Position numbers and translations under genes: made by a program
The notes under the pieces: model-generated
Databases searched by the model: none
What the model saw: only the letters and a program-made list of their open reading frames with translations
What the model was told of the DNA's origin: nothing
Part shown: one piece after another, positions 1 to 55,598 of the stretch
Numbering within the stretch: position 1 is the stretch's first letter
Layout: every line of letters starts with the position of its first letter
Assembly: GCA_947460345.1 (NCBI GenBank)
Contig: CANHGM010000021.1
Coordinates: 1-55,598 of the forward strand
DNA: 55,598 nt
Origin: Bacteroidota bacterium
GTDB taxonomy: Bacteria > Bacteroidota > Bacteroidia > UKL13-3
Reading direction: 5' to 3'

Positions 1-1628
1 ATATATTTAAAAACAGGAATTTCTATTTTAGAATCTACTTTCTTGGCTGTTTGTATATATTCATCAAAAAAATTCCAATATAATAGTCCATCGTCTGACT
101 CAGGTTCTAATAAGTAAAATATCAAATTGGTTAAAGGTTGGTTCATATCAACAATATAATCACCTTTTTTGAATTTCTTTTGGGTATATATATAACCTCC
201 AAAACAACTAGCAGCATGGTGTTTTTGATATTGAACCTTGTTATACACAACACTATCTGCCATATATATATAACCACTTAACACCGTATCTTTTTTCAAT
301 TTTCTAAGCACCACTCCATGTTGTTTTAAATTCTCAACTATTTTTGAATACATGGCTTCAATTATATATCCACTGGGTAGCAAACTGCTTTTAGTTGCTT
401 CAAATTTGGCATGATAATCAACGTCTTTATATGATACAATTTTACCAGTTCTTTGAAATTTTTTAACACTGTCTTTTAAGTCAACTTGTATATAATCATA
501 GGTGATAAAATCTTTAATCTTATACAATGGCTTCATTTGAAAATGTGTGCCTTTGCTCATCTTTCCTGCATTGTTCTGTACATTTTCTATACTCGCTTTT
601 TCTGATAATTTATTGGTATATATAATTTCAGTGGCATGCCTATATGAATAATCTAAAATCTCTGAGACAAATGAATAAGAGCTATGTATACGTTGGTAAA
701 ACCTTTCGTGTGCAAAGGCTTCGCTCAATATGGCAATTCTATTTCTAAACCCCATATAATTTACCAAATAACGTGGGTGGTGGTTATAACTATAAAAGTT
801 TTTAGGTGGCCAACCTTCACTTAAATAATAATCTCCGTAAGGCCCAGTTAGCAAATTGTATTTAGATTTCATTGAATCTGCAATTGATGGCAACATCTTA
901 TTCAACGTATAATCAAACGATTGATATGCACCAGCAGAAAAATAACAAGGAGCCCATGTAAGTGAATATGCGTGCCATGTACCATTGGTGGTATGTATAT
1001 CTACAAAAACTTGTGGGTCCCATGGATTGATCACTTGTGTAATGAGTGAGCGGGTTTCAATAGCATCCATTTTTATACCGTCTCTGTTTAAGTCATATCC
1101 TTCACTGCTTTCTCTTTCTCCGGTCTCAGGTGGGCTATCTTCTTGAGAAGGTCTTAAACCTTTGGCCATTTTATCATTACTATCCGTATTATATATAGGC
1201 ACTAATATAATAATTAAACTATCGAGCAAGTATTTTTTATCACCTAATAATATATCTCTCATCAACATCATCACAGCCTCTTTTCCTTCAACTTCACCTG
1301 CATGAATATTTCCTTGTATATATACAATATTTTTACCACTGGCTCTTGCTGCTATTGCGTTATCTATTCTGGGCTTTGACAATACAGCTACAGGAATTTG
1401 CTTTCCTTCTAAACTATTTCCCATAGAAAAAACATATATATTATTGCTTAACTTTTGAATAGCTGACAAAAAATTCATTACATCTTGATGAGTTGATGTT
1501 TTTAAGAAATCTGTTTTTTCTGGTGTAAGTATAATGTTATCTGGCCATACTTGTTGAGCATGTGTATATACACTAACTATAAAACAAACTAATAGTAAAA
1601 ATTTATGGGAATACTTTTTTAAACACAT
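1..1628 (-). CDS. M14-family zinc carboxypeptidase (3' end outside window)
   Basis: The frame is open from an ATG at 1628 to the left edge, so the C-terminus is missing; about 542 codons are visible. It begins with a signal peptide (MCLKKYSHK, then a hydrophobic run ending VYTHA-QQ), so the product is exported. Around residue 100 the sequence GNIHAGEVEGKE gives the HxxE zinc motif of M14 carboxypeptidases, VDIHTTNGTWH supplies the third zinc histidine, and SEAFAHERF is a plausible position for the later catalytic glutamate. SYNHHPRYLVNYMGFRNR resembles the conserved core seen in Bacteroidota M14 proteins. Predicted role: secreted or periplasmic metallopeptidase trimming peptides or cell-wall material; the substrate cannot be told. 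It is separated from bshA by about 50 bases and has its own promoter, so it is probably not co-transcribed with it. Confidence 0.85.
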   Translation of the reverse strand, partial: MCLKKYSHKFLLLVCFIVSVYTHAQQVWPDNIILTPEKTDFLKTSTHQDVMNFLSAIQKLSNNIYVFSMGNSLEGKQIPVAVLSKPRIDNAIAARASGKNIVYIQGNIHAGEVEGKEAVMMLMRDILLGDKKYLLDSLIIILVPIYNTDSNDKMAKGLRPSQEDSPPETGERESSEGYDLNRDGIKMDAIETRSLITQVINPWDPQVFVDIHTTNGTWHAYSLTWAPCYFSAGAYQSFDYTLNKMLPSIADSMKSKYNLLTGPYGDYYLSEGWPPKNFYSYNHHPRYLVNYMGFRNRIAILSEAFAHERFYQRIHSSYSFVSEILDYSYRHATEIIYTNKLSEKASIENVQNNAGKMSKGTHFQMKPLYKIKDFITYDYIQVDLKDSVKKFQRTGKIVSYKDVDYHAKFEATKSSLLPSGYIIEAMYSKIVENLKQHGVVLRKLKKDTVLSGYIYMADSVVYNKVQYQKHHAASCFGGYIYTQKKFKKGDYIVDMNQPLTNLIFYLLEPESDDGLLYWNFFDEYIQTAKKVDSKIEIPVFKY

Positions 1629-1632
1629 GAAG

Positions 1633-1640
1633 CAAAAATA
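1633..1640 (-). promoter_or_regulatory. -7 promoter element of the M14 peptidase gene
   Basis: TATTTTTG on the minus strand fits the Bacteroidota -7 consensus TAnnTTTG. Its last base is only five bases from the ATG at 1628, so a start site a few bases downstream would leave an mRNA with essentially no 5' leader. The element supports this ATG as the real start. Confidence 0.6.
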
Positions 1641-1680
1641 CAATTATATAATTGTATAATTAAATCACATTCAATTTTAC

Positions 1681-2814
1681 TTACACTTTCTTTATGAGCA
1701 ATGAAGTATATATTTCTTCATACATGGGTAATATATTTTCGATATCAAACTTTTTAGCTTGTGCAAAAGCGTTTTGTTTAAATTGGGCTAAACTTTCAGC
1801 AGACTTCAAAATTTCTAATGATTTTTCTATCATCCCTTCAACGTCTCCCACATCTAAAGTATAACCACTAAATCCATTTAAATTCATTTCACCTATTCCT
1901 CCTGCATTGCTTGAAACTACTGGTACTTCGCAAGCCATAGCCTCTAATGCCGCTAACCCGAAACTTTCATTTTCTGAAGGCAATAAAAACAAATCACTTA
2001 CTGATAAAATTTCATCAATAGCTTCTTGTTTTCCCAGAAACATCACTGACTCTTGTACATTTAATTCTTTACTTAAATGTTCAATATTGGTTCGTTCAGG
2101 ACCATCACCAATTAAAAGCAACTTGGCTGGTTGTTGTGCTAATATTCCTGCAAAAACTTTCACCACATCGTCTACCCTTTTCACTTTTCTAAAGTTTGAC
2201 GTATGCACAATTAAAAATTCGTTATTGGGGGCAATCAACTTTTTAAAATGTTCTTTTTTAAGTTTAGAGAACTTTTTAAAATCTATAAAGTTGGGAATCA
2301 CTTTAATCTCTTTACATTCAACATGAAAATGCTTATAGGTGTCTTGCTTTAAGCTTTCTGATACGGCAGTAACCACATCACTTTGTTTGATAGAATAACT
2401 AACAACAGGTTCGTATAATGGGTCTTTGCCTACTAATGTGATATCTGTGCCGTGTAATGTTGTTACCACAGGTATATGTATATTCTCGTCCGCTAAAATT
2501 TGTTTGGCAAAAATGGCTGCAGATGCATGCGGTATGGCATAATGCACATGTAACACATCTAACTTCTCATTTTTAACAATATTCACTAACTGACTAGCAA
2601 GCGATGTTTCATAAGGAGGATAATCGAATAAAGGATAGGTACTCACATTCACTTCATGGTAAAACAAATTGCTGTTAAAAATATCAATACGAGCAGGTTG
2701 GTTATATGAGATAAAATGCACTTGATGGCCTCTATCAGCCAAAGCTTTTCCTAATTCTGTAGCTACTACACCACTACCACCGAAGGTAGGATAACAAACG
2801 ATTCCGATTTTCAT
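1681..2814 (-). CDS. bshA: N-acetyl-alpha-D-glucosaminyl L-malate synthase
   Basis: A GT-B glycosyltransferase of family GT4 that joins GlcNAc from UDP-GlcNAc to L-malate, the first step of bacillithiol synthesis, in the cytoplasm. At 377 residues it has the usual BshA length. The N-terminus (MKIGIVCYPTFGGSGVVATELG) carries the glycine-rich loop typical of BshA; VLHVHYAIPHA and TLHGTDITLVG follow in the first Rossmann domain. The second domain has LLIGDGPER and the EX7E-type motif PSENESFGLAALEAMACEVPVV that contacts the nucleotide sugar. Later bsh genes are not in this window. The start is ATG with MKIG, the family norm. BshA is widespread in Bacteroidota, so this is a normal housekeeping thiol gene. 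Confidence 0.95.
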   Translation of the reverse strand: MKIGIVCYPTFGGSGVVATELGKALADRGHQVHFISYNQPARIDIFNSNLFYHEVNVSTYPLFDYPPYETSLASQLVNIVKNEKLDVLHVHYAIPHASAAIFAKQILADENIHIPVVTTLHGTDITLVGKDPLYEPVVSYSIKQSDVVTAVSESLKQDTYKHFHVECKEIKVIPNFIDFKKFSKLKKEHFKKLIAPNNEFLIVHTSNFRKVKRVDDVVKVFAGILAQQPAKLLLIGDGPERTNIEHLSKELNVQESVMFLGKQEAIDEILSVSDLFLLPSENESFGLAALEAMACEVPVVSSNAGGIGEMNLNGFSGYTLDVGDVEGMIEKSLEILKSAESLAQFKQNAFAQAKKFDIENILPMYEEIYTSLLIKKV

Positions 2815-2925
2815 AAAAAGTATAACTGCAAATAACGGGTAGTTGTTTTAAAAGTGGGCAGATTTTCATGTTAAAAAAAAATTAAGTCTAATAGTCTGAT
2901 ATAATGTTTGCTATACAAAAATAAA

Positions 2926-2956
2926 TTTGTTGTTTCTGTTTAATCAGTTATATTTG
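2926..2956 (+). promoter_or_regulatory. Promoter of the tetR-paa operon
   Basis: TTTG at 2926-2929 and TATATTTG at 2949-2956 are separated by 19 bases and match the Bacteroidota -33/-7 consensus (TTTG, then TAnnTTTG). The expected transcription start falls near 2960-2964, inside the inverted repeat at 2958-2971. Confidence 0.7.
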
Positions 2957-2957
2957 C

Positions 2958-2971
2958 CTAACAACCGTTAG
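2958..2971. promoter_or_regulatory. PaaR-like operator (inverted repeat)
   Basis: CTAACAACCGTTAG is an inverted repeat (CTAAC, 4-base spacer, GTTAG) directly after the -7 element and over the expected start site, where a bound repressor would block transcription. As I remember it, the consensus reported for the TetR-family PaaR of Thermus thermophilus is CNAACGNNCGTTNG; this site agrees at 11 of the 12 defined positions. With a tetR gene and paa genes immediately downstream, it is a likely autoregulatory operator responding to phenylacetyl-CoA. That ligand is inferred from the family. Confidence 0.6.
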
Positions 2972-2974
2972 CCC

Positions 2975-3544
2975 ATGGCACATTCAAGACTAAATGAACT
3001 AATAGAAAAAGCCACTAAACTTTTTGCAGAAAAAGGTTTTGCAGCTTCTAGTATGAGAGATTTAGCCCATGAAATGGGAATAGAAGCTGCATCCTTATAT
3101 AGTCATATTCATTCGAAAGAAGAAATGTTAGAAATTATTTGTTTTAAAAAGGCTGACCAATTTTTGGCAGCCCTGGATGAAGTGAATGACATATATTTTA
3201 ATGCAGAGGAAAAATTAAGAATGGCTATAAAACTACATGTTTCTATTATTTGTAAAAACCCAAATGCATCAAAAGTGTTTATAGATGAATGGAGACATTT
3301 AGAAGAACCGCATAAGTTAAAATTTATTGAGAAAAGAAATTTATATGAGTTGGGAATTTTAGAAATTTTAAAAACCGGAGAACAAGAAAATTTGTTTAAA
3401 GAAGTAGATTTAAAATTTGCAACACTAACTATACTTTCTACAGTAAATTGGATTAACCAATGGTACAACCCTCAAGGGAAAATGAAACCAGAAGAAATAG
3501 CCAACGAATTAAGTAATTTTATATTAACAGGATTAAAAAAATAA
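2975..3544 (+). CDS. TetR-family regulator, probable phenylacetate repressor (PaaR-like)
   Basis: A 189-residue protein with the TetR helix-turn-helix at residues 8-50: [19 protein letters not shown], then [19 protein letters not shown]. The C-terminal part is all-helical, as expected for a ligand-binding and dimer domain. It is the first gene of a plus-strand operon, 11 bases before paaA. TetR-type PaaR proteins in other bacteria repress paa genes and are released by phenylacetyl-CoA; that role is inferred here from position and from the operator-like repeat between its promoter and start codon. The ATG follows the -7 element by 18 bases, leaving a short leader. Confidence 0.85.
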
Positions 3545-3555
3545 TTTATATAACC

Positions 3556-4545
3556 ATGTACGGAAACGCATATATAGACCCAAACTCTAAACTAGGTAAG
3601 ATCTTAGAAGGTGAGGATATGGAAAAATTAGAAGCTTTTGAAGAAAGAATTGTCAAAGGCGACAAAATAGAACCTTCAGATTGGATGCCCAAAGAGTATC
3701 GAAAACAGTTGATCAGAATGATAGAGCAACATGCCCATAGCGAAGTGATTGGAGCATTACCAGAAGGAACTTGGATTACCAGAGCTCCAGGCTTTAGAAG
3801 AAAATTAGCTTTAATGGCTAAAGTGCAAGATGAAATGGGTCATGCCCAACTGTTATATTCGGCAGCTGAAACACTAGGTAAAAGCAGAGAAGCTATGATA
3901 AATGATTTGTTAAGTGGTAAATCAAAATATAGCAATGTATTTAATTATCCAGCTAAAACATGGGCAGACACAGCAGTGATAGCTTGGCTTATAGATGCAG
4001 GAGCCATTGTAAACCAAGTAGCCAATGCCAAAGGTAGTTATGGCCCTTATTGCAGAGCTTTAGATCGTATATGTGCTGAAGAGTCATTCCATTTAAAATA
4101 CGGCCATGACAATGTTGTTTTTTTAGCTACAGGCACAAAGACACAAAGAGAAATGGTTCAAGAAGCATTAAACAGATGGTGGCAACCTATTATGCATTTT
4201 TTTGGGCCAAGTGATAAAGCCAGTGAACATACATCTATATTAATGAAATGGAAAGTAAAGATGGCTAGTAATGATGACATGAGAAACCAATTCTTTAATA
4301 TGTATATACCTAAAATTTGGGACTTAGGATTAACGATACCCGATCCTGCTTTCAGAAAAAATGAAGAAACTGGTAAATGGGAATATACAGAACCTGATTG
4401 GGAAGAATTTAAAAGAGTAATTAATGGAGATGGACCGTGCAACAAAGAAAGATTAGGTGTTAGGCGTTGGGCTGAAGAGCACGGAGCTTGGGTAAGACGT
4501 GCATTAAACACACCAGAGTCAAAATATGTAATGCCACTTGCTTAA
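3556..4545 (+). CDS. paaA: 1,2-phenylacetyl-CoA epoxidase, subunit A
   Basis: Catalytic subunit of the multicomponent di-iron oxygenase that converts phenylacetyl-CoA to its ring-1,2-epoxide, the oxygen-dependent step that opens aerobic phenylacetate degradation. It has 329 residues, normal for PaaA. Iron-ligand sequences of the ferritin-like fold are visible: HAHSE at 59-63, VQDEMGHAQ (ExxH at 93-96) and later [13 protein letters not shown]. The C-terminal [15 protein letters not shown] is strongly conserved in PaaA. It functions with PaaB and PaaC, encoded downstream, but an unrelated secreted-protein gene lies in between. The reductase PaaE and PaaD are not in the window. Confidence 0.95.
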
Positions 4546-4604
4546 TAATTTTTTTACAAACCAAAACTAAATCTTATTCGTCTTATAGAATAAATATATA
4601 TATC

Positions 4605-5972
4605 ATGAAAAAAACAATATCACTTTTCTTTTTATCATTAATAGCAACTTTATCTTTTGCTCAAATACCTAACCCATCTTTTGAAGATATAAAAAACATA
4701 ACAGAAACAAATGCTGCATATTGGTATAGCACAGGCAAAGTAGAGCAAAGTACAGATGCAAATAGTGGAACATATGCAATAAAACAATATGGCGGAACTT
4801 CTCAATTTGGAAATATTATTTCATTAACAGTAGGTACATCAGCTTTTAGCAACCAAGTGCCCTATGAAGGTAGACCCACACATTTAGAGTTTTATATTAA
4901 AGGAAATTTAACTGCTGGTGATTCTTTGTTTTTAATCTCTAACTTAACTTCAAATGGCAATACTTATGGTGTTGCTTCGCTTGATTTAACTTCCCTAAGC
5001 AATAACTATTTTAAAGTAAAAACTCCTATCACCATTATAGATTCATCAAATATATGTGACAGTATTACATTAGGCTTTTATTTTCAAGCAAGTGATTCAA
5101 GTTATTTTATTTTAGACGATGTAAAATATACAAATAACAATGTAGAAGAAGGACAAATAGTGAACGGTGATTTTGAAACTTGGGTTTCTACTCAATATAG
5201 AAAAATTGAAGGATGGAGTACTTCAAATGATATAGGTAAAGCTTTTGGTTTTACTTTTAACGCTGTAAAAGACACCTCTGATGCTTCAGACGGATTAAGG
5301 GCTATATATATGCAAAACATTTCGTTCTTTGGTCAAGTAATACCAGGAGCTATAGTCACAGGTATTAATAATATTGACCAAGGACCCGCATTCCCTGTAT
5401 CTTCAAGGTATAAATATTTCAACGGACATTACAAATACAAACCTTCAACTAATGATACTTTTAGTGTGGATGTAATTATGTTTTACCAAGGAAATGAAAT
5501 TGGTACAGGTAAATATCGTTCTACTGCCACAGTAAATAAATATCAAAAATTCTCATGTGAAATTATATATGATTCTGTTTTATCTGTAATACCTGATAGT
5601 GCTAACATAATCATCTCTGCAGGCTCACTTGATGCTGCTGTTGCTGGTTCTAAGGCATGGGTAGATCAACTTTCATTTGAAGCAGTTGGTATTGACAATA
5701 TTATTAGAAACGAAAAAAATGTTTCTATTTATCCAAACCCAACGAAAGATTATATATATATAAATTTTGAGTCAAACACCAACGAATATATTTATATACA
5801 ACTATATAATTTAGAAGGCAAGTTGTTAAAAAATATATATCAAGGAAAAACCTTAAATAACTATACTCAAATTTCATCAAACACTAGTGAAATTCCAAGT
5901 GGAATGTATATAGTATCAATTAAATCTGGTTCTAATATTTATCATCAAAAAATACAAGTGATACATGAATAA
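4605..5972 (+). CDS. T9SS-secreted protein, two jelly-roll-like domains, within the paa operon
   Basis: A 455-residue secreted protein. The ATG at 4605 is chosen because it starts a clean signal peptide (MKKTISLFFLSLIATLSFAQ); the frame is open further upstream but that part reads as noise overlapping paaA. Two similar beta-rich modules follow, roughly residues 20-180 and 185-365, each starting with an N-x-x-FE motif (NPSFEDI, NGDFETW) and ending with a D-x-[VL]-x-[FY] strand; the second resembles the PCMD putative carbohydrate metabolism domain. The last about 75 residues are a type A T9SS sorting domain (SIYPNPTKDYIYINF ... IPSGMYIVSIKSG). It lies 59 bases after paaA and its last 8 bases overlap the start of paaB. 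Function unknown; nothing links it to phenylacetate chemistry except position. Confidence 0.85.
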   Translation: MKKTISLFFLSLIATLSFAQIPNPSFEDIKNITETNAAYWYSTGKVEQSTDANSGTYAIKQYGGTSQFGNIISLTVGTSAFSNQVPYEGRPTHLEFYIKGNLTAGDSLFLISNLTSNGNTYGVASLDLTSLSNNYFKVKTPITIIDSSNICDSITLGFYFQASDSSYFILDDVKYTNNNVEEGQIVNGDFETWVSTQYRKIEGWSTSNDIGKAFGFTFNAVKDTSDASDGLRAIYMQNISFFGQVIPGAIVTGINNIDQGPAFPVSSRYKYFNGHYKYKPSTNDTFSVDVIMFYQGNEIGTGKYRSTATVNKYQKFSCEIIYDSVLSVIPDSANIIISAGSLDAAVAGSKAWVDQLSFEAVGIDNIIRNEKNVSIYPNPTKDYIYINFESNTNEYIYIQLYNLEGKLLKNIYQGKTLNNYTQISSNTSEIPSGMYIVSIKSGSNIYHQKIQVIHE

Positions 5973-6333
5973 ATCTTTAGACCCTAGAATGAACAGGATA
6001 GAGCTGATAGAAGAAGAAGTTCTATTACCAGAAATGGACAATTGGGAAACATGGGAAGTTTTTCATCAAAAGAAACGTGGAGACCAACATATACATGTAG
6101 GTATTGTACATGCACCAAATGCTGATATGGCATTAGTGATGGCAAAAGAAGCATATGGCAGACGAGGAATAACCGCTAATTTGTGGGTAGTAAAATCATC
6201 ACAAATACATGCTACAGAATATAGCGATATGGACATGTTTGAAACTACACCTGAGAAACAATATAGAGAAGCTGGTGGATATAAAGTGATGGAAAAAATA
6301 AATAAATATAAAAAAGAAAATCCTAAAAAATGA
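5965..6333 (+). CDS. paaB: 1,2-phenylacetyl-CoA epoxidase, subunit B
   Basis: Small non-catalytic subunit of the PaaABCE epoxidase. The 122-residue product contains the PaaB core: WETWEVFHQKKRGDQHIHVG, then ANADMAL-like NADMALVMAKEAYGRRG and LWVVKSSQI. It carries an N-terminal extension of about 25 residues relative to PaaB proteins that begin near the WEVF motif; an in-frame ATG at 5989 would remove eight of them. The first ATG overlaps the stop of the preceding gene (ATGAATAA), and the gene's own TGA overlaps the paaC start, so translation is probably coupled on both sides. Confidence 0.93.
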   Translation: MNKSLDPRMNRIELIEEEVLLPEMDNWETWEVFHQKKRGDQHIHVGIVHAPNADMALVMAKEAYGRRGITANLWVVKSSQIHATEYSDMDMFETTPEKQYREAGGYKVMEKINKYKKENPKK

Positions 6334-7088
6334 CCGATATATATAAGCAAGCAGTTATTGAACTCATTTATAAAATGGCCGATGACCAATTAATTATAGG
6401 TCATAGAAATAGTGAATGGACAGGTTTAGGCCCCATCTTAGAAGAAGATATAGCTTTCTCTTCGATGGCACAAGACAAAATAGGGCAATCGCAAGCATTG
6501 TATCAACTGCTACATGAACTAGGCGAAGCCGACCCTGACACATTGGGTTTTATGAGAAATGCAAACCAATTTCATTGCTGCCATTTAGTGCAATTGCCTA
6601 TAGGTGAATATAGTTTTAGTTTGATGAGACACTTTTTGTTTGACCATGCTGAAGCGTTGAGGTTTGAGATGCTGTCTAAATCATCATACGAGCCTTTGGC
6701 TAAACTAGCTAGAAAATACAAAGGCGAAATAAAATACCATACATTTCATGCTGATACTTGGGTGAAACAACTAGGAAAAGCAAACGAAGAATCACATAGC
6801 AAAATGCAACAAGCCTTGAACGATTGTTTCAATATGGCTTTGGGTATATTTGAAAATGGACCATTCGAAAATATACTTATTGACGAACAAATATTTGAGG
6901 GAGAAGATGCATTAAAAAATAGTTGGTTAGAAAATATATCAAATGTGTTGTCAGCTTCAACTTTAGAAATACCAACAAATGTAGAAGCTATATATGGAGG
7001 AAGAAAAGGCAATCACACTGAGTTTTTACAACCCCTACTTGATGAAATGACCGAAGTTTATAAAATAGACCCCTCAGCTGAGTGGTAA
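6330..7088 (+). CDS. paaC: 1,2-phenylacetyl-CoA epoxidase, subunit C
   Basis: Structural ferritin-like subunit that forms the heterodimer with PaaA. At 252 residues it is the normal size, with the diagnostic N-terminus MADDQLIIGHRNSEWTGLGP and DIAFSSMAQDKIGQSQALY, then RFEMLSKSSYEPLAKLARKYKGE and KYHTFHADTWVKQL. It overlaps paaB by four bases (ATGA), the classic coupled arrangement. It is the last gene of the operon: dsbD ends on the opposite strand one base later, so paaD and paaE are not adjacent as they are in many proteobacterial clusters. No hairpin terminator is visible because the two genes abut. Confidence 0.94.
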   Translation: MTDIYKQAVIELIYKMADDQLIIGHRNSEWTGLGPILEEDIAFSSMAQDKIGQSQALYQLLHELGEADPDTLGFMRNANQFHCCHLVQLPIGEYSFSLMRHFLFDHAEALRFEMLSKSSYEPLAKLARKYKGEIKYHTFHADTWVKQLGKANEESHSKMQQALNDCFNMALGIFENGPFENILIDEQIFEGEDALKNSWLENISNVLSASTLEIPTNVEAIYGGRKGNHTEFLQPLLDEMTEVYKIDPSAEW

Positions 7089-7089
7089 T

Positions 7090-9225
7090 CTATTTGTTTA
7101 GCTTTTGATACGCTGCTTTGCCTTCTTCTAAAAACTTCACAAAATTTTCTACTTTGGGGTCATAGAATTTATCATAAGATATTAATCTATTACTTTCTGC
7201 ATCAACTAAAACATACTGTGGCTGTGCAGCACCTCTATAATGAGTTAATTGAAAATCACTAATTTGATCACCTAATGTTTTCTTCACTTCATTATCAGCT
7301 TTTGAGGTATACCATTCACTTTCGGGTAGCTCTGTTTTATCATCAGCATACATAGCAACAACTACATAATCTTTTTTTAAAATTTCAAGTACTTTAGGAT
7401 CAGACCAAACATTGGCTTCCATCAATCTGCAATTAACGCAACCATGGCCAGTAAAATCAAGAAATATAGGTTTGTTTACTTTTTTCGAATACGCTGCTGC
7501 TTCTTTAAAATCAAAAAAACCTTTAAGTTTATGAGGCAGTTTTAATTTATCTCCATACTTAACACTTGAAGGGAATCCATCGTCATTACTAGTTGAAACT
7601 GTTGTTGTATTGCTAGACTCACCCATGACAAAATCTTGTGTTTCCATGGGAGGTAAAAAACCACTTAAGGCTTTTAAAGGAGCACCCCATAAACCTGGAA
7701 TCATATATACGGTAAAAGATAAAACTACAATAGCTAAACTTAAACGTGGCACCGACAAATATGGTAGATCACTATCGTGTGAGAACTTTAATTTACCTAA
7801 TAAATACATACCCCATAAAGCAAAAATAACTATCCAAATAGTTAAATATACTTCACGATCAAGTATTCCCCAATGATAGGTTTGGTCTGGTACTGATAAG
7901 AACTTAAATGCGGCCGCTAATTCTATAAAACCAAATGATACTTTTACGGCATTTAACCAACCACCACTTTGAGGCAGTTTTTGCATAAAACCAGGGAACC
8001 AAGCAAACAATACAAATGGTAATGCCATAGCAAAAGAAAAAGAAAACATCACCAAAGTTGCATTTAAATAGTTACCATCTATCGCACCAATAAGCACATT
8101 ACTCACAATTGGTCCAGTGCACGAAAAAGAAACCAATACCAATGTAAACGCCATGAAGAAAATGCCTATGACAGAAGAACGACTTGACTTGGTGTCGACT
8201 TTATTTACAAAATTTCCTGATAAATTAATTTCGAACATTCCTAAAAATGAGGCTCCGAATAAAATAAATATAATAAAAAAAAGTACATTAGGAACCCATG
8301 CGGTACTAAGCCAGTTGGCAAAATTTACTCCACCAATTACTGAAATAAGCGTACCTGGTATGGTATATATAAGTATAATAGATAAACCAAAAATTAACCC
8401 ATTAATTCTACCTCTTGATTTGCCTCCTTCATTCTCATTTAATTTAGTAAAAAAAGAAACCGTCATAGGTATCATTGGGAAAACACATGGCGTAAGCAAT
8501 ACTAACAACCCTGCACCAAATGCTAAAATTAAAGTTCTCCATAAAGAGTCTTTAGGTTTGTTATCTGTTTGATTGCTTATACTGGTTTCGTGGTTGTTTG
8601 ATTTTTCTATTTTAGAAGAACTAGAATCAATCGTTTTAGCAGAACTTTCATTAGAATCGATTGAACTCTCATTTTTATTTAATGTTGCTTTAGAAGTATC
8701 TGCTGGGCTATTGCCTTTTTTACCATCAGAAATGGTAAACTTAAACTTATCCATCACGCACATTCCTGTTATCATTGAGCATGTTTGATATATAAGCTTA
8801 CCTTTTATAGTGGCGTGGTCTTTTAATATTTTAACTTTTTGTCTGAATTGAGCTACATGGTCAAACTTGCTCACTTCTCCGCCAAAAACGGCATCCATTT
8901 CTTTATGGTTACCGATTGGTTGTGGCGTTCCAATGAGTTCATATTCATTATTTTTTTCCCATTCAAACTCAGCCACATTAGGGCCAACTTCAGGACTAAA
9001 ATCATTTGAATATACATACCAATCTTTATCAATAACTCCTTTAATTACAATTGTAACTATTTGACCAGCCTTCAAATCTGCTGGAGCAGCTAAAGCTAAG
9101 GTAGCTGTCCACTTGGGGTATTTAGGTTTAGGTGCACTATTTTCTCCCTCCTGTCCATACGAACATGAAGACAAAAATATAATTGCCAAAACACTGTATA
9201 TATATTTAAATAATTGCTTTTTCAT
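7090..9225 (-). CDS. dsbD: Thiol:disulfide interchange protein DsbD
   Basis: Passes electrons from cytoplasmic thioredoxin across the inner membrane to periplasmic or extracytoplasmic proteins. The 711-residue product has the three DsbD parts. The N-terminal domain follows a lipoprotein-like leader (LSSC, Cys21) and has a cysteine pair in YQTCSMITGMCVMDKF. A Ser/Asn/Lys-rich linker follows at about residues 170-225. The membrane domain has about eight segments with the two redox cysteines in LTPCVFPMIP and SFSCTGPIVS. The C-terminal thioredoxin domain carries GHGCVNC (Cys596 and Cys599). It ends one base from paaC, convergently. Cytochrome c maturation for the cbb3 oxidase encoded here could be one client; that is inference. 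Confidence 0.93.
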   Translation of the reverse strand: MKKQLFKYIYSVLAIIFLSSCSYGQEGENSAPKPKYPKWTATLALAAPADLKAGQIVTIVIKGVIDKDWYVYSNDFSPEVGPNVAEFEWEKNNEYELIGTPQPIGNHKEMDAVFGGEVSKFDHVAQFRQKVKILKDHATIKGKLIYQTCSMITGMCVMDKFKFTISDGKKGNSPADTSKATLNKNESSIDSNESSAKTIDSSSSKIEKSNNHETSISNQTDNKPKDSLWRTLILAFGAGLLVLLTPCVFPMIPMTVSFFTKLNENEGGKSRGRINGLIFGLSIILIYTIPGTLISVIGGVNFANWLSTAWVPNVLFFIIFILFGASFLGMFEINLSGNFVNKVDTKSSRSSVIGIFFMAFTLVLVSFSCTGPIVSNVLIGAIDGNYLNATLVMFSFSFAMALPFVLFAWFPGFMQKLPQSGGWLNAVKVSFGFIELAAAFKFLSVPDQTYHWGILDREVYLTIWIVIFALWGMYLLGKLKFSHDSDLPYLSVPRLSLAIVVLSFTVYMIPGLWGAPLKALSGFLPPMETQDFVMGESSNTTTVSTSNDDGFPSSVKYGDKLKLPHKLKGFFDFKEAAAYSKKVNKPIFLDFTGHGCVNCRLMEANVWSDPKVLEILKKDYVVVAMYADDKTELPESEWYTSKADNEVKKTLGDQISDFQLTHYRGAAQPQYVLVDAESNRLISYDKFYDPKVENFVKFLEEGKAAYQKLNK

Positions 9226-9234
9226 AACAAGCTA

Positions 9235-9242
9235 CGAATATA
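9235..9242 (-). promoter_or_regulatory. -7-like element of dsbD (TATATTCG)
   Basis: TATATTCG on the minus strand differs from TAnnTTTG by one C. The same octamer stands at the same place before the Fic-like gene and the large TonB receptor gene. It ends nine bases before the ATG, so the leader would be very short. Confidence 0.45.
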
Positions 9243-9298
9243 ATTCAATTTAAAGTAATTTAATGCATTCCTCTTTTTTCTCCATATGTACTAAAAAA

Positions 9299-9330
9299 TG
9301 CATTTCACACAATCAAAGTTGCATTTCACA
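9299..9330. repeat. Direct repeat of TGCATTTCACA, 21-base spacing
   Basis: TGCATTTCACA occurs at 9299-9309 and again at 9320-9330, exactly two helical turns apart, in the gap between dsbD and the decayed gene at 9401. A related TGCATTCC lies at 9263-9270. The spacing suits a regulator binding in tandem on one face of the helix. Confidence 0.4.
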
Positions 9331-9400
9331 AAGTGACAATCAATCAAACATAGATAAAGTAGCAATTTTGAATCATTAACTACTAATTGAGAAAAAAAGA

Positions 9401-9901
9401 ATGAGAAAAATTACATTCATCTTTATATTACTTTATTTTTATCTCAACAATTGAGTGCAGCTAATCCAACACTCAGTTCAATTACGAATTTAGAATTTAA
9501 AGAAGCTTTAAACAGAATTATAATCACTATAAGAAATACTAAGTTTGAAGAATTAAAAGACAGCAATTACCATCTAAAAAATAGAATGCTTTAGATAGTA
9601 TACCTGGGCAACAAACTGCATTTAATACAAAATAAATTTGTACATCATGTAGAGCTATTTTTCAGAATCTACTGAACTCAATGCTGAGTTTTTAAATGAA
9701 TATGAAATAGTTTCTAGAATATTTATAGAATCTATACCTACTTCTTGGTGGCAAACAAAAAAATAAATAAGAGAAGATGGAACTCAAAGAATAAGTATAT
9801 CAAGAAAAGCTATATCTGAGATTGAAATTTATCCTGATTTGAATTTAGAAGTGGTTAAAAGAGATGGAAAATATATGATTCAATTGTCTATTTCGTTATA
9901 A
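9401..9901 (+). pseudogene. Decayed gene for a small secreted protein
   Basis: The ATG at 9401 opens a signal-peptide-like sequence (MRKITFIFILLY) that hits TGA at 9452. Shifting frame at the T-run 9437-9440 restores a leader ending LSQQLSAANP and a reading frame up to TAG at 9592. A second shift near 9585 continues (NALDSIPGQQTAFNTK) to TAA at 9633. A third frame from about 9657 reads YFSESTELNAEFLNEYEIV and runs through an in-frame TAA at 9763-9765 into IREDGTQRISISRKAISEIE, ending with TAA at 9899-9901. At least three frame changes and one internal stop mean it cannot make a full product. The joined protein would be about 165 residues with an exported start. I do not recognise the family. 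Confidence 0.65.
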
Positions 9902-9923
9902 AATAGGTCTAACTTATACTATG

Positions 9924-9965
9924 AAATAAATGGTCCTTGATATATTATATCAGGGGTTATTTATT
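9924..9965. terminator. Hairpin at the 3' end of the porX-tsaE-ankyrin operon
   Basis: CCTTGATAT (9935-9943) pairs with ATATCAGGG (9947-9955) with one G-T pair and a three-base loop, flanked by AAATAA on the left and TTATTT on the right, so it could end transcripts from either side. It overlaps the stop region of the ankyrin gene on the minus strand and follows the decayed gene on the plus strand. Confidence 0.5.
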
Positions 9966-10478
9966 TTCAATCCATAACAAACCTCTGATATCAGGATCAA
10001 AAGCATAGTCTATGGGTTGTAAATCATACTTATCACGAATAGATTTATCAGCCCCGTTTTTAAGTAAAAGTTTAATTAAGCTTATATGCTTATGTATAGC
10101 AGCTAAATGCAAAACCGATTCACCTCTATGGTTTACAAGTTTAAAATTGGGTTGATAGCTCAGTAGCAATAACACTAAGTCTATATCTCCTTTAGAGACT
10201 GCCCAAAGCAATGGTGTCATACCATCAGCATCTTGTTTGTTTACGTTTGCTCCTTTTTCTAATAACCATTTTGCCATCTGTTTTTTTTCTGCTAATACAG
10301 ATAAATGCAACAGGGTTCTGTCTTGCCAAAATGAAGTATCTACAGAAACCTTTTTGGATAGCCATTTTTTTACTTCAATACTGTCTTGATTTATTACTGC
10401 TGTCCAAGCTTGCCTACCAGTTTGGCTGTATGTATTATTAAACACCATAAAAAGTATATATATATAAATTTTACGCAT
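9957..10478 (-). CDS. Secreted ankyrin-repeat protein
   Basis: 173 residues, starting at the ATG at 10478, which gives a signal peptide (MRKIYIYILFMVFNNTYSQ); the open frame continues upstream only inside tsaE. About three to four ankyrin repeats fill the mature protein: RTLLHLSVLAEKKQMAKWLL, then GMTPLLWAVSKGDIDLVLLL and ESVLHLAAIHKHISLIKLLL, followed by a degenerate last one. Ankyrin repeats mediate protein-protein contacts; an exported copy would act in the periplasm or at the surface, partner unknown. The start codon overlaps the last 8 bases of tsaE, so it is the third gene of the porX-tsaE operon and probably translationally coupled. Confidence 0.8.
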   Translation of the reverse strand: MRKIYIYILFMVFNNTYSQTGRQAWTAVINQDSIEVKKWLSKKVSVDTSFWQDRTLLHLSVLAEKKQMAKWLLEKGANVNKQDADGMTPLLWAVSKGDIDLVLLLLSYQPNFKLVNHRGESVLHLAAIHKHISLIKLLLKNGADKSIRDKYDLQPIDYAFDPDIRGLLWIENK

Positions 10479-10923
10479 GATGCTGCAATTTTTTAGAAAC
10501 ATATATAGTTCTAGTGTCAATGTCGTCATTATATGAAAGGTGTATATATACAACATTTTCATTTGACAACACACCTTTAATCATTTCAGGCCATTCAATC
10601 AAACACAAGTTCCCACTATCTATATATTCGTACAAACCAATGTCTAAAGCTTCTTGTTCTTGTTTTATTCTATAAAAATCAAAATGATATATAGCATTAT
10701 CGTTTGTGGGATATACGTTTACAAGCGAAAACGTAGGGCTATTAACCAGTTCAGTGTATCCTAAATGCTGACATATATATTTAATAAGTGTTGTTTTACC
10801 ACTACCTAAATTGCCTACAAATGCCCAAATTTTTCTATCTTTTAATAAATCTACAAGCTGAGTAGCAACCTCATTTACAGACTGGAGTGTATATGTTTTA
10901 TTATATATTGAATCTTCAACCAT
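10471..10923 (-). CDS. tsaE: tRNA threonylcarbamoyladenosine biosynthesis ATPase TsaE
   Basis: ATPase that works with TsaB and TsaD to place threonylcarbamoyl on A37 of ANN-reading tRNAs. The 150-residue protein contains the Walker A loop GNLGSGKTT (residues 37-45), the family motif NSPTFSLVNVY, HFDFYRIKQ (Walker B-like region) and LIEWPEMI. The start is set at ATG 10923; the TTG one codon upstream is less likely. It lies 11 bases behind porX, and its end overlaps the ankyrin gene. Linkage of porX with tsaE suggests constant rather than stress-limited expression of porX. Confidence 0.93.
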   Translation of the reverse strand: MVEDSIYNKTYTLQSVNEVATQLVDLLKDRKIWAFVGNLGSGKTTLIKYICQHLGYTELVNSPTFSLVNVYPTNDNAIYHFDFYRIKQEQEALDIGLYEYIDSGNLCLIEWPEMIKGVLSNENVVYIHLSYNDDIDTRTIYVSKKLQHHA

Positions 10924-10937
10924 CAAACCTCAATCAA

Positions 10938-12491
10938 TTATTTAGTGCTTAGTGTTGCCACAGGTATAAGCATTTCTTCTAAAGAGATTCCTCCATGTTG
11001 AAATGAATTTTTATACATATTTACAAAATAATTAAAGTTATTAGGATAAGCAAAGAAATTATCTTCATAGCAAAAAGCAAAAGTAGAACTTACGTGAGGT
11101 CTTGGCAACAGAGCATCTTGAGGATTTCTGATTTCAAAAACTTCTTTCACATTGTAGTTCAAATTCTTTCCTTGTTTGTATCTGAGGTTTGTAGTTGTAT
11201 TTCTGTCACCAATAATTTTCACAGGTTCTTTCACTCTGATAGATCCATGGTCAGTTGTAATGACAATTTTAACTTTTTTCTGAACTATTTTTTTTATGGT
11301 TTCAAAAAGAGGCGAGTGTATAAACCAACTGCGAGTAATAGATCTATATGCTGCTTCATCTTCAGCTAATTCTTTGATAAGTCCCATTTCAGTTCTGGCA
11401 TGGCTTAGCATATCCACAAAATTATATACTATTACATTTAGCTTATATTGAAACATATTAGAAACACTATCTACCATAGCCTTACCACTATCTAAGTTAG
11501 TAATCTTAGTATAACTCATTTTCACATCTTTATTTAACCTTTGCAATTGTTCTTTTAAGAACTCTTCTTCGTGCAAATTTTTGCCTCCTTCTTCTTCATC
11601 GTTGCTCCAAAGATGTGGAAACTTTCTTTCAATTTCACTCGGTGGCAAACCAGCAAACAAAGCATTTCTACAGTAGTGTGTAGTTGTAGGCAGCATGCTC
11701 ATATATACATCGTCTTCTTCAAGTCTGCAATAGTCAGCTAAGATGGGTTGAATAATTCTCCATTGGTCATATCTTAGGTTGTCTATTAAGATAAAAAAAA
11801 CAGGATCTTCTTGGTCTAATAAAGGAACAACTTTTCTTTTTATTAATTGATGAGAAAGAATAGGACCAGCTTCTTTGGGGTTATTTAAAATTTTGATATA
11901 GTTATCAGATACGAATCTTTTCCAATTGTTATTGGCTTCTTTTTTCTGCATGGTCAGAATTTCGCCCATTTGGTTGTCGTGAACACTTTCAAGTTCTAAT
12001 TCCCAATACACCAATTTTCTATATACATTCACCCATTCATCATAAGTAAGTTTATCATTTAGGGTCATTCCAATATTCCTAAATTCTTGTTGGTATGAAT
12101 GATTGGCTTTATCACTTTCTAACCTTTTGTTTTCGGTTAGTTTTTTAATAGAAAGTAGAATCTGGTTAGGGTTTACAGGTTTTATTAAATAATCAGCTAT
12201 TTTACTGCCTATAGCTTCCTCCATAATATATTCCTCTTCACTTTTTGTAATCATTACTACGGGAATATCTTTCATTTCTTTGATTCTACTCAACGTTTCG
12301 AGTCCGGTTATGCCGGGCATATTCTCATCTAAAAAAATCAAATCGAAGGTTTTGGTTTTGATTTCTTCAATGGCGTCAACTCCACTAGTAACAGGAGTTA
12401 CATCATAGCCTTTGTTTTTTAAAAAAAGTAAATGGGGTTTAAGAAGTTCGATTTCATCATCAGCCCAAAGTATAGAAATATTATTGCTCAT
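10938..12491 (-). CDS. porX: T9SS response regulator PorX (receiver plus PglZ domain)
   Basis: Two-component regulator of the type IX secretion system. Residues 1-120 form a CheY-like receiver with acidic pair Asp11-Asp12, phospho-acceptor Asp55 in LDENMPG, Thr82 and Lys104 (YLIKPV). The rest is a PglZ-type alkaline phosphatase-fold domain, with LIDNLRYDQWR, MLPTTTHYCRNALFAGLPP, VIVYNFVDMLSHAR and ITTDHGSIRVKEP supplying likely metal ligands. Length (517) fits PorX. In Porphyromonas gingivalis PorX receives phosphate from PorY and acts with sigma factor SigP on por genes. Three T9SS cargo genes in this window agree with an active system, and a PorY-like kinase gene is 1.1 kb away. Confidence 0.95.
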   Translation of the reverse strand: MSNNISILWADDEIELLKPHLLFLKNKGYDVTPVTSGVDAIEEIKTKTFDLIFLDENMPGITGLETLSRIKEMKDIPVVMITKSEEEYIMEEAIGSKIADYLIKPVNPNQILLSIKKLTENKRLESDKANHSYQQEFRNIGMTLNDKLTYDEWVNVYRKLVYWELELESVHDNQMGEILTMQKKEANNNWKRFVSDNYIKILNNPKEAGPILSHQLIKRKVVPLLDQEDPVFFILIDNLRYDQWRIIQPILADYCRLEEDDVYMSMLPTTTHYCRNALFAGLPPSEIERKFPHLWSNDEEEGGKNLHEEEFLKEQLQRLNKDVKMSYTKITNLDSGKAMVDSVSNMFQYKLNVIVYNFVDMLSHARTEMGLIKELAEDEAAYRSITRSWFIHSPLFETIKKIVQKKVKIVITTDHGSIRVKEPVKIIGDRNTTTNLRYKQGKNLNYNVKEVFEIRNPQDALLPRPHVSSTFAFCYEDNFFAYPNNFNYFVNMYKNSFQHGGISLEEMLIPVATLSTK

Positions 12492-12557
12492 ATATTTTTA
12501 TTAGTTAAATAAGTAACGCAAACAATCTTCATTTATTACAAAGATTATTCTTCAGTG

Positions 12558-12565
12558 CAAATATA
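12558..12565 (-). promoter_or_regulatory. -7 element of the porX operon
   Basis: TATATTTG on the minus strand, perfect to the TAnnTTTG consensus, about 67 bases before the porX ATG; predicted leader about 60 bases. No clear TTTG was seen at the -33 position. Confidence 0.5.
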
Positions 12566-12604
12566 GAAATATATAAGGGGAATACGTCAGAAAAATAGGG
12601 CATA

Positions 12605-12638
12605 AAAAAAGTCCCATTTTTATGTGTGGGACTTTTTT
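12605..12638. terminator. Strong bidirectional terminator
   Basis: AAAAAAGTCCCA (12605-12616) and TGGGACTTTTTT (12627-12638) form a perfect 12-base-pair stem with a 10-base loop; the A and T runs give a U-tract in both directions. It ends the DUF4476 gene on the minus strand four bases after its stop codon. Confidence 0.88.
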
Positions 12639-12642
12639 GAAT

Positions 12643-13419
12643 TTATGAATGTGAGATTATATAATTGTTTAGGTCATCAACAGATGAAGAGAATCTAAAA
12701 GCACTATTCACCAAATAGAAATTACTTTTATCGTTACTATAGTTATAAGCAAATTTTGCAAACTCTAATCTGTTGCTTTCAAACCTAAATATCTGCATCA
12801 GTTCTGCAACTTGGCTTGCTGATAAATTATTGCCTCTAACGGCCTGCATAGCTACATTTTTTCTGGTATCATCCATATATTGAGATTCAACTGTTTGTTT
12901 TAATCTGTCAAAATCAGTGCTCGACATATATTGCTGATATATATTGTTTATTTGATTTCTATTCCAACTATTGTTGTTATTGATACAGTCTTGTTGGTTT
13001 ATAGGTAATCTTTTGCCACAATTGTTGTTGTTGTTACTGTATTGAAGTTGACCCATTTGGTTAATGGTTGCTTGTAAATAGGCATTAGGTTGGGCATATA
13101 TATAACCATTAAATATTTCATAGGTGGTTATATTGTTATATCCGTGGTTTCGTCTTGGGTAAGTAACTTTATTTACTTCTACTAAGTGGTTTCCTATAGT
13201 TCCAAAATGAATGGTAACTTGTGAACTGATATCTGACATCACATTGCCATCAATAATTGCTTGAATAGGCTGTCCATCATAAGATTGGATGGTTATAGAA
13301 GAAGAAAAATTGGTTTGGTGGTGAGGTTTAGAATTATAATAATTGTTTGAACCCCATTGAGCGTTTACATCTAAAATTGAGTAAACACATAATACTAAAG
13401 ATATATGCAAAGTTTTCAT
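12643..13419 (-). CDS. Exported DUF4476-domain protein
   Basis: 258 residues from the ATG at 13419 (a GTG directly before it is less likely). Signal peptide MKTLHISLVLCVYSILDVNAQ, then an Asn/Gln/Tyr-rich stretch, a beta-rich section (SITIQSYDGQPIQAIIDG) and an Asn-rich linker at about 130-155. The last about 95 residues are the helical DUF4476 domain (DFDRLKQTVESQYMDDTRKN, SASQVAELMQIFRFESNRLE, FAKFAYNYSND). DUF4476 proteins are frequent in Bacteroidota with no known role. The gene stands alone between porX and a kinase gene, with a perfect terminator and an unusually good ribosome-binding site. Confidence 0.85.
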   Translation of the reverse strand: MKTLHISLVLCVYSILDVNAQWGSNNYYNSKPHHQTNFSSSITIQSYDGQPIQAIIDGNVMSDISSQVTIHFGTIGNHLVEVNKVTYPRRNHGYNNITTYEIFNGYIYAQPNAYLQATINQMGQLQYSNNNNNCGKRLPINQQDCINNNNSWNRNQINNIYQQYMSSTDFDRLKQTVESQYMDDTRKNVAMQAVRGNNLSASQVAELMQIFRFESNRLEFAKFAYNYSNDKSNFYLVNSAFRFSSSVDDLNNYIISHS

Positions 13420-13420
13420 C

Positions 13421-13436
13421 ACAAAACTCCTTTTGT
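13421..13436 (-). promoter_or_regulatory. Shine-Dalgarno sequence in a hairpin loop
   Basis: On the minus strand ACAAAA-GGAG-TTTTGT is a perfect 6-base-pair inverted repeat with GGAG as the loop, ending just before the ATG at 13419. Bacteroidota genes usually lack such a site, so an AAAGGAG at good distance, and one displayed in a loop, is unusual. Confidence 0.5.
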
Positions 13437-13614
13437 AGAGTTGTAAATACGTTTTCTAATCTTGTGCCAAAAGTTCTTATCTAAAAAAATAAAAATGTTT
13501 AAAATTGTTTTTCAATTAGTTAAAAAAAAATAAATTAAAAAATTATATAAATAGATAAGTGATTTTTTTGCTTGTATTTTGCCAAAAGATTTATTGTAAG
13601 AATATTTGTAGTTT

Positions 13615-14763
13615 ATGAAAGACAAAAAGCATTGGAAAGTATTGTTATTTTTAGGTGCCTTAACCATTGGTTTTTGGTCTATGTTATATACAAGCAAATT
13701 GGTTGGTATTATGCAAAGAGAAGAAGCCAAAAAGGTTAGAAACTATGCCGATGCGTTAAAATTAAGCTACACTATTGATGAAAATAATTCAGAAGCTTTA
13801 AATTTCATCACAGATTTAATTAAAAACAACGAAACGATTCCGGTTATATTGGTGAGTGATGATGGTTCTATTATAGATGCCGCTAATATTGACTCAGCTG
13901 ATTTAAAAAATCCATCACAAATGAAATCCATTTTGATGGAGATGAAGCAAGACAATATGCCACTCGAAATTGAGTTTGCACCAGGCAGAAAACAATATAT
14001 ATATTATAAAAACTCAACAGTACTTACATTGCTTAAGTATTACCCATTTGTACAGCTTATCATTATAGGTCTATTTATTTTGATTAGTTATTTAGCATTT
14101 AGTGCCTCCAGAAAAAGTGAGCAAAACAGGGTTTGGGTAGGATTGGCAAAAGAAACAGCCCATCAGTTAGGAACGCCCATCTCTAGTATGATGGCATGGA
14201 TGGATTATTTAAAAGAAGCAGATGAGGCACAAAAAGTAGATGCCATAGAAGAAATTTCAAAAGACTTACAAAGACTAGAATTAATCACAGATAGGTTTTC
14301 TAAAATAGGTTCAGCTCCTATATTAAAAGATGAAAATATATATGAAGTGATGAAGAAAAGTATTGAGTATCTTGAAAGAAGAGTCTCCAAACAAGTGCAC
14401 TTTAGTATTGTTACAACCAACGAACTAATGACCGCTAAACTCAATATATCGCTTTTTGATTGGGTGATAGAAAATTTGTGTAAAAATGCGGTAGATGCAA
14501 TGGATGGCAAGGGCAGTATATTTATTACCTTAAGCGAAGAGCACCACAAAGTATATATTGATATAAGAGATACCGGGAAAGGGATAGCAAAAGCCAATTT
14601 AAAATCGGTTTTTACGCCTGGTTTTACAACCAAAAGAAGAGGCTGGGGCTTGGGACTGTCATTAGCCAAACGTATTATTGAAAACTACCACGAAGGCCAA
14701 ATATCCATAAAAGAATCAGAGATAGGCAAAGGCACCACTTTTAGAATTGAGCTGAAAAATTAG
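13615..14763 (+). CDS. Membrane sensor histidine kinase, PorY-like
   Basis: 382 residues. One membrane segment near residues 8-26, an extracytoplasmic sensor of about 110 residues, a second segment at 141-164, then a kinase core. The H-box is LAKETAHQLGTPISSMMAW with phospho-accepting His183; the N-box is VIENLCKNAVDAM, and the ATP lid has DTGKGIA (319-325) and GWGLGLSLA (343-351). The ETAHQLGTP form of the H-box is typical of a Bacteroidota kinase group that, as far as I recall, includes PorY, the partner of PorX. porX lies 1.1 kb away on the other strand, which makes this the natural candidate partner, but position alone does not prove it. Confidence 0.85.
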   Translation: MKDKKHWKVLLFLGALTIGFWSMLYTSKLVGIMQREEAKKVRNYADALKLSYTIDENNSEALNFITDLIKNNETIPVILVSDDGSIIDAANIDSADLKNPSQMKSILMEMKQDNMPLEIEFAPGRKQYIYYKNSTVLTLLKYYPFVQLIIIGLFILISYLAFSASRKSEQNRVWVGLAKETAHQLGTPISSMMAWMDYLKEADEAQKVDAIEEISKDLQRLELITDRFSKIGSAPILKDENIYEVMKKSIEYLERRVSKQVHFSIVTTNELMTAKLNISLFDWVIENLCKNAVDAMDGKGSIFITLSEEHHKVYIDIRDTGKGIAKANLKSVFTPGFTTKRRGWGLGLSLAKRIIENYHEGQISIKESEIGKGTTFRIELKN

Positions 14764-14781
14764 GGAAATCTAAATATATAC

Positions 14782-15777
14782 TTATTCGCTCAATGCTTCT
14801 GATAAAAGTTTCTCTCTATTGATAGGAACTACCCCTACTTCTTCACATACCAATCCACCTGCAAGGTTCGACAAATATATAATAGTTTCTGCTGATAAAT
14901 GCAAAGCCAAACAAAGAGAGGCTACACTCACCACTGTATCTCCGGCACCTGATACGTCAGCTATATTTCTTAAATGGGCTGGTTGCTGTATATATGATTG
15001 TTGGTGGTGGTCATATATCATCATACCAAATTCAGATAGCGTTATCATGCTGTATCTGTTGTGCAACTGAGAATGAAGCAAAGACACCGCTTCTGATATA
15101 CTTTCTTTATTGGGTTTAATAGGATTGGTTTTTAACCCTTCAGCTAATTCTTTTAAATTGGGTTTAAATAAAGTAACTGTTTTATAATCTAAAAAATGGC
15201 GGTTCTTAGGGTCCACAATGGTAGGAATACCCAACGCATTAGCGGCTACTATTATCTCATGAATTATTTTTTTAGTGAGACTGCCTTTGTCGTAATCAGA
15301 GAATATAACTACATGATGGGTACCAATTATTTCTTTTATTTTATGAATAAATGTATCTTCAATTTCATCAGAAGGTTCGTCGGTAAGTTCTCTATCAATT
15401 CTTAACAATTGATGGTTATTGCCAATGATTCTGGTTTTAACAGTGGTGGGCTTTTCGGCACTTTTAAAAAGTCCGTCAGTAGATATATGTTTATTTGCAA
15501 AAAGAGATTCTACCAAGTGTCCTTCTTTATCATCACCGATTATAGAACATATAGTAGCTTTTGCACCAAGCGACACAATATTCATGGCTACATTGGCTGC
15601 ACCACCTAACCTGTTTTCTTCTTTTTGCAAATTCACCACCGGAACTGGGGCTTCAGGAGATATTCTTTCTACTTTACCAAATATATAGGCATCCATCATC
15701 ACATCACCAACAATCAGCACGTTTAAATCTTTAAACCTTTCGAATATTTGATTAATATTTTCTTTAGAAATATCCAT
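14782..15777 (-). CDS. rfaE1: D-glycero-beta-D-manno-heptose-7-phosphate kinase
   Basis: PfkB-family sugar kinase that phosphorylates heptose-7-phosphate at C1 on the way to ADP-heptose for lipopolysaccharide core. The 331-residue protein matches the kinase half of HldE: GDVMMDAYIFGKVERISPEAPVPV (substrate region), RLGGAANVAMNIVSLGA, IVDPKNRHF and the C-terminal PfkB signature DVSGAGDTVVSVASL with its catalytic Asp. The cytidylyltransferase half is absent, so this is the stand-alone RfaE1 form. It follows aspC by 16 bases and probably shares its transcript; it ends convergently with the histidine kinase gene. Confidence 0.9.
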   Translation of the reverse strand: MDISKENINQIFERFKDLNVLIVGDVMMDAYIFGKVERISPEAPVPVVNLQKEENRLGGAANVAMNIVSLGAKATICSIIGDDKEGHLVESLFANKHISTDGLFKSAEKPTTVKTRIIGNNHQLLRIDRELTDEPSDEIEDTFIHKIKEIIGTHHVVIFSDYDKGSLTKKIIHEIIVAANALGIPTIVDPKNRHFLDYKTVTLFKPNLKELAEGLKTNPIKPNKESISEAVSLLHSQLHNRYSMITLSEFGMMIYDHHQQSYIQQPAHLRNIADVSGAGDTVVSVASLCLALHLSAETIIYLSNLAGGLVCEEVGVVPINREKLLSEALSE

Positions 15778-15793
15778 TTTGCAATGAGTATGG

Positions 15794-16987
15794 TTATTTT
15801 AAATTTTGTAGAACTGATTTAATCCTGTCTAGTGCATCAATCAATTTTTCGTCGGCAGCGGCATAGCTAAACCTGATGCAATTTTCATCGCCAAATGCAC
15901 TGCCTGGAACTAGTGATACGAAAGCATGGTTAAGTATATACATACATAAATCTTCGCTGTTATTTATTGTATGTTCACCATCAGATTTACCAAAATAATA
16001 TGTCACATCAGGGAACACATAGAAGGCACCACCGGGTATATATGTTTTAAACCCTTCGATGCTTTTCATTTTTTCTAACACCAAATTTCTTCTTCTTAAA
16101 AATGCATCTCTCATTTCATAAGTAGGTTTTAGATCACTGTTTAAAGCTGCTATGGCTGCACGTTGAGCAATAGAACAAGCCCCAGAAGTAAACTGGCCTT
16201 GCATTTTTTCGCATCCTTGTGCAATGGCTTTAGAAGCACCTATATATCCAATTCTCCAACCGGTCATGGCGAAGCCTTTTGACACACCATTAACTGTAAT
16301 AACACGGTCTTTTATACTCTCAAAAGACGCAATACTGTGGTGTTTCCCTTCAAAATTGATATGCTCATATATCTCATCAGAAATGATATATATATGGGGG
16401 TATTTCTCGAATACTTCAGCTAAAGCTTTTAATTCGTCATACGTATATAAAGAGCCCGTAGGATTACAAGGAGAAGAAAAAATAAATAGACTGGTTTTAG
16501 GTGTAATAGCAGCTTCTAATTGCTCAGGAGAGATTTTAAACCCATTTTCTAAAGTAGTTTTTATATATACAGGCACTCCCTCTGCTAGTTGTATCATGGC
16601 TGAATAGCTCACCCAATATGGCATAGGTATAATGGCTTCATCGCCTGGGTTTACAGTACATAGCACCACATTCATAATGCTGTGTTTGGCACCCACACTC
16701 ACTACAATCTGATCAGGAGCATAATCTAAATTATTTTCTCTTTTAAATTTATCTGATATCGCTTGTTTTAACTCAGGATAGCCTGCCACAGGTGTGTAAA
16801 ATGTATATCCATCATCAATAGCTTTTTTGGCTGCTTCTTTAATGTGTATAGGCGTTTGAAAGTCAGGCTCACCAAAACTTAAGTTGATTACATCATGACC
16901 TTTGGCGGCTAATTCTCTACCCAACTTGGCCATACCTATGGTTTGCGACTCACTGAATCTGTTTAATCTTTCTGCTAAATGTAGCAT
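15794..16987 (-). CDS. aspC: Pyridoxal-phosphate aminotransferase, aspartate aminotransferase type
   Basis: Fold type I aminotransferase of the AspC Ib group, likely interconverting aspartate and 2-oxoglutarate with oxaloacetate and glutamate; other amino-acid substrates are possible. 397 residues is standard. Visible signatures: LSFGEPDFQTPIHI, FYTPVAGYPELK, the cofactor sites FSSPCNPTGSLY (Asn) and ISDEIYEHINF (Asp, Tyr), the PLP-lysine in SKGFAMTGWRIGY, and the substrate Arg in IRFSYAAAD. A TATCTTCG element (17018-17011) about 23 bases before the ATG may be its promoter. Confidence 0.92.
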   Translation of the reverse strand: MLHLAERLNRFSESQTIGMAKLGRELAAKGHDVINLSFGEPDFQTPIHIKEAAKKAIDDGYTFYTPVAGYPELKQAISDKFKRENNLDYAPDQIVVSVGAKHSIMNVVLCTVNPGDEAIIPMPYWVSYSAMIQLAEGVPVYIKTTLENGFKISPEQLEAAITPKTSLFIFSSPCNPTGSLYTYDELKALAEVFEKYPHIYIISDEIYEHINFEGKHHSIASFESIKDRVITVNGVSKGFAMTGWRIGYIGASKAIAQGCEKMQGQFTSGACSIAQRAAIAALNSDLKPTYEMRDAFLRRRNLVLEKMKSIEGFKTYIPGGAFYVFPDVTYYFGKSDGEHTINNSEDLCMYILNHAFVSLVPGSAFGDENCIRFSYAAADEKLIDALDRIKSVLQNLK

Positions 16988-17058
16988 ATTTTTTTATATA
17001 TTGAAAGGTGCGAAGATAAAACTTACGTTTTCAAAACCAAGAAAGATTGTGAATAGTT

Positions 17059-17631
17059 TTATGATTGTAAATATTCTTTGGCCAACTCTTCAAGCTCTTT
17101 ATACCATTCAGCACCAAACTTACGCTCGAGCGGGCCTTGTAAAAATTTATATATAGGGATATTTAATTCGTTACCCAAACTGCAGGCAGGCTTACAAATT
17201 TCCCATTTATGATAATTTAAAGCTGTGTAATCGCCTACAATAGAGGCACGTATAGGATACAAATGGCATGAAATGGGTTTTTCAAAAGTTACCACTCCAT
17301 CATGAAACGCTTGTTGAATAGCACATTGTAATTGACCTATCGCATTATAATTCACAAACACACATTCGCCTGAAGGGAGGCAAGTAGTAACAGCATCTCC
17401 ATCACTGTCAATTTCATAATAACCATGTTGTTGAAGCAATTCTATGCCTTTTTCGTGCATATAAGGTTTTACTTTATCAACCAGATTTTCTATTATATCT
17501 ATTTCATCAGCATCTAATGGAGCCCCTGATGAACCTTCGACACAACAAGCACCTTTGCATTTTTCTAAATTACATACAAAGTTCTTTTCAATAATATCTT
17601 CGCTTATAAGGGTATCTTGTAATAAAATCAT
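17059..17631 (-). CDS. DUF3109 family cysteine-cluster protein
   Basis: 190 residues with an N-terminal C-x4-C-x3-CC motif (FVCNLEKCKGACCVEG, Cys20, 25, 29, 30), followed by more cysteines in TTCLPSGECVFV, QLQCAIQ, ISCHLYPIR and ICKPACSLG. The pattern matches DUF3109, a relative of the YkgJ zinc- or iron-sulfur-cluster family conserved in Bacteroidota; the biochemical role is not known. It stands 11 bases downstream of pssA, suggesting one transcript. Confidence 0.88.
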   Translation of the reverse strand: MILLQDTLISEDIIEKNFVCNLEKCKGACCVEGSSGAPLDADEIDIIENLVDKVKPYMHEKGIELLQQHGYYEIDSDGDAVTTCLPSGECVFVNYNAIGQLQCAIQQAFHDGVVTFEKPISCHLYPIRASIVGDYTALNYHKWEICKPACSLGNELNIPIYKFLQGPLERKFGAEWYKELEELAKEYLQS

Positions 17632-17642
17632 CTCTATTAAAA

Positions 17643-18380
17643 CTAAACGGCTACATCATCCTCAGGCTTTGAAAACATTGCCATAGCCACTGAAAGTAAA
17701 ATGTAAAAACACACTATATAAAACAAACCACTAAATTTAAACATTGCAAATAGCAAAGCACTGCCAATAACCAATATATATTTTGAACTGTTGTCTTTCC
17801 ATGAGAAATTTTTAAACTTGAGGGCTATAAAATGAAGGTTGTTTAGAGGCAACCAACAACATGCTGCTATAATTGCAATGATAGCATAAGGGCTGGTGAG
17901 TTTTTCAGCTAAAAAGCTATCTGTATCAGCTGCCATCCAAACCAAACCAACTATTATAAGGGCATTGGCAGGCGTTGGCAAACCAATAAAACCGTATGAT
18001 TGTTTGGTATCGTTGTTAAATTTAGCCAACCTATAAGCAGAAGCAATGGCGATTAAAAAACTTAAATAACCAACCCATTCTGGATTGCCCCAAGCCCAGT
18101 TGTCAAAATTGGCATGAGACGCTAATCCATATAACAACATAGAAGGAGCAACGCCAAAACTAACCATATCGGCCAACGAATCTAAGTCTTTGCCTATAAG
18201 ACTGTGAGCGTTTAAAAGCCTAGCAGCAAAGCCATCAAAAAAATCGAAAACCAAAGCAATCAATATAAAATAGGTGGCATCAGCTAAGTTGCCATTTAAT
18301 GCAAATTTGATAGATACACAGCCCATCAATAGATTTGAGAGGGTGATGATATTGGGTAACCAAGAAAGATATTTTTTCAT
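17643..18380 (-). CDS. pssA: CDP-diacylglycerol--serine O-phosphatidyltransferase
   Basis: Inner-membrane enzyme that makes phosphatidylserine from CDP-diacylglycerol and serine, leading to phosphatidylethanolamine. Starting at ATG 18380 gives MKKYLSWLPNIITLSNLL, the usual family opening; a longer frame upstream adds 16 unconvincing residues. The CDP-alcohol phosphatidyltransferase motif is complete: Asp46, Asp49-Gly50, Ala53-Arg54, Gly63, Asp67 and Asp71. Six to eight hydrophobic segments follow over the 245 residues. Next downstream on the same strand is the DUF3109 gene. Confidence 0.92.
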   Translation of the reverse strand: MKKYLSWLPNIITLSNLLMGCVSIKFALNGNLADATYFILIALVFDFFDGFAARLLNAHSLIGKDLDSLADMVSFGVAPSMLLYGLASHANFDNWAWGNPEWVGYLSFLIAIASAYRLAKFNNDTKQSYGFIGLPTPANALIIVGLVWMAADTDSFLAEKLTSPYAIIAIIAACCWLPLNNLHFIALKFKNFSWKDNSSKYILVIGSALLFAMFKFSGLFYIVCFYILLSVAMAMFSKPEDDVAV

Positions 18381-18455
18381 TGAATATAATTGAGTTGCGA
18401 AATTCACTTGCTTTAACGAGAAGACCAAACTAAAAAGTATGAAATGTTTAAAACA

Positions 18456-19346
18456 CTACCTTGTATCTTTAAAAAACTTTCCATTTTTAATTAATGCCAA
18501 ATGATCTCTTAATTTGGGTTTAAAAAACTCTGTAGGTTCTATATCAAATGCCTTTCTTAGTTTATTTATTTCTGTCATCAATAGTCTTCTGCTGCGACTA
18601 TAATAAAACCCAGCATGGTACAAAGGTGTGTAATGAAATATATAGGGCTCTCTGTGAATTTGTTCTTTAGTGAATTTGCATATACCTTGTTTAAGGTCTA
18701 AAACTAGGTGGCTATTGGCGTTATAAAAACTAAAATGATAATCGTTTTCAAAAGGTATGGCATGTATATTATTTTTTGACATGGCTATACCTAAAGCCAC
18801 TTGCTCGTTTAGTCCACCGTCGGCTTTTGGCAATTGGTGTGCATCTGCTTGGTGCATAATGCCTAGAGCTTCTTCTACTACTTTTTTTCCCTTGTGGTTA
18901 AATCTAAAAACACCTGCATTAAATATGGGTATATATAACAGATTCAGTTTCGTTAACCACTCTGGTATATTTTTACCCGCATATACACCAGTTTTCAAGT
19001 CTTCGCCTGGTACACAAAAATCTAAAACTGACAATGCAGTGTTTAGCTCAGCTGCATGACTAATAAGCAAACAGTCGCTATCAAAATAAATGGTGTCTTC
19101 GTAAGGCGTTTGCAAGGCACTGTATAATTTACCAATAAAATCATATAAGTTTTCATCGGGCAATATAATTACTTGGTCAAAAAAACGGGTATAATTTTTA
19201 TGTTGTATATATATATAGTTTTTTTTGTCAACTACAATACTTATGGGCGTGTGGTCACCTTTATACTTAAAAGACAAAGACAAACAAACTGCTTGTTCAG
19301 CATATATATGGTGCTTATAGGCAGCAGTTAAGTATCCTCTCTTCAA
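18456..19346 (-). CDS. Glycosyltransferase-like protein with DxD motif
   Basis: 296 residues. The N-terminal half reads as a GT-A nucleotide-sugar fold: an initial strand (RGYLTAAY), ISIVVDK, a helix, and IYFDSDCLLI containing Asp89-Ser90-Asp91, the usual metal/nucleotide-sugar motif of GT8-like enzymes; FNAGVFRFN and GLNEQVALGIAMS follow where such enzymes bind donor and acceptor. No membrane segment. The start appears to be TTG, six bases after the upstream DUF2059 gene stops; no upstream in-frame ATG is available without crossing that stop. Probable cytoplasmic sugar transfer to surface polysaccharide or lipid; substrate unknown. Confidence 0.6.
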   Translation of the reverse strand: MKRGYLTAAYKHHIYAEQAVCLSLSFKYKGDHTPISIVVDKKNYIYIQHKNYTRFFDQVIILPDENLYDFIGKLYSALQTPYEDTIYFDSDCLLISHAAELNTALSVLDFCVPGEDLKTGVYAGKNIPEWLTKLNLLYIPIFNAGVFRFNHKGKKVVEEALGIMHQADAHQLPKADGGLNEQVALGIAMSKNNIHAIPFENDYHFSFYNANSHLVLDLKQGICKFTKEQIHREPYIFHYTPLYHAGFYYSRSRRLLMTEINKLRKAFDIEPTEFFKPKLRDHLALIKNGKFFKDTR

Positions 19347-19352
19347 TAGAAA

Positions 19353-19829
19353 TTATTTTAAATTATAACCATCTTTCTCCAGCTTAGCCATCACTTTACC
19401 TGCCAATGCCCTACCCCATTCTTGGCCTATTTCCATAGACTCTGGTTGTACTTCGTTTTGTGCTTTTACAAAAGCCTTACCTGAAGGAGTATCCAAAAAT
19501 TTATTCAATTCTTTTAAATCAGCATATTTTAAGTGGTTCATATATACAGGAACCAAACGTTCAATCATGGTGTCTAATTCACTTGATAAAAACTCTTTCT
19601 CCATTTCGCTCCAGTATTTTTCAGGAACTTTATCGCCTAATGATTCTTTAAAATTACCCAACAATTGAGGTATCACCACTTTAAACATTCCTTTCATGTC
19701 CATTAATTCTACATATCTATAAAACTCTTTTTTATAAGTTTTTAAATCGACATTATTACCTTTAGGTGCTTGTGCGTTGGCTAAAGTAAATTGAATGAAA
19801 AGTAAAAATGTAATAGCTATTGCTTTCAT
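19353..19829 (-). CDS. Exported DUF2059 protein
   Basis: 158 residues, signal peptide MKAIAITFLLFIQFTLANAQ, then an all-helical domain: ELMDMKGMFKVVIPQLLGNF, LDTMIERLVPVYMNHL and LKELNKFLDTPSGKAFVKAQ, the last being the hallmark of DUF2059. Function unknown. It starts two bases after the TonB receptor gene stops, so the two are co-transcribed and perhaps coupled. Confidence 0.82.
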   Translation of the reverse strand: MKAIAITFLLFIQFTLANAQAPKGNNVDLKTYKKEFYRYVELMDMKGMFKVVIPQLLGNFKESLGDKVPEKYWSEMEKEFLSSELDTMIERLVPVYMNHLKYADLKELNKFLDTPSGKAFVKAQNEVQPESMEIGQEWGRALAGKVMAKLEKDGYNLK

Positions 19830-19831
19830 AT

Positions 19832-22072
19832 TTATTGTATGTTTAAATTGTATTGCAAAGTAAAGGCACGAGGACTTCCCATATTGCCTGCCATAAAAAT
19901 AAATTCTTTGTTTAAGAAATTCTTAATGACAAAAGAAAATTTACTTCTATCGTTATATTGATAGGCGATTCTAAAATCAAAAACTGTATATCCTTTATTG
20001 TGAGTTTCTCTATATTCTTTAACACCTGGTATTACTTGGTAAAAAATAGTATCAATTTTAATCATATTACTGTTGTACCTAGAGCTTATACCTATGGCTA
20101 TTTTTTTATACTTTATATCGATATTGGCTTTGAATGTATTTTTAAATCTATATTTCAATATATTTCCATTCTCAATTTGAGCTAAAGAGTCTTGATTTAA
20201 TCCGGTATATATGGGGTTGATATGAGTGAAACCGGTTAATATATCTAAAGTAATCTTATGGATAGTGCCTGTACCGGCTAGTGAAAATTCATAACCATTT
20301 ATCTGAGAATTCACAATATTGATGGGCTTAAAACCTAAGTATTTGCTATTAAAAATACCAGGTTGTGGTGGATAGTACCCAAAGGTAAAATCAATCATAT
20401 CGTTATAAGAAGTATTAAACTTTGCAAAATCTATATAACCTAACCATTTCTTAAATTTAATGCCTTGTTTTAAACCCACTTCCCAACTTTTACCTGTTTC
20501 TGATTTTATATCACTATTAGGCATCACATTAATTGCACCTGCACTGGTATTAGTGAACCGCTCAGCCATAGCCGGGAAACGGTAACCTGTACCCCAAGAA
20601 GCTCTTATATAAGTAGCTTTAAATACTTTTTGAGAAATTCCGAATCTATATACAGGCATGCTTTCTATAGGCAATGTATCGGCTTGGTTCCACTCTTTAC
20701 GAATGCCTAAAGACACATTAGTGTTTTTCCATTTCAAATCTGATTGTATATATAAACCGTAATTTTGAGATTGGTGCTGCCCATATATACTGTCAGATTT
20801 CACTTTTTGGTGATTGCTCACAGCCCCACCAATCATGGTAGCTTTAAGAGATTTAATTGTAAAAGTTTTTTGAAGTTGATACTCAAAATAACTGAGTTTG
20901 CACCAAGCATTTTGGCCATTATTGGTTAGGTTGTTATTGTCTGTTATATATATTCTTCCTAACAAACTTTGCTTCCAACCTTTCTTACTTATATATATAA
21001 TTCTTGGATCAAGTGTATATCTATTGTTGTGGTACTGGCTAATGCTTCCAACAGCAGGCCACAAAGCACTATCAGCATTTCGCCAATACAAAAAATTACC
21101 AAAGTCTGATTGAAAAAAAGCAGCAGAAATTTTAGATTCAAAGCCTTTCAATTTAGTAGGCTTATATCTTAAACTACCAGTCACCCTTTTGTTTATAAAG
21201 TTCTCTGTAACCCTATACCCTTGATCGTTTAGGTAATATGCACCAATAGTAAAATCAATAGACTTATATTTTTGAGCATGGAAAAAACTGAGCCCATTGC
21301 TGCCTCTTGTACCACTCCAAAACTTTTGGTTGATATTATAAGGGTTGTCATACTTTCCATTAAATACTTGCAGTTTGGTCATTGGTTTTGTTGGTGCTTC
21401 AGCTGTTTTTAAATGAATAATTCCATTTAAGGCACCTGAACCATAAAGGGCTGAAGAAGCACCTTTGATGACTTCAATTCTTTCAATATTCTCGAGCGGA
21501 ATAGCATCCCATTTGATATCATTGGCATCGGCACTGATCATTGGTAACCCATCAACCAACATTAATACCCTGCTGCCTGCACCATAACTAAAACCACTTC
21601 CCCCTCTTATATTGGCTTGGCCATTGATAATGTTCACGCCAGGTATATTGTCTACAGCAGCATCTAGTTTTACGGTATTGTTATTTTCAATTAATTTTTC
21701 AGGTTTTAATATATCTATAGAGACTGTCACTTCACCTATCTTTTGTTCACGCTTACCCGCTGAAAGCACCACTTGGTCTAGGGCTTGTATTTGTGGTTGC
21801 ATATATATAATAGTAGGTAAAGCTTCAGCTACAAAAGTGACAGATATATAGTTTACATGTTTACAAACAATACTTTCTTTGCCATCTATCTTAATATTAA
21901 AATTACCATCAGCATTGGTAGTATATAATAATTTTTTTTGGTTATAAAATCTAGCACCAACAATGGGCAAACTATCATCAGCTGAAAGAACTTTTCCAAT
22001 AAATGTTTGTGAAAATATAGTTGAATGATATATGCACAAAAAAAAGAAAAAATATATACTTTTAAACTGCAT
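19832..22072 (-). CDS. TonB-dependent outer-membrane receptor
   Basis: 746 residues. Signal peptide ending STIFSQ, then a CarboxypepD_reg-like beta domain (GKVLSADDSLPIVGARFYNQ) to about residue 95, a plug (VDNIPGVNIINGQANIRGGS, RVLMLVDGLPM, ENIERIEVIKGASSALYGSG) and a 22-strand barrel ending FTLQYNLNIQ with an aromatic second last strand. The plug resembles BtuB and siderophore receptors. The ligand cannot be read from sequence, and I found no cobalamin riboswitch upstream. It follows the Fic-like regulator gene by 25 bases and precedes DUF2059 by 2, so the regulator may control it. Confidence 0.9.
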   Translation of the reverse strand: MQFKSIYFFFFLCIYHSTIFSQTFIGKVLSADDSLPIVGARFYNQKKLLYTTNADGNFNIKIDGKESIVCKHVNYISVTFVAEALPTIIYMQPQIQALDQVVLSAGKREQKIGEVTVSIDILKPEKLIENNNTVKLDAAVDNIPGVNIINGQANIRGGSGFSYGAGSRVLMLVDGLPMISADANDIKWDAIPLENIERIEVIKGASSALYGSGALNGIIHLKTAEAPTKPMTKLQVFNGKYDNPYNINQKFWSGTRGSNGLSFFHAQKYKSIDFTIGAYYLNDQGYRVTENFINKRVTGSLRYKPTKLKGFESKISAAFFQSDFGNFLYWRNADSALWPAVGSISQYHNNRYTLDPRIIYISKKGWKQSLLGRIYITDNNNLTNNGQNAWCKLSYFEYQLQKTFTIKSLKATMIGGAVSNHQKVKSDSIYGQHQSQNYGLYIQSDLKWKNTNVSLGIRKEWNQADTLPIESMPVYRFGISQKVFKATYIRASWGTGYRFPAMAERFTNTSAGAINVMPNSDIKSETGKSWEVGLKQGIKFKKWLGYIDFAKFNTSYNDMIDFTFGYYPPQPGIFNSKYLGFKPINIVNSQINGYEFSLAGTGTIHKITLDILTGFTHINPIYTGLNQDSLAQIENGNILKYRFKNTFKANIDIKYKKIAIGISSRYNSNMIKIDTIFYQVIPGVKEYRETHNKGYTVFDFRIAYQYNDRSKFSFVIKNFLNKEFIFMAGNMGSPRAFTLQYNLNIQ

Positions 22073-22097
22073 ATATGGATTGATTATTTAATAACCT

Positions 22098-23243
22098 TTA
22101 TATTTTTGATTGGTATTTTAAAAGTTTATGAGGAAACTTATTCTGTAAAGGAATAGTATATTTTAATCCCCTACCCTCACCAACTACTTTTACCAAACCC
22201 ATCTCTTCAAATTCAGCAAAATCTCTTTGAATGGTCTTGCGATTTACTTCATACTTATCGTATAAATCTTTGGTTTGCAATACACCTGTTTTATATAATT
22301 CGTTAATAAGTGATACTTGTCTTTCGTTTAAAGATTCTATAGCATCAGTTTTAAGTAAGTATCCCATTTCAAAAACATAATTTACAATGTTTTTAAGCTG
22401 TGGCGATAATTTATCAAACTCTGACCTGCTTTTAAAATGGTTATGCAATCTATCTTGAAGATATGATAAATTCTTTGAATATATATCTAAACCCCAATTG
22501 ACAAACGAAGTAAAATCTATTTGTGTTTTGGTGTCAACTTGTTTTATTTGTTGTTTTAACTGGTTTTGAAACTGAACATATACTTCTTTGTTTTCGAAAA
22601 TGGCTTTCTCTGTAATTAGCAGTCCACCTAAGGTCATGTTGTGTTTCATTAACCAATAAAACTGAAGGATACGGGCTAGTTTAGGGTTGGTAACACCAAA
22701 TGGTCCATTAACCAAAACAAAGCCATGTAACATCCACGATTGAACCAATGGAGAATATTGAGTATCTTCGTTTAACCATTGCACAAAAGCTGCAATACCA
22801 GAGTCATATAATGCTGAAAGGTCTACCCCTCTAAATTCATATATCTGGCTGGTGAATAAATCAAGTGTTTTGTTGACACCCGGATATGCAAAAAACAAAC
22901 GCTGCATATCATGTATCATATATACATCTAAGGGTTTGTTCACTCTGTTAAACAGAAACATTTCAGCTTGATAATAGCCATAAATTTCTTGTTCAAATCT
23001 TTCGAGTGGTTGTTTAACGTTGTTTACAATAAGTCTCACGTTTTCAAAATCGTAATCTATTCCTTCAAGAGCTGTTGCGTAATGAACTCGAAACAAAGCT
23101 GAGGTAAGTCTCTCTTCGTTTATCAGGTCGCTGTTTAACTGAATAAAATTATATATAGAAACCAATTTGGAATATTGAGCAATTGTTTCATCTATTTTAG
23201 GAGACAATTGACAAACAGGTTCATATACTTTTTCAAGTAACAT
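22098..23243 (-). CDS. Fic-fold protein with lost catalytic motif and C-terminal winged helix
   Basis: 381 residues. The N-terminal region (ALFRVHYATALEGIDYDFENVRLI) matches the Fic_N helix with its SxxxEG-type motif. The core that should read HPFxxGNGRxxR reads VNGPFGVTNPKLAR (178-191): the histidine before PF is Gly180, the acidic residue is Val, the second Gly is Pro and the first Arg is Lys, so AMP transfer is unlikely. Residues 303-365 form a DeoR-like winged helix (LNERQVSLINELYKTGVLQT, then KYEVNRKTIQRDFAEFEEMG). Predicted role: DNA-binding regulator using a dead Fic domain as sensor or dimer module. It heads a minus-strand operon with a TonB receptor. Its promoter leaves almost no leader. 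Confidence 0.75.
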   Translation of the reverse strand: MLLEKVYEPVCQLSPKIDETIAQYSKLVSIYNFIQLNSDLINEERLTSALFRVHYATALEGIDYDFENVRLIVNNVKQPLERFEQEIYGYYQAEMFLFNRVNKPLDVYMIHDMQRLFFAYPGVNKTLDLFTSQIYEFRGVDLSALYDSGIAAFVQWLNEDTQYSPLVQSWMLHGFVLVNGPFGVTNPKLARILQFYWLMKHNMTLGGLLITEKAIFENKEVYVQFQNQLKQQIKQVDTKTQIDFTSFVNWGLDIYSKNLSYLQDRLHNHFKSRSEFDKLSPQLKNIVNYVFEMGYLLKTDAIESLNERQVSLINELYKTGVLQTKDLYDKYEVNRKTIQRDFAEFEEMGLVKVVGEGRGLKYTIPLQNKFPHKLLKYQSKI

Positions 23244-23247
23244 ACTG

Positions 23248-23255
23248 CGAATATA
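23248..23255 (-). promoter_or_regulatory. -7-like element of the Fic-like gene (TATATTCG)
   Basis: TATATTCG on the minus strand ends five bases before the ATG. It is the same octamer found before dsbD and before the TonB receptor gene starting at 52795. Confidence 0.45.
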
Positions 23256-23377
23256 TAATACATGCTACAACATTACACAATCAAGGTGTTTGAAGCTTTG
23301 CAGTTATTCACATTTGCACACTTTTTACACATCCATTTCATATAGTTTTTGTTTGTAAATATTGAGAAAAGATGATG

Positions 23378-23391
23378 TTGCACATGTGCAA
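23378..23391. promoter_or_regulatory. Perfect 14-base palindrome, probable operator
   Basis: TTGCACATGTGCAA is a perfect palindrome and GC-richer than its surroundings. A half-site TTGCACA occurs at 23314-23320, 64 bases away. The pair lies between divergent genes, one of which encodes a winged-helix protein, so autoregulation is a reasonable guess. Confidence 0.5.
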
Positions 23392-23531
23392 AACTTTATT
23401 GGATATAAAATGACAATTAACTGCAAATAGATTTAATCAAATTAGGCAATATATACCAAGTAAAACTAAAAAAACCATAAGTAATTATACTTAATCTGTA
23501 AAAAAACTTAAAAAACTACTTTAATAAGTTT

Positions 23532-23539
23532 TATATTTG
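23532..23539 (+). promoter_or_regulatory. -7 element of the T9SS cargo gene
   Basis: TATATTTG, perfect to TAnnTTTG, 17 bases before the ATG at 23557. No clear -33 TTTG was found. Confidence 0.55.
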
Positions 23540-23556
23540 TTTATCAAATATACACC

Positions 23557-25329
23557 ATGAAAAAAATATTTAATCTTATATATATATTGCTTAGCTGCAG
23601 TACATATACATTTTCTCAAAGCTTAGATTACAGTGTGGGTATAGGAAGCAATATGCAACTAAAACCTTACAAGAAAGTGATGGGAATTGATACAATTAAT
23701 GGTGTTGTTTCATTTTCAAATCAGTATTTTGACCATTATTCATTTGAAGGTCATTTAGGAACTCCAGGGTATAGTGAAGATGGTTATGAGCAAGTATCTT
23801 ATGATGAAATCAGTAAAAAATATTCATCCTCTCAACAATTTGGTTTAGATTTAAAAGGTGGATCAATAGGAATTGAAGATGTATTTTCAATTATCTTAAA
23901 TAGAAGTAGGACTTATTTATTTTTCAGTTATTCAAAAGACTTTATTTGTAGAAAAGATACCTTTATAAAAAATTATCCAGATGTTAGATTTAAAGATATT
24001 GGAATTGCATATTTTAATGACTTTGTAAACAACTGGGTAATTTTTACCAAAAAAAGTTTAAGTGGGACAGATGAACAAATTAAATCTATAGCAATGGATG
24101 AGCAAGAGAATATGTATATATTGGGAGAGTATGGTCGTCCTTTTTTTCAGATGGATAGTTTACAGTTGAAGGCTATTACATCTGCAGACCATCAAGATTA
24201 TAATGATTTTAAAAATTTTTTCTTAATAAGCTTAGATAAAAATGGGAACATGCGTTGGGGTAAAAAACTTTGGGTTGGAGAAGGTAGTTTAAGAAACCTC
24301 ACTTATAATAAAGACTATGGACTTATGCTATCTATATATAATGGCACCTATATTGATAGCTTTGTGTATGATACTAAGTGGTATACACACAAGAAACCAA
24401 TATACCCCACCCTCAACAACTATTTAATGTTTATAGATACAAACGGCTCTTTATATAACTATCACATAACATTAAACAAAAAAAATTCAACAACAGAGAG
24501 AAGTGTTATTCTCCATGCCCATATACCCCATACCGCAAGCAATTATGTAATATCTGCATATAAAGATGATATAAAAGTAGGAAATGACAGTGTAATATGC
24601 AAACGAAATATTTCTGGATTTTATCAAAAATGTTTTTATATGTGTAAGGTAAACAAAGACAATATACAATACGCCAAACCATTAAATTTTGACATGTGGC
24701 ATTACAAACCTGGAAGTTTAGATTATGCCATACAAATAGAAGACTTAAAAGCTGACACTGCTGGCAATTTTTATATACTGGGTACATTTGGCGATAGCCT
24801 AAGAATAGGCAAGCAAATAGTTGCCCCTTACAGCAAGCAAGATGTGTTTTTAGCTGCCTTTGATAGCAATGCTCAGTTACTTTGGTTGCAAACTGGCCAT
24901 GGCGTCAAAAACGATAGCAGTTTTGCCTCTTCTATGGTGGTATGGCGTAATCAAGTTACGATAAATGGATATGTAACAGATAGTTTTTATTGGGAAAATC
25001 AATTCAAAGACAATGAAAAATATAGGCATATGTTTATTGCTAGGTTTGAGACACACCATACCGGGGTGGATATGCTTAATACATTAGACGACATGGCTGT
25101 ACTTGAAGTGTACCCAAATCCTACTCAAGATATACTCAATATTGTAATGGAACACAACGGTAAAACTAGCATCAAACTATATGACATCAGCGGCAAAGAG
25201 GTAATGTATATACAAACTAACAAAACTTATCAAACCAATATAGATATTTCTGCTCTACCTTCAGGTATGTATTATCTTAAAGCAGAAGGCGACACTTGGC
25301 AAGCTGGGAAAAAAATAATGAAGAGATAA
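23557..25329 (+). CDS. T9SS-secreted protein with C-terminal sorting domain
   Basis: 590 residues: signal peptide MKKIFNLIYILLSCSTYTFSQ, a long beta-rich middle and a type A sorting domain in the last about 75 residues (LEVYPNPTQDILNIVMEHNG ... LPSGMYYLKAEGD, ending KKIMKR). The middle contains repeated segments of the type D-x-x-G-N-[MF]-x-[WY] (MDEQENMYILGEYG, DKNGNMRWGKKLW, DTAGNFYILGTFGD, DSNAQLLWLQTGHG), a pattern common in beta-propeller-like secreted proteins. Substrate unknown. It is transcribed alone and converges on the OmpA-family gene. Surface attachment or release through T9SS is inferred from the sorting domain. Confidence 0.85.
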   Translation: MKKIFNLIYILLSCSTYTFSQSLDYSVGIGSNMQLKPYKKVMGIDTINGVVSFSNQYFDHYSFEGHLGTPGYSEDGYEQVSYDEISKKYSSSQQFGLDLKGGSIGIEDVFSIILNRSRTYLFFSYSKDFICRKDTFIKNYPDVRFKDIGIAYFNDFVNNWVIFTKKSLSGTDEQIKSIAMDEQENMYILGEYGRPFFQMDSLQLKAITSADHQDYNDFKNFFLISLDKNGNMRWGKKLWVGEGSLRNLTYNKDYGLMLSIYNGTYIDSFVYDTKWYTHKKPIYPTLNNYLMFIDTNGSLYNYHITLNKKNSTTERSVILHAHIPHTASNYVISAYKDDIKVGNDSVICKRNISGFYQKCFYMCKVNKDNIQYAKPLNFDMWHYKPGSLDYAIQIEDLKADTAGNFYILGTFGDSLRIGKQIVAPYSKQDVFLAAFDSNAQLLWLQTGHGVKNDSSFASSMVVWRNQVTINGYVTDSFYWENQFKDNEKYRHMFIARFETHHTGVDMLNTLDDMAVLEVYPNPTQDILNIVMEHNGKTSIKLYDISGKEVMYIQTNKTYQTNIDISALPSGMYYLKAEGDTWQAGKKIMKR

Positions 25330-25342
25330 TATATATATATTT

Positions 25343-26560
25343 TTAAAACTTCACCACCTCAACTTCCACTCTTCTATTGGCCTCCATCTCTACTTCGTTA
25401 TTAGGATTAGGGAATAGCATTTTTTTGCATCCAAAACCAATAGTAGAAAGTCTGCTTTTGTCTATATGATGACTTATTAAAAAATCATATATAGTTTTGG
25501 CTCTATCGTCAGATAAAGTTTGACTAAATACTTCTCCTTTTGTACAACCGTTTATATGGCCGCAAATTCTTATTTCGAGTTTATTATTTTGCTGCATCAA
25601 CAACAATAATTTCATCATGACTGGCACTGAAGTAGGCAATACCACAGCTTGGTCTCCATAAAAATTAATGTGTTGCATTTGGTAGGTTTTTCCTGCTTCA
25701 AGTTCTGACATTTGTGTGTTAATCTTAACCTCTTTACTAGAAGTCAATTCTGCACTATTCAATGTTTGACTGTTAAAGAAAAAATGGCCATTATAAAAAA
25801 ACATAGAATAATTGGCTTTGCCTGACACTGGTACTTTTAGTTCATATATACCGCTATCATTTGCTGTTGTTTTTGCTATAACTTCACTGGTAGCGTCATT
25901 AATAATTGACACATCGGCTGCAATGCCATTCTTGTTTTCTGAATCAATGATTTTACCTGTTATTTTTACTTCTCTGCTTAGTTCAAATATAAGTTTAAAA
26001 CCTTTACCATTGCTGGTGTTGTTATCAATATATAGCAACCAAACATCACCTTTATTTACATTAATAGGTTTTACAAATTGCTTGCCTGGCCCTTCAGTTA
26101 CTGATGCATTTTCACTTTCAAACATCATTCCTGTGATTCCCCCGTTTTGCGGCGTATTTCTACTTAAACAAGACACTTCAGGTTTTACCAGTCCTGTATA
26201 TATATCTTGTTGAATGGTTGTTTTGTTAGATACTTTAAAAAATGCAAAATCATAATCGTTCAGCGAATCCAATGGCTTGAGTTTAAAAGTGAGTATAGCG
26301 GTATAAGGAATTTCAACATAATACCAAGCACTGTGTTTTTCTTTAGAAATTAAATAAGGAAATTTTTTATTTTCATTAGCGTAATCTTTAATATCACCAG
26401 CATTCAGTGGAGAGTTTGAGCACACATATTTTTTTTGTTTGCTTAATTGTATAGTTATGGCGTCTTTTATATCAGAAGCAAACCCTACTGGCTGGTATTC
26501 TTGAGCTATAGCTATAGTTGAAATGGCTATCAGAAAAATAGCAAAAATCCAATTTTTCAT
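25343..26560 (-). CDS. OmpA-family outer-membrane protein
   Basis: 405 residues from ATG 26560, which begins a signal peptide (MKNWIFAIFLIAISTIAIAQ); the frame extends 15 codons upstream without support. The middle includes a carboxypeptidase-like beta domain (KITGKIIDSENKNGIAADVS). The C-terminal about 110 residues form the OmpA peptidoglycan-binding domain: VPVMMKLLLLMQQNNKLEIR, ICGHINGC, LSDDRAKTIYDFLISHHIDK, LSTIGFGCKKML and NRRVEVEV. Probable role: linking outer membrane to peptidoglycan. An internal cysteine pair (GCTKG and GFGCKK) within the OmpA domain is somewhat unusual. Confidence 0.88.
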   Translation of the reverse strand: MKNWIFAIFLIAISTIAIAQEYQPVGFASDIKDAITIQLSKQKKYVCSNSPLNAGDIKDYANENKKFPYLISKEKHSAWYYVEIPYTAILTFKLKPLDSLNDYDFAFFKVSNKTTIQQDIYTGLVKPEVSCLSRNTPQNGGITGMMFESENASVTEGPGKQFVKPINVNKGDVWLLYIDNNTSNGKGFKLIFELSREVKITGKIIDSENKNGIAADVSIINDATSEVIAKTTANDSGIYELKVPVSGKANYSMFFYNGHFFFNSQTLNSAELTSSKEVKINTQMSELEAGKTYQMQHINFYGDQAVVLPTSVPVMMKLLLLMQQNNKLEIRICGHINGCTKGEVFSQTLSDDRAKTIYDFLISHHIDKSRLSTIGFGCKKMLFPNPNNEVEMEANRRVEVEVVKF

Positions 26561-26698
26561 TTTATATACGTTTGGTAAACAATTATAACCAATAATCCTA
26601 TGCAATATTGTTTAAGAAATTTTTTGAGATTAGCTATTCAATCTTAAAATGCAATTAATAGAAGTTTTTACAAAAAAAAGATTTAAAAAAACTATGGG

Positions 26699-26723
26699 AA
26701 TTCATATATATGAATTAACTTTG
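26699..26723 (+). promoter_or_regulatory. Promoter with 18-base palindrome abutting the -7 element
   Basis: AATTCATATATATGAATT (26699-26716) is a perfect palindrome whose last base begins TAACTTTG (26716-26723), a TAnnTTTG element. A protein bound there would occupy the spacer of the promoter. Because TATATA runs are very common in this DNA, the central part may be background; the AATTC/GAATT arms are what make it notable. Confidence 0.5.
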
Positions 26724-26753
26724 TGTTTCAAATTTTAATAAATCAAGATTCAA

Positions 26754-26987
26754 ATGAAAAAATTAATGTTTTTATCAGTGATGGCTTTAGGAGTTATGTT
26801 TGCAACTGCTCAAGAGCCTACTAAAAAATGCTGCAGCAATAAAAAAGCTTGTTCAGAGCAAACTAAAAAAGAGTGTAAAGACGGCGATAAAAAAGCTTGT
26901 TGCAAAGACAAAAAAGCTTGTAGTGGAAAAGACCATGCAAAAGGTGGTGAATCTAAACCAGCTTCTAAACCACAAAACGCTCAATAA
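26754..26987 (+). CDS. Small secreted Cys/Lys-rich protein
   Basis: 77 residues. Signal peptide MKKLMFLSVMALGVMFATAQ, then about 57 residues with seven cysteines in short repeated motifs: KKCCSNKKACS, KKECKDGDKKACC and KDKKACSGKDH. Lysine is the dominant other residue; the tail is Gly/Ser/Pro-rich. The pattern of CC and AC pairs separated by lysines suggests metal binding or a disulfide-rich fold, acting outside the cytoplasm; no family is recognised. It is monocistronic, with its own promoter and a perfect terminator 16 bases after the stop, so it is certainly a real transcription unit. Confidence 0.8.
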   Translation: MKKLMFLSVMALGVMFATAQEPTKKCCSNKKACSEQTKKECKDGDKKACCKDKKACSGKDHAKGGESKPASKPQNAQ

Positions 26988-27003
26988 GACTTTTGTAAAA
27001 AAT

Positions 27004-27030
27004 AAAAAACCACTCGTTGAGTGGTTTTTT
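27004..27030 (+). terminator. Strong terminator after the Cys/Lys-rich gene
   Basis: AAAAAACCACTC (27004-27015) and GAGTGGTTTTTT (27019-27030) form a perfect 12-base-pair stem with a three-base loop, and the T-run continues to 27032. It also serves as a terminator for the operon ending at 27053 on the minus strand. Confidence 0.9.
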
Positions 27031-27052
27031 TTATGCCCATATTTTTACGATT

Positions 27053-28120
27053 TTATTCTACCCAATCAACTAAAAACAAATTGGTGTCTTTAGTCCCGTT
27101 GTTGTTTCTATTTGACGAAAAAACCAATTTCTTACCATCAAAAGAAAACATAGGAAAGGCGTTGAAATTACTTTCAGTGGTTATTTGTTCTAAACCTGTT
27201 CCATCCTCATTTATCATATATAATTGAAAGTTATAACCTCTACTTTCAGGAGTAGCTTTATGGTTAGAAGAGAATATAATTTTCTTACCTGATGGATGGT
27301 AAAATGGAGCCCAATTGGCTTTCCCTAATTTTGTTATTTGTTTTAAGTCTGAACCATCTATATTGATTGTATATAATTCCATATTGGTAGGAGCTACAAG
27401 CCCCATAGACAACAATTCTTTATACTCTTTTATCTCTTGCTCTGTTTGGGGCCTACTGGCTCTAAATACCAACTTCTTGCCATCAGGCGAAAAAAATGCA
27501 CCGCCATCATATCCTAATAGATTAGTCACTTGTTTGATATTCTTACCATCTATATCCATTATATATAAATCTAAGTCGCCATTTCTAGAACTTGTAAATA
27601 CAATTTTATCACCTTTAGGACTAACGGTTGCTTCTGCATCATACCCGGGGCTGGCTGTTAAAACATTCATATTATTGCCGTTAATAGTAGAGGTATATAT
27701 ATCAAAGTTGTTATATACACCCCAAAGGTATTTGTGGGCAGCCCATGTGGGAGGAGTTGGTTGTTGTGGGCAATCTTTTGAAGCAGCATGTGTGCTTGCA
27801 AAAACAATGTTTTTATTACCAGGCATAAAATAACTACATGTAGATCTTCCTTCGCCATTGCTCACTGGAAAAATCTTGAACTCTTTGTTGTTGTCAGTAA
27901 TATCCATTGTGTAAATTTGATCACACATAATTTCTTCACTAGGATTGGTTTTCTGGAATGTGAGCATTTTATTATTAAAACTAAAATAAGCTTCAGCATT
28001 ATCACCCCCAAAAGTCAACTGCTTTATATTTTTGAAATGTTTTTCAGAAATAGGCTCATCAGCACTCTTAAATGATAGAGCTGTAATTACGATAGATAGC
28101 AATAGTAATAATTTTTTCAT
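27053..28120 (-). CDS. Exported TolB-like beta-propeller protein (PD40 repeats)
   Basis: 355 residues with a signal peptide (MKKLLLLLSIVITALSFKSA) and WD40-like PD40 repeats throughout: AEATVSPKGDKIVFTSSRNG, GAFFSPDGKKLVFRASRP, WAPFYHPSGKKIIFSSNHKA and FNAFPMFSFDGKKLVFSSNR, each followed by a D-[IL]-x-[IL]-[MN]-x-x-D blade strand. This is the fold of the TolB C-terminal domain; related exported proteins in Bacteroidota are common and mostly uncharacterised. It starts 11 bases after the HmuY-like lipoprotein gene and is the last gene of that operon, so a role in the same uptake process is possible but not shown. Confidence 0.85.
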   Translation of the reverse strand: MKKLLLLLSIVITALSFKSADEPISEKHFKNIKQLTFGGDNAEAYFSFNNKMLTFQKTNPSEEIMCDQIYTMDITDNNKEFKIFPVSNGEGRSTCSYFMPGNKNIVFASTHAASKDCPQQPTPPTWAAHKYLWGVYNNFDIYTSTINGNNMNVLTASPGYDAEATVSPKGDKIVFTSSRNGDLDLYIMDIDGKNIKQVTNLLGYDGGAFFSPDGKKLVFRASRPQTEQEIKEYKELLSMGLVAPTNMELYTINIDGSDLKQITKLGKANWAPFYHPSGKKIIFSSNHKATPESRGYNFQLYMINEDGTGLEQITTESNFNAFPMFSFDGKKLVFSSNRNNNGTKDTNLFLVDWVE

Positions 28121-28131
28121 ATTGACTGAGT

Positions 28132-29136
28132 TTATAGTCTTTGAAACTCAAATTTAGGATAACCTTTTTCGCCTTTGTTGTTGTAATAATCAATAAATCT
28201 TAACTTATAATAATAGCCTTTTTTGCTTTTAATGATATAAGTAACATGACTTCTAGTAACGTATTTACTTGAAGTTTGGCTATATGTTTTCCAATCATAT
28301 CCTATAACGTCGTCTTGTTTATAATATTTCAATGTCTTTACAAATGAAAGATTTAAATTTTCGTACCCAGTTGTAGAGTCTTTTGCACAACATACTACAT
28401 TAGGATTGAGTAAAACGCCCCTAACTATATATGACAAAGGTGGATTGTATTCATGGTAGATTTGAGCATAACTGGTAAACAGTATATCCCATTTGTTTCT
28501 TGTAGGTTCTATTTCAGGAAGGTAAGTACCCCCATTTTCGAAATTAAAATAAACAAAGTTTTTAGAATCGTTCTTCATGATTATGGCTGAGTCTAAATCA
28601 GAACCATCCAAATTGGCATACTTTATTTTATACCTTCTATCATCTACAAAATGTATTTGAAATTTTTTATATCTTTCTTTTGCAGCTCTGGTATCACCTC
28701 TATCAATTATATATATATATCCTTTGCCTTTTAGCACCATAGGGAAGGGAGGCCCACGAAAACCCCATTCGCCAATAGCTGTAGAGTCTAAGTCGCCATT
28801 GTTGGCATCAGACAAAAACAAATAATTTTTAGTATATGTTGTATCCCAATTTCTACAATTGGTATTGATAGCTTTTACCAATAAGCCTCCATTAAGTTTT
28901 ATATGCCATCCATGATCGTTAGATTCAAAAGCAAGCTCCCAAGATCTATTTTTGGATGAAAATGTTTTGTTTGAATCAATGTCGTAATACACTTGGTTTT
29001 CGTATGAAGACCCTAATTCAATTTCAGAAACTTTTGAAGGTCCAGGTGGAGGTAAAACAACTGCTTTGTCTTTTTTCTCACATGAGCTAAAAATCAATAG
29101 TAACAGTGTATATAAAATAAATATTTTTTTATACAT
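28132..29136 (-). CDS. HmuY-like surface lipoprotein
   Basis: 334 residues. Lipoprotein signal: MYKKIFILYTLLLLIFSSC with the lipidated Cys19. The mature part has HmuY-family features: NQVYYDIDSNKT, SWELAFESNDHGWHIKLNGG near the start, a second WDILF module, and the C-terminal VTYIIKSKKGYYYKLRFIDYY. HmuY proteins of Porphyromonas and relatives bind heme at the cell surface and hand it to a TonB receptor. Here the receptor gene is immediately upstream and overlaps by one base (TAATG). Shared motifs with the gene two positions upstream (KYANLDGSDL against RYANIDNSDM) show the two are paralogues. Heme as ligand is inferred from the family. Confidence 0.75.
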   Translation of the reverse strand: MYKKIFILYTLLLLIFSSCEKKDKAVVLPPPGPSKVSEIELGSSYENQVYYDIDSNKTFSSKNRSWELAFESNDHGWHIKLNGGLLVKAINTNCRNWDTTYTKNYLFLSDANNGDLDSTAIGEWGFRGPPFPMVLKGKGYIYIIDRGDTRAAKERYKKFQIHFVDDRRYKIKYANLDGSDLDSAIIMKNDSKNFVYFNFENGGTYLPEIEPTRNKWDILFTSYAQIYHEYNPPLSYIVRGVLLNPNVVCCAKDSTTGYENLNLSFVKTLKYYKQDDVIGYDWKTYSQTSSKYVTRSHVTYIIKSKKGYYYKLRFIDYYNNKGEKGYPKFEFQRL

Positions 29137-31343
29137 TATAGATAATATTTTAAGTTAATAAAACCAGTTCTTCCATAACCCATAATAGCAGAATTTCCTG
29201 AATTGTTATGAAAACCACCTGGGTTGCCAGTTGTATTCACATTCTTTATATTCAATATGTTTTTCAAGCCTAATGTTATATGTAGCTTGTTTTTGTAAAA
29301 GGCTTTAAAAACTGATGCATCCATCCAATGGTATGATCCAATGGTATATAAACTGGTGCTTTGAGCGTTGTCTGACAATATATAATTTGTTTGTTTACCA
29401 TTAAACTTATAAAACAGTGAAAAGTCAATTTTTGTGCGTTCCCATTTAATATTTAATTGACCATTAAACTCATGTATATTGTTTTTATAATCGTTTAAGT
29501 TAAATTTACTTTGAACATTCATTAATCCATATCCTCCTTTTAAAGATATATTTTTATATTTAACTTGAGCTAAAAGAGTACCGCCAATATTTCTAAATTC
29601 ATCAATATTTTTATAGGTATATTCATTGATAATTAAGTTGGTGGCAACCAATGAAATCATATTATATAAATGATTAAAGTATAACGAACCATTTATTGTA
29701 ACTGACAATTTTCTTAACTTATGTTTCTTTTCAAAATCTAAATTAAAATTATCGCTGGTTTCTTGAGTTAAGTTTTCATTTCCAATAATTCTGTGGTTTT
29801 GGTCTACAAAGTATAAGTTTAATTCTTTTAAACTTGGAGACCTATAACCTTTAGCATATGAAAACCTATATGTTGAGTTTATATTAGGTGTGAATTTTAT
29901 ATTTAATGCAGGCATAATAGGTAAGCCAAATTTGCTATTCCAAGCCGATCTAGTTCCTAATCTTAACAACCATTTGTTGTTTGGTATATATTCTATATTG
30001 CCAAATGCAGCAATATCTGTAATTGTTTGTTTTTCGTTTGTCAGTTTTTTGCCTAAAGCTATGTCGTGTGTATATTCATATCCAATTTGCCACTGTGTTT
30101 TTTTATTTTCATGAACAGCACTGTAAGTACCTCTACTCATATAAGTAGTAAACAAATTTGTGTCTTGCTCATCAACCCCAGGGGTTAAGGTTTGTTGTAA
30201 AGTTACATGGTCTTTATAATAGGTATTTTTTTCTCTTTTATATAATTGAACCGATGAAACTATATTTAATTGATGTTTGTTGTTAAACTTTTTTTCAAAA
30301 TTTAATATACTATTATATCTATAAGTTTTGTAATATTGATCTAATGAATATGCTTCATATGGTGTAATGTTTACATTTCCTTTGGCTGACAACAATTCTT
30401 GATAATAATTGAGTTGTACTCTTAAGAATGAACTTTTACCTAATTTAAAACTCAATTGGTTTTCGATAAAATATTGCGTTTTAGGTTTCCACAACTGTTG
30501 TCTAGCTTGTGGCAAAGTATCCCAACCTCCAAAGAAATTTCGTCCACCATATATGCTATATGAAATATTTTTAACTGCAAAACCTATTCTAGCGTCAACA
30601 TTATATCTACCAATGGTTTCATAATATGTATTTAATTGTCCTGTTATTTTTTTGAAAGAATTTTTTTTGGTTATAAGATTAATAACACCTGCGAGTGCAT
30701 CACTACCAAAATTAACTGCCATAGGGCCTTCTATAATTTCTATTCTTTCTATATTACTCAAATTTATTTGAGATAAATCTATATTACCGTTTTCTCTTCC
30801 TATCAATGGTACACCATCTATTAAAATTTTTATGTTCTGCCCGCCAATACCTCTGATAGAAGCTGTTGCACCAAGTATTTGGTCGTTGCTTTGTTTGAAA
30901 TTTAATTCATTAATCAAAACATCTTTTAATGAAACTGCTCCTAATTGTTGAATCTTTTTTGAATCAATAATCGTAATTTTTTGAGGTGCGTTTTCAACTT
31001 TTTTCGATTCAGTTTGTCCTGTGATAACTACGCCACCAAGTTCAGTTTTTGAATCTTTTAAAATTACTTTTACTTGTGTTTCGCTATATGATTTTTGGAT
31101 TGGTTCATACCCAATTCTATTGATTTGTAGAGTGAAAGGTAACTCAATATCTAACTTAATTTTACCAGCAAAATCAGTTATATATAATTTGTTCTTATTA
31201 TTATTAGTATGAATATATACATTAGTTTCTGTTAATGGTTCATTATTTTCATTTATAACAGAAATCACCACTGCATTTTTAGTTTGTGCAGTGGTGACTT
31301 TTGTTAAGGTCAAAAGAACAATTAAAACAAAAATTTTATTCAT
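29136..31343 (-). CDS. TonB-dependent receptor paired with HmuY-like proteins
   Basis: 735 residues: signal peptide MNKIFVLIVLLTLTKVTTAQ, CarboxypepD_reg-like domain to about residue 95, plug (IRGIGGQNIKILIDGVPLIG, NIERIEIIEGPMAVNFGSDA, LAGVINLITKK) and a long barrel ending GRTGFINLKYYL. The plug is of the HmuR/FhuE/BtuB type. The ATG overlaps the last 8 bases of the preceding T9SS gene (ATGAATAA), and its stop overlaps the following lipoprotein start, so all three are probably coupled. This order resembles hmuR with hmuY, hence probable heme or metalloporphyrin import; other iron complexes are not excluded. Confidence 0.88.
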   Translation of the reverse strand: MNKIFVLIVLLTLTKVTTAQTKNAVVISVINENNEPLTETNVYIHTNNNKNKLYITDFAGKIKLDIELPFTLQINRIGYEPIQKSYSETQVKVILKDSKTELGGVVITGQTESKKVENAPQKITIIDSKKIQQLGAVSLKDVLINELNFKQSNDQILGATASIRGIGGQNIKILIDGVPLIGRENGNIDLSQINLSNIERIEIIEGPMAVNFGSDALAGVINLITKKNSFKKITGQLNTYYETIGRYNVDARIGFAVKNISYSIYGGRNFFGGWDTLPQARQQLWKPKTQYFIENQLSFKLGKSSFLRVQLNYYQELLSAKGNVNITPYEAYSLDQYYKTYRYNSILNFEKKFNNKHQLNIVSSVQLYKREKNTYYKDHVTLQQTLTPGVDEQDTNLFTTYMSRGTYSAVHENKKTQWQIGYEYTHDIALGKKLTNEKQTITDIAAFGNIEYIPNNKWLLRLGTRSAWNSKFGLPIMPALNIKFTPNINSTYRFSYAKGYRSPSLKELNLYFVDQNHRIIGNENLTQETSDNFNLDFEKKHKLRKLSVTINGSLYFNHLYNMISLVATNLIINEYTYKNIDEFRNIGGTLLAQVKYKNISLKGGYGLMNVQSKFNLNDYKNNIHEFNGQLNIKWERTKIDFSLFYKFNGKQTNYILSDNAQSTSLYTIGSYHWMDASVFKAFYKNKLHITLGLKNILNIKNVNTTGNPGGFHNNSGNSAIMGYGRTGFINLKYYL

Positions 31344-32622
31344 TAATAATCAATTTGAAACTAACACTACCTGTATTGGTTTCAATTTTTACTATATATA
31401 AACCTGAATGTATGTTTTCAGTATTTAAACCTAAAGTGTTAATTCCGTTTTTAACAACCACTTGGTTGTTAAATACTTGTTGGCCATTCATATTATAAAC
31501 AATCATTGCTGCATTGTTATCATTAATAATTGAATTGAATATTATATTGGCATTGGTTTTAGCAGGATTAGGATATACACCTAAAGCTGTAAAATTTGAA
31601 GTAATGCTATTTAAACCTGTGTTCATAGCACCTCCATTTAATATGATATTACCATTGGCAGCACCACCAAAACCTGTGAAAACAATTTTAGCTATAACCA
31701 TACTGTCAGCAGTGTTTTTACGATTCATTCTAATAAAATAAACCAATGAATCTTCAAGAACCCAAGCATTTGTTCCATTGTCAAAAGTTTTCCAATCACT
31801 GCCTAAAGCATTTGTTTCTTTCTTAAACATCATGCTAGGGTTAAAAGGTGCATTGGTATCAACCCCTGATGCTTTTACCACTTCAACAGCTCTGTTGCTA
31901 AGTGCTCCAATTACAGGATACCAATCAAATGTACCTGGACCTGTAGGTACTAATTCAGTATATCTTGTAAACTTTAATTGCCAAGTTGAATCTACTGGTT
32001 CTTTATCTAAAACTAAATCAGATAACAATGATTGATATATAAATAATTTGTTTTTATAGTTTGCTCTATTCACGCTACCATACTTCATATCAGAATTGTC
32101 AATGTTTGCATATCTGAAAGTAAAAACTGAATCATATAGTAAAGTATCAATAGCTAATTTTTTAACTACCCCACCTGGTAAAACAATAATGTATAATGAA
32201 TCACCAACAACATGTTTGCTTGTTTGGTTATAGTCACCCCATCCAAAATCGAATGGATTAGAAAAACCAGGAGCAGTAGAAGTAAAAGCATCTCTGTTCC
32301 AATTAAAATTCATGTCATGTAATTCAGGAAAGCTTTTCCAATTGGTAGTATCAAAAGTAGCAAATGCAGTAATATCAGCATTTGGAACTCTATACAATTT
32401 TACTCCTCTTCCACTGTTAATTCTGATTGAAGCCGATCTGTTTTGGGTGCTGAAAGCCAAGTGCCAGTCAGTATTGGTTGCTTCTTGTTTTTGAGCGTTA
32501 AAGACGTTGTAGTAAACATCATTGATATAGCCTGGGCCCATCACTACTGTGTCTACTTTTAAAATCTGTGCGTTTACTAGAGTAGTAAACAAAATACTTG
32601 AAAGTATTAATATTTTTTTCAT
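31336..32622 (-). CDS. T9SS-secreted HmuY-like protein
   Basis: 428 residues: signal peptide MKKILILSSILFTTLVNAQ; a HmuY-like body with NDVYYNVFNAQKQ, DWHLAFSTQNRSASIRINSG, FTFRYANIDNSDM and WQLKFTRYTELV; and a type A T9SS sorting domain over about the last 75 residues (LGVYPNPAKTNANIIFNS ... IHSGLYIVKIETN). The body lines up with the lipoprotein two genes downstream, so the locus encodes two versions of one binding protein, one exported through T9SS and one lipid-anchored. It is the first gene of the operon, with a TAATTTCG promoter element and, further up, a Crp/Fnr-like box. Predicted role: extracellular capture of heme or a related ligand for the coupled TonB receptor. Confidence 0.75.
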   Translation of the reverse strand: MKKILILSSILFTTLVNAQILKVDTVVMGPGYINDVYYNVFNAQKQEATNTDWHLAFSTQNRSASIRINSGRGVKLYRVPNADITAFATFDTTNWKSFPELHDMNFNWNRDAFTSTAPGFSNPFDFGWGDYNQTSKHVVGDSLYIIVLPGGVVKKLAIDTLLYDSVFTFRYANIDNSDMKYGSVNRANYKNKLFIYQSLLSDLVLDKEPVDSTWQLKFTRYTELVPTGPGTFDWYPVIGALSNRAVEVVKASGVDTNAPFNPSMMFKKETNALGSDWKTFDNGTNAWVLEDSLVYFIRMNRKNTADSMVIAKIVFTGFGGAANGNIILNGGAMNTGLNSITSNFTALGVYPNPAKTNANIIFNSIINDNNAAMIVYNMNGQQVFNNQVVVKNGINTLGLNTENIHSGLYIVKIETNTGSVSFKLIINE

Positions 32623-32649
32623 GCTATATTATTTAAAATAATTGAAGCA

Positions 32650-32657
32650 CGAAATTA
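32650..32657 (-). promoter_or_regulatory. -7-like element of the HmuY-like/TonB operon
   Basis: TAATTTCG on the minus strand, 27 bases before the ATG at 32622; one C away from TAnnTTTG, like the other TTCG-type elements in this window. Confidence 0.45.
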
Positions 32658-32712
32658 GATAAATGCTGAAGCTATAATGTCAATTTAATGTAAAGAGAAC
32701 CTATAATTCTAA

Positions 32713-32724
32713 TGATAAAAATCA
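32713..32724. promoter_or_regulatory. Crp/Fnr-type box upstream of the HmuY-like/TonB operon
   Basis: TGATAAAAATCA, the reverse complement of the two TGATTTTTATCA boxes before ccoI. Its centre lies about 70-75 bases upstream of the predicted start site, a spacing used by Class I Fnr/Crp activation. Confidence 0.45.
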
Positions 32725-32750
32725 TGTTTTTATTTAGCAATTAGGCTAAC

Positions 32751-32767
32751 TTTGATTAATGATCAAA
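32751..32767. repeat. Inverted repeat TTTGAT-N5-ATCAAA
   Basis: TTTGAT (32751-32756) and ATCAAA (32762-32767) flank a five-base centre, just beyond the pheT stop codon. It could be a hairpin at the end of pheT (no T-run follows) or a variant regulator site; its spacer is one base longer than the other Crp/Fnr boxes. Confidence 0.35.
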
Positions 32768-32778
32768 ATCAATGCAGA

Positions 32779-35172
32779 TTACCTTAGGGTAATTTGAAGT
32801 TCTTTTTCCAGTCTTTGAACGATGCGAGATATAGTCTTTTCAATAGTTTCATCGGTTAGGGTCTTTTCAGAATCTAACAATTTTAAACCAATAGCATATG
32901 ACTTCTTACCAGATTCTATTTTATCGCCTGTATATATGTCAAAAAGGATAACTTCTTGTAATATTTTCTTTTCGGTTTGTTTGATTAATTCACTAACCTG
33001 ACCAAAGGTTATTTTTTCGTCTAACAAAAGTGACAAATCACGTCTAACAGATGGAAATTTAGATACAGGTTGGTATATAATTTTTTTCTTAAGATACAAT
33101 TGACATAAAAAATCCCAATCAATTTCAGCATAAAACACAGGAGAATTTATATTAAATTGTTTCAAAAGTTTATCATTTACAAAACCAAATTCAGCAAATT
33201 CTTTTTGTTTAAAAGTATAGATTCCTCTTTCATCTATAAATTCATTTGATTTACTTTCAAAAAGATAGCCCTTTATTCCGGCTACATTAAATATATTCTC
33301 TAGAGCAGATTTAATAAAAAAATAACCTGCTTCTCTTGGTTTGTTTTCGTAGTTCTCTGGTTCTCTATTTCCACTAGTTATTATTGCTAGTTTCTTATAC
33401 TCTTTAAAACCTTTTTCGCCTTTCTTAAAATAGGTTTTGCCAAATTCATATAGCATCAAATCATGAATTTGTCTATTTTTGTTGTAGCTTATTGATTGCA
33501 ACGAAGTGTGCAACAAGCTTTGTCTTAAACTGCTTAAATCGCTACTCAAAGGATTGAGTAAATTTACAGAATCTTCTGGATTTAACAATGAAACGTGAGG
33601 AACAAGCGAATTTGTCATCATTTCACAAAATCCATTTGAAGACAAAAACTCTGAAATTTCATTTTTAAAACTATGGAACAAATTTTCATCACTTAAACTT
33701 TGACTGCTCAGCATTTGTTCAGGAAAGTTGATTTTATTTAAACCATAAATTCTGAGTATTTCTTCAGTAACATCTGCTTGTCTTGTTACATCGCTTTTGA
33801 ACGCAGGTATTTTAATATTAAGAATTTGACCCTTATCTTCTATAACATCAATTTCAAGTCTTTTTAAGATAGATAAAACTTCAGACTTATCTATTTTTTG
33901 ACCAATCAATTTTTCCATATCCTCTAGGGAATAATTGATGTTTATTGGATTAATTTTTTGACTATAAACATCAAAAACTTCAGACGATATAATTCCGTTT
34001 GCATGTTCTACTATTAGCTCAGCTGCTTTATGCAAAGCATTCACAACACTTTCAGGATCAGTTCCTCTTTCAAATCTAAAAGATGAATCGGTACTTATTC
34101 CATGTGATTTAGCTGTTTTTCTAATAGTAGCAGCGTTAAAAAAAGCACTTTCTACAAATATTTCTGTGGTACTTTCACTCACCCCTGAAAACAAACCACC
34201 CATAACACCAGCCATAGCCATTGGTTCATCAGCATTATAAATCATTAATTCAGAACCAGTGAGTGTGCGTTCTATTTTGTCTAGTGTCGTAAACTTTTGG
34301 CCTTCAAAAGCTTTTCTTACAATAACTTTATTGCCCGCAATTTTTTTACTATCAAAAGCATGAATCGGCTGACCCAAGGTGTGCAATATATAATTTGTAA
34401 TATCTACTACATTATTTATTGGGTTTAAACCTATAGAAAGTAAGAAGTTTTTTAACCAAGTCGGACTTTCTTTAATTTGAATATTGGTTATATACAAACC
34501 TGCATATCTTGGACAATCATCATTATTTTCAATTGTAATTGAAAATGGTTTATCAGTGTTCTGAATACTAAAATAAGATGGTGTAACCATATCTCTATTT
34601 AGTAAAGCACTTAAATCTCTAGCAACACCAATATGAGACGCCGCATCACCTCTGTTAGCTGTTAATCCTATTTCAAAAATTATGTCGTTACCTATATCAA
34701 ATATTTCAGAAGCTGGTTTACCTATTACAGTATCAGTTGGTAATACCATTATCCCTTCATGGCTAGTACCTAATCCTAATTCGTCTTCAGCACAAATCAT
34801 CCCTTCAGATACCTCACCTCTTATTTTGCTTTTTTCAATTTTTATTACTGATCCATTTGAGGGATATAAAAAAGTTCCTACAGTAGCTACTAAAACTTTT
34901 TGTCCTATAGCAACATTAGAAGCACCACATACTATCTGCAAAGGAGAATCAGTGCCAACATCAACTTTAGTTACTTTTAACCTATCAGCATTAGGATGCT
35001 GCTCGCAAGCTAACACATGACCAACTTTCACGCCTAAAAGTCCGCCTTTGATTGTTTCAAAAGATTCAATTGACTCAACCTCTAACCCACAACCTGTAAG
35101 AAGTTTTTCAATTTCTTCAGGTGACTCTTTTAGTTGAATAAAATCGTGTAATTTATTATAACTTATTTTCAT
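32779..35172 (-). CDS. pheT: Phenylalanine--tRNA ligase beta subunit
   Basis: Structural and editing subunit of the tetrameric synthetase that charges tRNA-Phe. From ATG 35172 it has 797 residues, typical length; the frame opens four codons earlier but MKISYNKLHDFI is the family start. Domains in order: N-terminal domain, tRNA-binding fold (VLACEQHPNADRLKVTKVDV, IVCGASNVAIGQKVLVA), B3/B4 editing domain (MAMAGVMGGLFSGVSESTTE, SSFRFERGTDPE), B5 (DVTRQADVTEEILRIYG), the catalytic-like core and a C-terminal anticodon-binding domain (KFPSVRRDLSLLLDEKITF). pheS is not adjacent. Its promoter leaves a very short leader. Confidence 0.96.
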   Translation of the reverse strand: MKISYNKLHDFIQLKESPEEIEKLLTGCGLEVESIESFETIKGGLLGVKVGHVLACEQHPNADRLKVTKVDVGTDSPLQIVCGASNVAIGQKVLVATVGTFLYPSNGSVIKIEKSKIRGEVSEGMICAEDELGLGTSHEGIMVLPTDTVIGKPASEIFDIGNDIIFEIGLTANRGDAASHIGVARDLSALLNRDMVTPSYFSIQNTDKPFSITIENNDDCPRYAGLYITNIQIKESPTWLKNFLLSIGLNPINNVVDITNYILHTLGQPIHAFDSKKIAGNKVIVRKAFEGQKFTTLDKIERTLTGSELMIYNADEPMAMAGVMGGLFSGVSESTTEIFVESAFFNAATIRKTAKSHGISTDSSFRFERGTDPESVVNALHKAAELIVEHANGIISSEVFDVYSQKINPININYSLEDMEKLIGQKIDKSEVLSILKRLEIDVIEDKGQILNIKIPAFKSDVTRQADVTEEILRIYGLNKINFPEQMLSSQSLSDENLFHSFKNEISEFLSSNGFCEMMTNSLVPHVSLLNPEDSVNLLNPLSSDLSSLRQSLLHTSLQSISYNKNRQIHDLMLYEFGKTYFKKGEKGFKEYKKLAIITSGNREPENYENKPREAGYFFIKSALENIFNVAGIKGYLFESKSNEFIDERGIYTFKQKEFAEFGFVNDKLLKQFNINSPVFYAEIDWDFLCQLYLKKKIIYQPVSKFPSVRRDLSLLLDEKITFGQVSELIKQTEKKILQEVILFDIYTGDKIESGKKSYAIGLKLLDSEKTLTDETIEKTISRIVQRLEKELQITLR

Positions 35173-35181
35173 AAAACGCCA

Positions 35182-35189
35182 CAAAAATA
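35182..35189 (-). promoter_or_regulatory. -7 element of pheT
   Basis: TATTTTTG on the minus strand fits TAnnTTTG and ends nine bases before the ATG at 35172, implying a leader of only a few bases. It supports this ATG over the GTG-like codons upstream. Confidence 0.55.
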
Positions 35190-35295
35190 CATCTACTTCA
35201 TAGAGTCTGAATGATTATTTCAATAATTTATAATTAGTAATCAAGAATATTGAAATGAATTGAATGTAATAACACCTAATTTTACCATTAAATAC

Positions 35296-35303
35296 TATAT
35301 TTG
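35296..35303 (+). promoter_or_regulatory. -7 element of the Crp/Fnr gene
   Basis: TATATTTG, perfect to TAnnTTTG, 17 bases before the ATG at 35321. Confidence 0.6.
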
Positions 35304-35320
35304 CACCAAAGTCTAACCAA

Positions 35321-36031
35321 ATGAAATGTGACCATAAATCAGATAACTCAACATGCAGACTTTGTTCTGCAGGTTTAAACTTATTTATGAACGATTTGCC
35401 TAGCGAATTAGAACTAGAACTAAATTCTTTAAAAAAGAACATCAAGTTAAAAAAAGACCAAGTCCTTTTTCATGAAGGGAGTGTGCCGTTAGGGCTTTAT
35501 TGCATTGATTATGGTAAAATTAAATTAAATATGATTGGTTCTGATGGTAGAGAACATATCATTAGACTTTTAAAAGACGGGGAAGTTTTGGGATATAGGG
35601 CATTGCTTAGTGGCGACCACTATAAAGCTACTGCTACTGCTATAGAAGATGCTGAAGTATGTTTAATACCAAAGGTAATTGTAGATAAAATAATTTTAAA
35701 ATCAGATAGATTTTTAAAAGAATTAATTAGAAAATTATCAACTGACCTTACCAATGCCGAACAAAGTGTTACCAGTATTGCACATAAATCTTTAAGACAA
35801 AGAGTTGCTGAATCTATCATTCATTTAAAAGACATTTATGGTTTTGAAGAAGACAATCAAACTATAGCTGTAGTTTTGTCTAGAGAAGAAATTGCTAGTG
35901 TAGTTGGTACTGCCACAGAGTCTATCATCAGACAACTGTCTGACTTAAAAAAGGATGGTATGATAGAATTAGATGGTAAGCGAATAAAAATATTGAATGA
36001 AAATAAGTTAATGGTTACTGCTGATAAGTAA
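35321..36031 (+). CDS. Crp/Fnr-family regulator with N-terminal cysteine cluster
   Basis: 236 residues: a cyclic-nucleotide-binding-like beta roll at about 30-125 (DQVLFHEGSVPLGLYCIDYG, GEVLGYRALLSG), a dimer helix and a winged helix-turn-helix (SREEIASVVGTATESIIRQLSDL). Recognition-helix residues E-S-I-I-R parallel the E-x-x-S-R of Fnr. Cysteines at 3, 12 and 15 (C-x8-C-x2-C) plus Cys61 and Cys114 could hold an iron-sulfur cluster; the gap from the cluster to Cys114 is close to that in E. coli Fnr. Directly upstream of the cbb3 oxidase genes, it is the likely oxygen-responsive activator of that locus. Oxygen sensing is inference. Confidence 0.85.
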   Translation: MKCDHKSDNSTCRLCSAGLNLFMNDLPSELELELNSLKKNIKLKKDQVLFHEGSVPLGLYCIDYGKIKLNMIGSDGREHIIRLLKDGEVLGYRALLSGDHYKATATAIEDAEVCLIPKVIVDKIILKSDRFLKELIRKLSTDLTNAEQSVTSIAHKSLRQRVAESIIHLKDIYGFEEDNQTIAVVLSREEIASVVGTATESIIRQLSDLKKDGMIELDGKRIKILNENKLMVTADK

Positions 36032-36036
36032 CTTCT

Positions 36037-36070
36037 TGATTTTTATCATAAACTTTACTGATTTTTATCA
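36037..36070. promoter_or_regulatory. Tandem Crp/Fnr-type boxes upstream of ccoI
   Basis: TGATTTTTATCA occurs at 36037-36048 and identically at 36059-36070, 22 bases centre to centre, both followed by ATAA. Each is a TGAT-N4-ATCA box close to the Fnr consensus TTGAT-N4-ATCAA; the first one has the extra leading T. They lie in the 89 bases between the regulator gene and ccoI. Confidence 0.65.
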
Positions 36071-36100
36071 TAATTTAAACTTTACTAAATACCGAATCTT

Positions 36101-36122
36101 ACGACTCAATTAAGAGAGTCGT
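36101..36122 (+). promoter_or_regulatory. Hairpin covering the ccoI start codon
   Basis: ACGACTC (36101-36107) can pair with GAGTCGT (36116-36122); the right arm includes the first two bases of the GTG start and the purine-rich AAGAGAG that could serve as ribosome-binding site. The structure could limit ccoI translation. Confidence 0.4.
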
Positions 36123-38538
36123 GAAAGTTAATTATTCAAACCAAATAGACAAACAAGAAGTAACCTTCTGTTTTCATTGTGGAGATCCTTGTCCTGATTT
36201 AGATTTAATATACCAAGAAAAATATTTTTGTTGTGATGGATGTAGATTTGTATATGAAATTTTAGACAAAAATAACTTATGCAATTATTACGAATTAAAT
36301 GCACATCCTGGAAACACGCTTAAAGCCCCTAAGGCTTCAAAAAAATATGATTATTTAGCTGAGCCTGCTATTGAAGAAAAATTTATAAGTTTTAGAAACA
36401 AACACTATAGCGTTGTTACACTTTACTTACCAGGAATACACTGCAGCTCATGTCTTTGGTTGCTTCAAAACTTAAACAAATTTGATGCAGGCGTTTTAAA
36501 TAGTATCGTTTCATTTGAGAAGAAAGAAATTAAAGTTATATATAAACATCAAAAGACTAGTTTACACAAGATAGTTAAACTTATTGATTCTTTAGGATAT
36601 CCACCATCAATCACTTTTGAAGATATATATAATAAAAAGAAACCAGAAAGTTCTAAAGCTATATTATATAAAATAGGTGTAGCTGCCTTTTGTTTTGGAA
36701 ACATTATGATGCTGAGTTTTCCTGACTATCTTACATCAGAAACTATTGACCCCTTCTTAGGTAAATTTTTCAGAATACTTTCATTTGTATTGTCATTACC
36801 AGTATTGTTTTATTGTGCTTCTGAGTTTTATAAACCTGCATTTAAAAGTTTAAGACATGGTTTTATTAATATAGACTTACCTATTGTTTTCGCCTTGCTT
36901 ATGGCATTTGGGGTAAGTATTTATCATATTTTCTTTTTAAATGAAGGCGGGTATTTAGATTCAATGGCTGGCATAGTATTTTTTATGCTTGTAGGAAGGT
37001 GGTTGCAAAACAAAACTTATAACAATATATATTTTGATAAAAACTATCAATCATTTTTACCTGTATCGGTTACACAAAAAATGTATAATCAAGTAAAAAA
37101 TGTACAAGTAAAAGACATCGTTGTTGGTGATATTATTGTTGTGAAATATGGTGAAATTATACCTTTTGATGGAATAATTAAAAATGGTTTGGGTATTATA
37201 GATTATAGTTTTATAACTGGCGAAACTGCAACAGAAAATATAGAAAAAGGTGAAAAAGTATATGCAGGAGGAAAACATTTAGGAACACAGCTAGAACTTG
37301 AAGTAACAACACCCTATGATAAAACAAATATTGCAGAATTATGGCAAGCAAATAATAGTAATAAAATATATCAAACTCCTTCAAGATTATATATTCAAAA
37401 AATAAGCAGGTATTTTGCACTATTACTTATTTTTATCGCTATTGGTGCAGGGGTTTACCATTTTGGCGAAGGTTGGAATATGACTATAAAAACTTTTACT
37501 TCTGTACTAATTGTAGCTTGCCCTTGTACATTACTCTTATCCCATACTTTTACTGATGGTTTTATGTTGAACCAATTAGCCAAAAAAGGTTTATTTATAA
37601 AGAATACCATGATACTAGATGAAGTTGCAACTATTAAACATATAGTATTTGATAAAACTGGTACTTTAACAGATACTTCAAATATGCAAATTACATATCA
37701 AGGAGAGGAATTAAACACAAGAGCAAGATCGTATATATATAATTTAACAACCAACTCAGGACATCCATTAAGCAATAGTATTAATGAGTTTATAGGCAAA
37801 CAACCTTTATTGAATATAGAAAATTATAAAGAATTGATTGGACTTGGACTAGAAGGTATCATTGAACATCACAGTATAAGAATTGGAAGTGCTGAATTTA
37901 TGAATGTTTCAGCACCTGAAAAATCAAATAAAACAATTATATATATATCAATTGACAATAAGATATATGGCTACTTTGAAGTATTTCAAAGTTATAGAAA
38001 AGATTTACAACATTTATTTAACAAGTTAAAATCTAAATATGCTTTGTGGTTGATGAGTGGCGATAAAGACTATGATAGAAAGCTACTTGAACAATATATA
38101 CCCAGCAAAGAAAACATATTTTTTGAATTAAAACCACAAGAGAAACAAAACAAAATAAAATCATTAAAACTAGAAGGGAAAACGATGATGGTAGGTGACG
38201 GTTTAAATGACTTGGCGGCTTTTAATGAATCTGATATTGCTGTAGCCGTTTGGAATGATGAAACCAGTTTTACACCCGCATGTGACATCATAGTTCAAGG
38301 AAAAAACTTGAACAAAATGGACCAGTATATAAGCTACATGAAAAATGAGCGTTTGGTAGTTTATTTTTGTTTTGGTATCTCGTTATTGTACAATATTGTA
38401 GGAATTACTTTTTCAGTTTGTGGAATGCTATCACCACTAATAGCTGCCGTGTTAATGCCTATAAGTTCTTTTTCAATTATTTTGTTTGCATATGCCATTA
38501 CAAATTATTTGAACAATAAATACCTTAAAGATTTATGA
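36121..38538 (+). CDS. ccoI: Copper-translocating P-type ATPase for cbb3 oxidase assembly
   Basis: 805 residues. N-terminal cysteine domain of the FixI type: CFHCGDPC (17-24) and FCCDGC (36-41), then an HMA-like domain with GIHCSSC (Cys108, Cys111). The P1B ATPase body follows with eight predicted membrane segments, TGET (actuator), the ion-path motif CPC in IVACPCTLLL, the phosphorylation site DKTGTLTD and the hinge MVGDGLNDLAAF. It delivers copper toward the periplasmic side for the CuB centre of cytochrome cbb3. The start is a GTG at 36121, chosen because the cysteine motif follows at normal distance and no ATG is available. Tandem Crp/Fnr boxes lie upstream. Confidence 0.94.
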   Translation: MKVNYSNQIDKQEVTFCFHCGDPCPDLDLIYQEKYFCCDGCRFVYEILDKNNLCNYYELNAHPGNTLKAPKASKKYDYLAEPAIEEKFISFRNKHYSVVTLYLPGIHCSSCLWLLQNLNKFDAGVLNSIVSFEKKEIKVIYKHQKTSLHKIVKLIDSLGYPPSITFEDIYNKKKPESSKAILYKIGVAAFCFGNIMMLSFPDYLTSETIDPFLGKFFRILSFVLSLPVLFYCASEFYKPAFKSLRHGFINIDLPIVFALLMAFGVSIYHIFFLNEGGYLDSMAGIVFFMLVGRWLQNKTYNNIYFDKNYQSFLPVSVTQKMYNQVKNVQVKDIVVGDIIVVKYGEIIPFDGIIKNGLGIIDYSFITGETATENIEKGEKVYAGGKHLGTQLELEVTTPYDKTNIAELWQANNSNKIYQTPSRLYIQKISRYFALLLIFIAIGAGVYHFGEGWNMTIKTFTSVLIVACPCTLLLSHTFTDGFMLNQLAKKGLFIKNTMILDEVATIKHIVFDKTGTLTDTSNMQITYQGEELNTRARSYIYNLTTNSGHPLSNSINEFIGKQPLLNIENYKELIGLGLEGIIEHHSIRIGSAEFMNVSAPEKSNKTIIYISIDNKIYGYFEVFQSYRKDLQHLFNKLKSKYALWLMSGDKDYDRKLLEQYIPSKENIFFELKPQEKQNKIKSLKLEGKTMMVGDGLNDLAAFNESDIAVAVWNDETSFTPACDIIVQGKNLNKMDQYISYMKNERLVVYFCFGISLLYNIVGITFSVCGMLSPLIAAVLMPISSFSIILFAYAITNYLNNKYLKDL

Positions 38539-38550
38539 CAAAAATCATAA
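38533..38550. promoter_or_regulatory. Crp/Fnr-type box before ccoS-ccoNO
   Basis: TTATGA and TCATAA form perfect arms around a six-base centre; the core TGACAAAAATCA differs by one base from the TGATAAAAATCA form. The ccoI stop codon lies inside it. It suggests a second start of transcription for ccoS-ccoNO. Confidence 0.55.
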
Positions 38551-38611
38551 ATATTACTGACCATTCTCATGTTTTAAGCATCTTAACAACCTTTTTTTTG
38601 TAACTTCAATT

Positions 38612-38770
38612 ATGAACATAATAATATTGATTATATGCTGTAGCATCTTGTTAGCCGGTGGTTTTTTAATTGCCTTTTTGGTCAGTGTAAAAAAAGGAGC
38701 CATGGATGATGAGTATGCCGAATCAGTTAAAATTTTATTCGAAAACGATAACAAACAAAATAATTTATAA
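38612..38770 (+). CDS. ccoS: cbb3-type oxidase assembly protein CcoS
   Basis: 52 residues: MNIIILIICCSILLAGGFLI is a single membrane helix, then AFLVSVKKGAMDDEYAESVK, where the D-D-[ED]-x(3)-[SP] segment after the helix is the CcoS hallmark, and a short charged tail. Family members are 50-70 residues, so the gene is complete. CcoS is needed to insert cofactors (heme b and CuB) into CcoN in other bacteria. It sits 73 bases after ccoI and three bases before ccoNO, the expected place. Confidence 0.9.
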   Translation: MNIIILIICCSILLAGGFLIAFLVSVKKGAMDDEYAESVKILFENDNKQNNL

Positions 38771-38773
38771 AGT

Positions 38774-40909
38774 ATGAATATAGAAACTTTTCATTACGAC
38801 AACAAAACCGTCAAATTCTTTGCTTATGCCACCATTGTATGGGGAGTAGCAGGAATGGTTGCTGGTTTATTAGCCGCTCTTCAAATGTACTTGCCGGTTA
38901 TGAATTTCAACTTACCTTTTACTACATTCGGAAGGATAAGACCATTACATACTAATGCTGTAATATTTGCATTTGTAGGAAATGGTATTTTTACAGGTGT
39001 TTATTATTCATTACAAAGACTATGTAAAGCAAGAATGTATAGCGATACCCTGAGTAAAATACATTTTTGGGGATGGCAATTAATTATAGTTTTAGCTGCA
39101 GTGACACTTTTGGCTGGTTTTACTACAGGTAAAGAATATGCAGAGTTAGAATGGCCAATTGATATTTTAATAACTCTTATATGGGTAATCTTTGGTATCA
39201 ATATGTTTGGAACTATTATCAAAAGAAGAGAAAAACATTTATATGTTGCCATATGGTTTTATATAGGTACATGGGTTACTGTGGCTATGTTGCATATAGT
39301 TAATTCAATTGAATTACCTGTTTCATTATTTAAAAGCTATTCATGGTATGCTGGGGTTCAAGACGCTTTAGTTCAATGGTGGTATGGTCACAATGCAGTG
39401 GCATTCTTTTTAACAACCCCATACTTGGGTTTGATGTATTACTTTTTACCTAAAGTGGCTAATAGACCAGTATATTCATACCGACTATCAATTATACATT
39501 TTTGGGCGTTAATATTTATATATATATGGGCTGGACCTCATCACTTAATATATACAGCACTTCCTGATTGGGCTCAATCATTAGGTACAGTTTTCTCAAT
39601 AATGCTTATAGCTCCATCTTGGGGTGGTATGTTAAATGGATTATTTACTTTAAGAGGTGCTTGGGATAAAGTGCGTGAAGAACCAGTTCTTAAATTTATG
39701 GTGGTGGCTATTACTTGTTATGGTATGGCAACTTTCGAAGGACCCTTATTATCAATTAAATCAGTAAATGCAATTTCTCACTATACTGATTGGACCGTTG
39801 GACATGTTCATATTGGTGCATTAGGCTGGAATGGATTTTTAACTTTTAGTGTATTGTATTGGTTAATTCCAAGATTATTTAACACAAAGCTATTTTCTAA
39901 AAAACTAGCTGAAACACATTTTTGGATTGGTACCATAGGTATATTGTTATATGCGGTACCATTATATTGGGCTGGATTTGCACAAAGTTCAATGTGGAAA
40001 CAATTTACTGAAGAAGGTCAATTAAAATATCAATTCTTAGAAACTGTTACACATATCATACCTATGTATGCCATGAGAAGTATAGGTGGAGCATTGTATC
40101 TAGTTGGCTTTATTATCATGATATATAATATAGTTAAAACTGTTAAACAAGGTTCGTATATAGGTGATGAAGCTGCACAAGCTGCTCCATTAGCCTTAAC
40201 AACTGATGACCATGATTCAAAAGGATACTGGCATAGAAAAGTTGAACGTAGACCATTCCAAATGTTAATCGTGAGTTTACTATTAGTATCAATCGGTGGA
40301 TTGGTAGAGTTAATTCCAACATTTGTCATTCAATCAAACGTTCCAACTATTGCTTCAGTAAAACCATATACACCTCTTGAATTACATGGAAGAGATATAT
40401 ATATAAGAGAAGGCTGTTATACATGTCATTCGCAAATGGTAAGACCTTTTAGAGATGAAGTAGCTAGATATGGAGAATATTCGAAAGCTGGTGAGTTTGT
40501 ATATGACCATCCATTCCAATGGGGTTCAAAAAGAACCGGACCAGACTTGGCTAGAGAAGGTACTTTGAAGAAAAGACAAGCAGACTCTTGGCACTATAAC
40601 CATATGTTAGAGCCTCAACAAATGTCACCAGGTTCTATTATGCCATCTTATCCTTGGTTGTTCGATAATCAATTAGACTTAAGTAAAACACCTTTAGTAG
40701 TAAATGCCATGATTAAATTAGGTGTGCCATACGAAAAAGATTATGCATCCAAAGCAAATGACGATTTGTTAGCACAAGGAAAACTAATCCAAGCAAGCTT
40801 GAAAAAAGACAATATAGATGTGAGTGAAAAAGACGAAATAGTAGCCATCATAGCTTACTTACAAAGATTAGGTACAGACATCGAAATTAAACCAACCACT
40901 ACTAAATAA
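38774..40909 (+). CDS. ccoNO: Fused cbb3 cytochrome oxidase subunits I and II
   Basis: 711 residues joining CcoN and CcoO, as is common in Bacteroidota. Residues 1 to about 480 are CcoN: twelve-helix heme-copper oxidase core with LHTNAVIFAFVGNG, the active-site region QWWYGHNAVAFFLTTPYLG, AGPHHLIYTALPDW and TVGHVHIGALGWNG, all containing heme or CuB histidines. A linker and one helix (MLIVSLLLVSIGGLVELIPT) precede CcoO, whose single heme-c site is CYTCHSQMVRPF (Cys548, Cys551, His552), followed by the typical QWGSKRTGPDLAREG and MPSYPWL with the axial Met. Terminal oxidase for low oxygen, proton-pumping, in the inner membrane. Confidence 0.97.
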   Translation: MNIETFHYDNKTVKFFAYATIVWGVAGMVAGLLAALQMYLPVMNFNLPFTTFGRIRPLHTNAVIFAFVGNGIFTGVYYSLQRLCKARMYSDTLSKIHFWGWQLIIVLAAVTLLAGFTTGKEYAELEWPIDILITLIWVIFGINMFGTIIKRREKHLYVAIWFYIGTWVTVAMLHIVNSIELPVSLFKSYSWYAGVQDALVQWWYGHNAVAFFLTTPYLGLMYYFLPKVANRPVYSYRLSIIHFWALIFIYIWAGPHHLIYTALPDWAQSLGTVFSIMLIAPSWGGMLNGLFTLRGAWDKVREEPVLKFMVVAITCYGMATFEGPLLSIKSVNAISHYTDWTVGHVHIGALGWNGFLTFSVLYWLIPRLFNTKLFSKKLAETHFWIGTIGILLYAVPLYWAGFAQSSMWKQFTEEGQLKYQFLETVTHIIPMYAMRSIGGALYLVGFIIMIYNIVKTVKQGSYIGDEAAQAAPLALTTDDHDSKGYWHRKVERRPFQMLIVSLLLVSIGGLVELIPTFVIQSNVPTIASVKPYTPLELHGRDIYIREGCYTCHSQMVRPFRDEVARYGEYSKAGEFVYDHPFQWGSKRTGPDLAREGTLKKRQADSWHYNHMLEPQQMSPGSIMPSYPWLFDNQLDLSKTPLVVNAMIKLGVPYEKDYASKANDDLLAQGKLIQASLKKDNIDVSEKDEIVAIIAYLQRLGTDIEIKPTTTK

Positions 40910-40916
40910 TAAAGAC

Positions 40917-41099
40917 ATGAAATTTATCAATTATTTATCAAACACAGAAAACATACAGTGGATTGGAACAAGTGCCTTTATGTTGTTTTTTGTTTTCTTC
41001 TTAGTGATTATGATCAGAGCATTTATTGCTAAAAAATCAGAAATTAAAGAGTTAGAAGAGCTTCCTTTCAACGATCAAACAATTAATCAAAATAGTTAA
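40917..41099 (+). CDS. ccoQ: cbb3 oxidase subunit CcoQ
   Basis: 60 residues with one membrane helix (WIGTSAFMLFFVFFLVIMIRA) and a charged cytoplasmic tail, the size and shape of CcoQ/FixQ, which stabilises the oxidase. Located between ccoNO and ccoP, seven and four bases from its neighbours. Confidence 0.88.
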   Translation: MKFINYLSNTENIQWIGTSAFMLFFVFFLVIMIRAFIAKKSEIKELEELPFNDQTINQNS

Positions 41100-41103
41100 G
41101 TTT

Positions 41104-42189
41104 ATGAAAAATAATTTAAGTTATATATTAATAAGTGGCTTGCTTTTGATGGCAAGTCCATCGTTCTCAGCTACAGCAGCTTCATCAGACAGCACCAATG
41201 ACTTTAATATTCTTATATATCTTTTAGTGGTATTGATGGTATTACTAGCATTGGTTATTGGTGGTTTGTCAATAGCTATTACCAAAGGAGTAAAAGCTGA
41301 TATAAAAATATATAGAGCTAAAAATGCTAATGTAGCCAAAATGTTATTACCACTATTATTAGTAGGTACCAGTATTGCTGCTCAAGCTCAAGATGCTACA
41401 GCTGCAGCTACTCCTATTGAAAATTGGTATACTTCTACAAATGTGCTATTATTTATTATAGGATTTATAGCTTTTGAAGTTATAGTTATTTTTACATTAC
41501 TATATACATTATATAAATTAGTCATCAGTAATAAATATTCACTATTAGCCGAATATCAACCAGAGAATACACCTCAAGAAATGTCATGGTTTGAGAAGTT
41601 TAACGATTTTGTTGAGCCAGAAAAAGAACATACTATTGATATGGGTCATGAATACGATGGCATTCGTGAATTGGACAACAAATTACCCGGTTGGTGGTTA
41701 TATGGTTTTTATGGAACAATAGTATTTGCTTTTATATATATGTGGTATTACCATGTAAACAATGGACCATCTAGTAAAGATGAGCTTGCAGCAGCTATGC
41801 TTCAAGGTGAAAAAGACAAAGCTACTTATTTAGCTAAATCGGCAAGCAGTATAGATGAGAGCAGTGTAAAACTATTTAAAGGTGCTGCAGCCATAAGTTC
41901 AGGAAAAGAAATATTTACTAAAAACTGTGTGGCTTGTCATGGCAATATTGGACAGGGTGCACAAGTTGGTCCTAACTTAGTTGATGATTATTGGATACAT
42001 GGTGGTAAAATAAATGATGTTTTCAAAACCATTAAATATGGATATCCTGAAAAAGGTATGCGGTCATGGAAAGATGATTTATCACCAATGCAAATGGCTC
42101 AAGTAGCTAGCTATGTCAAATCATTAAGAGGAAGCAATCCTGCTGGTGCAAAAGAAAAACAAGGCGAATTATATACTGAACAAGATTAA
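41104..42189 (+). CDS. ccoP: cbb3 oxidase subunit III, single-heme CcoP
   Basis: 361 residues. It starts with a signal-like helix (MKNNLSYILISGLLLMASPSFS), then a second helix (ILIYLLVVLMVLLALVIGG), and at about 79-96 another segment that itself looks like a signal peptide (KMLLPLLLVGTSIAAQAQ) before the CcoP core: two helices (LLFIIGFIAFEVIVIFTLLY and WWLYGFYGTIVFAFIYMWYY) and one cytochrome c domain with CVACHG (Cys275, Cys278, His279). Proteobacterial CcoP has two hemes; the single heme form is usual in this phylum. The PFNDLPGWW-like motif here is LDNKLPGWWL. It feeds electrons to CcoO/CcoN. Confidence 0.93.
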   Translation: MKNNLSYILISGLLLMASPSFSATAASSDSTNDFNILIYLLVVLMVLLALVIGGLSIAITKGVKADIKIYRAKNANVAKMLLPLLLVGTSIAAQAQDATAAATPIENWYTSTNVLLFIIGFIAFEVIVIFTLLYTLYKLVISNKYSLLAEYQPENTPQEMSWFEKFNDFVEPEKEHTIDMGHEYDGIRELDNKLPGWWLYGFYGTIVFAFIYMWYYHVNNGPSSKDELAAAMLQGEKDKATYLAKSASSIDESSVKLFKGAAAISSGKEIFTKNCVACHGNIGQGAQVGPNLVDDYWIHGGKINDVFKTIKYGYPEKGMRSWKDDLSPMQMAQVASYVKSLRGSNPAGAKEKQGELYTEQD

Positions 42190-42212
42190 TTAATAAGGCA
42201 ACAAAAAATATA

Positions 42213-43598
42213 ATGGAGGGTAATGATAAGGGATCTTTTAGAGATCATTTAGCTACAGTAGACCAACATGGTAAAAGAAATTGGATTTATGCCAATAAAC
42301 CATCTGGTAGACTTTATAAGTGGAGAAGCATCGTAAGTTATATATACTTCATTATATTTTTTGGGTTGCCTTTTATATACTGGAATGGCCATCCGATATT
42401 TATGATCAATATACCCAAAGGCAAGTATATTGTTTTTGGTAAGATTTTTTGGTCACAAGATTTTTTTATCTTTGGCTTATCAATGATTATTTTTATCATA
42501 CTCATTGCTTTATTCACCGCGGCTTTTGGTAGGTTGTTTTGTGGATGGGTTTGCCCGCAAACCAATTTTATGGAAATGATGTTTAGAAAAGTAGAATATT
42601 GGATAGAAGGAACAGCAAGTGAACAAAAAAAACTAAATGAATCTCCTTGGAATAGTAAAAAGATTGCTACAAAAACTATTAAACATGGATTGTTTTTTAT
42701 ATTAGCATTTATTATAGCCAATATCTTTTTATCATATATAATCGGGATAGAAGATTTATGGCATATAATTACTGACCCAGTTCAGTCGCATATACGTGGT
42801 CTTGTTTCTATCTCCTTTTTTAGTTTGGTCTTTTACGGAGTATATGCATTCTTTAGAGAACAGGCCTGCACAGTTGTTTGCCCATATGGTAGACTTCAAA
42901 GCATGATGATAGACAAAAATTCTATGATAGTTGCCTATGATTATAAAAGAGGTGAACCTAGAGGTAAAAACGACGAAACTCACGGCGATTGTATAGACTG
43001 TAATCTCTGTGTAAAAGTATGTCCTACTGGAATAGATATTAGAAATGGTCTACAAATGGAATGTGTAGGATGCACAGCTTGTATAGATGCTTGTGATAAT
43101 GTAATGGAAAAAATTCATAAGCCTAACAAACTTATTCGCTATGCTTCTGAAAATACTATAGCCAATGGAACGCCTTTTATTCTTAACAAGAGAATGAAGT
43201 TTTATTCTTTACTTATCTTGATTTTGGCTTCTATTCTAACATTTGTTATTGCAACTCAAGAAGAGGTTGAAATTACTGTGATGAGAACGCCAAGTTTATT
43301 GTTTCAAGAAGTAGGCAAAGACAGTATCTCTAATTTATACAATATTAAATTATTGAATAAAACATATAATCAATTAAATTTGACAGTAAATGTATCAGAC
43401 AATATTGGTAATACTAAAATAATGGGAGCAGAAACAATTAAGGTTAATAAAGAAGATCAAGGTGCTGCAACCGTTTTTGTGACATTGCCAAGGTCATATA
43501 TCAAAAAAAGAAAAAGTAAAATTCATTTAAGCTTTTATAATGGACATGAATTGGTTCATGAAATTACAACAAATTTTATAGGTCCGGGTAAACATTAA
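42213..43598 (+). CDS. ccoG: cbb3 oxidase accessory protein CcoG
   Basis: 461-residue membrane iron-sulfur protein; in other bacteria CcoG (RdxA/FixG) reduces copper during cbb3 assembly. Features in order: membrane helices, FGRLFCGWVCPQTNFMEMMF, helices, CTVVCPYGRLQSMM, then two [4Fe-4S] ferredoxin motifs (CIDCNLCVKVCP and CVGCTACIDACD), a last helix at about 335-352 and a C-terminal Ig-like domain (IKLLNKTYNQLNLTVNVSD ... FVTLPR), which is PF11614-like. It is 23 bases downstream of ccoP. Confidence 0.95.
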   Translation: MEGNDKGSFRDHLATVDQHGKRNWIYANKPSGRLYKWRSIVSYIYFIIFFGLPFIYWNGHPIFMINIPKGKYIVFGKIFWSQDFFIFGLSMIIFIILIALFTAAFGRLFCGWVCPQTNFMEMMFRKVEYWIEGTASEQKKLNESPWNSKKIATKTIKHGLFFILAFIIANIFLSYIIGIEDLWHIITDPVQSHIRGLVSISFFSLVFYGVYAFFREQACTVVCPYGRLQSMMIDKNSMIVAYDYKRGEPRGKNDETHGDCIDCNLCVKVCPTGIDIRNGLQMECVGCTACIDACDNVMEKIHKPNKLIRYASENTIANGTPFILNKRMKFYSLLILILASILTFVIATQEEVEITVMRTPSLLFQEVGKDSISNLYNIKLLNKTYNQLNLTVNVSDNIGNTKIMGAETIKVNKEDQGAATVFVTLPRSYIKKRKSKIHLSFYNGHELVHEITTNFIGPGKH

Positions 43599-43609
43599 TT
43601 AATACAACT

Positions 43610-44032
43610 ATGAATTGGGGATATAAATTATTAGTACTATATGTTTCATTTGCATTGATGATGCTTTATATGGTTTTTAGAGCTAACAATACCAAGTTTG
43701 ATTTGGTATCTGATAAATACTATCAAGACGAGCTAAACTACCAACAATTAATTGACGCGTCAAAAAACAACAATGGTGATATGACTTCTGTTTTCAAAAA
43801 TGAAAACGACATTCTAAGCATCACTGTACCACAATCGTTACGTAACAAATTTGACTCATCTGTGGTGTTATTGTATTGCCCTCAAAATGCTACATTTGAC
43901 AAACAATATGTATATACAAACCCAACAGAATTTATATATACATTAGAAAAACAAAAATTGCCATTAAGCAACTACCAATATAAACTTTTTGTTTATAGCA
44001 AAGGTAAAATATTGTTTTACCAAGAACAGTAA
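43610..44032 (+). CDS. ccoH: FixH/CcoH family protein
   Basis: 140 residues: an N-terminal helix (KLLVLYVSFALMMLYMVFRA), the conserved VSDKYYQDELNYQQLIDA, and a beta-rich extracytoplasmic part. This is the FixH/CcoH family, an assembly factor or loosely bound subunit of the cbb3 oxidase. It is 11 bases after ccoG and its stop overlaps the next start (TAATG). Confidence 0.9.
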   Translation: MNWGYKLLVLYVSFALMMLYMVFRANNTKFDLVSDKYYQDELNYQQLIDASKNNNGDMTSVFKNENDILSITVPQSLRNKFDSSVVLLYCPQNATFDKQYVYTNPTEFIYTLEKQKLPLSNYQYKLFVYSKGKILFYQEQ

Positions 44033-44724
44033 TGTATGCCGTTCAGATCTCTACAGGATTGTTTATGGGACTTGCAGCTAGTTTGCATTGCATGGGTATG
44101 TGTGGTCCCTTAAATATACTAATCAATGGCAATCAAAACATAAACAGTCAATATATAATTTTTACCAGTATATATCACATAGGTAGAATTTTAATGTATA
44201 TACTAATTGGGTTATTATTTGGTTTTTTTTCTTCATTTCTGAACCTACAATATATACAAAACTTTGCCTCTTTTTTAGCCGCTTTTGTGATACTTATTTA
44301 CTTAACTACTAGTATGAGTAAAAAAATGGAGCATTGGGTATCACAAACTTTTATATATAGCAAAGTACAACAACTTTTAAGCACTTTTATCACACAAAAT
44401 ACATATAAAGGCAAACTGTTTAGTGGAATGTTAAATGGATTATTGCCATGCGGATTGGTATATTTAGCGGCTACTACAGCGGCATTATCTTCAACTGTAA
44501 TCCAAGGCGTTACCTTTATGTTTTCTTTTGGATTAGGAACTTTACCTGCATTGGTTATTTTACCTATGTTTGTTGGTAGCTTACAGCTCAAAAAATATAG
44601 TTATTTTAAGTATGTGTCATCGGCTCTATTAATCATAGTATGTATCATTTTTGTCATAAGAGGACTAAATCTTTCTGGTATAGTCATGCAGTGGTTTGGC
44701 AGTGAGAAAGCCGTTTGCCACTAA
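44032..44724 (+). CDS. TauE/SafE-like membrane protein of the cbb3 locus
   Basis: 230 residues with about six membrane helices and the signature GLAASLHCMGMCGPLNILI, plus GLLPCGLVYLA in the second half; both cysteine motifs are conserved in this branch of TauE/SafE proteins (also annotated as UreH-like or cytochrome biogenesis proteins) that ends cbb3 operons in Bacteroidota. The paired H-C-x-G-M-C-G-P and L-P-C-G motifs suggest copper handling or thiol chemistry in the membrane; direct evidence is lacking. Last gene of the operon. Confidence 0.85.
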   Translation: MYAVQISTGLFMGLAASLHCMGMCGPLNILINGNQNINSQYIIFTSIYHIGRILMYILIGLLFGFFSSFLNLQYIQNFASFLAAFVILIYLTTSMSKKMEHWVSQTFIYSKVQQLLSTFITQNTYKGKLFSGMLNGLLPCGLVYLAATTAALSSTVIQGVTFMFSFGLGTLPALVILPMFVGSLQLKKYSYFKYVSSALLIIVCIIFVIRGLNLSGIVMQWFGSEKAVCH

Positions 44725-44757
44725 TTGTTTCATTTCAAAACAATACCATTATTTTTT
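44724..44757 (+). terminator. Weak terminator after the cbb3 operon
   Basis: ATTGTTT (44724-44730) pairs with AAACAAT (44738-44744) around a seven-base loop; TTATTTTTTG follows after four bases. The stem is AT-rich, so strength is doubtful. Confidence 0.4.
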
Positions 44758-44794
44758 GATGTTTTAATTTAAAAAACAATTATTTAATATTTAT

Positions 44795-44811
44795 GGTATT
44801 GAATACCTTTG
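44795..44811 (+). promoter_or_regulatory. Promoter of the dihydroorotase-like gene with overlapping palindrome
   Basis: TACCTTTG (44804-44811) matches TAnnTTTG and ends nine bases before the ATG at 44820, giving little or no leader. A perfect 13-base palindrome, GGTATTGAATACC (44795-44807), overlaps its upstream half and could be an operator. Confidence 0.5.
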
Positions 44812-44819
44812 TCATTTAA

Positions 44820-46073
44820 ATGAGCAACCCTAAAATTCTTTTAAAGAAGGTATTAATAATTGAACCTAATTCTGAATATCATAGAGAGATAACTGATATT
44901 TTGATTGAGGATGGAATTATAACCGAGATTGGTGAAATTGAGTCAAACGATTTGTTTGAGACTATTGATGCAGAGGGAAGTATGATAAGCATGGGATGGA
45001 TGGATATGCGGGTAAACTTTTGCGACCCCGGTGATGAGCATAAAGAAACTTTAGCTAGTGGTACGGCTGCTGCTAAAGCTGGAGGTTTTACTGCAGTTGC
45101 TGTGATGCCAAATACAGAACCAGTAACTGACCATAAAAGTCAAATCGAATATATACAAAACAGAGGTGAAGGTAGCGGAGTGAAATTATGGGTAATAGGA
45201 ACTTTAAGTTTAGGAGCTGAAGGTCAAGAATTATCAGAAATGTATGACATGCATTTGGCAGGTGCTAAAGCTTTTTCTGATGTTGGAAAGCCAATTTCTA
45301 AAAGTGGATTGTTAGTTAGAGCCCTTCAATATATACAACCATTTAATTCAAGAATTTTGGTCCATTGTGAAGATAAAAGTATTTCAGCCGGTGGACGCAT
45401 GCACGAAGGAAATATGAGTGTTAGTTTGGGGTTAAAAGGAATACCACCTTTGGCTGAAAGCATTGCTATAGCAAGAGATATTGAAATATTAAGATATACA
45501 GGAGGTAAATTACATATATCTAGAGTAACTACTTTGCAAGGTGTTGAATTGATAAAAAAAGCCAAACAAGAAGGTTTAGATATAACTGCAGATGTAACCA
45601 TTCATCACTTAATACAGTCAGATGAAAGCTTGCATGATTTTGATACAAATTTCAAGCTATCTCCACCACTAAGAAGCGATGAGCATATAAATGCTTTAAT
45701 AGATGCCGTAAACAATGGTGTTATAGACTGTATCGTATCAGACCACACTCCTGAAAATATTGAAAATAAAGAAGTAGAGTTTGAATATGCATCACCAGGT
45801 GTTATAGGTATCCAAATATTATATTCGTTATACCAAACATATTTATCTGATAAAATTACCCTCGAACAATTTATCACCTGCATTACAGTAAATCCAAGAA
45901 AAACAATGGGTATAGATATTCCGAAAATAGCTTTAGAAGAAAAAGCTGAACTCACTTTATTTAACCCCAATATTGCCTATATATTTGATTCAAAATCCAA
46001 CAAATCACTTTCAAACAATTCGCCATATATAGGAAAACAATTGACAGGAAAAGCTATTAAAACTTTTTTTTAA
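44820..46073 (+). CDS. Dihydroorotase-like protein without metal ligands
   Basis: 417 residues, amidohydrolase fold of the PyrC class I type: KAGGFTAVAVMPNTEPVTDH, ILVHCED and VSDHTPEN are typical. But the metal site is broken: the usual D-x-H-x-H reads Asp62-Met-Arg64-Val-Asn66, and the ligand His in the H-x-x-H strand is Arg235 (LHISRVTT). His182 and Asp308 remain. It is therefore probably inactive, like the PyrC' partners that support aspartate transcarbamoylase in some bacteria. Bacteroidota often carry such a copy besides an active one; pyrB is not nearby. It is followed by recG after 33 bases. Confidence 0.8.
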   Translation: MSNPKILLKKVLIIEPNSEYHREITDILIEDGIITEIGEIESNDLFETIDAEGSMISMGWMDMRVNFCDPGDEHKETLASGTAAAKAGGFTAVAVMPNTEPVTDHKSQIEYIQNRGEGSGVKLWVIGTLSLGAEGQELSEMYDMHLAGAKAFSDVGKPISKSGLLVRALQYIQPFNSRILVHCEDKSISAGGRMHEGNMSVSLGLKGIPPLAESIAIARDIEILRYTGGKLHISRVTTLQGVELIKKAKQEGLDITADVTIHHLIQSDESLHDFDTNFKLSPPLRSDEHINALIDAVNNGVIDCIVSDHTPENIENKEVEFEYASPGVIGIQILYSLYQTYLSDKITLEQFITCITVNPRKTMGIDIPKIALEEKAELTLFNPNIAYIFDSKSNKSLSNNSPYIGKQLTGKAIKTFF

Positions 46074-46106
46074 AATTAGGTTGAGACTTTATTATGAATA
46101 AATCTT

Positions 46107-48212
46107 TTGAGCAATAAAATTCCTTTTCTTGAAAGAAACATAGAGTATTTAAAAGGTGTAGGACCCAACCGTGCCGAGCTTTTACGTGCCGAGTTAAATA
46201 TATATACCTTTGGAGATTTGCTTTTTCATTTCCCTTTTAGATATATAGACCGTTCAAAAATATATGCTATAAAAGACCTAGATGAAAGCCTCCCATTTAT
46301 ACAAGTGAAAGGAAGAATTTCAGATATAAGAAAAGAAGGATTAGGAAAAGCACAAAGACTTACAGCCTCTTTATCAGATGGTAGCGGCAGAATAGATTTG
46401 GTTTGGTTTCAAGGTGTAAAATGGCTTGAAGACAGTTTAAAAGCTGGTACTGAATATATAGCGTTTGGAAAACCTTCGGTATTTAGAAATGTAATTAATA
46501 TAACCCATCCTGAATTAAGCAAAATTGAACAAGAAGAAAAAGAAGTAGGTATTATACCCGTATATAGTGTTACAGAAAAACTTAGAGCTAGAGGTCTTGA
46601 TTCTAAAGGTATTTCAAAATTAGTAAAAACATTACTCGAAAACCCTGATTTTGAAATTAAAGAAAATTTACCTACCTCGGTTATACTTAGACAAAGTTTG
46701 CTTTTTAGAGATATAGCTTTTAAAAATATACATTTCCCTGAGCAGTGGCAAAAAGGTGAAGAAGCTCGTCACAGACTAAAATTTGAAGAGATGTTTTTTA
46801 TGCAAGTAAAAATTATCAAATTCAAACTCAGACAAAAAAGTCAAAAAACACAAATCAAATTTGATAAGATTGGTGAGTTGTTTAATGAATATTATCACAA
46901 CAAATTACCGTTTGAGCTGACCAATGCTCAGAAAAAAGTAATCAAAGAAATTTGGGCCGATTTAAAAACAGGCCATCAAATGAATAGATTGTTGCAAGGT
47001 GATGTGGGCAGTGGTAAAACTGTTGTAGCACTTATATCTATGCTTATAGCAAACGACAATGGTTATCAAGCTTGTTTAATGGCTCCTACTGAAATACTAG
47101 CAACCCAACATTTCGATTCTATCACTAAAGCACTAGATGGAATGAATGTGAACGTAGGTTTGTTGATGGGCTCAACCAAAACTGCTGCTAGAAAAGAACT
47201 AGCTGAACTTTTAGAAAATGGTGAGCTACATATACTCATAGGCACACATGCCCTCATAGAAGACCATGTAAAATTCAAAAATCTTGGTCTTTCTGTGATA
47301 GACGAGCAACACAGATTTGGAGTAGCCCAACGGTATAAGCTCTGGCAAAAAAATACAGAACCTCCTCATGTGTTAGTGATGACCGCTACCCCTATTCCAC
47401 GTACACTTGCCATGACCGTATATGGAGATTTAGAAATATCAGCTATAGATGAATTGCCTGTAGGTAGAAAGCCCATTAGAACTGTGCATAGATATGAAAG
47501 AGGCTTAAACGAAATATATGTGTTTATGAAAGAACAAATACGTTTAGGTCGTCAAATATATATAGTATATCCATTAATTGAAGAGTCAGAAAAACTAGAT
47601 TTACAAAGCTTGCAAGAAGGTTTTGAAATTATCAAACATCATTTCCCTGAACCTGAGTTTACTGTTGGCATGCTGCATGGAAAAATGAAATCAAAAGAAA
47701 AAGAAATTGTGATGAAAGGTTTTATTGCAGGCACTACACATGTATTGGTGTCTACTACAGTGATAGAAGTTGGGGTAAACGTACCTAATGCCAGTGTAAT
47801 GGCTATAATGAATGCTGAAAGGTTTGGTCTTGCTCAACTTCACCAACTGAGAGGAAGAGTGGGCAGAGGTGCCGACCAAAGTTTTTGTGTATTGATAACC
47901 AGTGACAAACTGGGCCAGGATGGACGTAAAAGAATTGATACCATGGTACAAACTACTGATGGATTTAAGATAGCTGAAGTAGATATGGAACTGAGAGGCC
48001 CTGGAGATATAGATGGTACAAGACAAAGTGGATTGATGAACTTAAAATTAATCAATATAGCCACTGACGGAAAAATTATAGAGCAATCAAGAATTGAAGC
48101 CGAAAGGGTGTTGGCTGACGATCCTTTTATTAAAAGACCTGAACATCAAGCCATGCATATATATTTTGAAGAATATGGCAGAAAAAATAATGACTGGAGT
48201 AGGGTCAGTTAA
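46107..48212 (+). CDS. recG: ATP-dependent DNA helicase RecG
   Basis: 701 residues. RecG remodels stalled replication forks and Holliday junctions. N-terminal wedge/OB domain (IEYLKGVGPNRAELLRAEL, FPFRYIDRSKIY, DGSGRIDLVWFQG), then helicase motifs: NRLLQGDVGSGKTVVA (Walker A), MAPTEILATQH, DEQHRFGVAQR (DEQH box), VMTATPIPRTLAMT, STTVIEVGVNVPNA and QLRGRVGRGADQSFC; the C-terminal MELRGPGDIDGTRQSG is the RecG TRG region. The start is TTG at 46107; the nearby ATG at 46094 is out of frame and stops after seven codons. Confidence 0.96.
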   Translation: MSNKIPFLERNIEYLKGVGPNRAELLRAELNIYTFGDLLFHFPFRYIDRSKIYAIKDLDESLPFIQVKGRISDIRKEGLGKAQRLTASLSDGSGRIDLVWFQGVKWLEDSLKAGTEYIAFGKPSVFRNVINITHPELSKIEQEEKEVGIIPVYSVTEKLRARGLDSKGISKLVKTLLENPDFEIKENLPTSVILRQSLLFRDIAFKNIHFPEQWQKGEEARHRLKFEEMFFMQVKIIKFKLRQKSQKTQIKFDKIGELFNEYYHNKLPFELTNAQKKVIKEIWADLKTGHQMNRLLQGDVGSGKTVVALISMLIANDNGYQACLMAPTEILATQHFDSITKALDGMNVNVGLLMGSTKTAARKELAELLENGELHILIGTHALIEDHVKFKNLGLSVIDEQHRFGVAQRYKLWQKNTEPPHVLVMTATPIPRTLAMTVYGDLEISAIDELPVGRKPIRTVHRYERGLNEIYVFMKEQIRLGRQIYIVYPLIEESEKLDLQSLQEGFEIIKHHFPEPEFTVGMLHGKMKSKEKEIVMKGFIAGTTHVLVSTTVIEVGVNVPNASVMAIMNAERFGLAQLHQLRGRVGRGADQSFCVLITSDKLGQDGRKRIDTMVQTTDGFKIAEVDMELRGPGDIDGTRQSGLMNLKLINIATDGKIIEQSRIEAERVLADDPFIKRPEHQAMHIYFEEYGRKNNDWSRVS

Positions 48213-48218
48213 AATATA

Positions 48219-49910
48219 TTACCTTTTACTCCAAGCAACAAAATTCTTATTATTCAAATCAAGTTGCTTCACCTTCACATCTAAATAGTAAATAGGCTCA
48301 CCTGTTTTTATCAAAAAATCAACAACTTCTGTTTGAATAGTGCCTTTAATCTTCAATTCATTAATAGAATGATCCCATATATATTCACTAGCCAAGGTGT
48401 CATTTATATGAGTGATGATAAGGTCTTCATCAATTCCTGCTATATCTGCTGGTGAGCTTGGCCATACTTGATTTACAACCAAATTGGTCTCTTTATTCGT
48501 ATATACAAAGCCACAAGAATTTTTAATTAAATCAGTTGCTTGTTCTTCTAATTCTAATCCTATATAGGCTAACATCTCAGGTAAATATTTTTCTATATAA
48601 CCCCTACCATGAATAACATTGTCAAAATACCAGTCTAATTTTCTACCGCAAATTTTCTCCGCTATATTCCTATAGGTTTGCTCTGAATATCCTTTTTGTT
48701 TAAGCCAAGTATACTCATACATTTCTTTCATCACATCGTCTAAAGACCTTGTGTTGTCAGTACATTTCATGATATATATATCCAATATAAATGCAGCTAA
48801 AAGTCCTTCTGTATATATATTCACTTTTCTACCTGGAGCTCCTGGTGTATATCCATCAAGCCATGTATCATAACTCGACTCAGCTACTGAGTATTGGTAT
48901 CTACCTTCGTTATCAAAATGTTTTTGTAAATGCTTGTTAAACGTTGGCATCCAATCAGCAAACGTAAAGACATCACTTCTTAACAAGGCTATATCGCCAT
49001 AGTAAGTAGTTACACCTTCATATATCCAACCTAGTGTAGAATAGTTTTCTTTGGTATAATCATATGGCCACATCTCTTCAGGGCGAATACGTTTTACATT
49101 CCACAAATGAAAAAACTCATGACTGCTGATGCCTAAAAACTCATTGTAAAACTCAGTCCTGTCAAAGTTTTTGTCAGGCCCCATAGCTATTACGGTATTA
49201 TTCATATGCTCTACACCGTGATGAAATTTCACGGGCATCATTTGAAACAAATAATGGTAATGCTTAGATGGCAAGTCGCCAAAAATGTTCATCTGATATC
49301 GACTATACTTTTCGAAATCGCTTAAAAGCTTTTCCTCGTTATATTCAAAATTACCTTGAAACCATAAATCTACCAAAGAGTTTCCTATCTCAAAACTGCT
49401 TTTCTTTAATGTAGCTGAAGCTATAAAAGGAGAATCAGCCAACGAGTGAAAATCTTTGGCTCTGTATATGTTTTTTTCGTAAAAAGGCAAGCTAATGGCC
49501 ACTTGATATCCATCAGGTACTTTCACATGTAACTCACATGTATCCGTTTCTCTACCTGCTATATATACCATACAATTGCAGGGGTTTATATACAGTTGAG
49601 CATGGTTAAAAAAACTGGCTCCAGCATCCAATGCATGGGCATAATAATTATAAGTAATTCTAATAAATTCAGCTCCTATGGTATATATATGCCAAACTGA
49701 TTTAGATACTTTTTTAAACGTAAGGGCATTGCCCGCCTCATCTTGTACTTCAAAGTTTTTTATATTCTTTGCATAATTTTGCAACTCGTATCTGCCGGGT
49801 CTCCACACGGGCAAACATATTTCTGTAATCTTATCTGTTACTCTAGCTTCAAACATTATTTTTACATAATGTCTTTGCGGGTTCTCATGAAAAACAGTAT
49901 ATCTGTTCAT
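48219..49910 (-). CDS. M61-family metallopeptidase with PDZ domain
   Basis: 563 residues, glycyl-aminopeptidase type. N-terminal beta domain, then the gluzincin site HEFFH (His264-Glu265 to His268) in SSHEFFHLWNVKRIRP and GWIYEGVTTYYGDI with the third ligand Glu. A PDZ domain near 460-540 contains VNQVWPSSPADIAGIDEDL. No classic signal peptide is seen at the start MNRYTVFHENPQRHYVKIMF, unlike many M61 proteins, so it may be cytoplasmic. It follows the TonB receptor gene by 26 bases and converges with recG. Confidence 0.9.
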   Translation of the reverse strand: MNRYTVFHENPQRHYVKIMFEARVTDKITEICLPVWRPGRYELQNYAKNIKNFEVQDEAGNALTFKKVSKSVWHIYTIGAEFIRITYNYYAHALDAGASFFNHAQLYINPCNCMVYIAGRETDTCELHVKVPDGYQVAISLPFYEKNIYRAKDFHSLADSPFIASATLKKSSFEIGNSLVDLWFQGNFEYNEEKLLSDFEKYSRYQMNIFGDLPSKHYHYLFQMMPVKFHHGVEHMNNTVIAMGPDKNFDRTEFYNEFLGISSHEFFHLWNVKRIRPEEMWPYDYTKENYSTLGWIYEGVTTYYGDIALLRSDVFTFADWMPTFNKHLQKHFDNEGRYQYSVAESSYDTWLDGYTPGAPGRKVNIYTEGLLAAFILDIYIMKCTDNTRSLDDVMKEMYEYTWLKQKGYSEQTYRNIAEKICGRKLDWYFDNVIHGRGYIEKYLPEMLAYIGLELEEQATDLIKNSCGFVYTNKETNLVVNQVWPSSPADIAGIDEDLIITHINDTLASEYIWDHSINELKIKGTIQTEVVDFLIKTGEPIYYLDVKVKQLDLNNKNFVAWSKR

Positions 49911-49936
49911 ATAAAATTATATATATATAATACCTT

Positions 49937-52795
49937 TTAAAACTTAAAATTCATACCCATTAAAAAATGTCTTTGCTCTAAGAAACGGGCTGGATCGGTG
50001 GGTGGCAATAAGCTACTGCGTGGGTCACGTGGGTCTATATATCTTGGGTCTTGCCATTCAGTTGGTACATTTTGCCCAGCTTTATATGCTGTGCCTGTCA
50101 CCGGATTGATAATAGCAGCATTTTTTCCGTTGAATATATTGGTCAACTCAAAGGTCCAAGCTAGTTGGTATTTTTTCTTGATGGTCCACCATTTTCTGAT
50201 GCTCAAATCGGCCATAAACCATGAAGTACCTATACGTGCATTTCTACTAGCCGGGTTAGGATCTATCACATATATAGGACGGCCAGTAGCTGGGTCATCG
50301 CCTGTATATATATATGGGGTATACCTTCTGCCCGAACGCCAAGTAGTTTCTAAATATATAGCAAAATGGTTTAGTTTGTTGTGAAACAATCCTTTCTTGT
50401 CGTCTTTTTTGAAGGTTGTATTTAACTTCATATCAAAAGGTCTATCCCATGGTAAATAAAACTCTCTTGTATCTTCTCTAGCCCCTGTAGCCAATAGTTC
50501 TTTTAAAGCCTCACTGGCCGAAGCACTTTGTCCACGAGCATTCATATAACTTAAAGCCAATTGACCAATAAACCACGTTTTATATCTTTTGATATATGAA
50601 AGTTCAACACCTCTGATTCTGGCATAATCGCTATTGATGCGAATAGTTCTGTTCACCAATCTTCCATTGATGTCTTTTACAGGAATAGAAACTGAAGTTA
50701 TAAAATCGTACTTGTCTTTGTTATAAGCTGAAAAAACCAAGGCATCATTACTGGTTAATTGCGAACGCCATCCAATTTCATAACTAATATCTACTTCTGG
50801 GTTTAAGTTGGGGTTGCCTAATTTAGACAAAGTAGACCTATCAGTATACTCAGGATTTAAACCTGCATATATATAACTTGGGTGCGGTAAAATGGTGGTA
50901 TGACCATAGTTAAAATATAACATTTGGTTTTCTTTGATAGGGAAACTAGCTGATATACGTGGCAGCAATCTAAACTTATATCTTCTACCTAACATTTTAA
51001 CCGTTGAGTTTTTATAGTCTTCTCTAATCTCGTCTCTGATAGGCGATACTGGATTGTCTATGGCATCATCTACAAACTTACCCGGTGCCCAATACTCAAA
51101 CCTAAGACCTAAGTCGGCTACAAGCCCCTTATATTTAATTTTATCAGTCACAAACAAAGCACCTCTTTGTACATTTACTTTCCATATATCGCAAGCATCT
51201 CCAAGTCTGAAACTTTGTGTGGTGGTGCCATTAGGCAAAGTAATAGGAGCACCAATCCATGGACGGTTTATATCTATCCACAACATTTCTTGAAACTTCA
51301 TTTCGGTACCAAAATTTAGTTTGTTTCCACCTTTGCCTATAAAGTAAGTTCCGTTCCATCTAATGCCATACTCTTCTACATAATGTGAATGCCAAAGGGT
51401 AGCTCTTCCGCCATTGTTATATAAACCATTAGCCGGATTCACAAAGTTCAAGCTATCATTGTTACTAAAATAACTAGCCGGAAAAGTAATAATATTATCA
51501 GGATCAAATTGACCATCCACCGTTTTTGGTCTCCAATCTAATCCATTGGCATCGCCTCTTAACCTCACAAACATGCGAGAAAGTGTGGCTTTATAAAAAA
51601 ACTTTTTAGAGATAACATGTTGCAAATTTACAATGGCTAAATAGCTGTCATGGGTGAAGGTATTAGCCAAATCCATTTGTTTTGAAAACTGATATTGATA
51701 ACCCGGATTAAAACCCACATCATTACCTGTAACCCTGAGCATATTCAAATCTTGGTTGATAGTAAGCGAACGTAAATAAGTAAAACTCAACTTTAATTTT
51801 TGACTAAAATCATAATTTAATTTGATATTGGCTGACCAACGGTTGTCTTCATATGGGCTCCAATTTTTGTTAGGATACCATGATGACAGCAACTGATTGG
51901 CAGGGTTTCTAGTATATTCATCAGAAAAACTTCCACGTAATGCAGCGAAGTATTTAAACTTATTTTTTAATTTCTTTTTTAATAAAGGACCACCTACGTT
52001 CACCTCAAGCAATTGCTGATTAAAAACAGAATTCCAATTTTTATAGGTACCAAAATTATCTCTTTTATAATTGATAAAAAATTCGGTTTTGTTGCCACCG
52101 CTTTTTGTTTTAGCACTCACCACACCTGCAGTAGCATCGCCTATTTCAGCACCAATACCACCAGTGGTTATTTCTATATCTTGCATAGAGTTAGAACCTA
52201 AATCTAAACCAAATCCTGTGCCACCAAGAGGATCAGTTGCATTTACCCCATCTATATAAAAACCTGTTTCGTATGAGCGTCCACCTCTAATGTTGATACC
52301 ACTTGGAGAGTTCATTACCCCAGGTTGGGTATTGATAATTTTTTGAACTTGCCTAGTTGGGCCTAGTTCTATTTGTTCTTGACCAATGGTATTACTGGTT
52401 TGGGTTTTGTCAACATCTACCAATTGTCTTTTACCTACTACCCTAATATCTTGATCTATGGTAACAGCTGATTGTTCGAGGGCTACGCTTAATTCTTTGC
52501 GTTGATTCGCTATAATTTTGATATCAGTATATATAACTTTTTCGTAACCAAGTATACTTATTTCTATGGTATAGTCTCCAAGTTTTATGCTTTTAATTTC
52601 GAATTTACCTTGCTCATTGGTGCGGTCTCCTTTGCTGGTACCTTTTACATATACATTTACATTGGCAATAGGTTTTTTTGTTTGTGAATCGGTGATGGTT
52701 CCAAACAGCACGCCTAGCTTATCTGCAGGTGTCTGAGCTTGGGTTGCTGCAGCCAAAAATAATATATAAAAATAAAGTATTAACTTTTTACGCAT
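49937..52795 (-). CDS. TonB-dependent receptor with carboxypeptidase-like regulatory domain
   Basis: 952 residues: signal peptide ending LAAATQAQ; a CarboxypepD_reg-like domain (GVLFGTITDSQTKKPIANVN, NEQGKFEIKSI) to about residue 115; plug with INTQPGVMNSPSGINIRGGR, TGFYIDGVNATDPLGG and ATAGVVSAKTKSGG; then a large beta barrel ending HFLMGMNFKF with terminal Phe. The plug motif and length place it in the OmpA-linked, oligopeptide- or sugar-type TonB receptors rather than the siderophore type; substrate unknown. No SusD-like gene is adjacent. Transcribed with the M61 peptidase, so peptide uptake is a possible theme. Confidence 0.92.
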   Translation of the reverse strand: MRKKLILYFYILFLAAATQAQTPADKLGVLFGTITDSQTKKPIANVNVYVKGTSKGDRTNEQGKFEIKSIKLGDYTIEISILGYEKVIYTDIKIIANQRKELSVALEQSAVTIDQDIRVVGKRQLVDVDKTQTSNTIGQEQIELGPTRQVQKIINTQPGVMNSPSGINIRGGRSYETGFYIDGVNATDPLGGTGFGLDLGSNSMQDIEITTGGIGAEIGDATAGVVSAKTKSGGNKTEFFINYKRDNFGTYKNWNSVFNQQLLEVNVGGPLLKKKLKNKFKYFAALRGSFSDEYTRNPANQLLSSWYPNKNWSPYEDNRWSANIKLNYDFSQKLKLSFTYLRSLTINQDLNMLRVTGNDVGFNPGYQYQFSKQMDLANTFTHDSYLAIVNLQHVISKKFFYKATLSRMFVRLRGDANGLDWRPKTVDGQFDPDNIITFPASYFSNNDSLNFVNPANGLYNNGGRATLWHSHYVEEYGIRWNGTYFIGKGGNKLNFGTEMKFQEMLWIDINRPWIGAPITLPNGTTTQSFRLGDACDIWKVNVQRGALFVTDKIKYKGLVADLGLRFEYWAPGKFVDDAIDNPVSPIRDEIREDYKNSTVKMLGRRYKFRLLPRISASFPIKENQMLYFNYGHTTILPHPSYIYAGLNPEYTDRSTLSKLGNPNLNPEVDISYEIGWRSQLTSNDALVFSAYNKDKYDFITSVSIPVKDINGRLVNRTIRINSDYARIRGVELSYIKRYKTWFIGQLALSYMNARGQSASASEALKELLATGAREDTREFYLPWDRPFDMKLNTTFKKDDKKGLFHNKLNHFAIYLETTWRSGRRYTPYIYTGDDPATGRPIYVIDPNPASRNARIGTSWFMADLSIRKWWTIKKKYQLAWTFELTNIFNGKNAAIINPVTGTAYKAGQNVPTEWQDPRYIDPRDPRSSLLPPTDPARFLEQRHFLMGMNFKF

Positions 52796-52802
52796 AAGTT
52801 CG

Positions 52803-52810
52803 CGAATATA
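52803..52810 (-). promoter_or_regulatory. -7-like element of the large TonB receptor gene
   Basis: TATATTCG on the minus strand, ending eight bases before the ATG at 52795; identical to the elements before dsbD and the Fic-like gene. Confidence 0.45.
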
Positions 52811-52924
52811 TGTTATAATTTTGGGTTATTAAAGCCTAAAACTACACATCAAAGAGAATTAACTTTAAGTTCATATATATTGTTTCTTTCTTACTTTTTC
52901 GGGAAAAATAATTCCCTAAAATGC

Positions 52925-53203
52925 CTATTTATTTATATATACTACATATACAAAAAAAGCAATCTGAGCTACCAATATCAAAGGAACTCCCAACGAAAAC
53001 TTAAGCTTATTTGTTTTGTGTACACTATACATATACATACCTAAAAGCACGCCCACACTACCACATAACACACTTAACCCTATCAATTTTTTTTCTGCAA
53101 TTCTTGACTTGTTTGTCTTGGCTGCATATTTATCATAACGCATCACCAAAAATGTCAAAAAATTATATATAATTAAGGCTATATATATATAGTAATTCTC
53201 CAA
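52925..53203 (-). CDS. DUF1294 small membrane protein
   Basis: 92 residues with three hydrophobic helices. The family core is present: YNFLTFLVMRYDKYAAKTNKS, then RIAEKKLIGLSVLCGSVGVL, LLGMYMYSVHKTNKLKFSLGVP, with the D-K-x-x-A and H-K-T motifs. Role unknown. The start is TTG, two bases behind the stop of the methyltransferase gene upstream, so it is a coupled second gene; no ATG is present at the N-terminal end. Confidence 0.85.
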   Translation of the reverse strand: MENYYIYIALIIYNFLTFLVMRYDKYAAKTNKSRIAEKKLIGLSVLCGSVGVLLGMYMYSVHKTNKLKFSLGVPLILVAQIAFFVYVVYINK

Positions 53204-53205
53204 GA

Positions 53206-54360
53206 CTATTCCTCAACTTCTGGCCTTACTCTTTTGCTGCCACTATACATTTCATACTTTAAATAACGGCATTCTAATGGTCCGTTAAATATCACTAAAC
53301 GCTTAGAAGCTTTTAGTCCCACACTGCCTACGGCTTCTCTGTTGCTAGAGATGATCCAAGCATCATAGCCTTGATATTTAGTTTTTAAGGTATCGCCTAT
53401 ACTTTTATATAGTTCAACCACATTGTCTTTATCCATACGCTCACCATAAGGTGGGTTCATAATCACCACACCTTTTCCTTCGGGTGCTTCTGAATCTTGA
53501 AAAGCACAAGTTTTTACCACCACCTCTTCTCTAATACCTGCCGATTTTAAGTTATCTTTAGTTATAAACACACTTGATTTGGCATTGTCTGACCCTACAA
53601 TCACTGCTTCTAACGGTATGATATTGTTTTCAGCTTCGGTTACAATTTTATCCCATAAATCTCTGTCAAATGCATACTGACCTTGCCAATGATAAAAACT
53701 AAACTCTCTTCTAAAAAAAGCTGGCGGGATATTTTTGGCATACATACAAGCCTCTGCTAACAAGGTTCCTGAGCCACACATAGGGTCAACGAAATTGCTC
53801 TTTTTATCCCAACCTGAAAGTAAAATAAGTCCTGCAGCCAATACCTCATTCAGTGGTGCTTTATTGCTTTCGAGTCTGTATCCTCTTTTGTGTAGAGAAC
53901 TGCCTGAGCTGTCTAAGCTAATGGTACACTCATCTCTAAATATATGTATATTGACACGCAAGGATGGATTTTCGATATCAACTGAAGGCCTTACACCACC
54001 TTTGTTTCTAAACTGATCTACAATAGCATCTTTCACCTTCATGCTCACAAACATACTGTTGCTAAAAGCAGATGCATTGGCCACACTGTCTATAGCCAGT
54101 GTGTCAGTAGCTTGCATATATTCACTCCAATCAATCTTACTGATTTGGTTATATAACTCAGCTTGGTCTCTTACCCTAACTGTTTTAATAGGAATAAGCA
54201 CTCGCAGAGCCGTTCTGCATAAATAATTGCTTTTGTATAATATTTCTAAATCGCCATCAAAAGCTACAGCCCTTTTGGCTTGTACTATATTGGTAGCTCC
54301 AATCTGTTGAAGCTCTTCCATTAAAATTTCTTCAAGTCCGGCTAGGGTTTTAGCCAGCAT
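53206..54360 (-). CDS. THUMP-domain RNA methyltransferase (RlmL/K-type)
   Basis: 384 residues from ATG 54360 (MLAKTLAGLEEILMEELQQI). The longer frame starting at a TTG (54393) is rejected because the -7 promoter element overlaps that codon. The THUMP domain covers about 40-150, followed by the methyltransferase fold: FVDPMCGSGTLLAEACMYA (SAM site), IVGSDNAKSS, and MNPPYGERM, the N-P-P-Y catalytic motif of N2-guanine methyltransferases. It most likely acts on 23S rRNA, as the N-terminal half of RlmKL does in E. coli (m2G2445). Confidence 0.93.
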   Translation of the reverse strand: MLAKTLAGLEEILMEELQQIGATNIVQAKRAVAFDGDLEILYKSNYLCRTALRVLIPIKTVRVRDQAELYNQISKIDWSEYMQATDTLAIDSVANASAFSNSMFVSMKVKDAIVDQFRNKGGVRPSVDIENPSLRVNIHIFRDECTISLDSSGSSLHKRGYRLESNKAPLNEVLAAGLILLSGWDKKSNFVDPMCGSGTLLAEACMYAKNIPPAFFRREFSFYHWQGQYAFDRDLWDKIVTEAENNIIPLEAVIVGSDNAKSSVFITKDNLKSAGIREEVVVKTCAFQDSEAPEGKGVVIMNPPYGERMDKDNVVELYKSIGDTLKTKYQGYDAWIISSNREAVGSVGLKASKRLVIFNGPLECRYLKYEMYSGSKRVRPEVEE

Positions 54361-54390
54361 ATGTATCTTTTCTTGCAAAATTTTTTCTTG

Positions 54391-54398
54391 CAAAAGTA
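54391..54398 (-). promoter_or_regulatory. -7 element of the THUMP methyltransferase gene
   Basis: TACTTTTG on the minus strand fits TAnnTTTG. It overlaps the upstream TTG codon at 54393, so that codon cannot be the start and ATG 54360 is preferred. Confidence 0.6.
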
Positions 54399-54540
54399 AG
54401 TTAGAATGTAAAGACTAACCATTCTAATTCTTAAAAACTTACTCATCTTTTTTTGGTATTTGATTTATGTATATATATTTTTTATCTCAAACAAGGTTTT
54501 ATAAAATGGTTTACCAGTTCAAACTCATCTTTGCATGCAT

Positions 54541-54548
54541 TACATTTG
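54541..54548 (+). promoter_or_regulatory. -7 element of the AHSA1 gene
   Basis: TACATTTG matches TAnnTTTG, 27 bases before the ATG at 54576. The upstream part of the open frame is therefore promoter, not coding. Confidence 0.55.
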
Positions 54549-54575
54549 TGGTCTGGTATTAACCAATATAAAACC

Positions 54576-54959
54576 ATGAAAGAATTTAAAAAATACTATA
54601 TAGTGCCTGCCCCTCCAGAAGATATATATAAAGCACTTACTTTTGAGCCAACTATACAACTATGGACAGGTGACAAAGCCGAGATGAAAGAAGAAGTTGG
54701 CAGCGAATTCTCTTTATGGGATGGAAGCATCGTTGGTAAAAACCTTGAATTTGAAGAGGGCAAAAAAATTGTACAACATTGGTACTTTGGAGAAGATGAA
54801 ACAGAACAATCTATTGTAACCATAAAACTTCACGCCGACAAACAAGGTACATCTGTAGAGTTAAAGCAAACCAATATACCAGACGAAGCTTATGAAGATA
54901 TGGTAGATGGCTGGAACAACTATTACTTTAAGTCGTTGATAGATTTTTATGAAGATTAG
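54576..54959 (+). CDS. SRPBCC / AHSA1-like protein
   Basis: 127 residues of the START-like hydrophobic-cavity fold, related to the Hsp90 co-chaperone Aha1 C-terminal domain: FKKYYIVPAPPEDIYKALTF, LWTGDKAEMKEEVGSEFSLW, GKNLEFEEGKKIVQHWYFGE, and a C-terminal helix VDGWNNYYFKSLIDFYED. Bacterial members bind small hydrophobic ligands or partner proteins; the function of this one is not known. The ATG at 54576 is chosen because the family begins at that lysine-rich strand and because the promoter lies inside the longer open frame. Confidence 0.85.
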   Translation: MKEFKKYYIVPAPPEDIYKALTFEPTIQLWTGDKAEMKEEVGSEFSLWDGSIVGKNLEFEEGKKIVQHWYFGEDETEQSIVTIKLHADKQGTSVELKQTNIPDEAYEDMVDGWNNYYFKSLIDFYED

Positions 54960-55048
54960 ATAATGCCACGAATGCACGAATGTGGGGTTTTGAAATTGTT
55001 GATATTTAAAAGAGAAAATAGAGAGCTTTTCATATAATATTTTATAAG

Positions 55049-55452
55049 ACCCTGAAATAAATTCAGGGTGACAGCATCGGTTAAAGATTACGAAATATCG
55101 GAACAAATACACCCCCTCCAACGCGTCCTGCTGAACTTGTTTCAGCATCTGTAATTTAGTTGAACTGTTTAATAGATATATGTAGAGACCCTGAAACAAG
55201 TTCAGGGTGACATACTATCGGATCAAATACACCCACTCCAACGCGTCATGCTGAACTTGTTTCAGCATCTGTATTTTTTGCAATTTGATTTGTGCATTTT
55301 TAGAGACCCTGAAATGAATTCAGGTTGACATCATTGGTTCAGGGTGAAGAACTATCGGAACATATACGCTCCTTTTAAAGCGTCATGCTGAACTTGTTTC
55401 AGCATCTGTATTTTTTGCAATTTGATTTGTGCATTTTTAGAGACCCTGAAAT
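55049..55452. repeat. Array of two alternating palindromic repeats
   Basis: Type A (ACCCTGAA-N5-TTCAGGGT) occurs at 55049-55069 and 55188-55208, with a one-base-mutated copy at 55306-55326 and a truncated one at 55443-55450. Type B (GCTGAACTTGTTTCAGC) occurs at 55130-55146, 55250-55266 and 55387-55403. They alternate A-B-A-B-A-B-A with periods of roughly 118-139 bases. A 72-base stretch at 55244-55315 is repeated exactly at 55381-55452, so the array grew by tandem duplication. Such CTGAA/TTCAG palindromes are common intergenic elements in this phylum. No gene is seen in 54960-55598. Confidence 0.85.
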
Positions 55453-55466
55453 AAACCCAAAATTGT

Positions 55467-55598
55467 CATTAGGGAAAATTTCTAATGGCGGTCATTAGAA
55501 AATGTGAGGGCTTTATCCTTGCTATCAGTGGAAAAAAAGTGTATTTGTATTTGTTTTTTTTTAGTCAATTTTGAGTAAGAAAAACTTACTATGAAAAT
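55467..55598. other. Right-edge intergenic sequence with short repeats
   Basis: CATTAG (55467-55472), CTAATG (55482-55487) and CATTAG again (55493-55498) form a small inverted and direct repeat cluster. AGTAAG-AAAAA-CTTACT (55574-55590) is a perfect inverted repeat ending immediately before ATGAAAAT at 55591, which may be the start of a gene running out of the window; eight bases are too few to say. Confidence 0.35.

Follow-up and report, generated by a model that had tools for sequence, protein, structure and literature searches.

What is the role of a locus in which two HmuY-like proteins, one with a T9SS tail and one with a lipid anchor, flank a single TonB-dependent receptor? Such a locus lies on the minus strand of the window, by which we mean the whole stretch of 55,598 nucleotides analysed here from a Bacteroidota bacterium. 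We consider it likely to be a HmuY/HmuR-type heme acquisition operon, in which two HmuY-fold proteins would serve one TonB-dependent receptor. The basis of this reading is the gene content, the predicted folds, the paralogy of the two binding proteins, the conserved gene order and the presence of heme-pathway genes in the operons of relatives.

Operon layout and conservation of the gene order

The operon and its sequence features are as follows.

31336..32622, minus strand: gene 1, T9SS-exported HmuY-like protein of 428 aa (T9H); open reading frame, Por_Secre_tail, predicted HmuY fold
32569..32622, minus strand: T9H signal peptide, residues 1-18, ending in LVNA and followed by Q; read from the sequence
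31345..31578, minus strand: T9SS type A C-terminal sorting domain of T9H, residues 349-426; profile match
29136..31343, minus strand: gene 2, TonB-dependent outer-membrane receptor of 735 aa; Plug PF07715, 1.3e-22
28132..29136, minus strand: gene 3, HmuY lipoprotein of 334 aa (LPH); PF14064, 5.7e-21, predicted HmuY fold
29080..29091, minus strand: LPH lipobox F-S-S-C (IFSS followed by C, Cys19); read from the sequence
27053..28120, minus strand: PD40/TolB-like beta-propeller, optional last gene; PD40, 2.4e-34

An earlier note on this DNA had described a three-gene operon with overlapping reading frames, and all its coordinates are correct, as are the overlaps of 8 bases between T9H and the receptor gene (31336-31343) and of 1 base between the receptor gene and LPH (29136). 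It had also assigned the two binding proteins to different export routes, which is borne out by the Por_Secre_tail in gene 1 (Pfam 1.3e-12; TIGR04183 2e-15) and by the lipobox and PF14064 in gene 3. With a signal peptide and a C-terminal type A domain, T9H of the window has both features of a T9SS type A cargo. The Q after the signal peptide is invariant in 39 aligned sequences, the type A sorting domain is present in all full-length T9H of the deduplicated loci (109/109), and SprA is encoded in the window's genome. LPH carries the signal peptide with lipobox cysteine that is characteristic of bacterial lipoproteins. This cysteine is kept in 98% of the aligned relatives, and a lipobox-like motif was detected in 96 of 106 LPH. 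The curated score of PF14064 is reached by LPH (75.7 bits, cut-off 27), and 65 of 69 members of its family match the same model. T9H of the window did not match PF14064 in a Pfam profile search; of the aligned members of its family, 32 of 65 do, the best with 2.3e-14.

The receptor reaches the cut-off neither of the B12-receptor model TIGR01779 (97.3 bits, cut-off 599.7) nor of the hemin-receptor model TIGR01785 (92.4 bits, cut-off 316.85). These are, in this order, its nearest NCBIfam models, and no curated model assigns a substrate to it. For the PD40 gene, which had been proposed as a further part of the system, the spacing was given correctly, as it starts 11 bases past the end of LPH. However, it is only an occasional partner and was found 3′ of LPH in 22-23 of 141 loci, counted without deduplication. 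In the window an intrinsic-terminator-like site follows this gene (27030-27004). A further T9SS type A cargo of 590 aa is encoded downstream of the operon on the opposite strand (23557-25329, plus strand); the tail is its sole recognised domain.

The order of T9SS-HmuY, receptor and lipoprotein recurs across Bacteroidia and is strongly conserved; its absence from relatives was what the earlier note had named as a refutation. Almost every member of the window's family has a relative of T9H, mostly of 30-40% identity, as do 13 of the 53 genomes that were sampled from other parts of the class. Where loci were chosen by T9H, receptor and LPH adjoin in 57 of 60. The exceptions are one locus at a contig end (L039) and two lone fused double T9H (L073, L074) without receptor or lipoprotein within the 18 kb fetched, which count against the proposed system. 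A test independent of T9H was based on 80 loci fetched with a receptor alignment; this search was productive, whereas a search of genome contigs with the single T9H sequence gave no match. T9H was found in 73 and LPH in 78 of these 80 loci. Of the seven loci in which T9H is missing, one (L156) is a genuine exception; in the other six the contig breaks off within about 1.5 kb. The alternative order of receptor, LPH and T9H was observed in 4 of 141 loci. The T9H-chosen and receptor-chosen sets partly overlap, and deduplication reduces the 141 loci to 119.

Paralogy and predicted folds of the two binding proteins

T9H and LPH are homologous over 280-320 residues, that is almost end to end, with 25% identity (BLASTP 2e-21 without and 5e-18 with composition correction). 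In this alignment RYANIDNSDM pairs with KYANLDGSDL, and the two proteins are paralogues as had been claimed. A tree of 80 sequences separates them into two clades (support 1.0 and 0.76), so that one duplication is older than their spread.

AlphaFold2 models were built from alignments of 65 T9H and 69 LPH sequences and reached a mean pLDDT of 93.9 for T9H and 94.7 for LPH. Eight HmuY-like entries match the LPH model with Z 11.8-14.9. The top one is PinO (Z 14.9), heme-bound P. gingivalis HmuY (3h8t) is matched over 134 residues at 2.7 A (Z 14.5), and six more entries give Z 11.8-14.2. After this group follow a DUF4466 protein (Z 8.5) and the first unrelated row (Z 5.4). For the T9H model, Foldseek listed no HmuY in the 50 best rows, many of which were Ig-like or fibronectin-like folds, and the tail of the model matches other T9SS tails. 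Realignment by VIA ranked six HmuY-like entries of the group matched by LPH first, with Z 11.1-13.9. The HmuY-like folds proposed for both proteins are thereby supported on the level of predicted structure.

Both proteins are bigger than classic HmuY, with about 300 instead of 190 residues. Two tandem HmuY modules per protein were considered and rejected, as the structure alignments extend over both halves and show a single HmuY core plus additional residues. A half-versus-half profile comparison was suggestive (E=5e-6 for T9H, from one comparison; 1e-4 for LPH). Since the alignments treat both halves as one core, we limit the claim to the statement that, according to the models, T9H and LPH are enlarged HmuY-fold proteins. 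In UKL13-3 and relatives (L073, L074, L075/L105), T9H is doubled into a single T9SS protein of 756-766 aa with two HmuY units.

Probable ligand and probable heme supply

The ligand of the operon is very probably heme, because in some relatives the genes of a heme ABC transporter and HemS are located inside the operon. In five relatives (L081, L119, L149, L163, L166) the stretch from T9H to the receptor contains genes for a periplasmic binding protein, a FecCD permease and HemS; four or five of these relatives also encode an ABC ATPase there. One of the five is the isolate Taibaiella soli (L119), whose ATPase exceeds the curated heme-ABC threshold (304.5 vs 261 bits) and whose HemS domain is detected with 1e-79. 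This is guilt by association, though strong and specific. The inserts in operons of other relatives are genes for a CbiX-like lipoprotein, PepSY_TM, DUF6686 or DUF6607. A CbiX-like chelatase lipoprotein, often together with PepSY_TM, lies between T9H and the receptor in L035, L039, L040, L062, L101, L102, L111 and L121, and a function as surface or periplasmic heme de-chelatase is possible.

The sequence alignments of the two families revealed no invariant His or Met in T9H or LPH. One T9H column holds His in 81% of the relatives; the window has Lys there, with a His adjacent. The known HmuY ligand residues are therefore unrecognisable in these alignments, and heme binding stays a prediction. 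The absence of a conserved His/Met pair would also fit another metal chelate such as cobalamin, as would the receptor scores of 97 bits for the B12 and 92 bits for the hemin model, both below cut-off. Against such a ligand stand the predicted HmuY folds of T9H and LPH, the genes for HemS and a heme ABC ATPase within operons of relatives, the absence of a FecCD/BtuC-type permease from the genome, and the lack of any Rfam match in the window, according to which it contains no cobalamin riboswitch. On the same grounds (riboswitch, FecCD, HemS in relatives) vitamin B12 was rejected as a candidate, and we regard any ligand other than heme as highly improbable.

Among abundant aquatic bacteria, heme auxotrophs have been reported. 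In the window's genome, which is 99.3% complete, no gene for ferrochelatase, ALAD or UroD was found, although the window itself encodes a cbb3 oxidase. Ferrochelatase and ALAD are likewise absent in 62 of 63 family relatives. One of these genomes (G021) consists of a single contig of 3,236,529 bases, the size of the closed genome of Bacteroidetes bacterium UKL13-3 (CP012155.1, 3,236,529 bases; PMC5248499), and the absence of both genes there is thus no assembly gap. Because these genes are missing in the window's genome and in nearly all of its family, the locus is probably their heme supply. The only family relative with ALAD and ferrochelatase (G033, genes 3-4 kb apart on one contig) counts against this, as it has the same bare operon. 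Outside the family, T9H was found in 8 of 14 genomes without ferrochelatase versus 5 of 39 other genomes (p=0.002, with counts read by hand and phylogeny uncorrected); the six ferrochelatase-less genomes without T9H also count against it.

No genes for HemS, HmuS/CobN-type proteins (PF02514) or FecCD were found in the window's genome, which suggests that imported heme is used whole as a cofactor. At this point we note that the genome encodes no FecCD-type permease whatsoever. That heme is imported chiefly for its iron, as in the classic Hmu and Hfp systems, is improbable here. Such a use would agree with the HemS, ABC or CbiX-like genes in operons of ferrochelatase-positive relatives, and with Fur/Irr-like TTAGAN5TCTAA boxes, which are commoner in operons with inserted genes. 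However, a genome that lacks HemS, CobN/HmuS-type and FecCD genes and has lost heme synthesis requires cofactor use at least in part. Outside the family, genes are inserted into the operon in all five ferrochelatase-positive genomes with T9H versus one of eight ferrochelatase-less ones (p=0.005). This suggests that heme auxotrophs have bare operons, whereas those of heme makers include heme-processing genes. We found no account in the literature of heme acquisition by environmental Bacteroidota of this kind, for which the operon represents a concrete, conserved and testable heme route.

Proposed hand-over, known systems and possible regulation

In the mechanism that we favour, T9H would bind heme, or strip hemoproteins of it, at or beyond the outer surface; LPH would receive the heme and present it to the receptor, which would import it with TonB energy. 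Here, we infer heme binding and surface location as well as the hand-over and its direction. A relay from secreted T9H to anchored LPH is plausible, and the evidence fits a relay and two independent feeders alike. The latter are the main rival: T9H and LPH would feed the receptor without any relay, for example T9H with heme from hemoproteins or from afar and LPH with free heme at the membrane. Conserved co-occurrence agrees with parallel feeding as well as with a relay, and several HmuYs coexist in B. fragilis and P. intermedia (PMC12106395). However, T9H, receptor and LPH are retained together in a ratio of nearly 1:1 over about 100 distinct loci, which suggests mutual dependence, without proving it, and we consider parallel feeding rather unlikely. 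Many T9SS type A cargoes are adhesins or enzymes. A surface adhesin that keeps the HmuY fold but takes no part in heme uptake would match this, and also the lack of conserved ligand residues in T9H. Yet T9H is nearly always the first gene of the receptor operon, its whole fold is conserved and it is co-retained with LPH, so that we give such a role very little credit.

HmuY/HmuR heme uptake is well known, and so is a T9SS-secreted HmuY as such. With the HmuYR(STUV) systems of Porphyromonas gingivalis and Bacteroides the operon shares a HmuY-fold lipoprotein beside a TonB-dependent receptor, and heme supply for heme auxotrophs. It differs in its first gene, a second, T9SS-exported HmuY, in the size of the proteins (about 300 aa compared with about 190) and in a receptor that curated heme models leave unassigned. 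Unlike classic hmuYRSTUV, it has no HmuSTUV, and CobN-type hmuS (PF02514) is absent from the genome. The statement of the earlier note that known HmuY systems have a single lipoprotein is partly right and too strong, since some members of Porphyromonas, Prevotella and Bacteroides have two or three HmuYs (PMC12106395) and HmuY of Flavobacterium columnare (C6N29_01035) is secreted by the T9SS (PMC9618737). The latter protein combines a HmuY domain with Por_Secre_tail like T9H, to which we liken it by description. It is reported as a single gene, with no lipoprotein partner or receptor operon described, and strains without it grew normally in the media that were tried (PMC9618737).

HfpR-HfpY of Flavobacterium psychrophilum also joins a receptor and a HmuY-family heme-binding protein in one operon. 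HfpY binds heme despite its low conservation to other HmuYs. Very low conservation of this kind is also seen in the proteins of the window, but the Hfp system has one HmuY, is iron-responsive and comes without a described T9SS partner (PMC9331221). In the hmu operon of Porphyromonas endodontalis a T9SS-CTD gene (POREN0001_0445) is located upstream of hmuY; its product is described as beta-barrel-like, of unknown role and not as HmuY, and elsewhere the gene is an orphan (PMC11208336). HBP35 of P. gingivalis is a T9SS-exported heme-binding protein as well, reported with thioredoxin activity and not as HmuY (cited in PMC10202324). In the open-access literature we found no description of an obligate pair of T9SS-HmuY and lipoprotein around one receptor. 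With its lipoprotein partner, T9H would connect the T9SS with the capture of a nutrient.

Upstream of the operon and in the neighbouring cbb3 oxidase region, the following elements were detected.

32713..32724: Crp/Fnr-like palindrome TGATTTTTATCA, upstream of the operon; motif search
32760..32771: second Crp/Fnr-like palindrome TGATTTTGATCA, upstream of the operon; motif search
35321..36031, plus strand: Crp/Fnr-family regulator with several Cys near the N-terminus, candidate regulator; cNMP_binding, HTH_Crp_2
36037..36070: two copies of TGATTTTTATCA before the gene of the cbb3-associated P-type ATPase; motif search
36121..44724, plus strand: cbb3 oxidase cluster with FixI-like ATPase, CcoN/O, CcoP, CcoG, FixH and DsbD_2
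41005-41016: further Crp/Fnr-like box before CcoP; motif search

The identical 12-mer TGATTTTTATCA thus precedes T9H once and the cbb3-associated ATPase gene twice, beside a gene of the Crp/Fnr family. The cbb3 cluster is a heme consumer and possibly co-regulated with the operon. The looser motif TGAYN4RTCA occurs upstream of 36 of 110 T9H genes versus 48 of the 989 other genes of these loci, an enrichment inflated by the kinship of the sequences. With no more than one mismatch allowed, the strict box TTGATN4ATCAA shows no clear enrichment upstream of T9H (6 vs 2.7 expected) and is unremarkable genome-wide (23 vs 17 in a reversed control). In the window alone, nine sites of the looser kind versus 4 expected give a weak signal, reached by 4 of 100 shuffles. 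Since only the looser motif is clearly enriched, joint control of the operon and the cbb3 oxidase by an FNR-like regulator, as the shared boxes would indicate, stays a lead. We therefore put forward the widest reading only tentatively: it is possible that an obligate relay from T9SS-HmuY over lipid-anchored HmuY to the receptor is the main or only heme entry of a family-level lineage of free-living heme auxotrophs, and that an FNR-like regulator activates it along with the heme-needing cbb3 oxidase.

Operons with inserted genes show an enrichment of two further palindromes, ATACC-N8-GGTAT and the Fur/Irr-like TTAGA-N5-TCTAA. In 18 of 110 loci the former precedes T9H by about 60-200 bases, sometimes in two copies and mostly in operons of this type.
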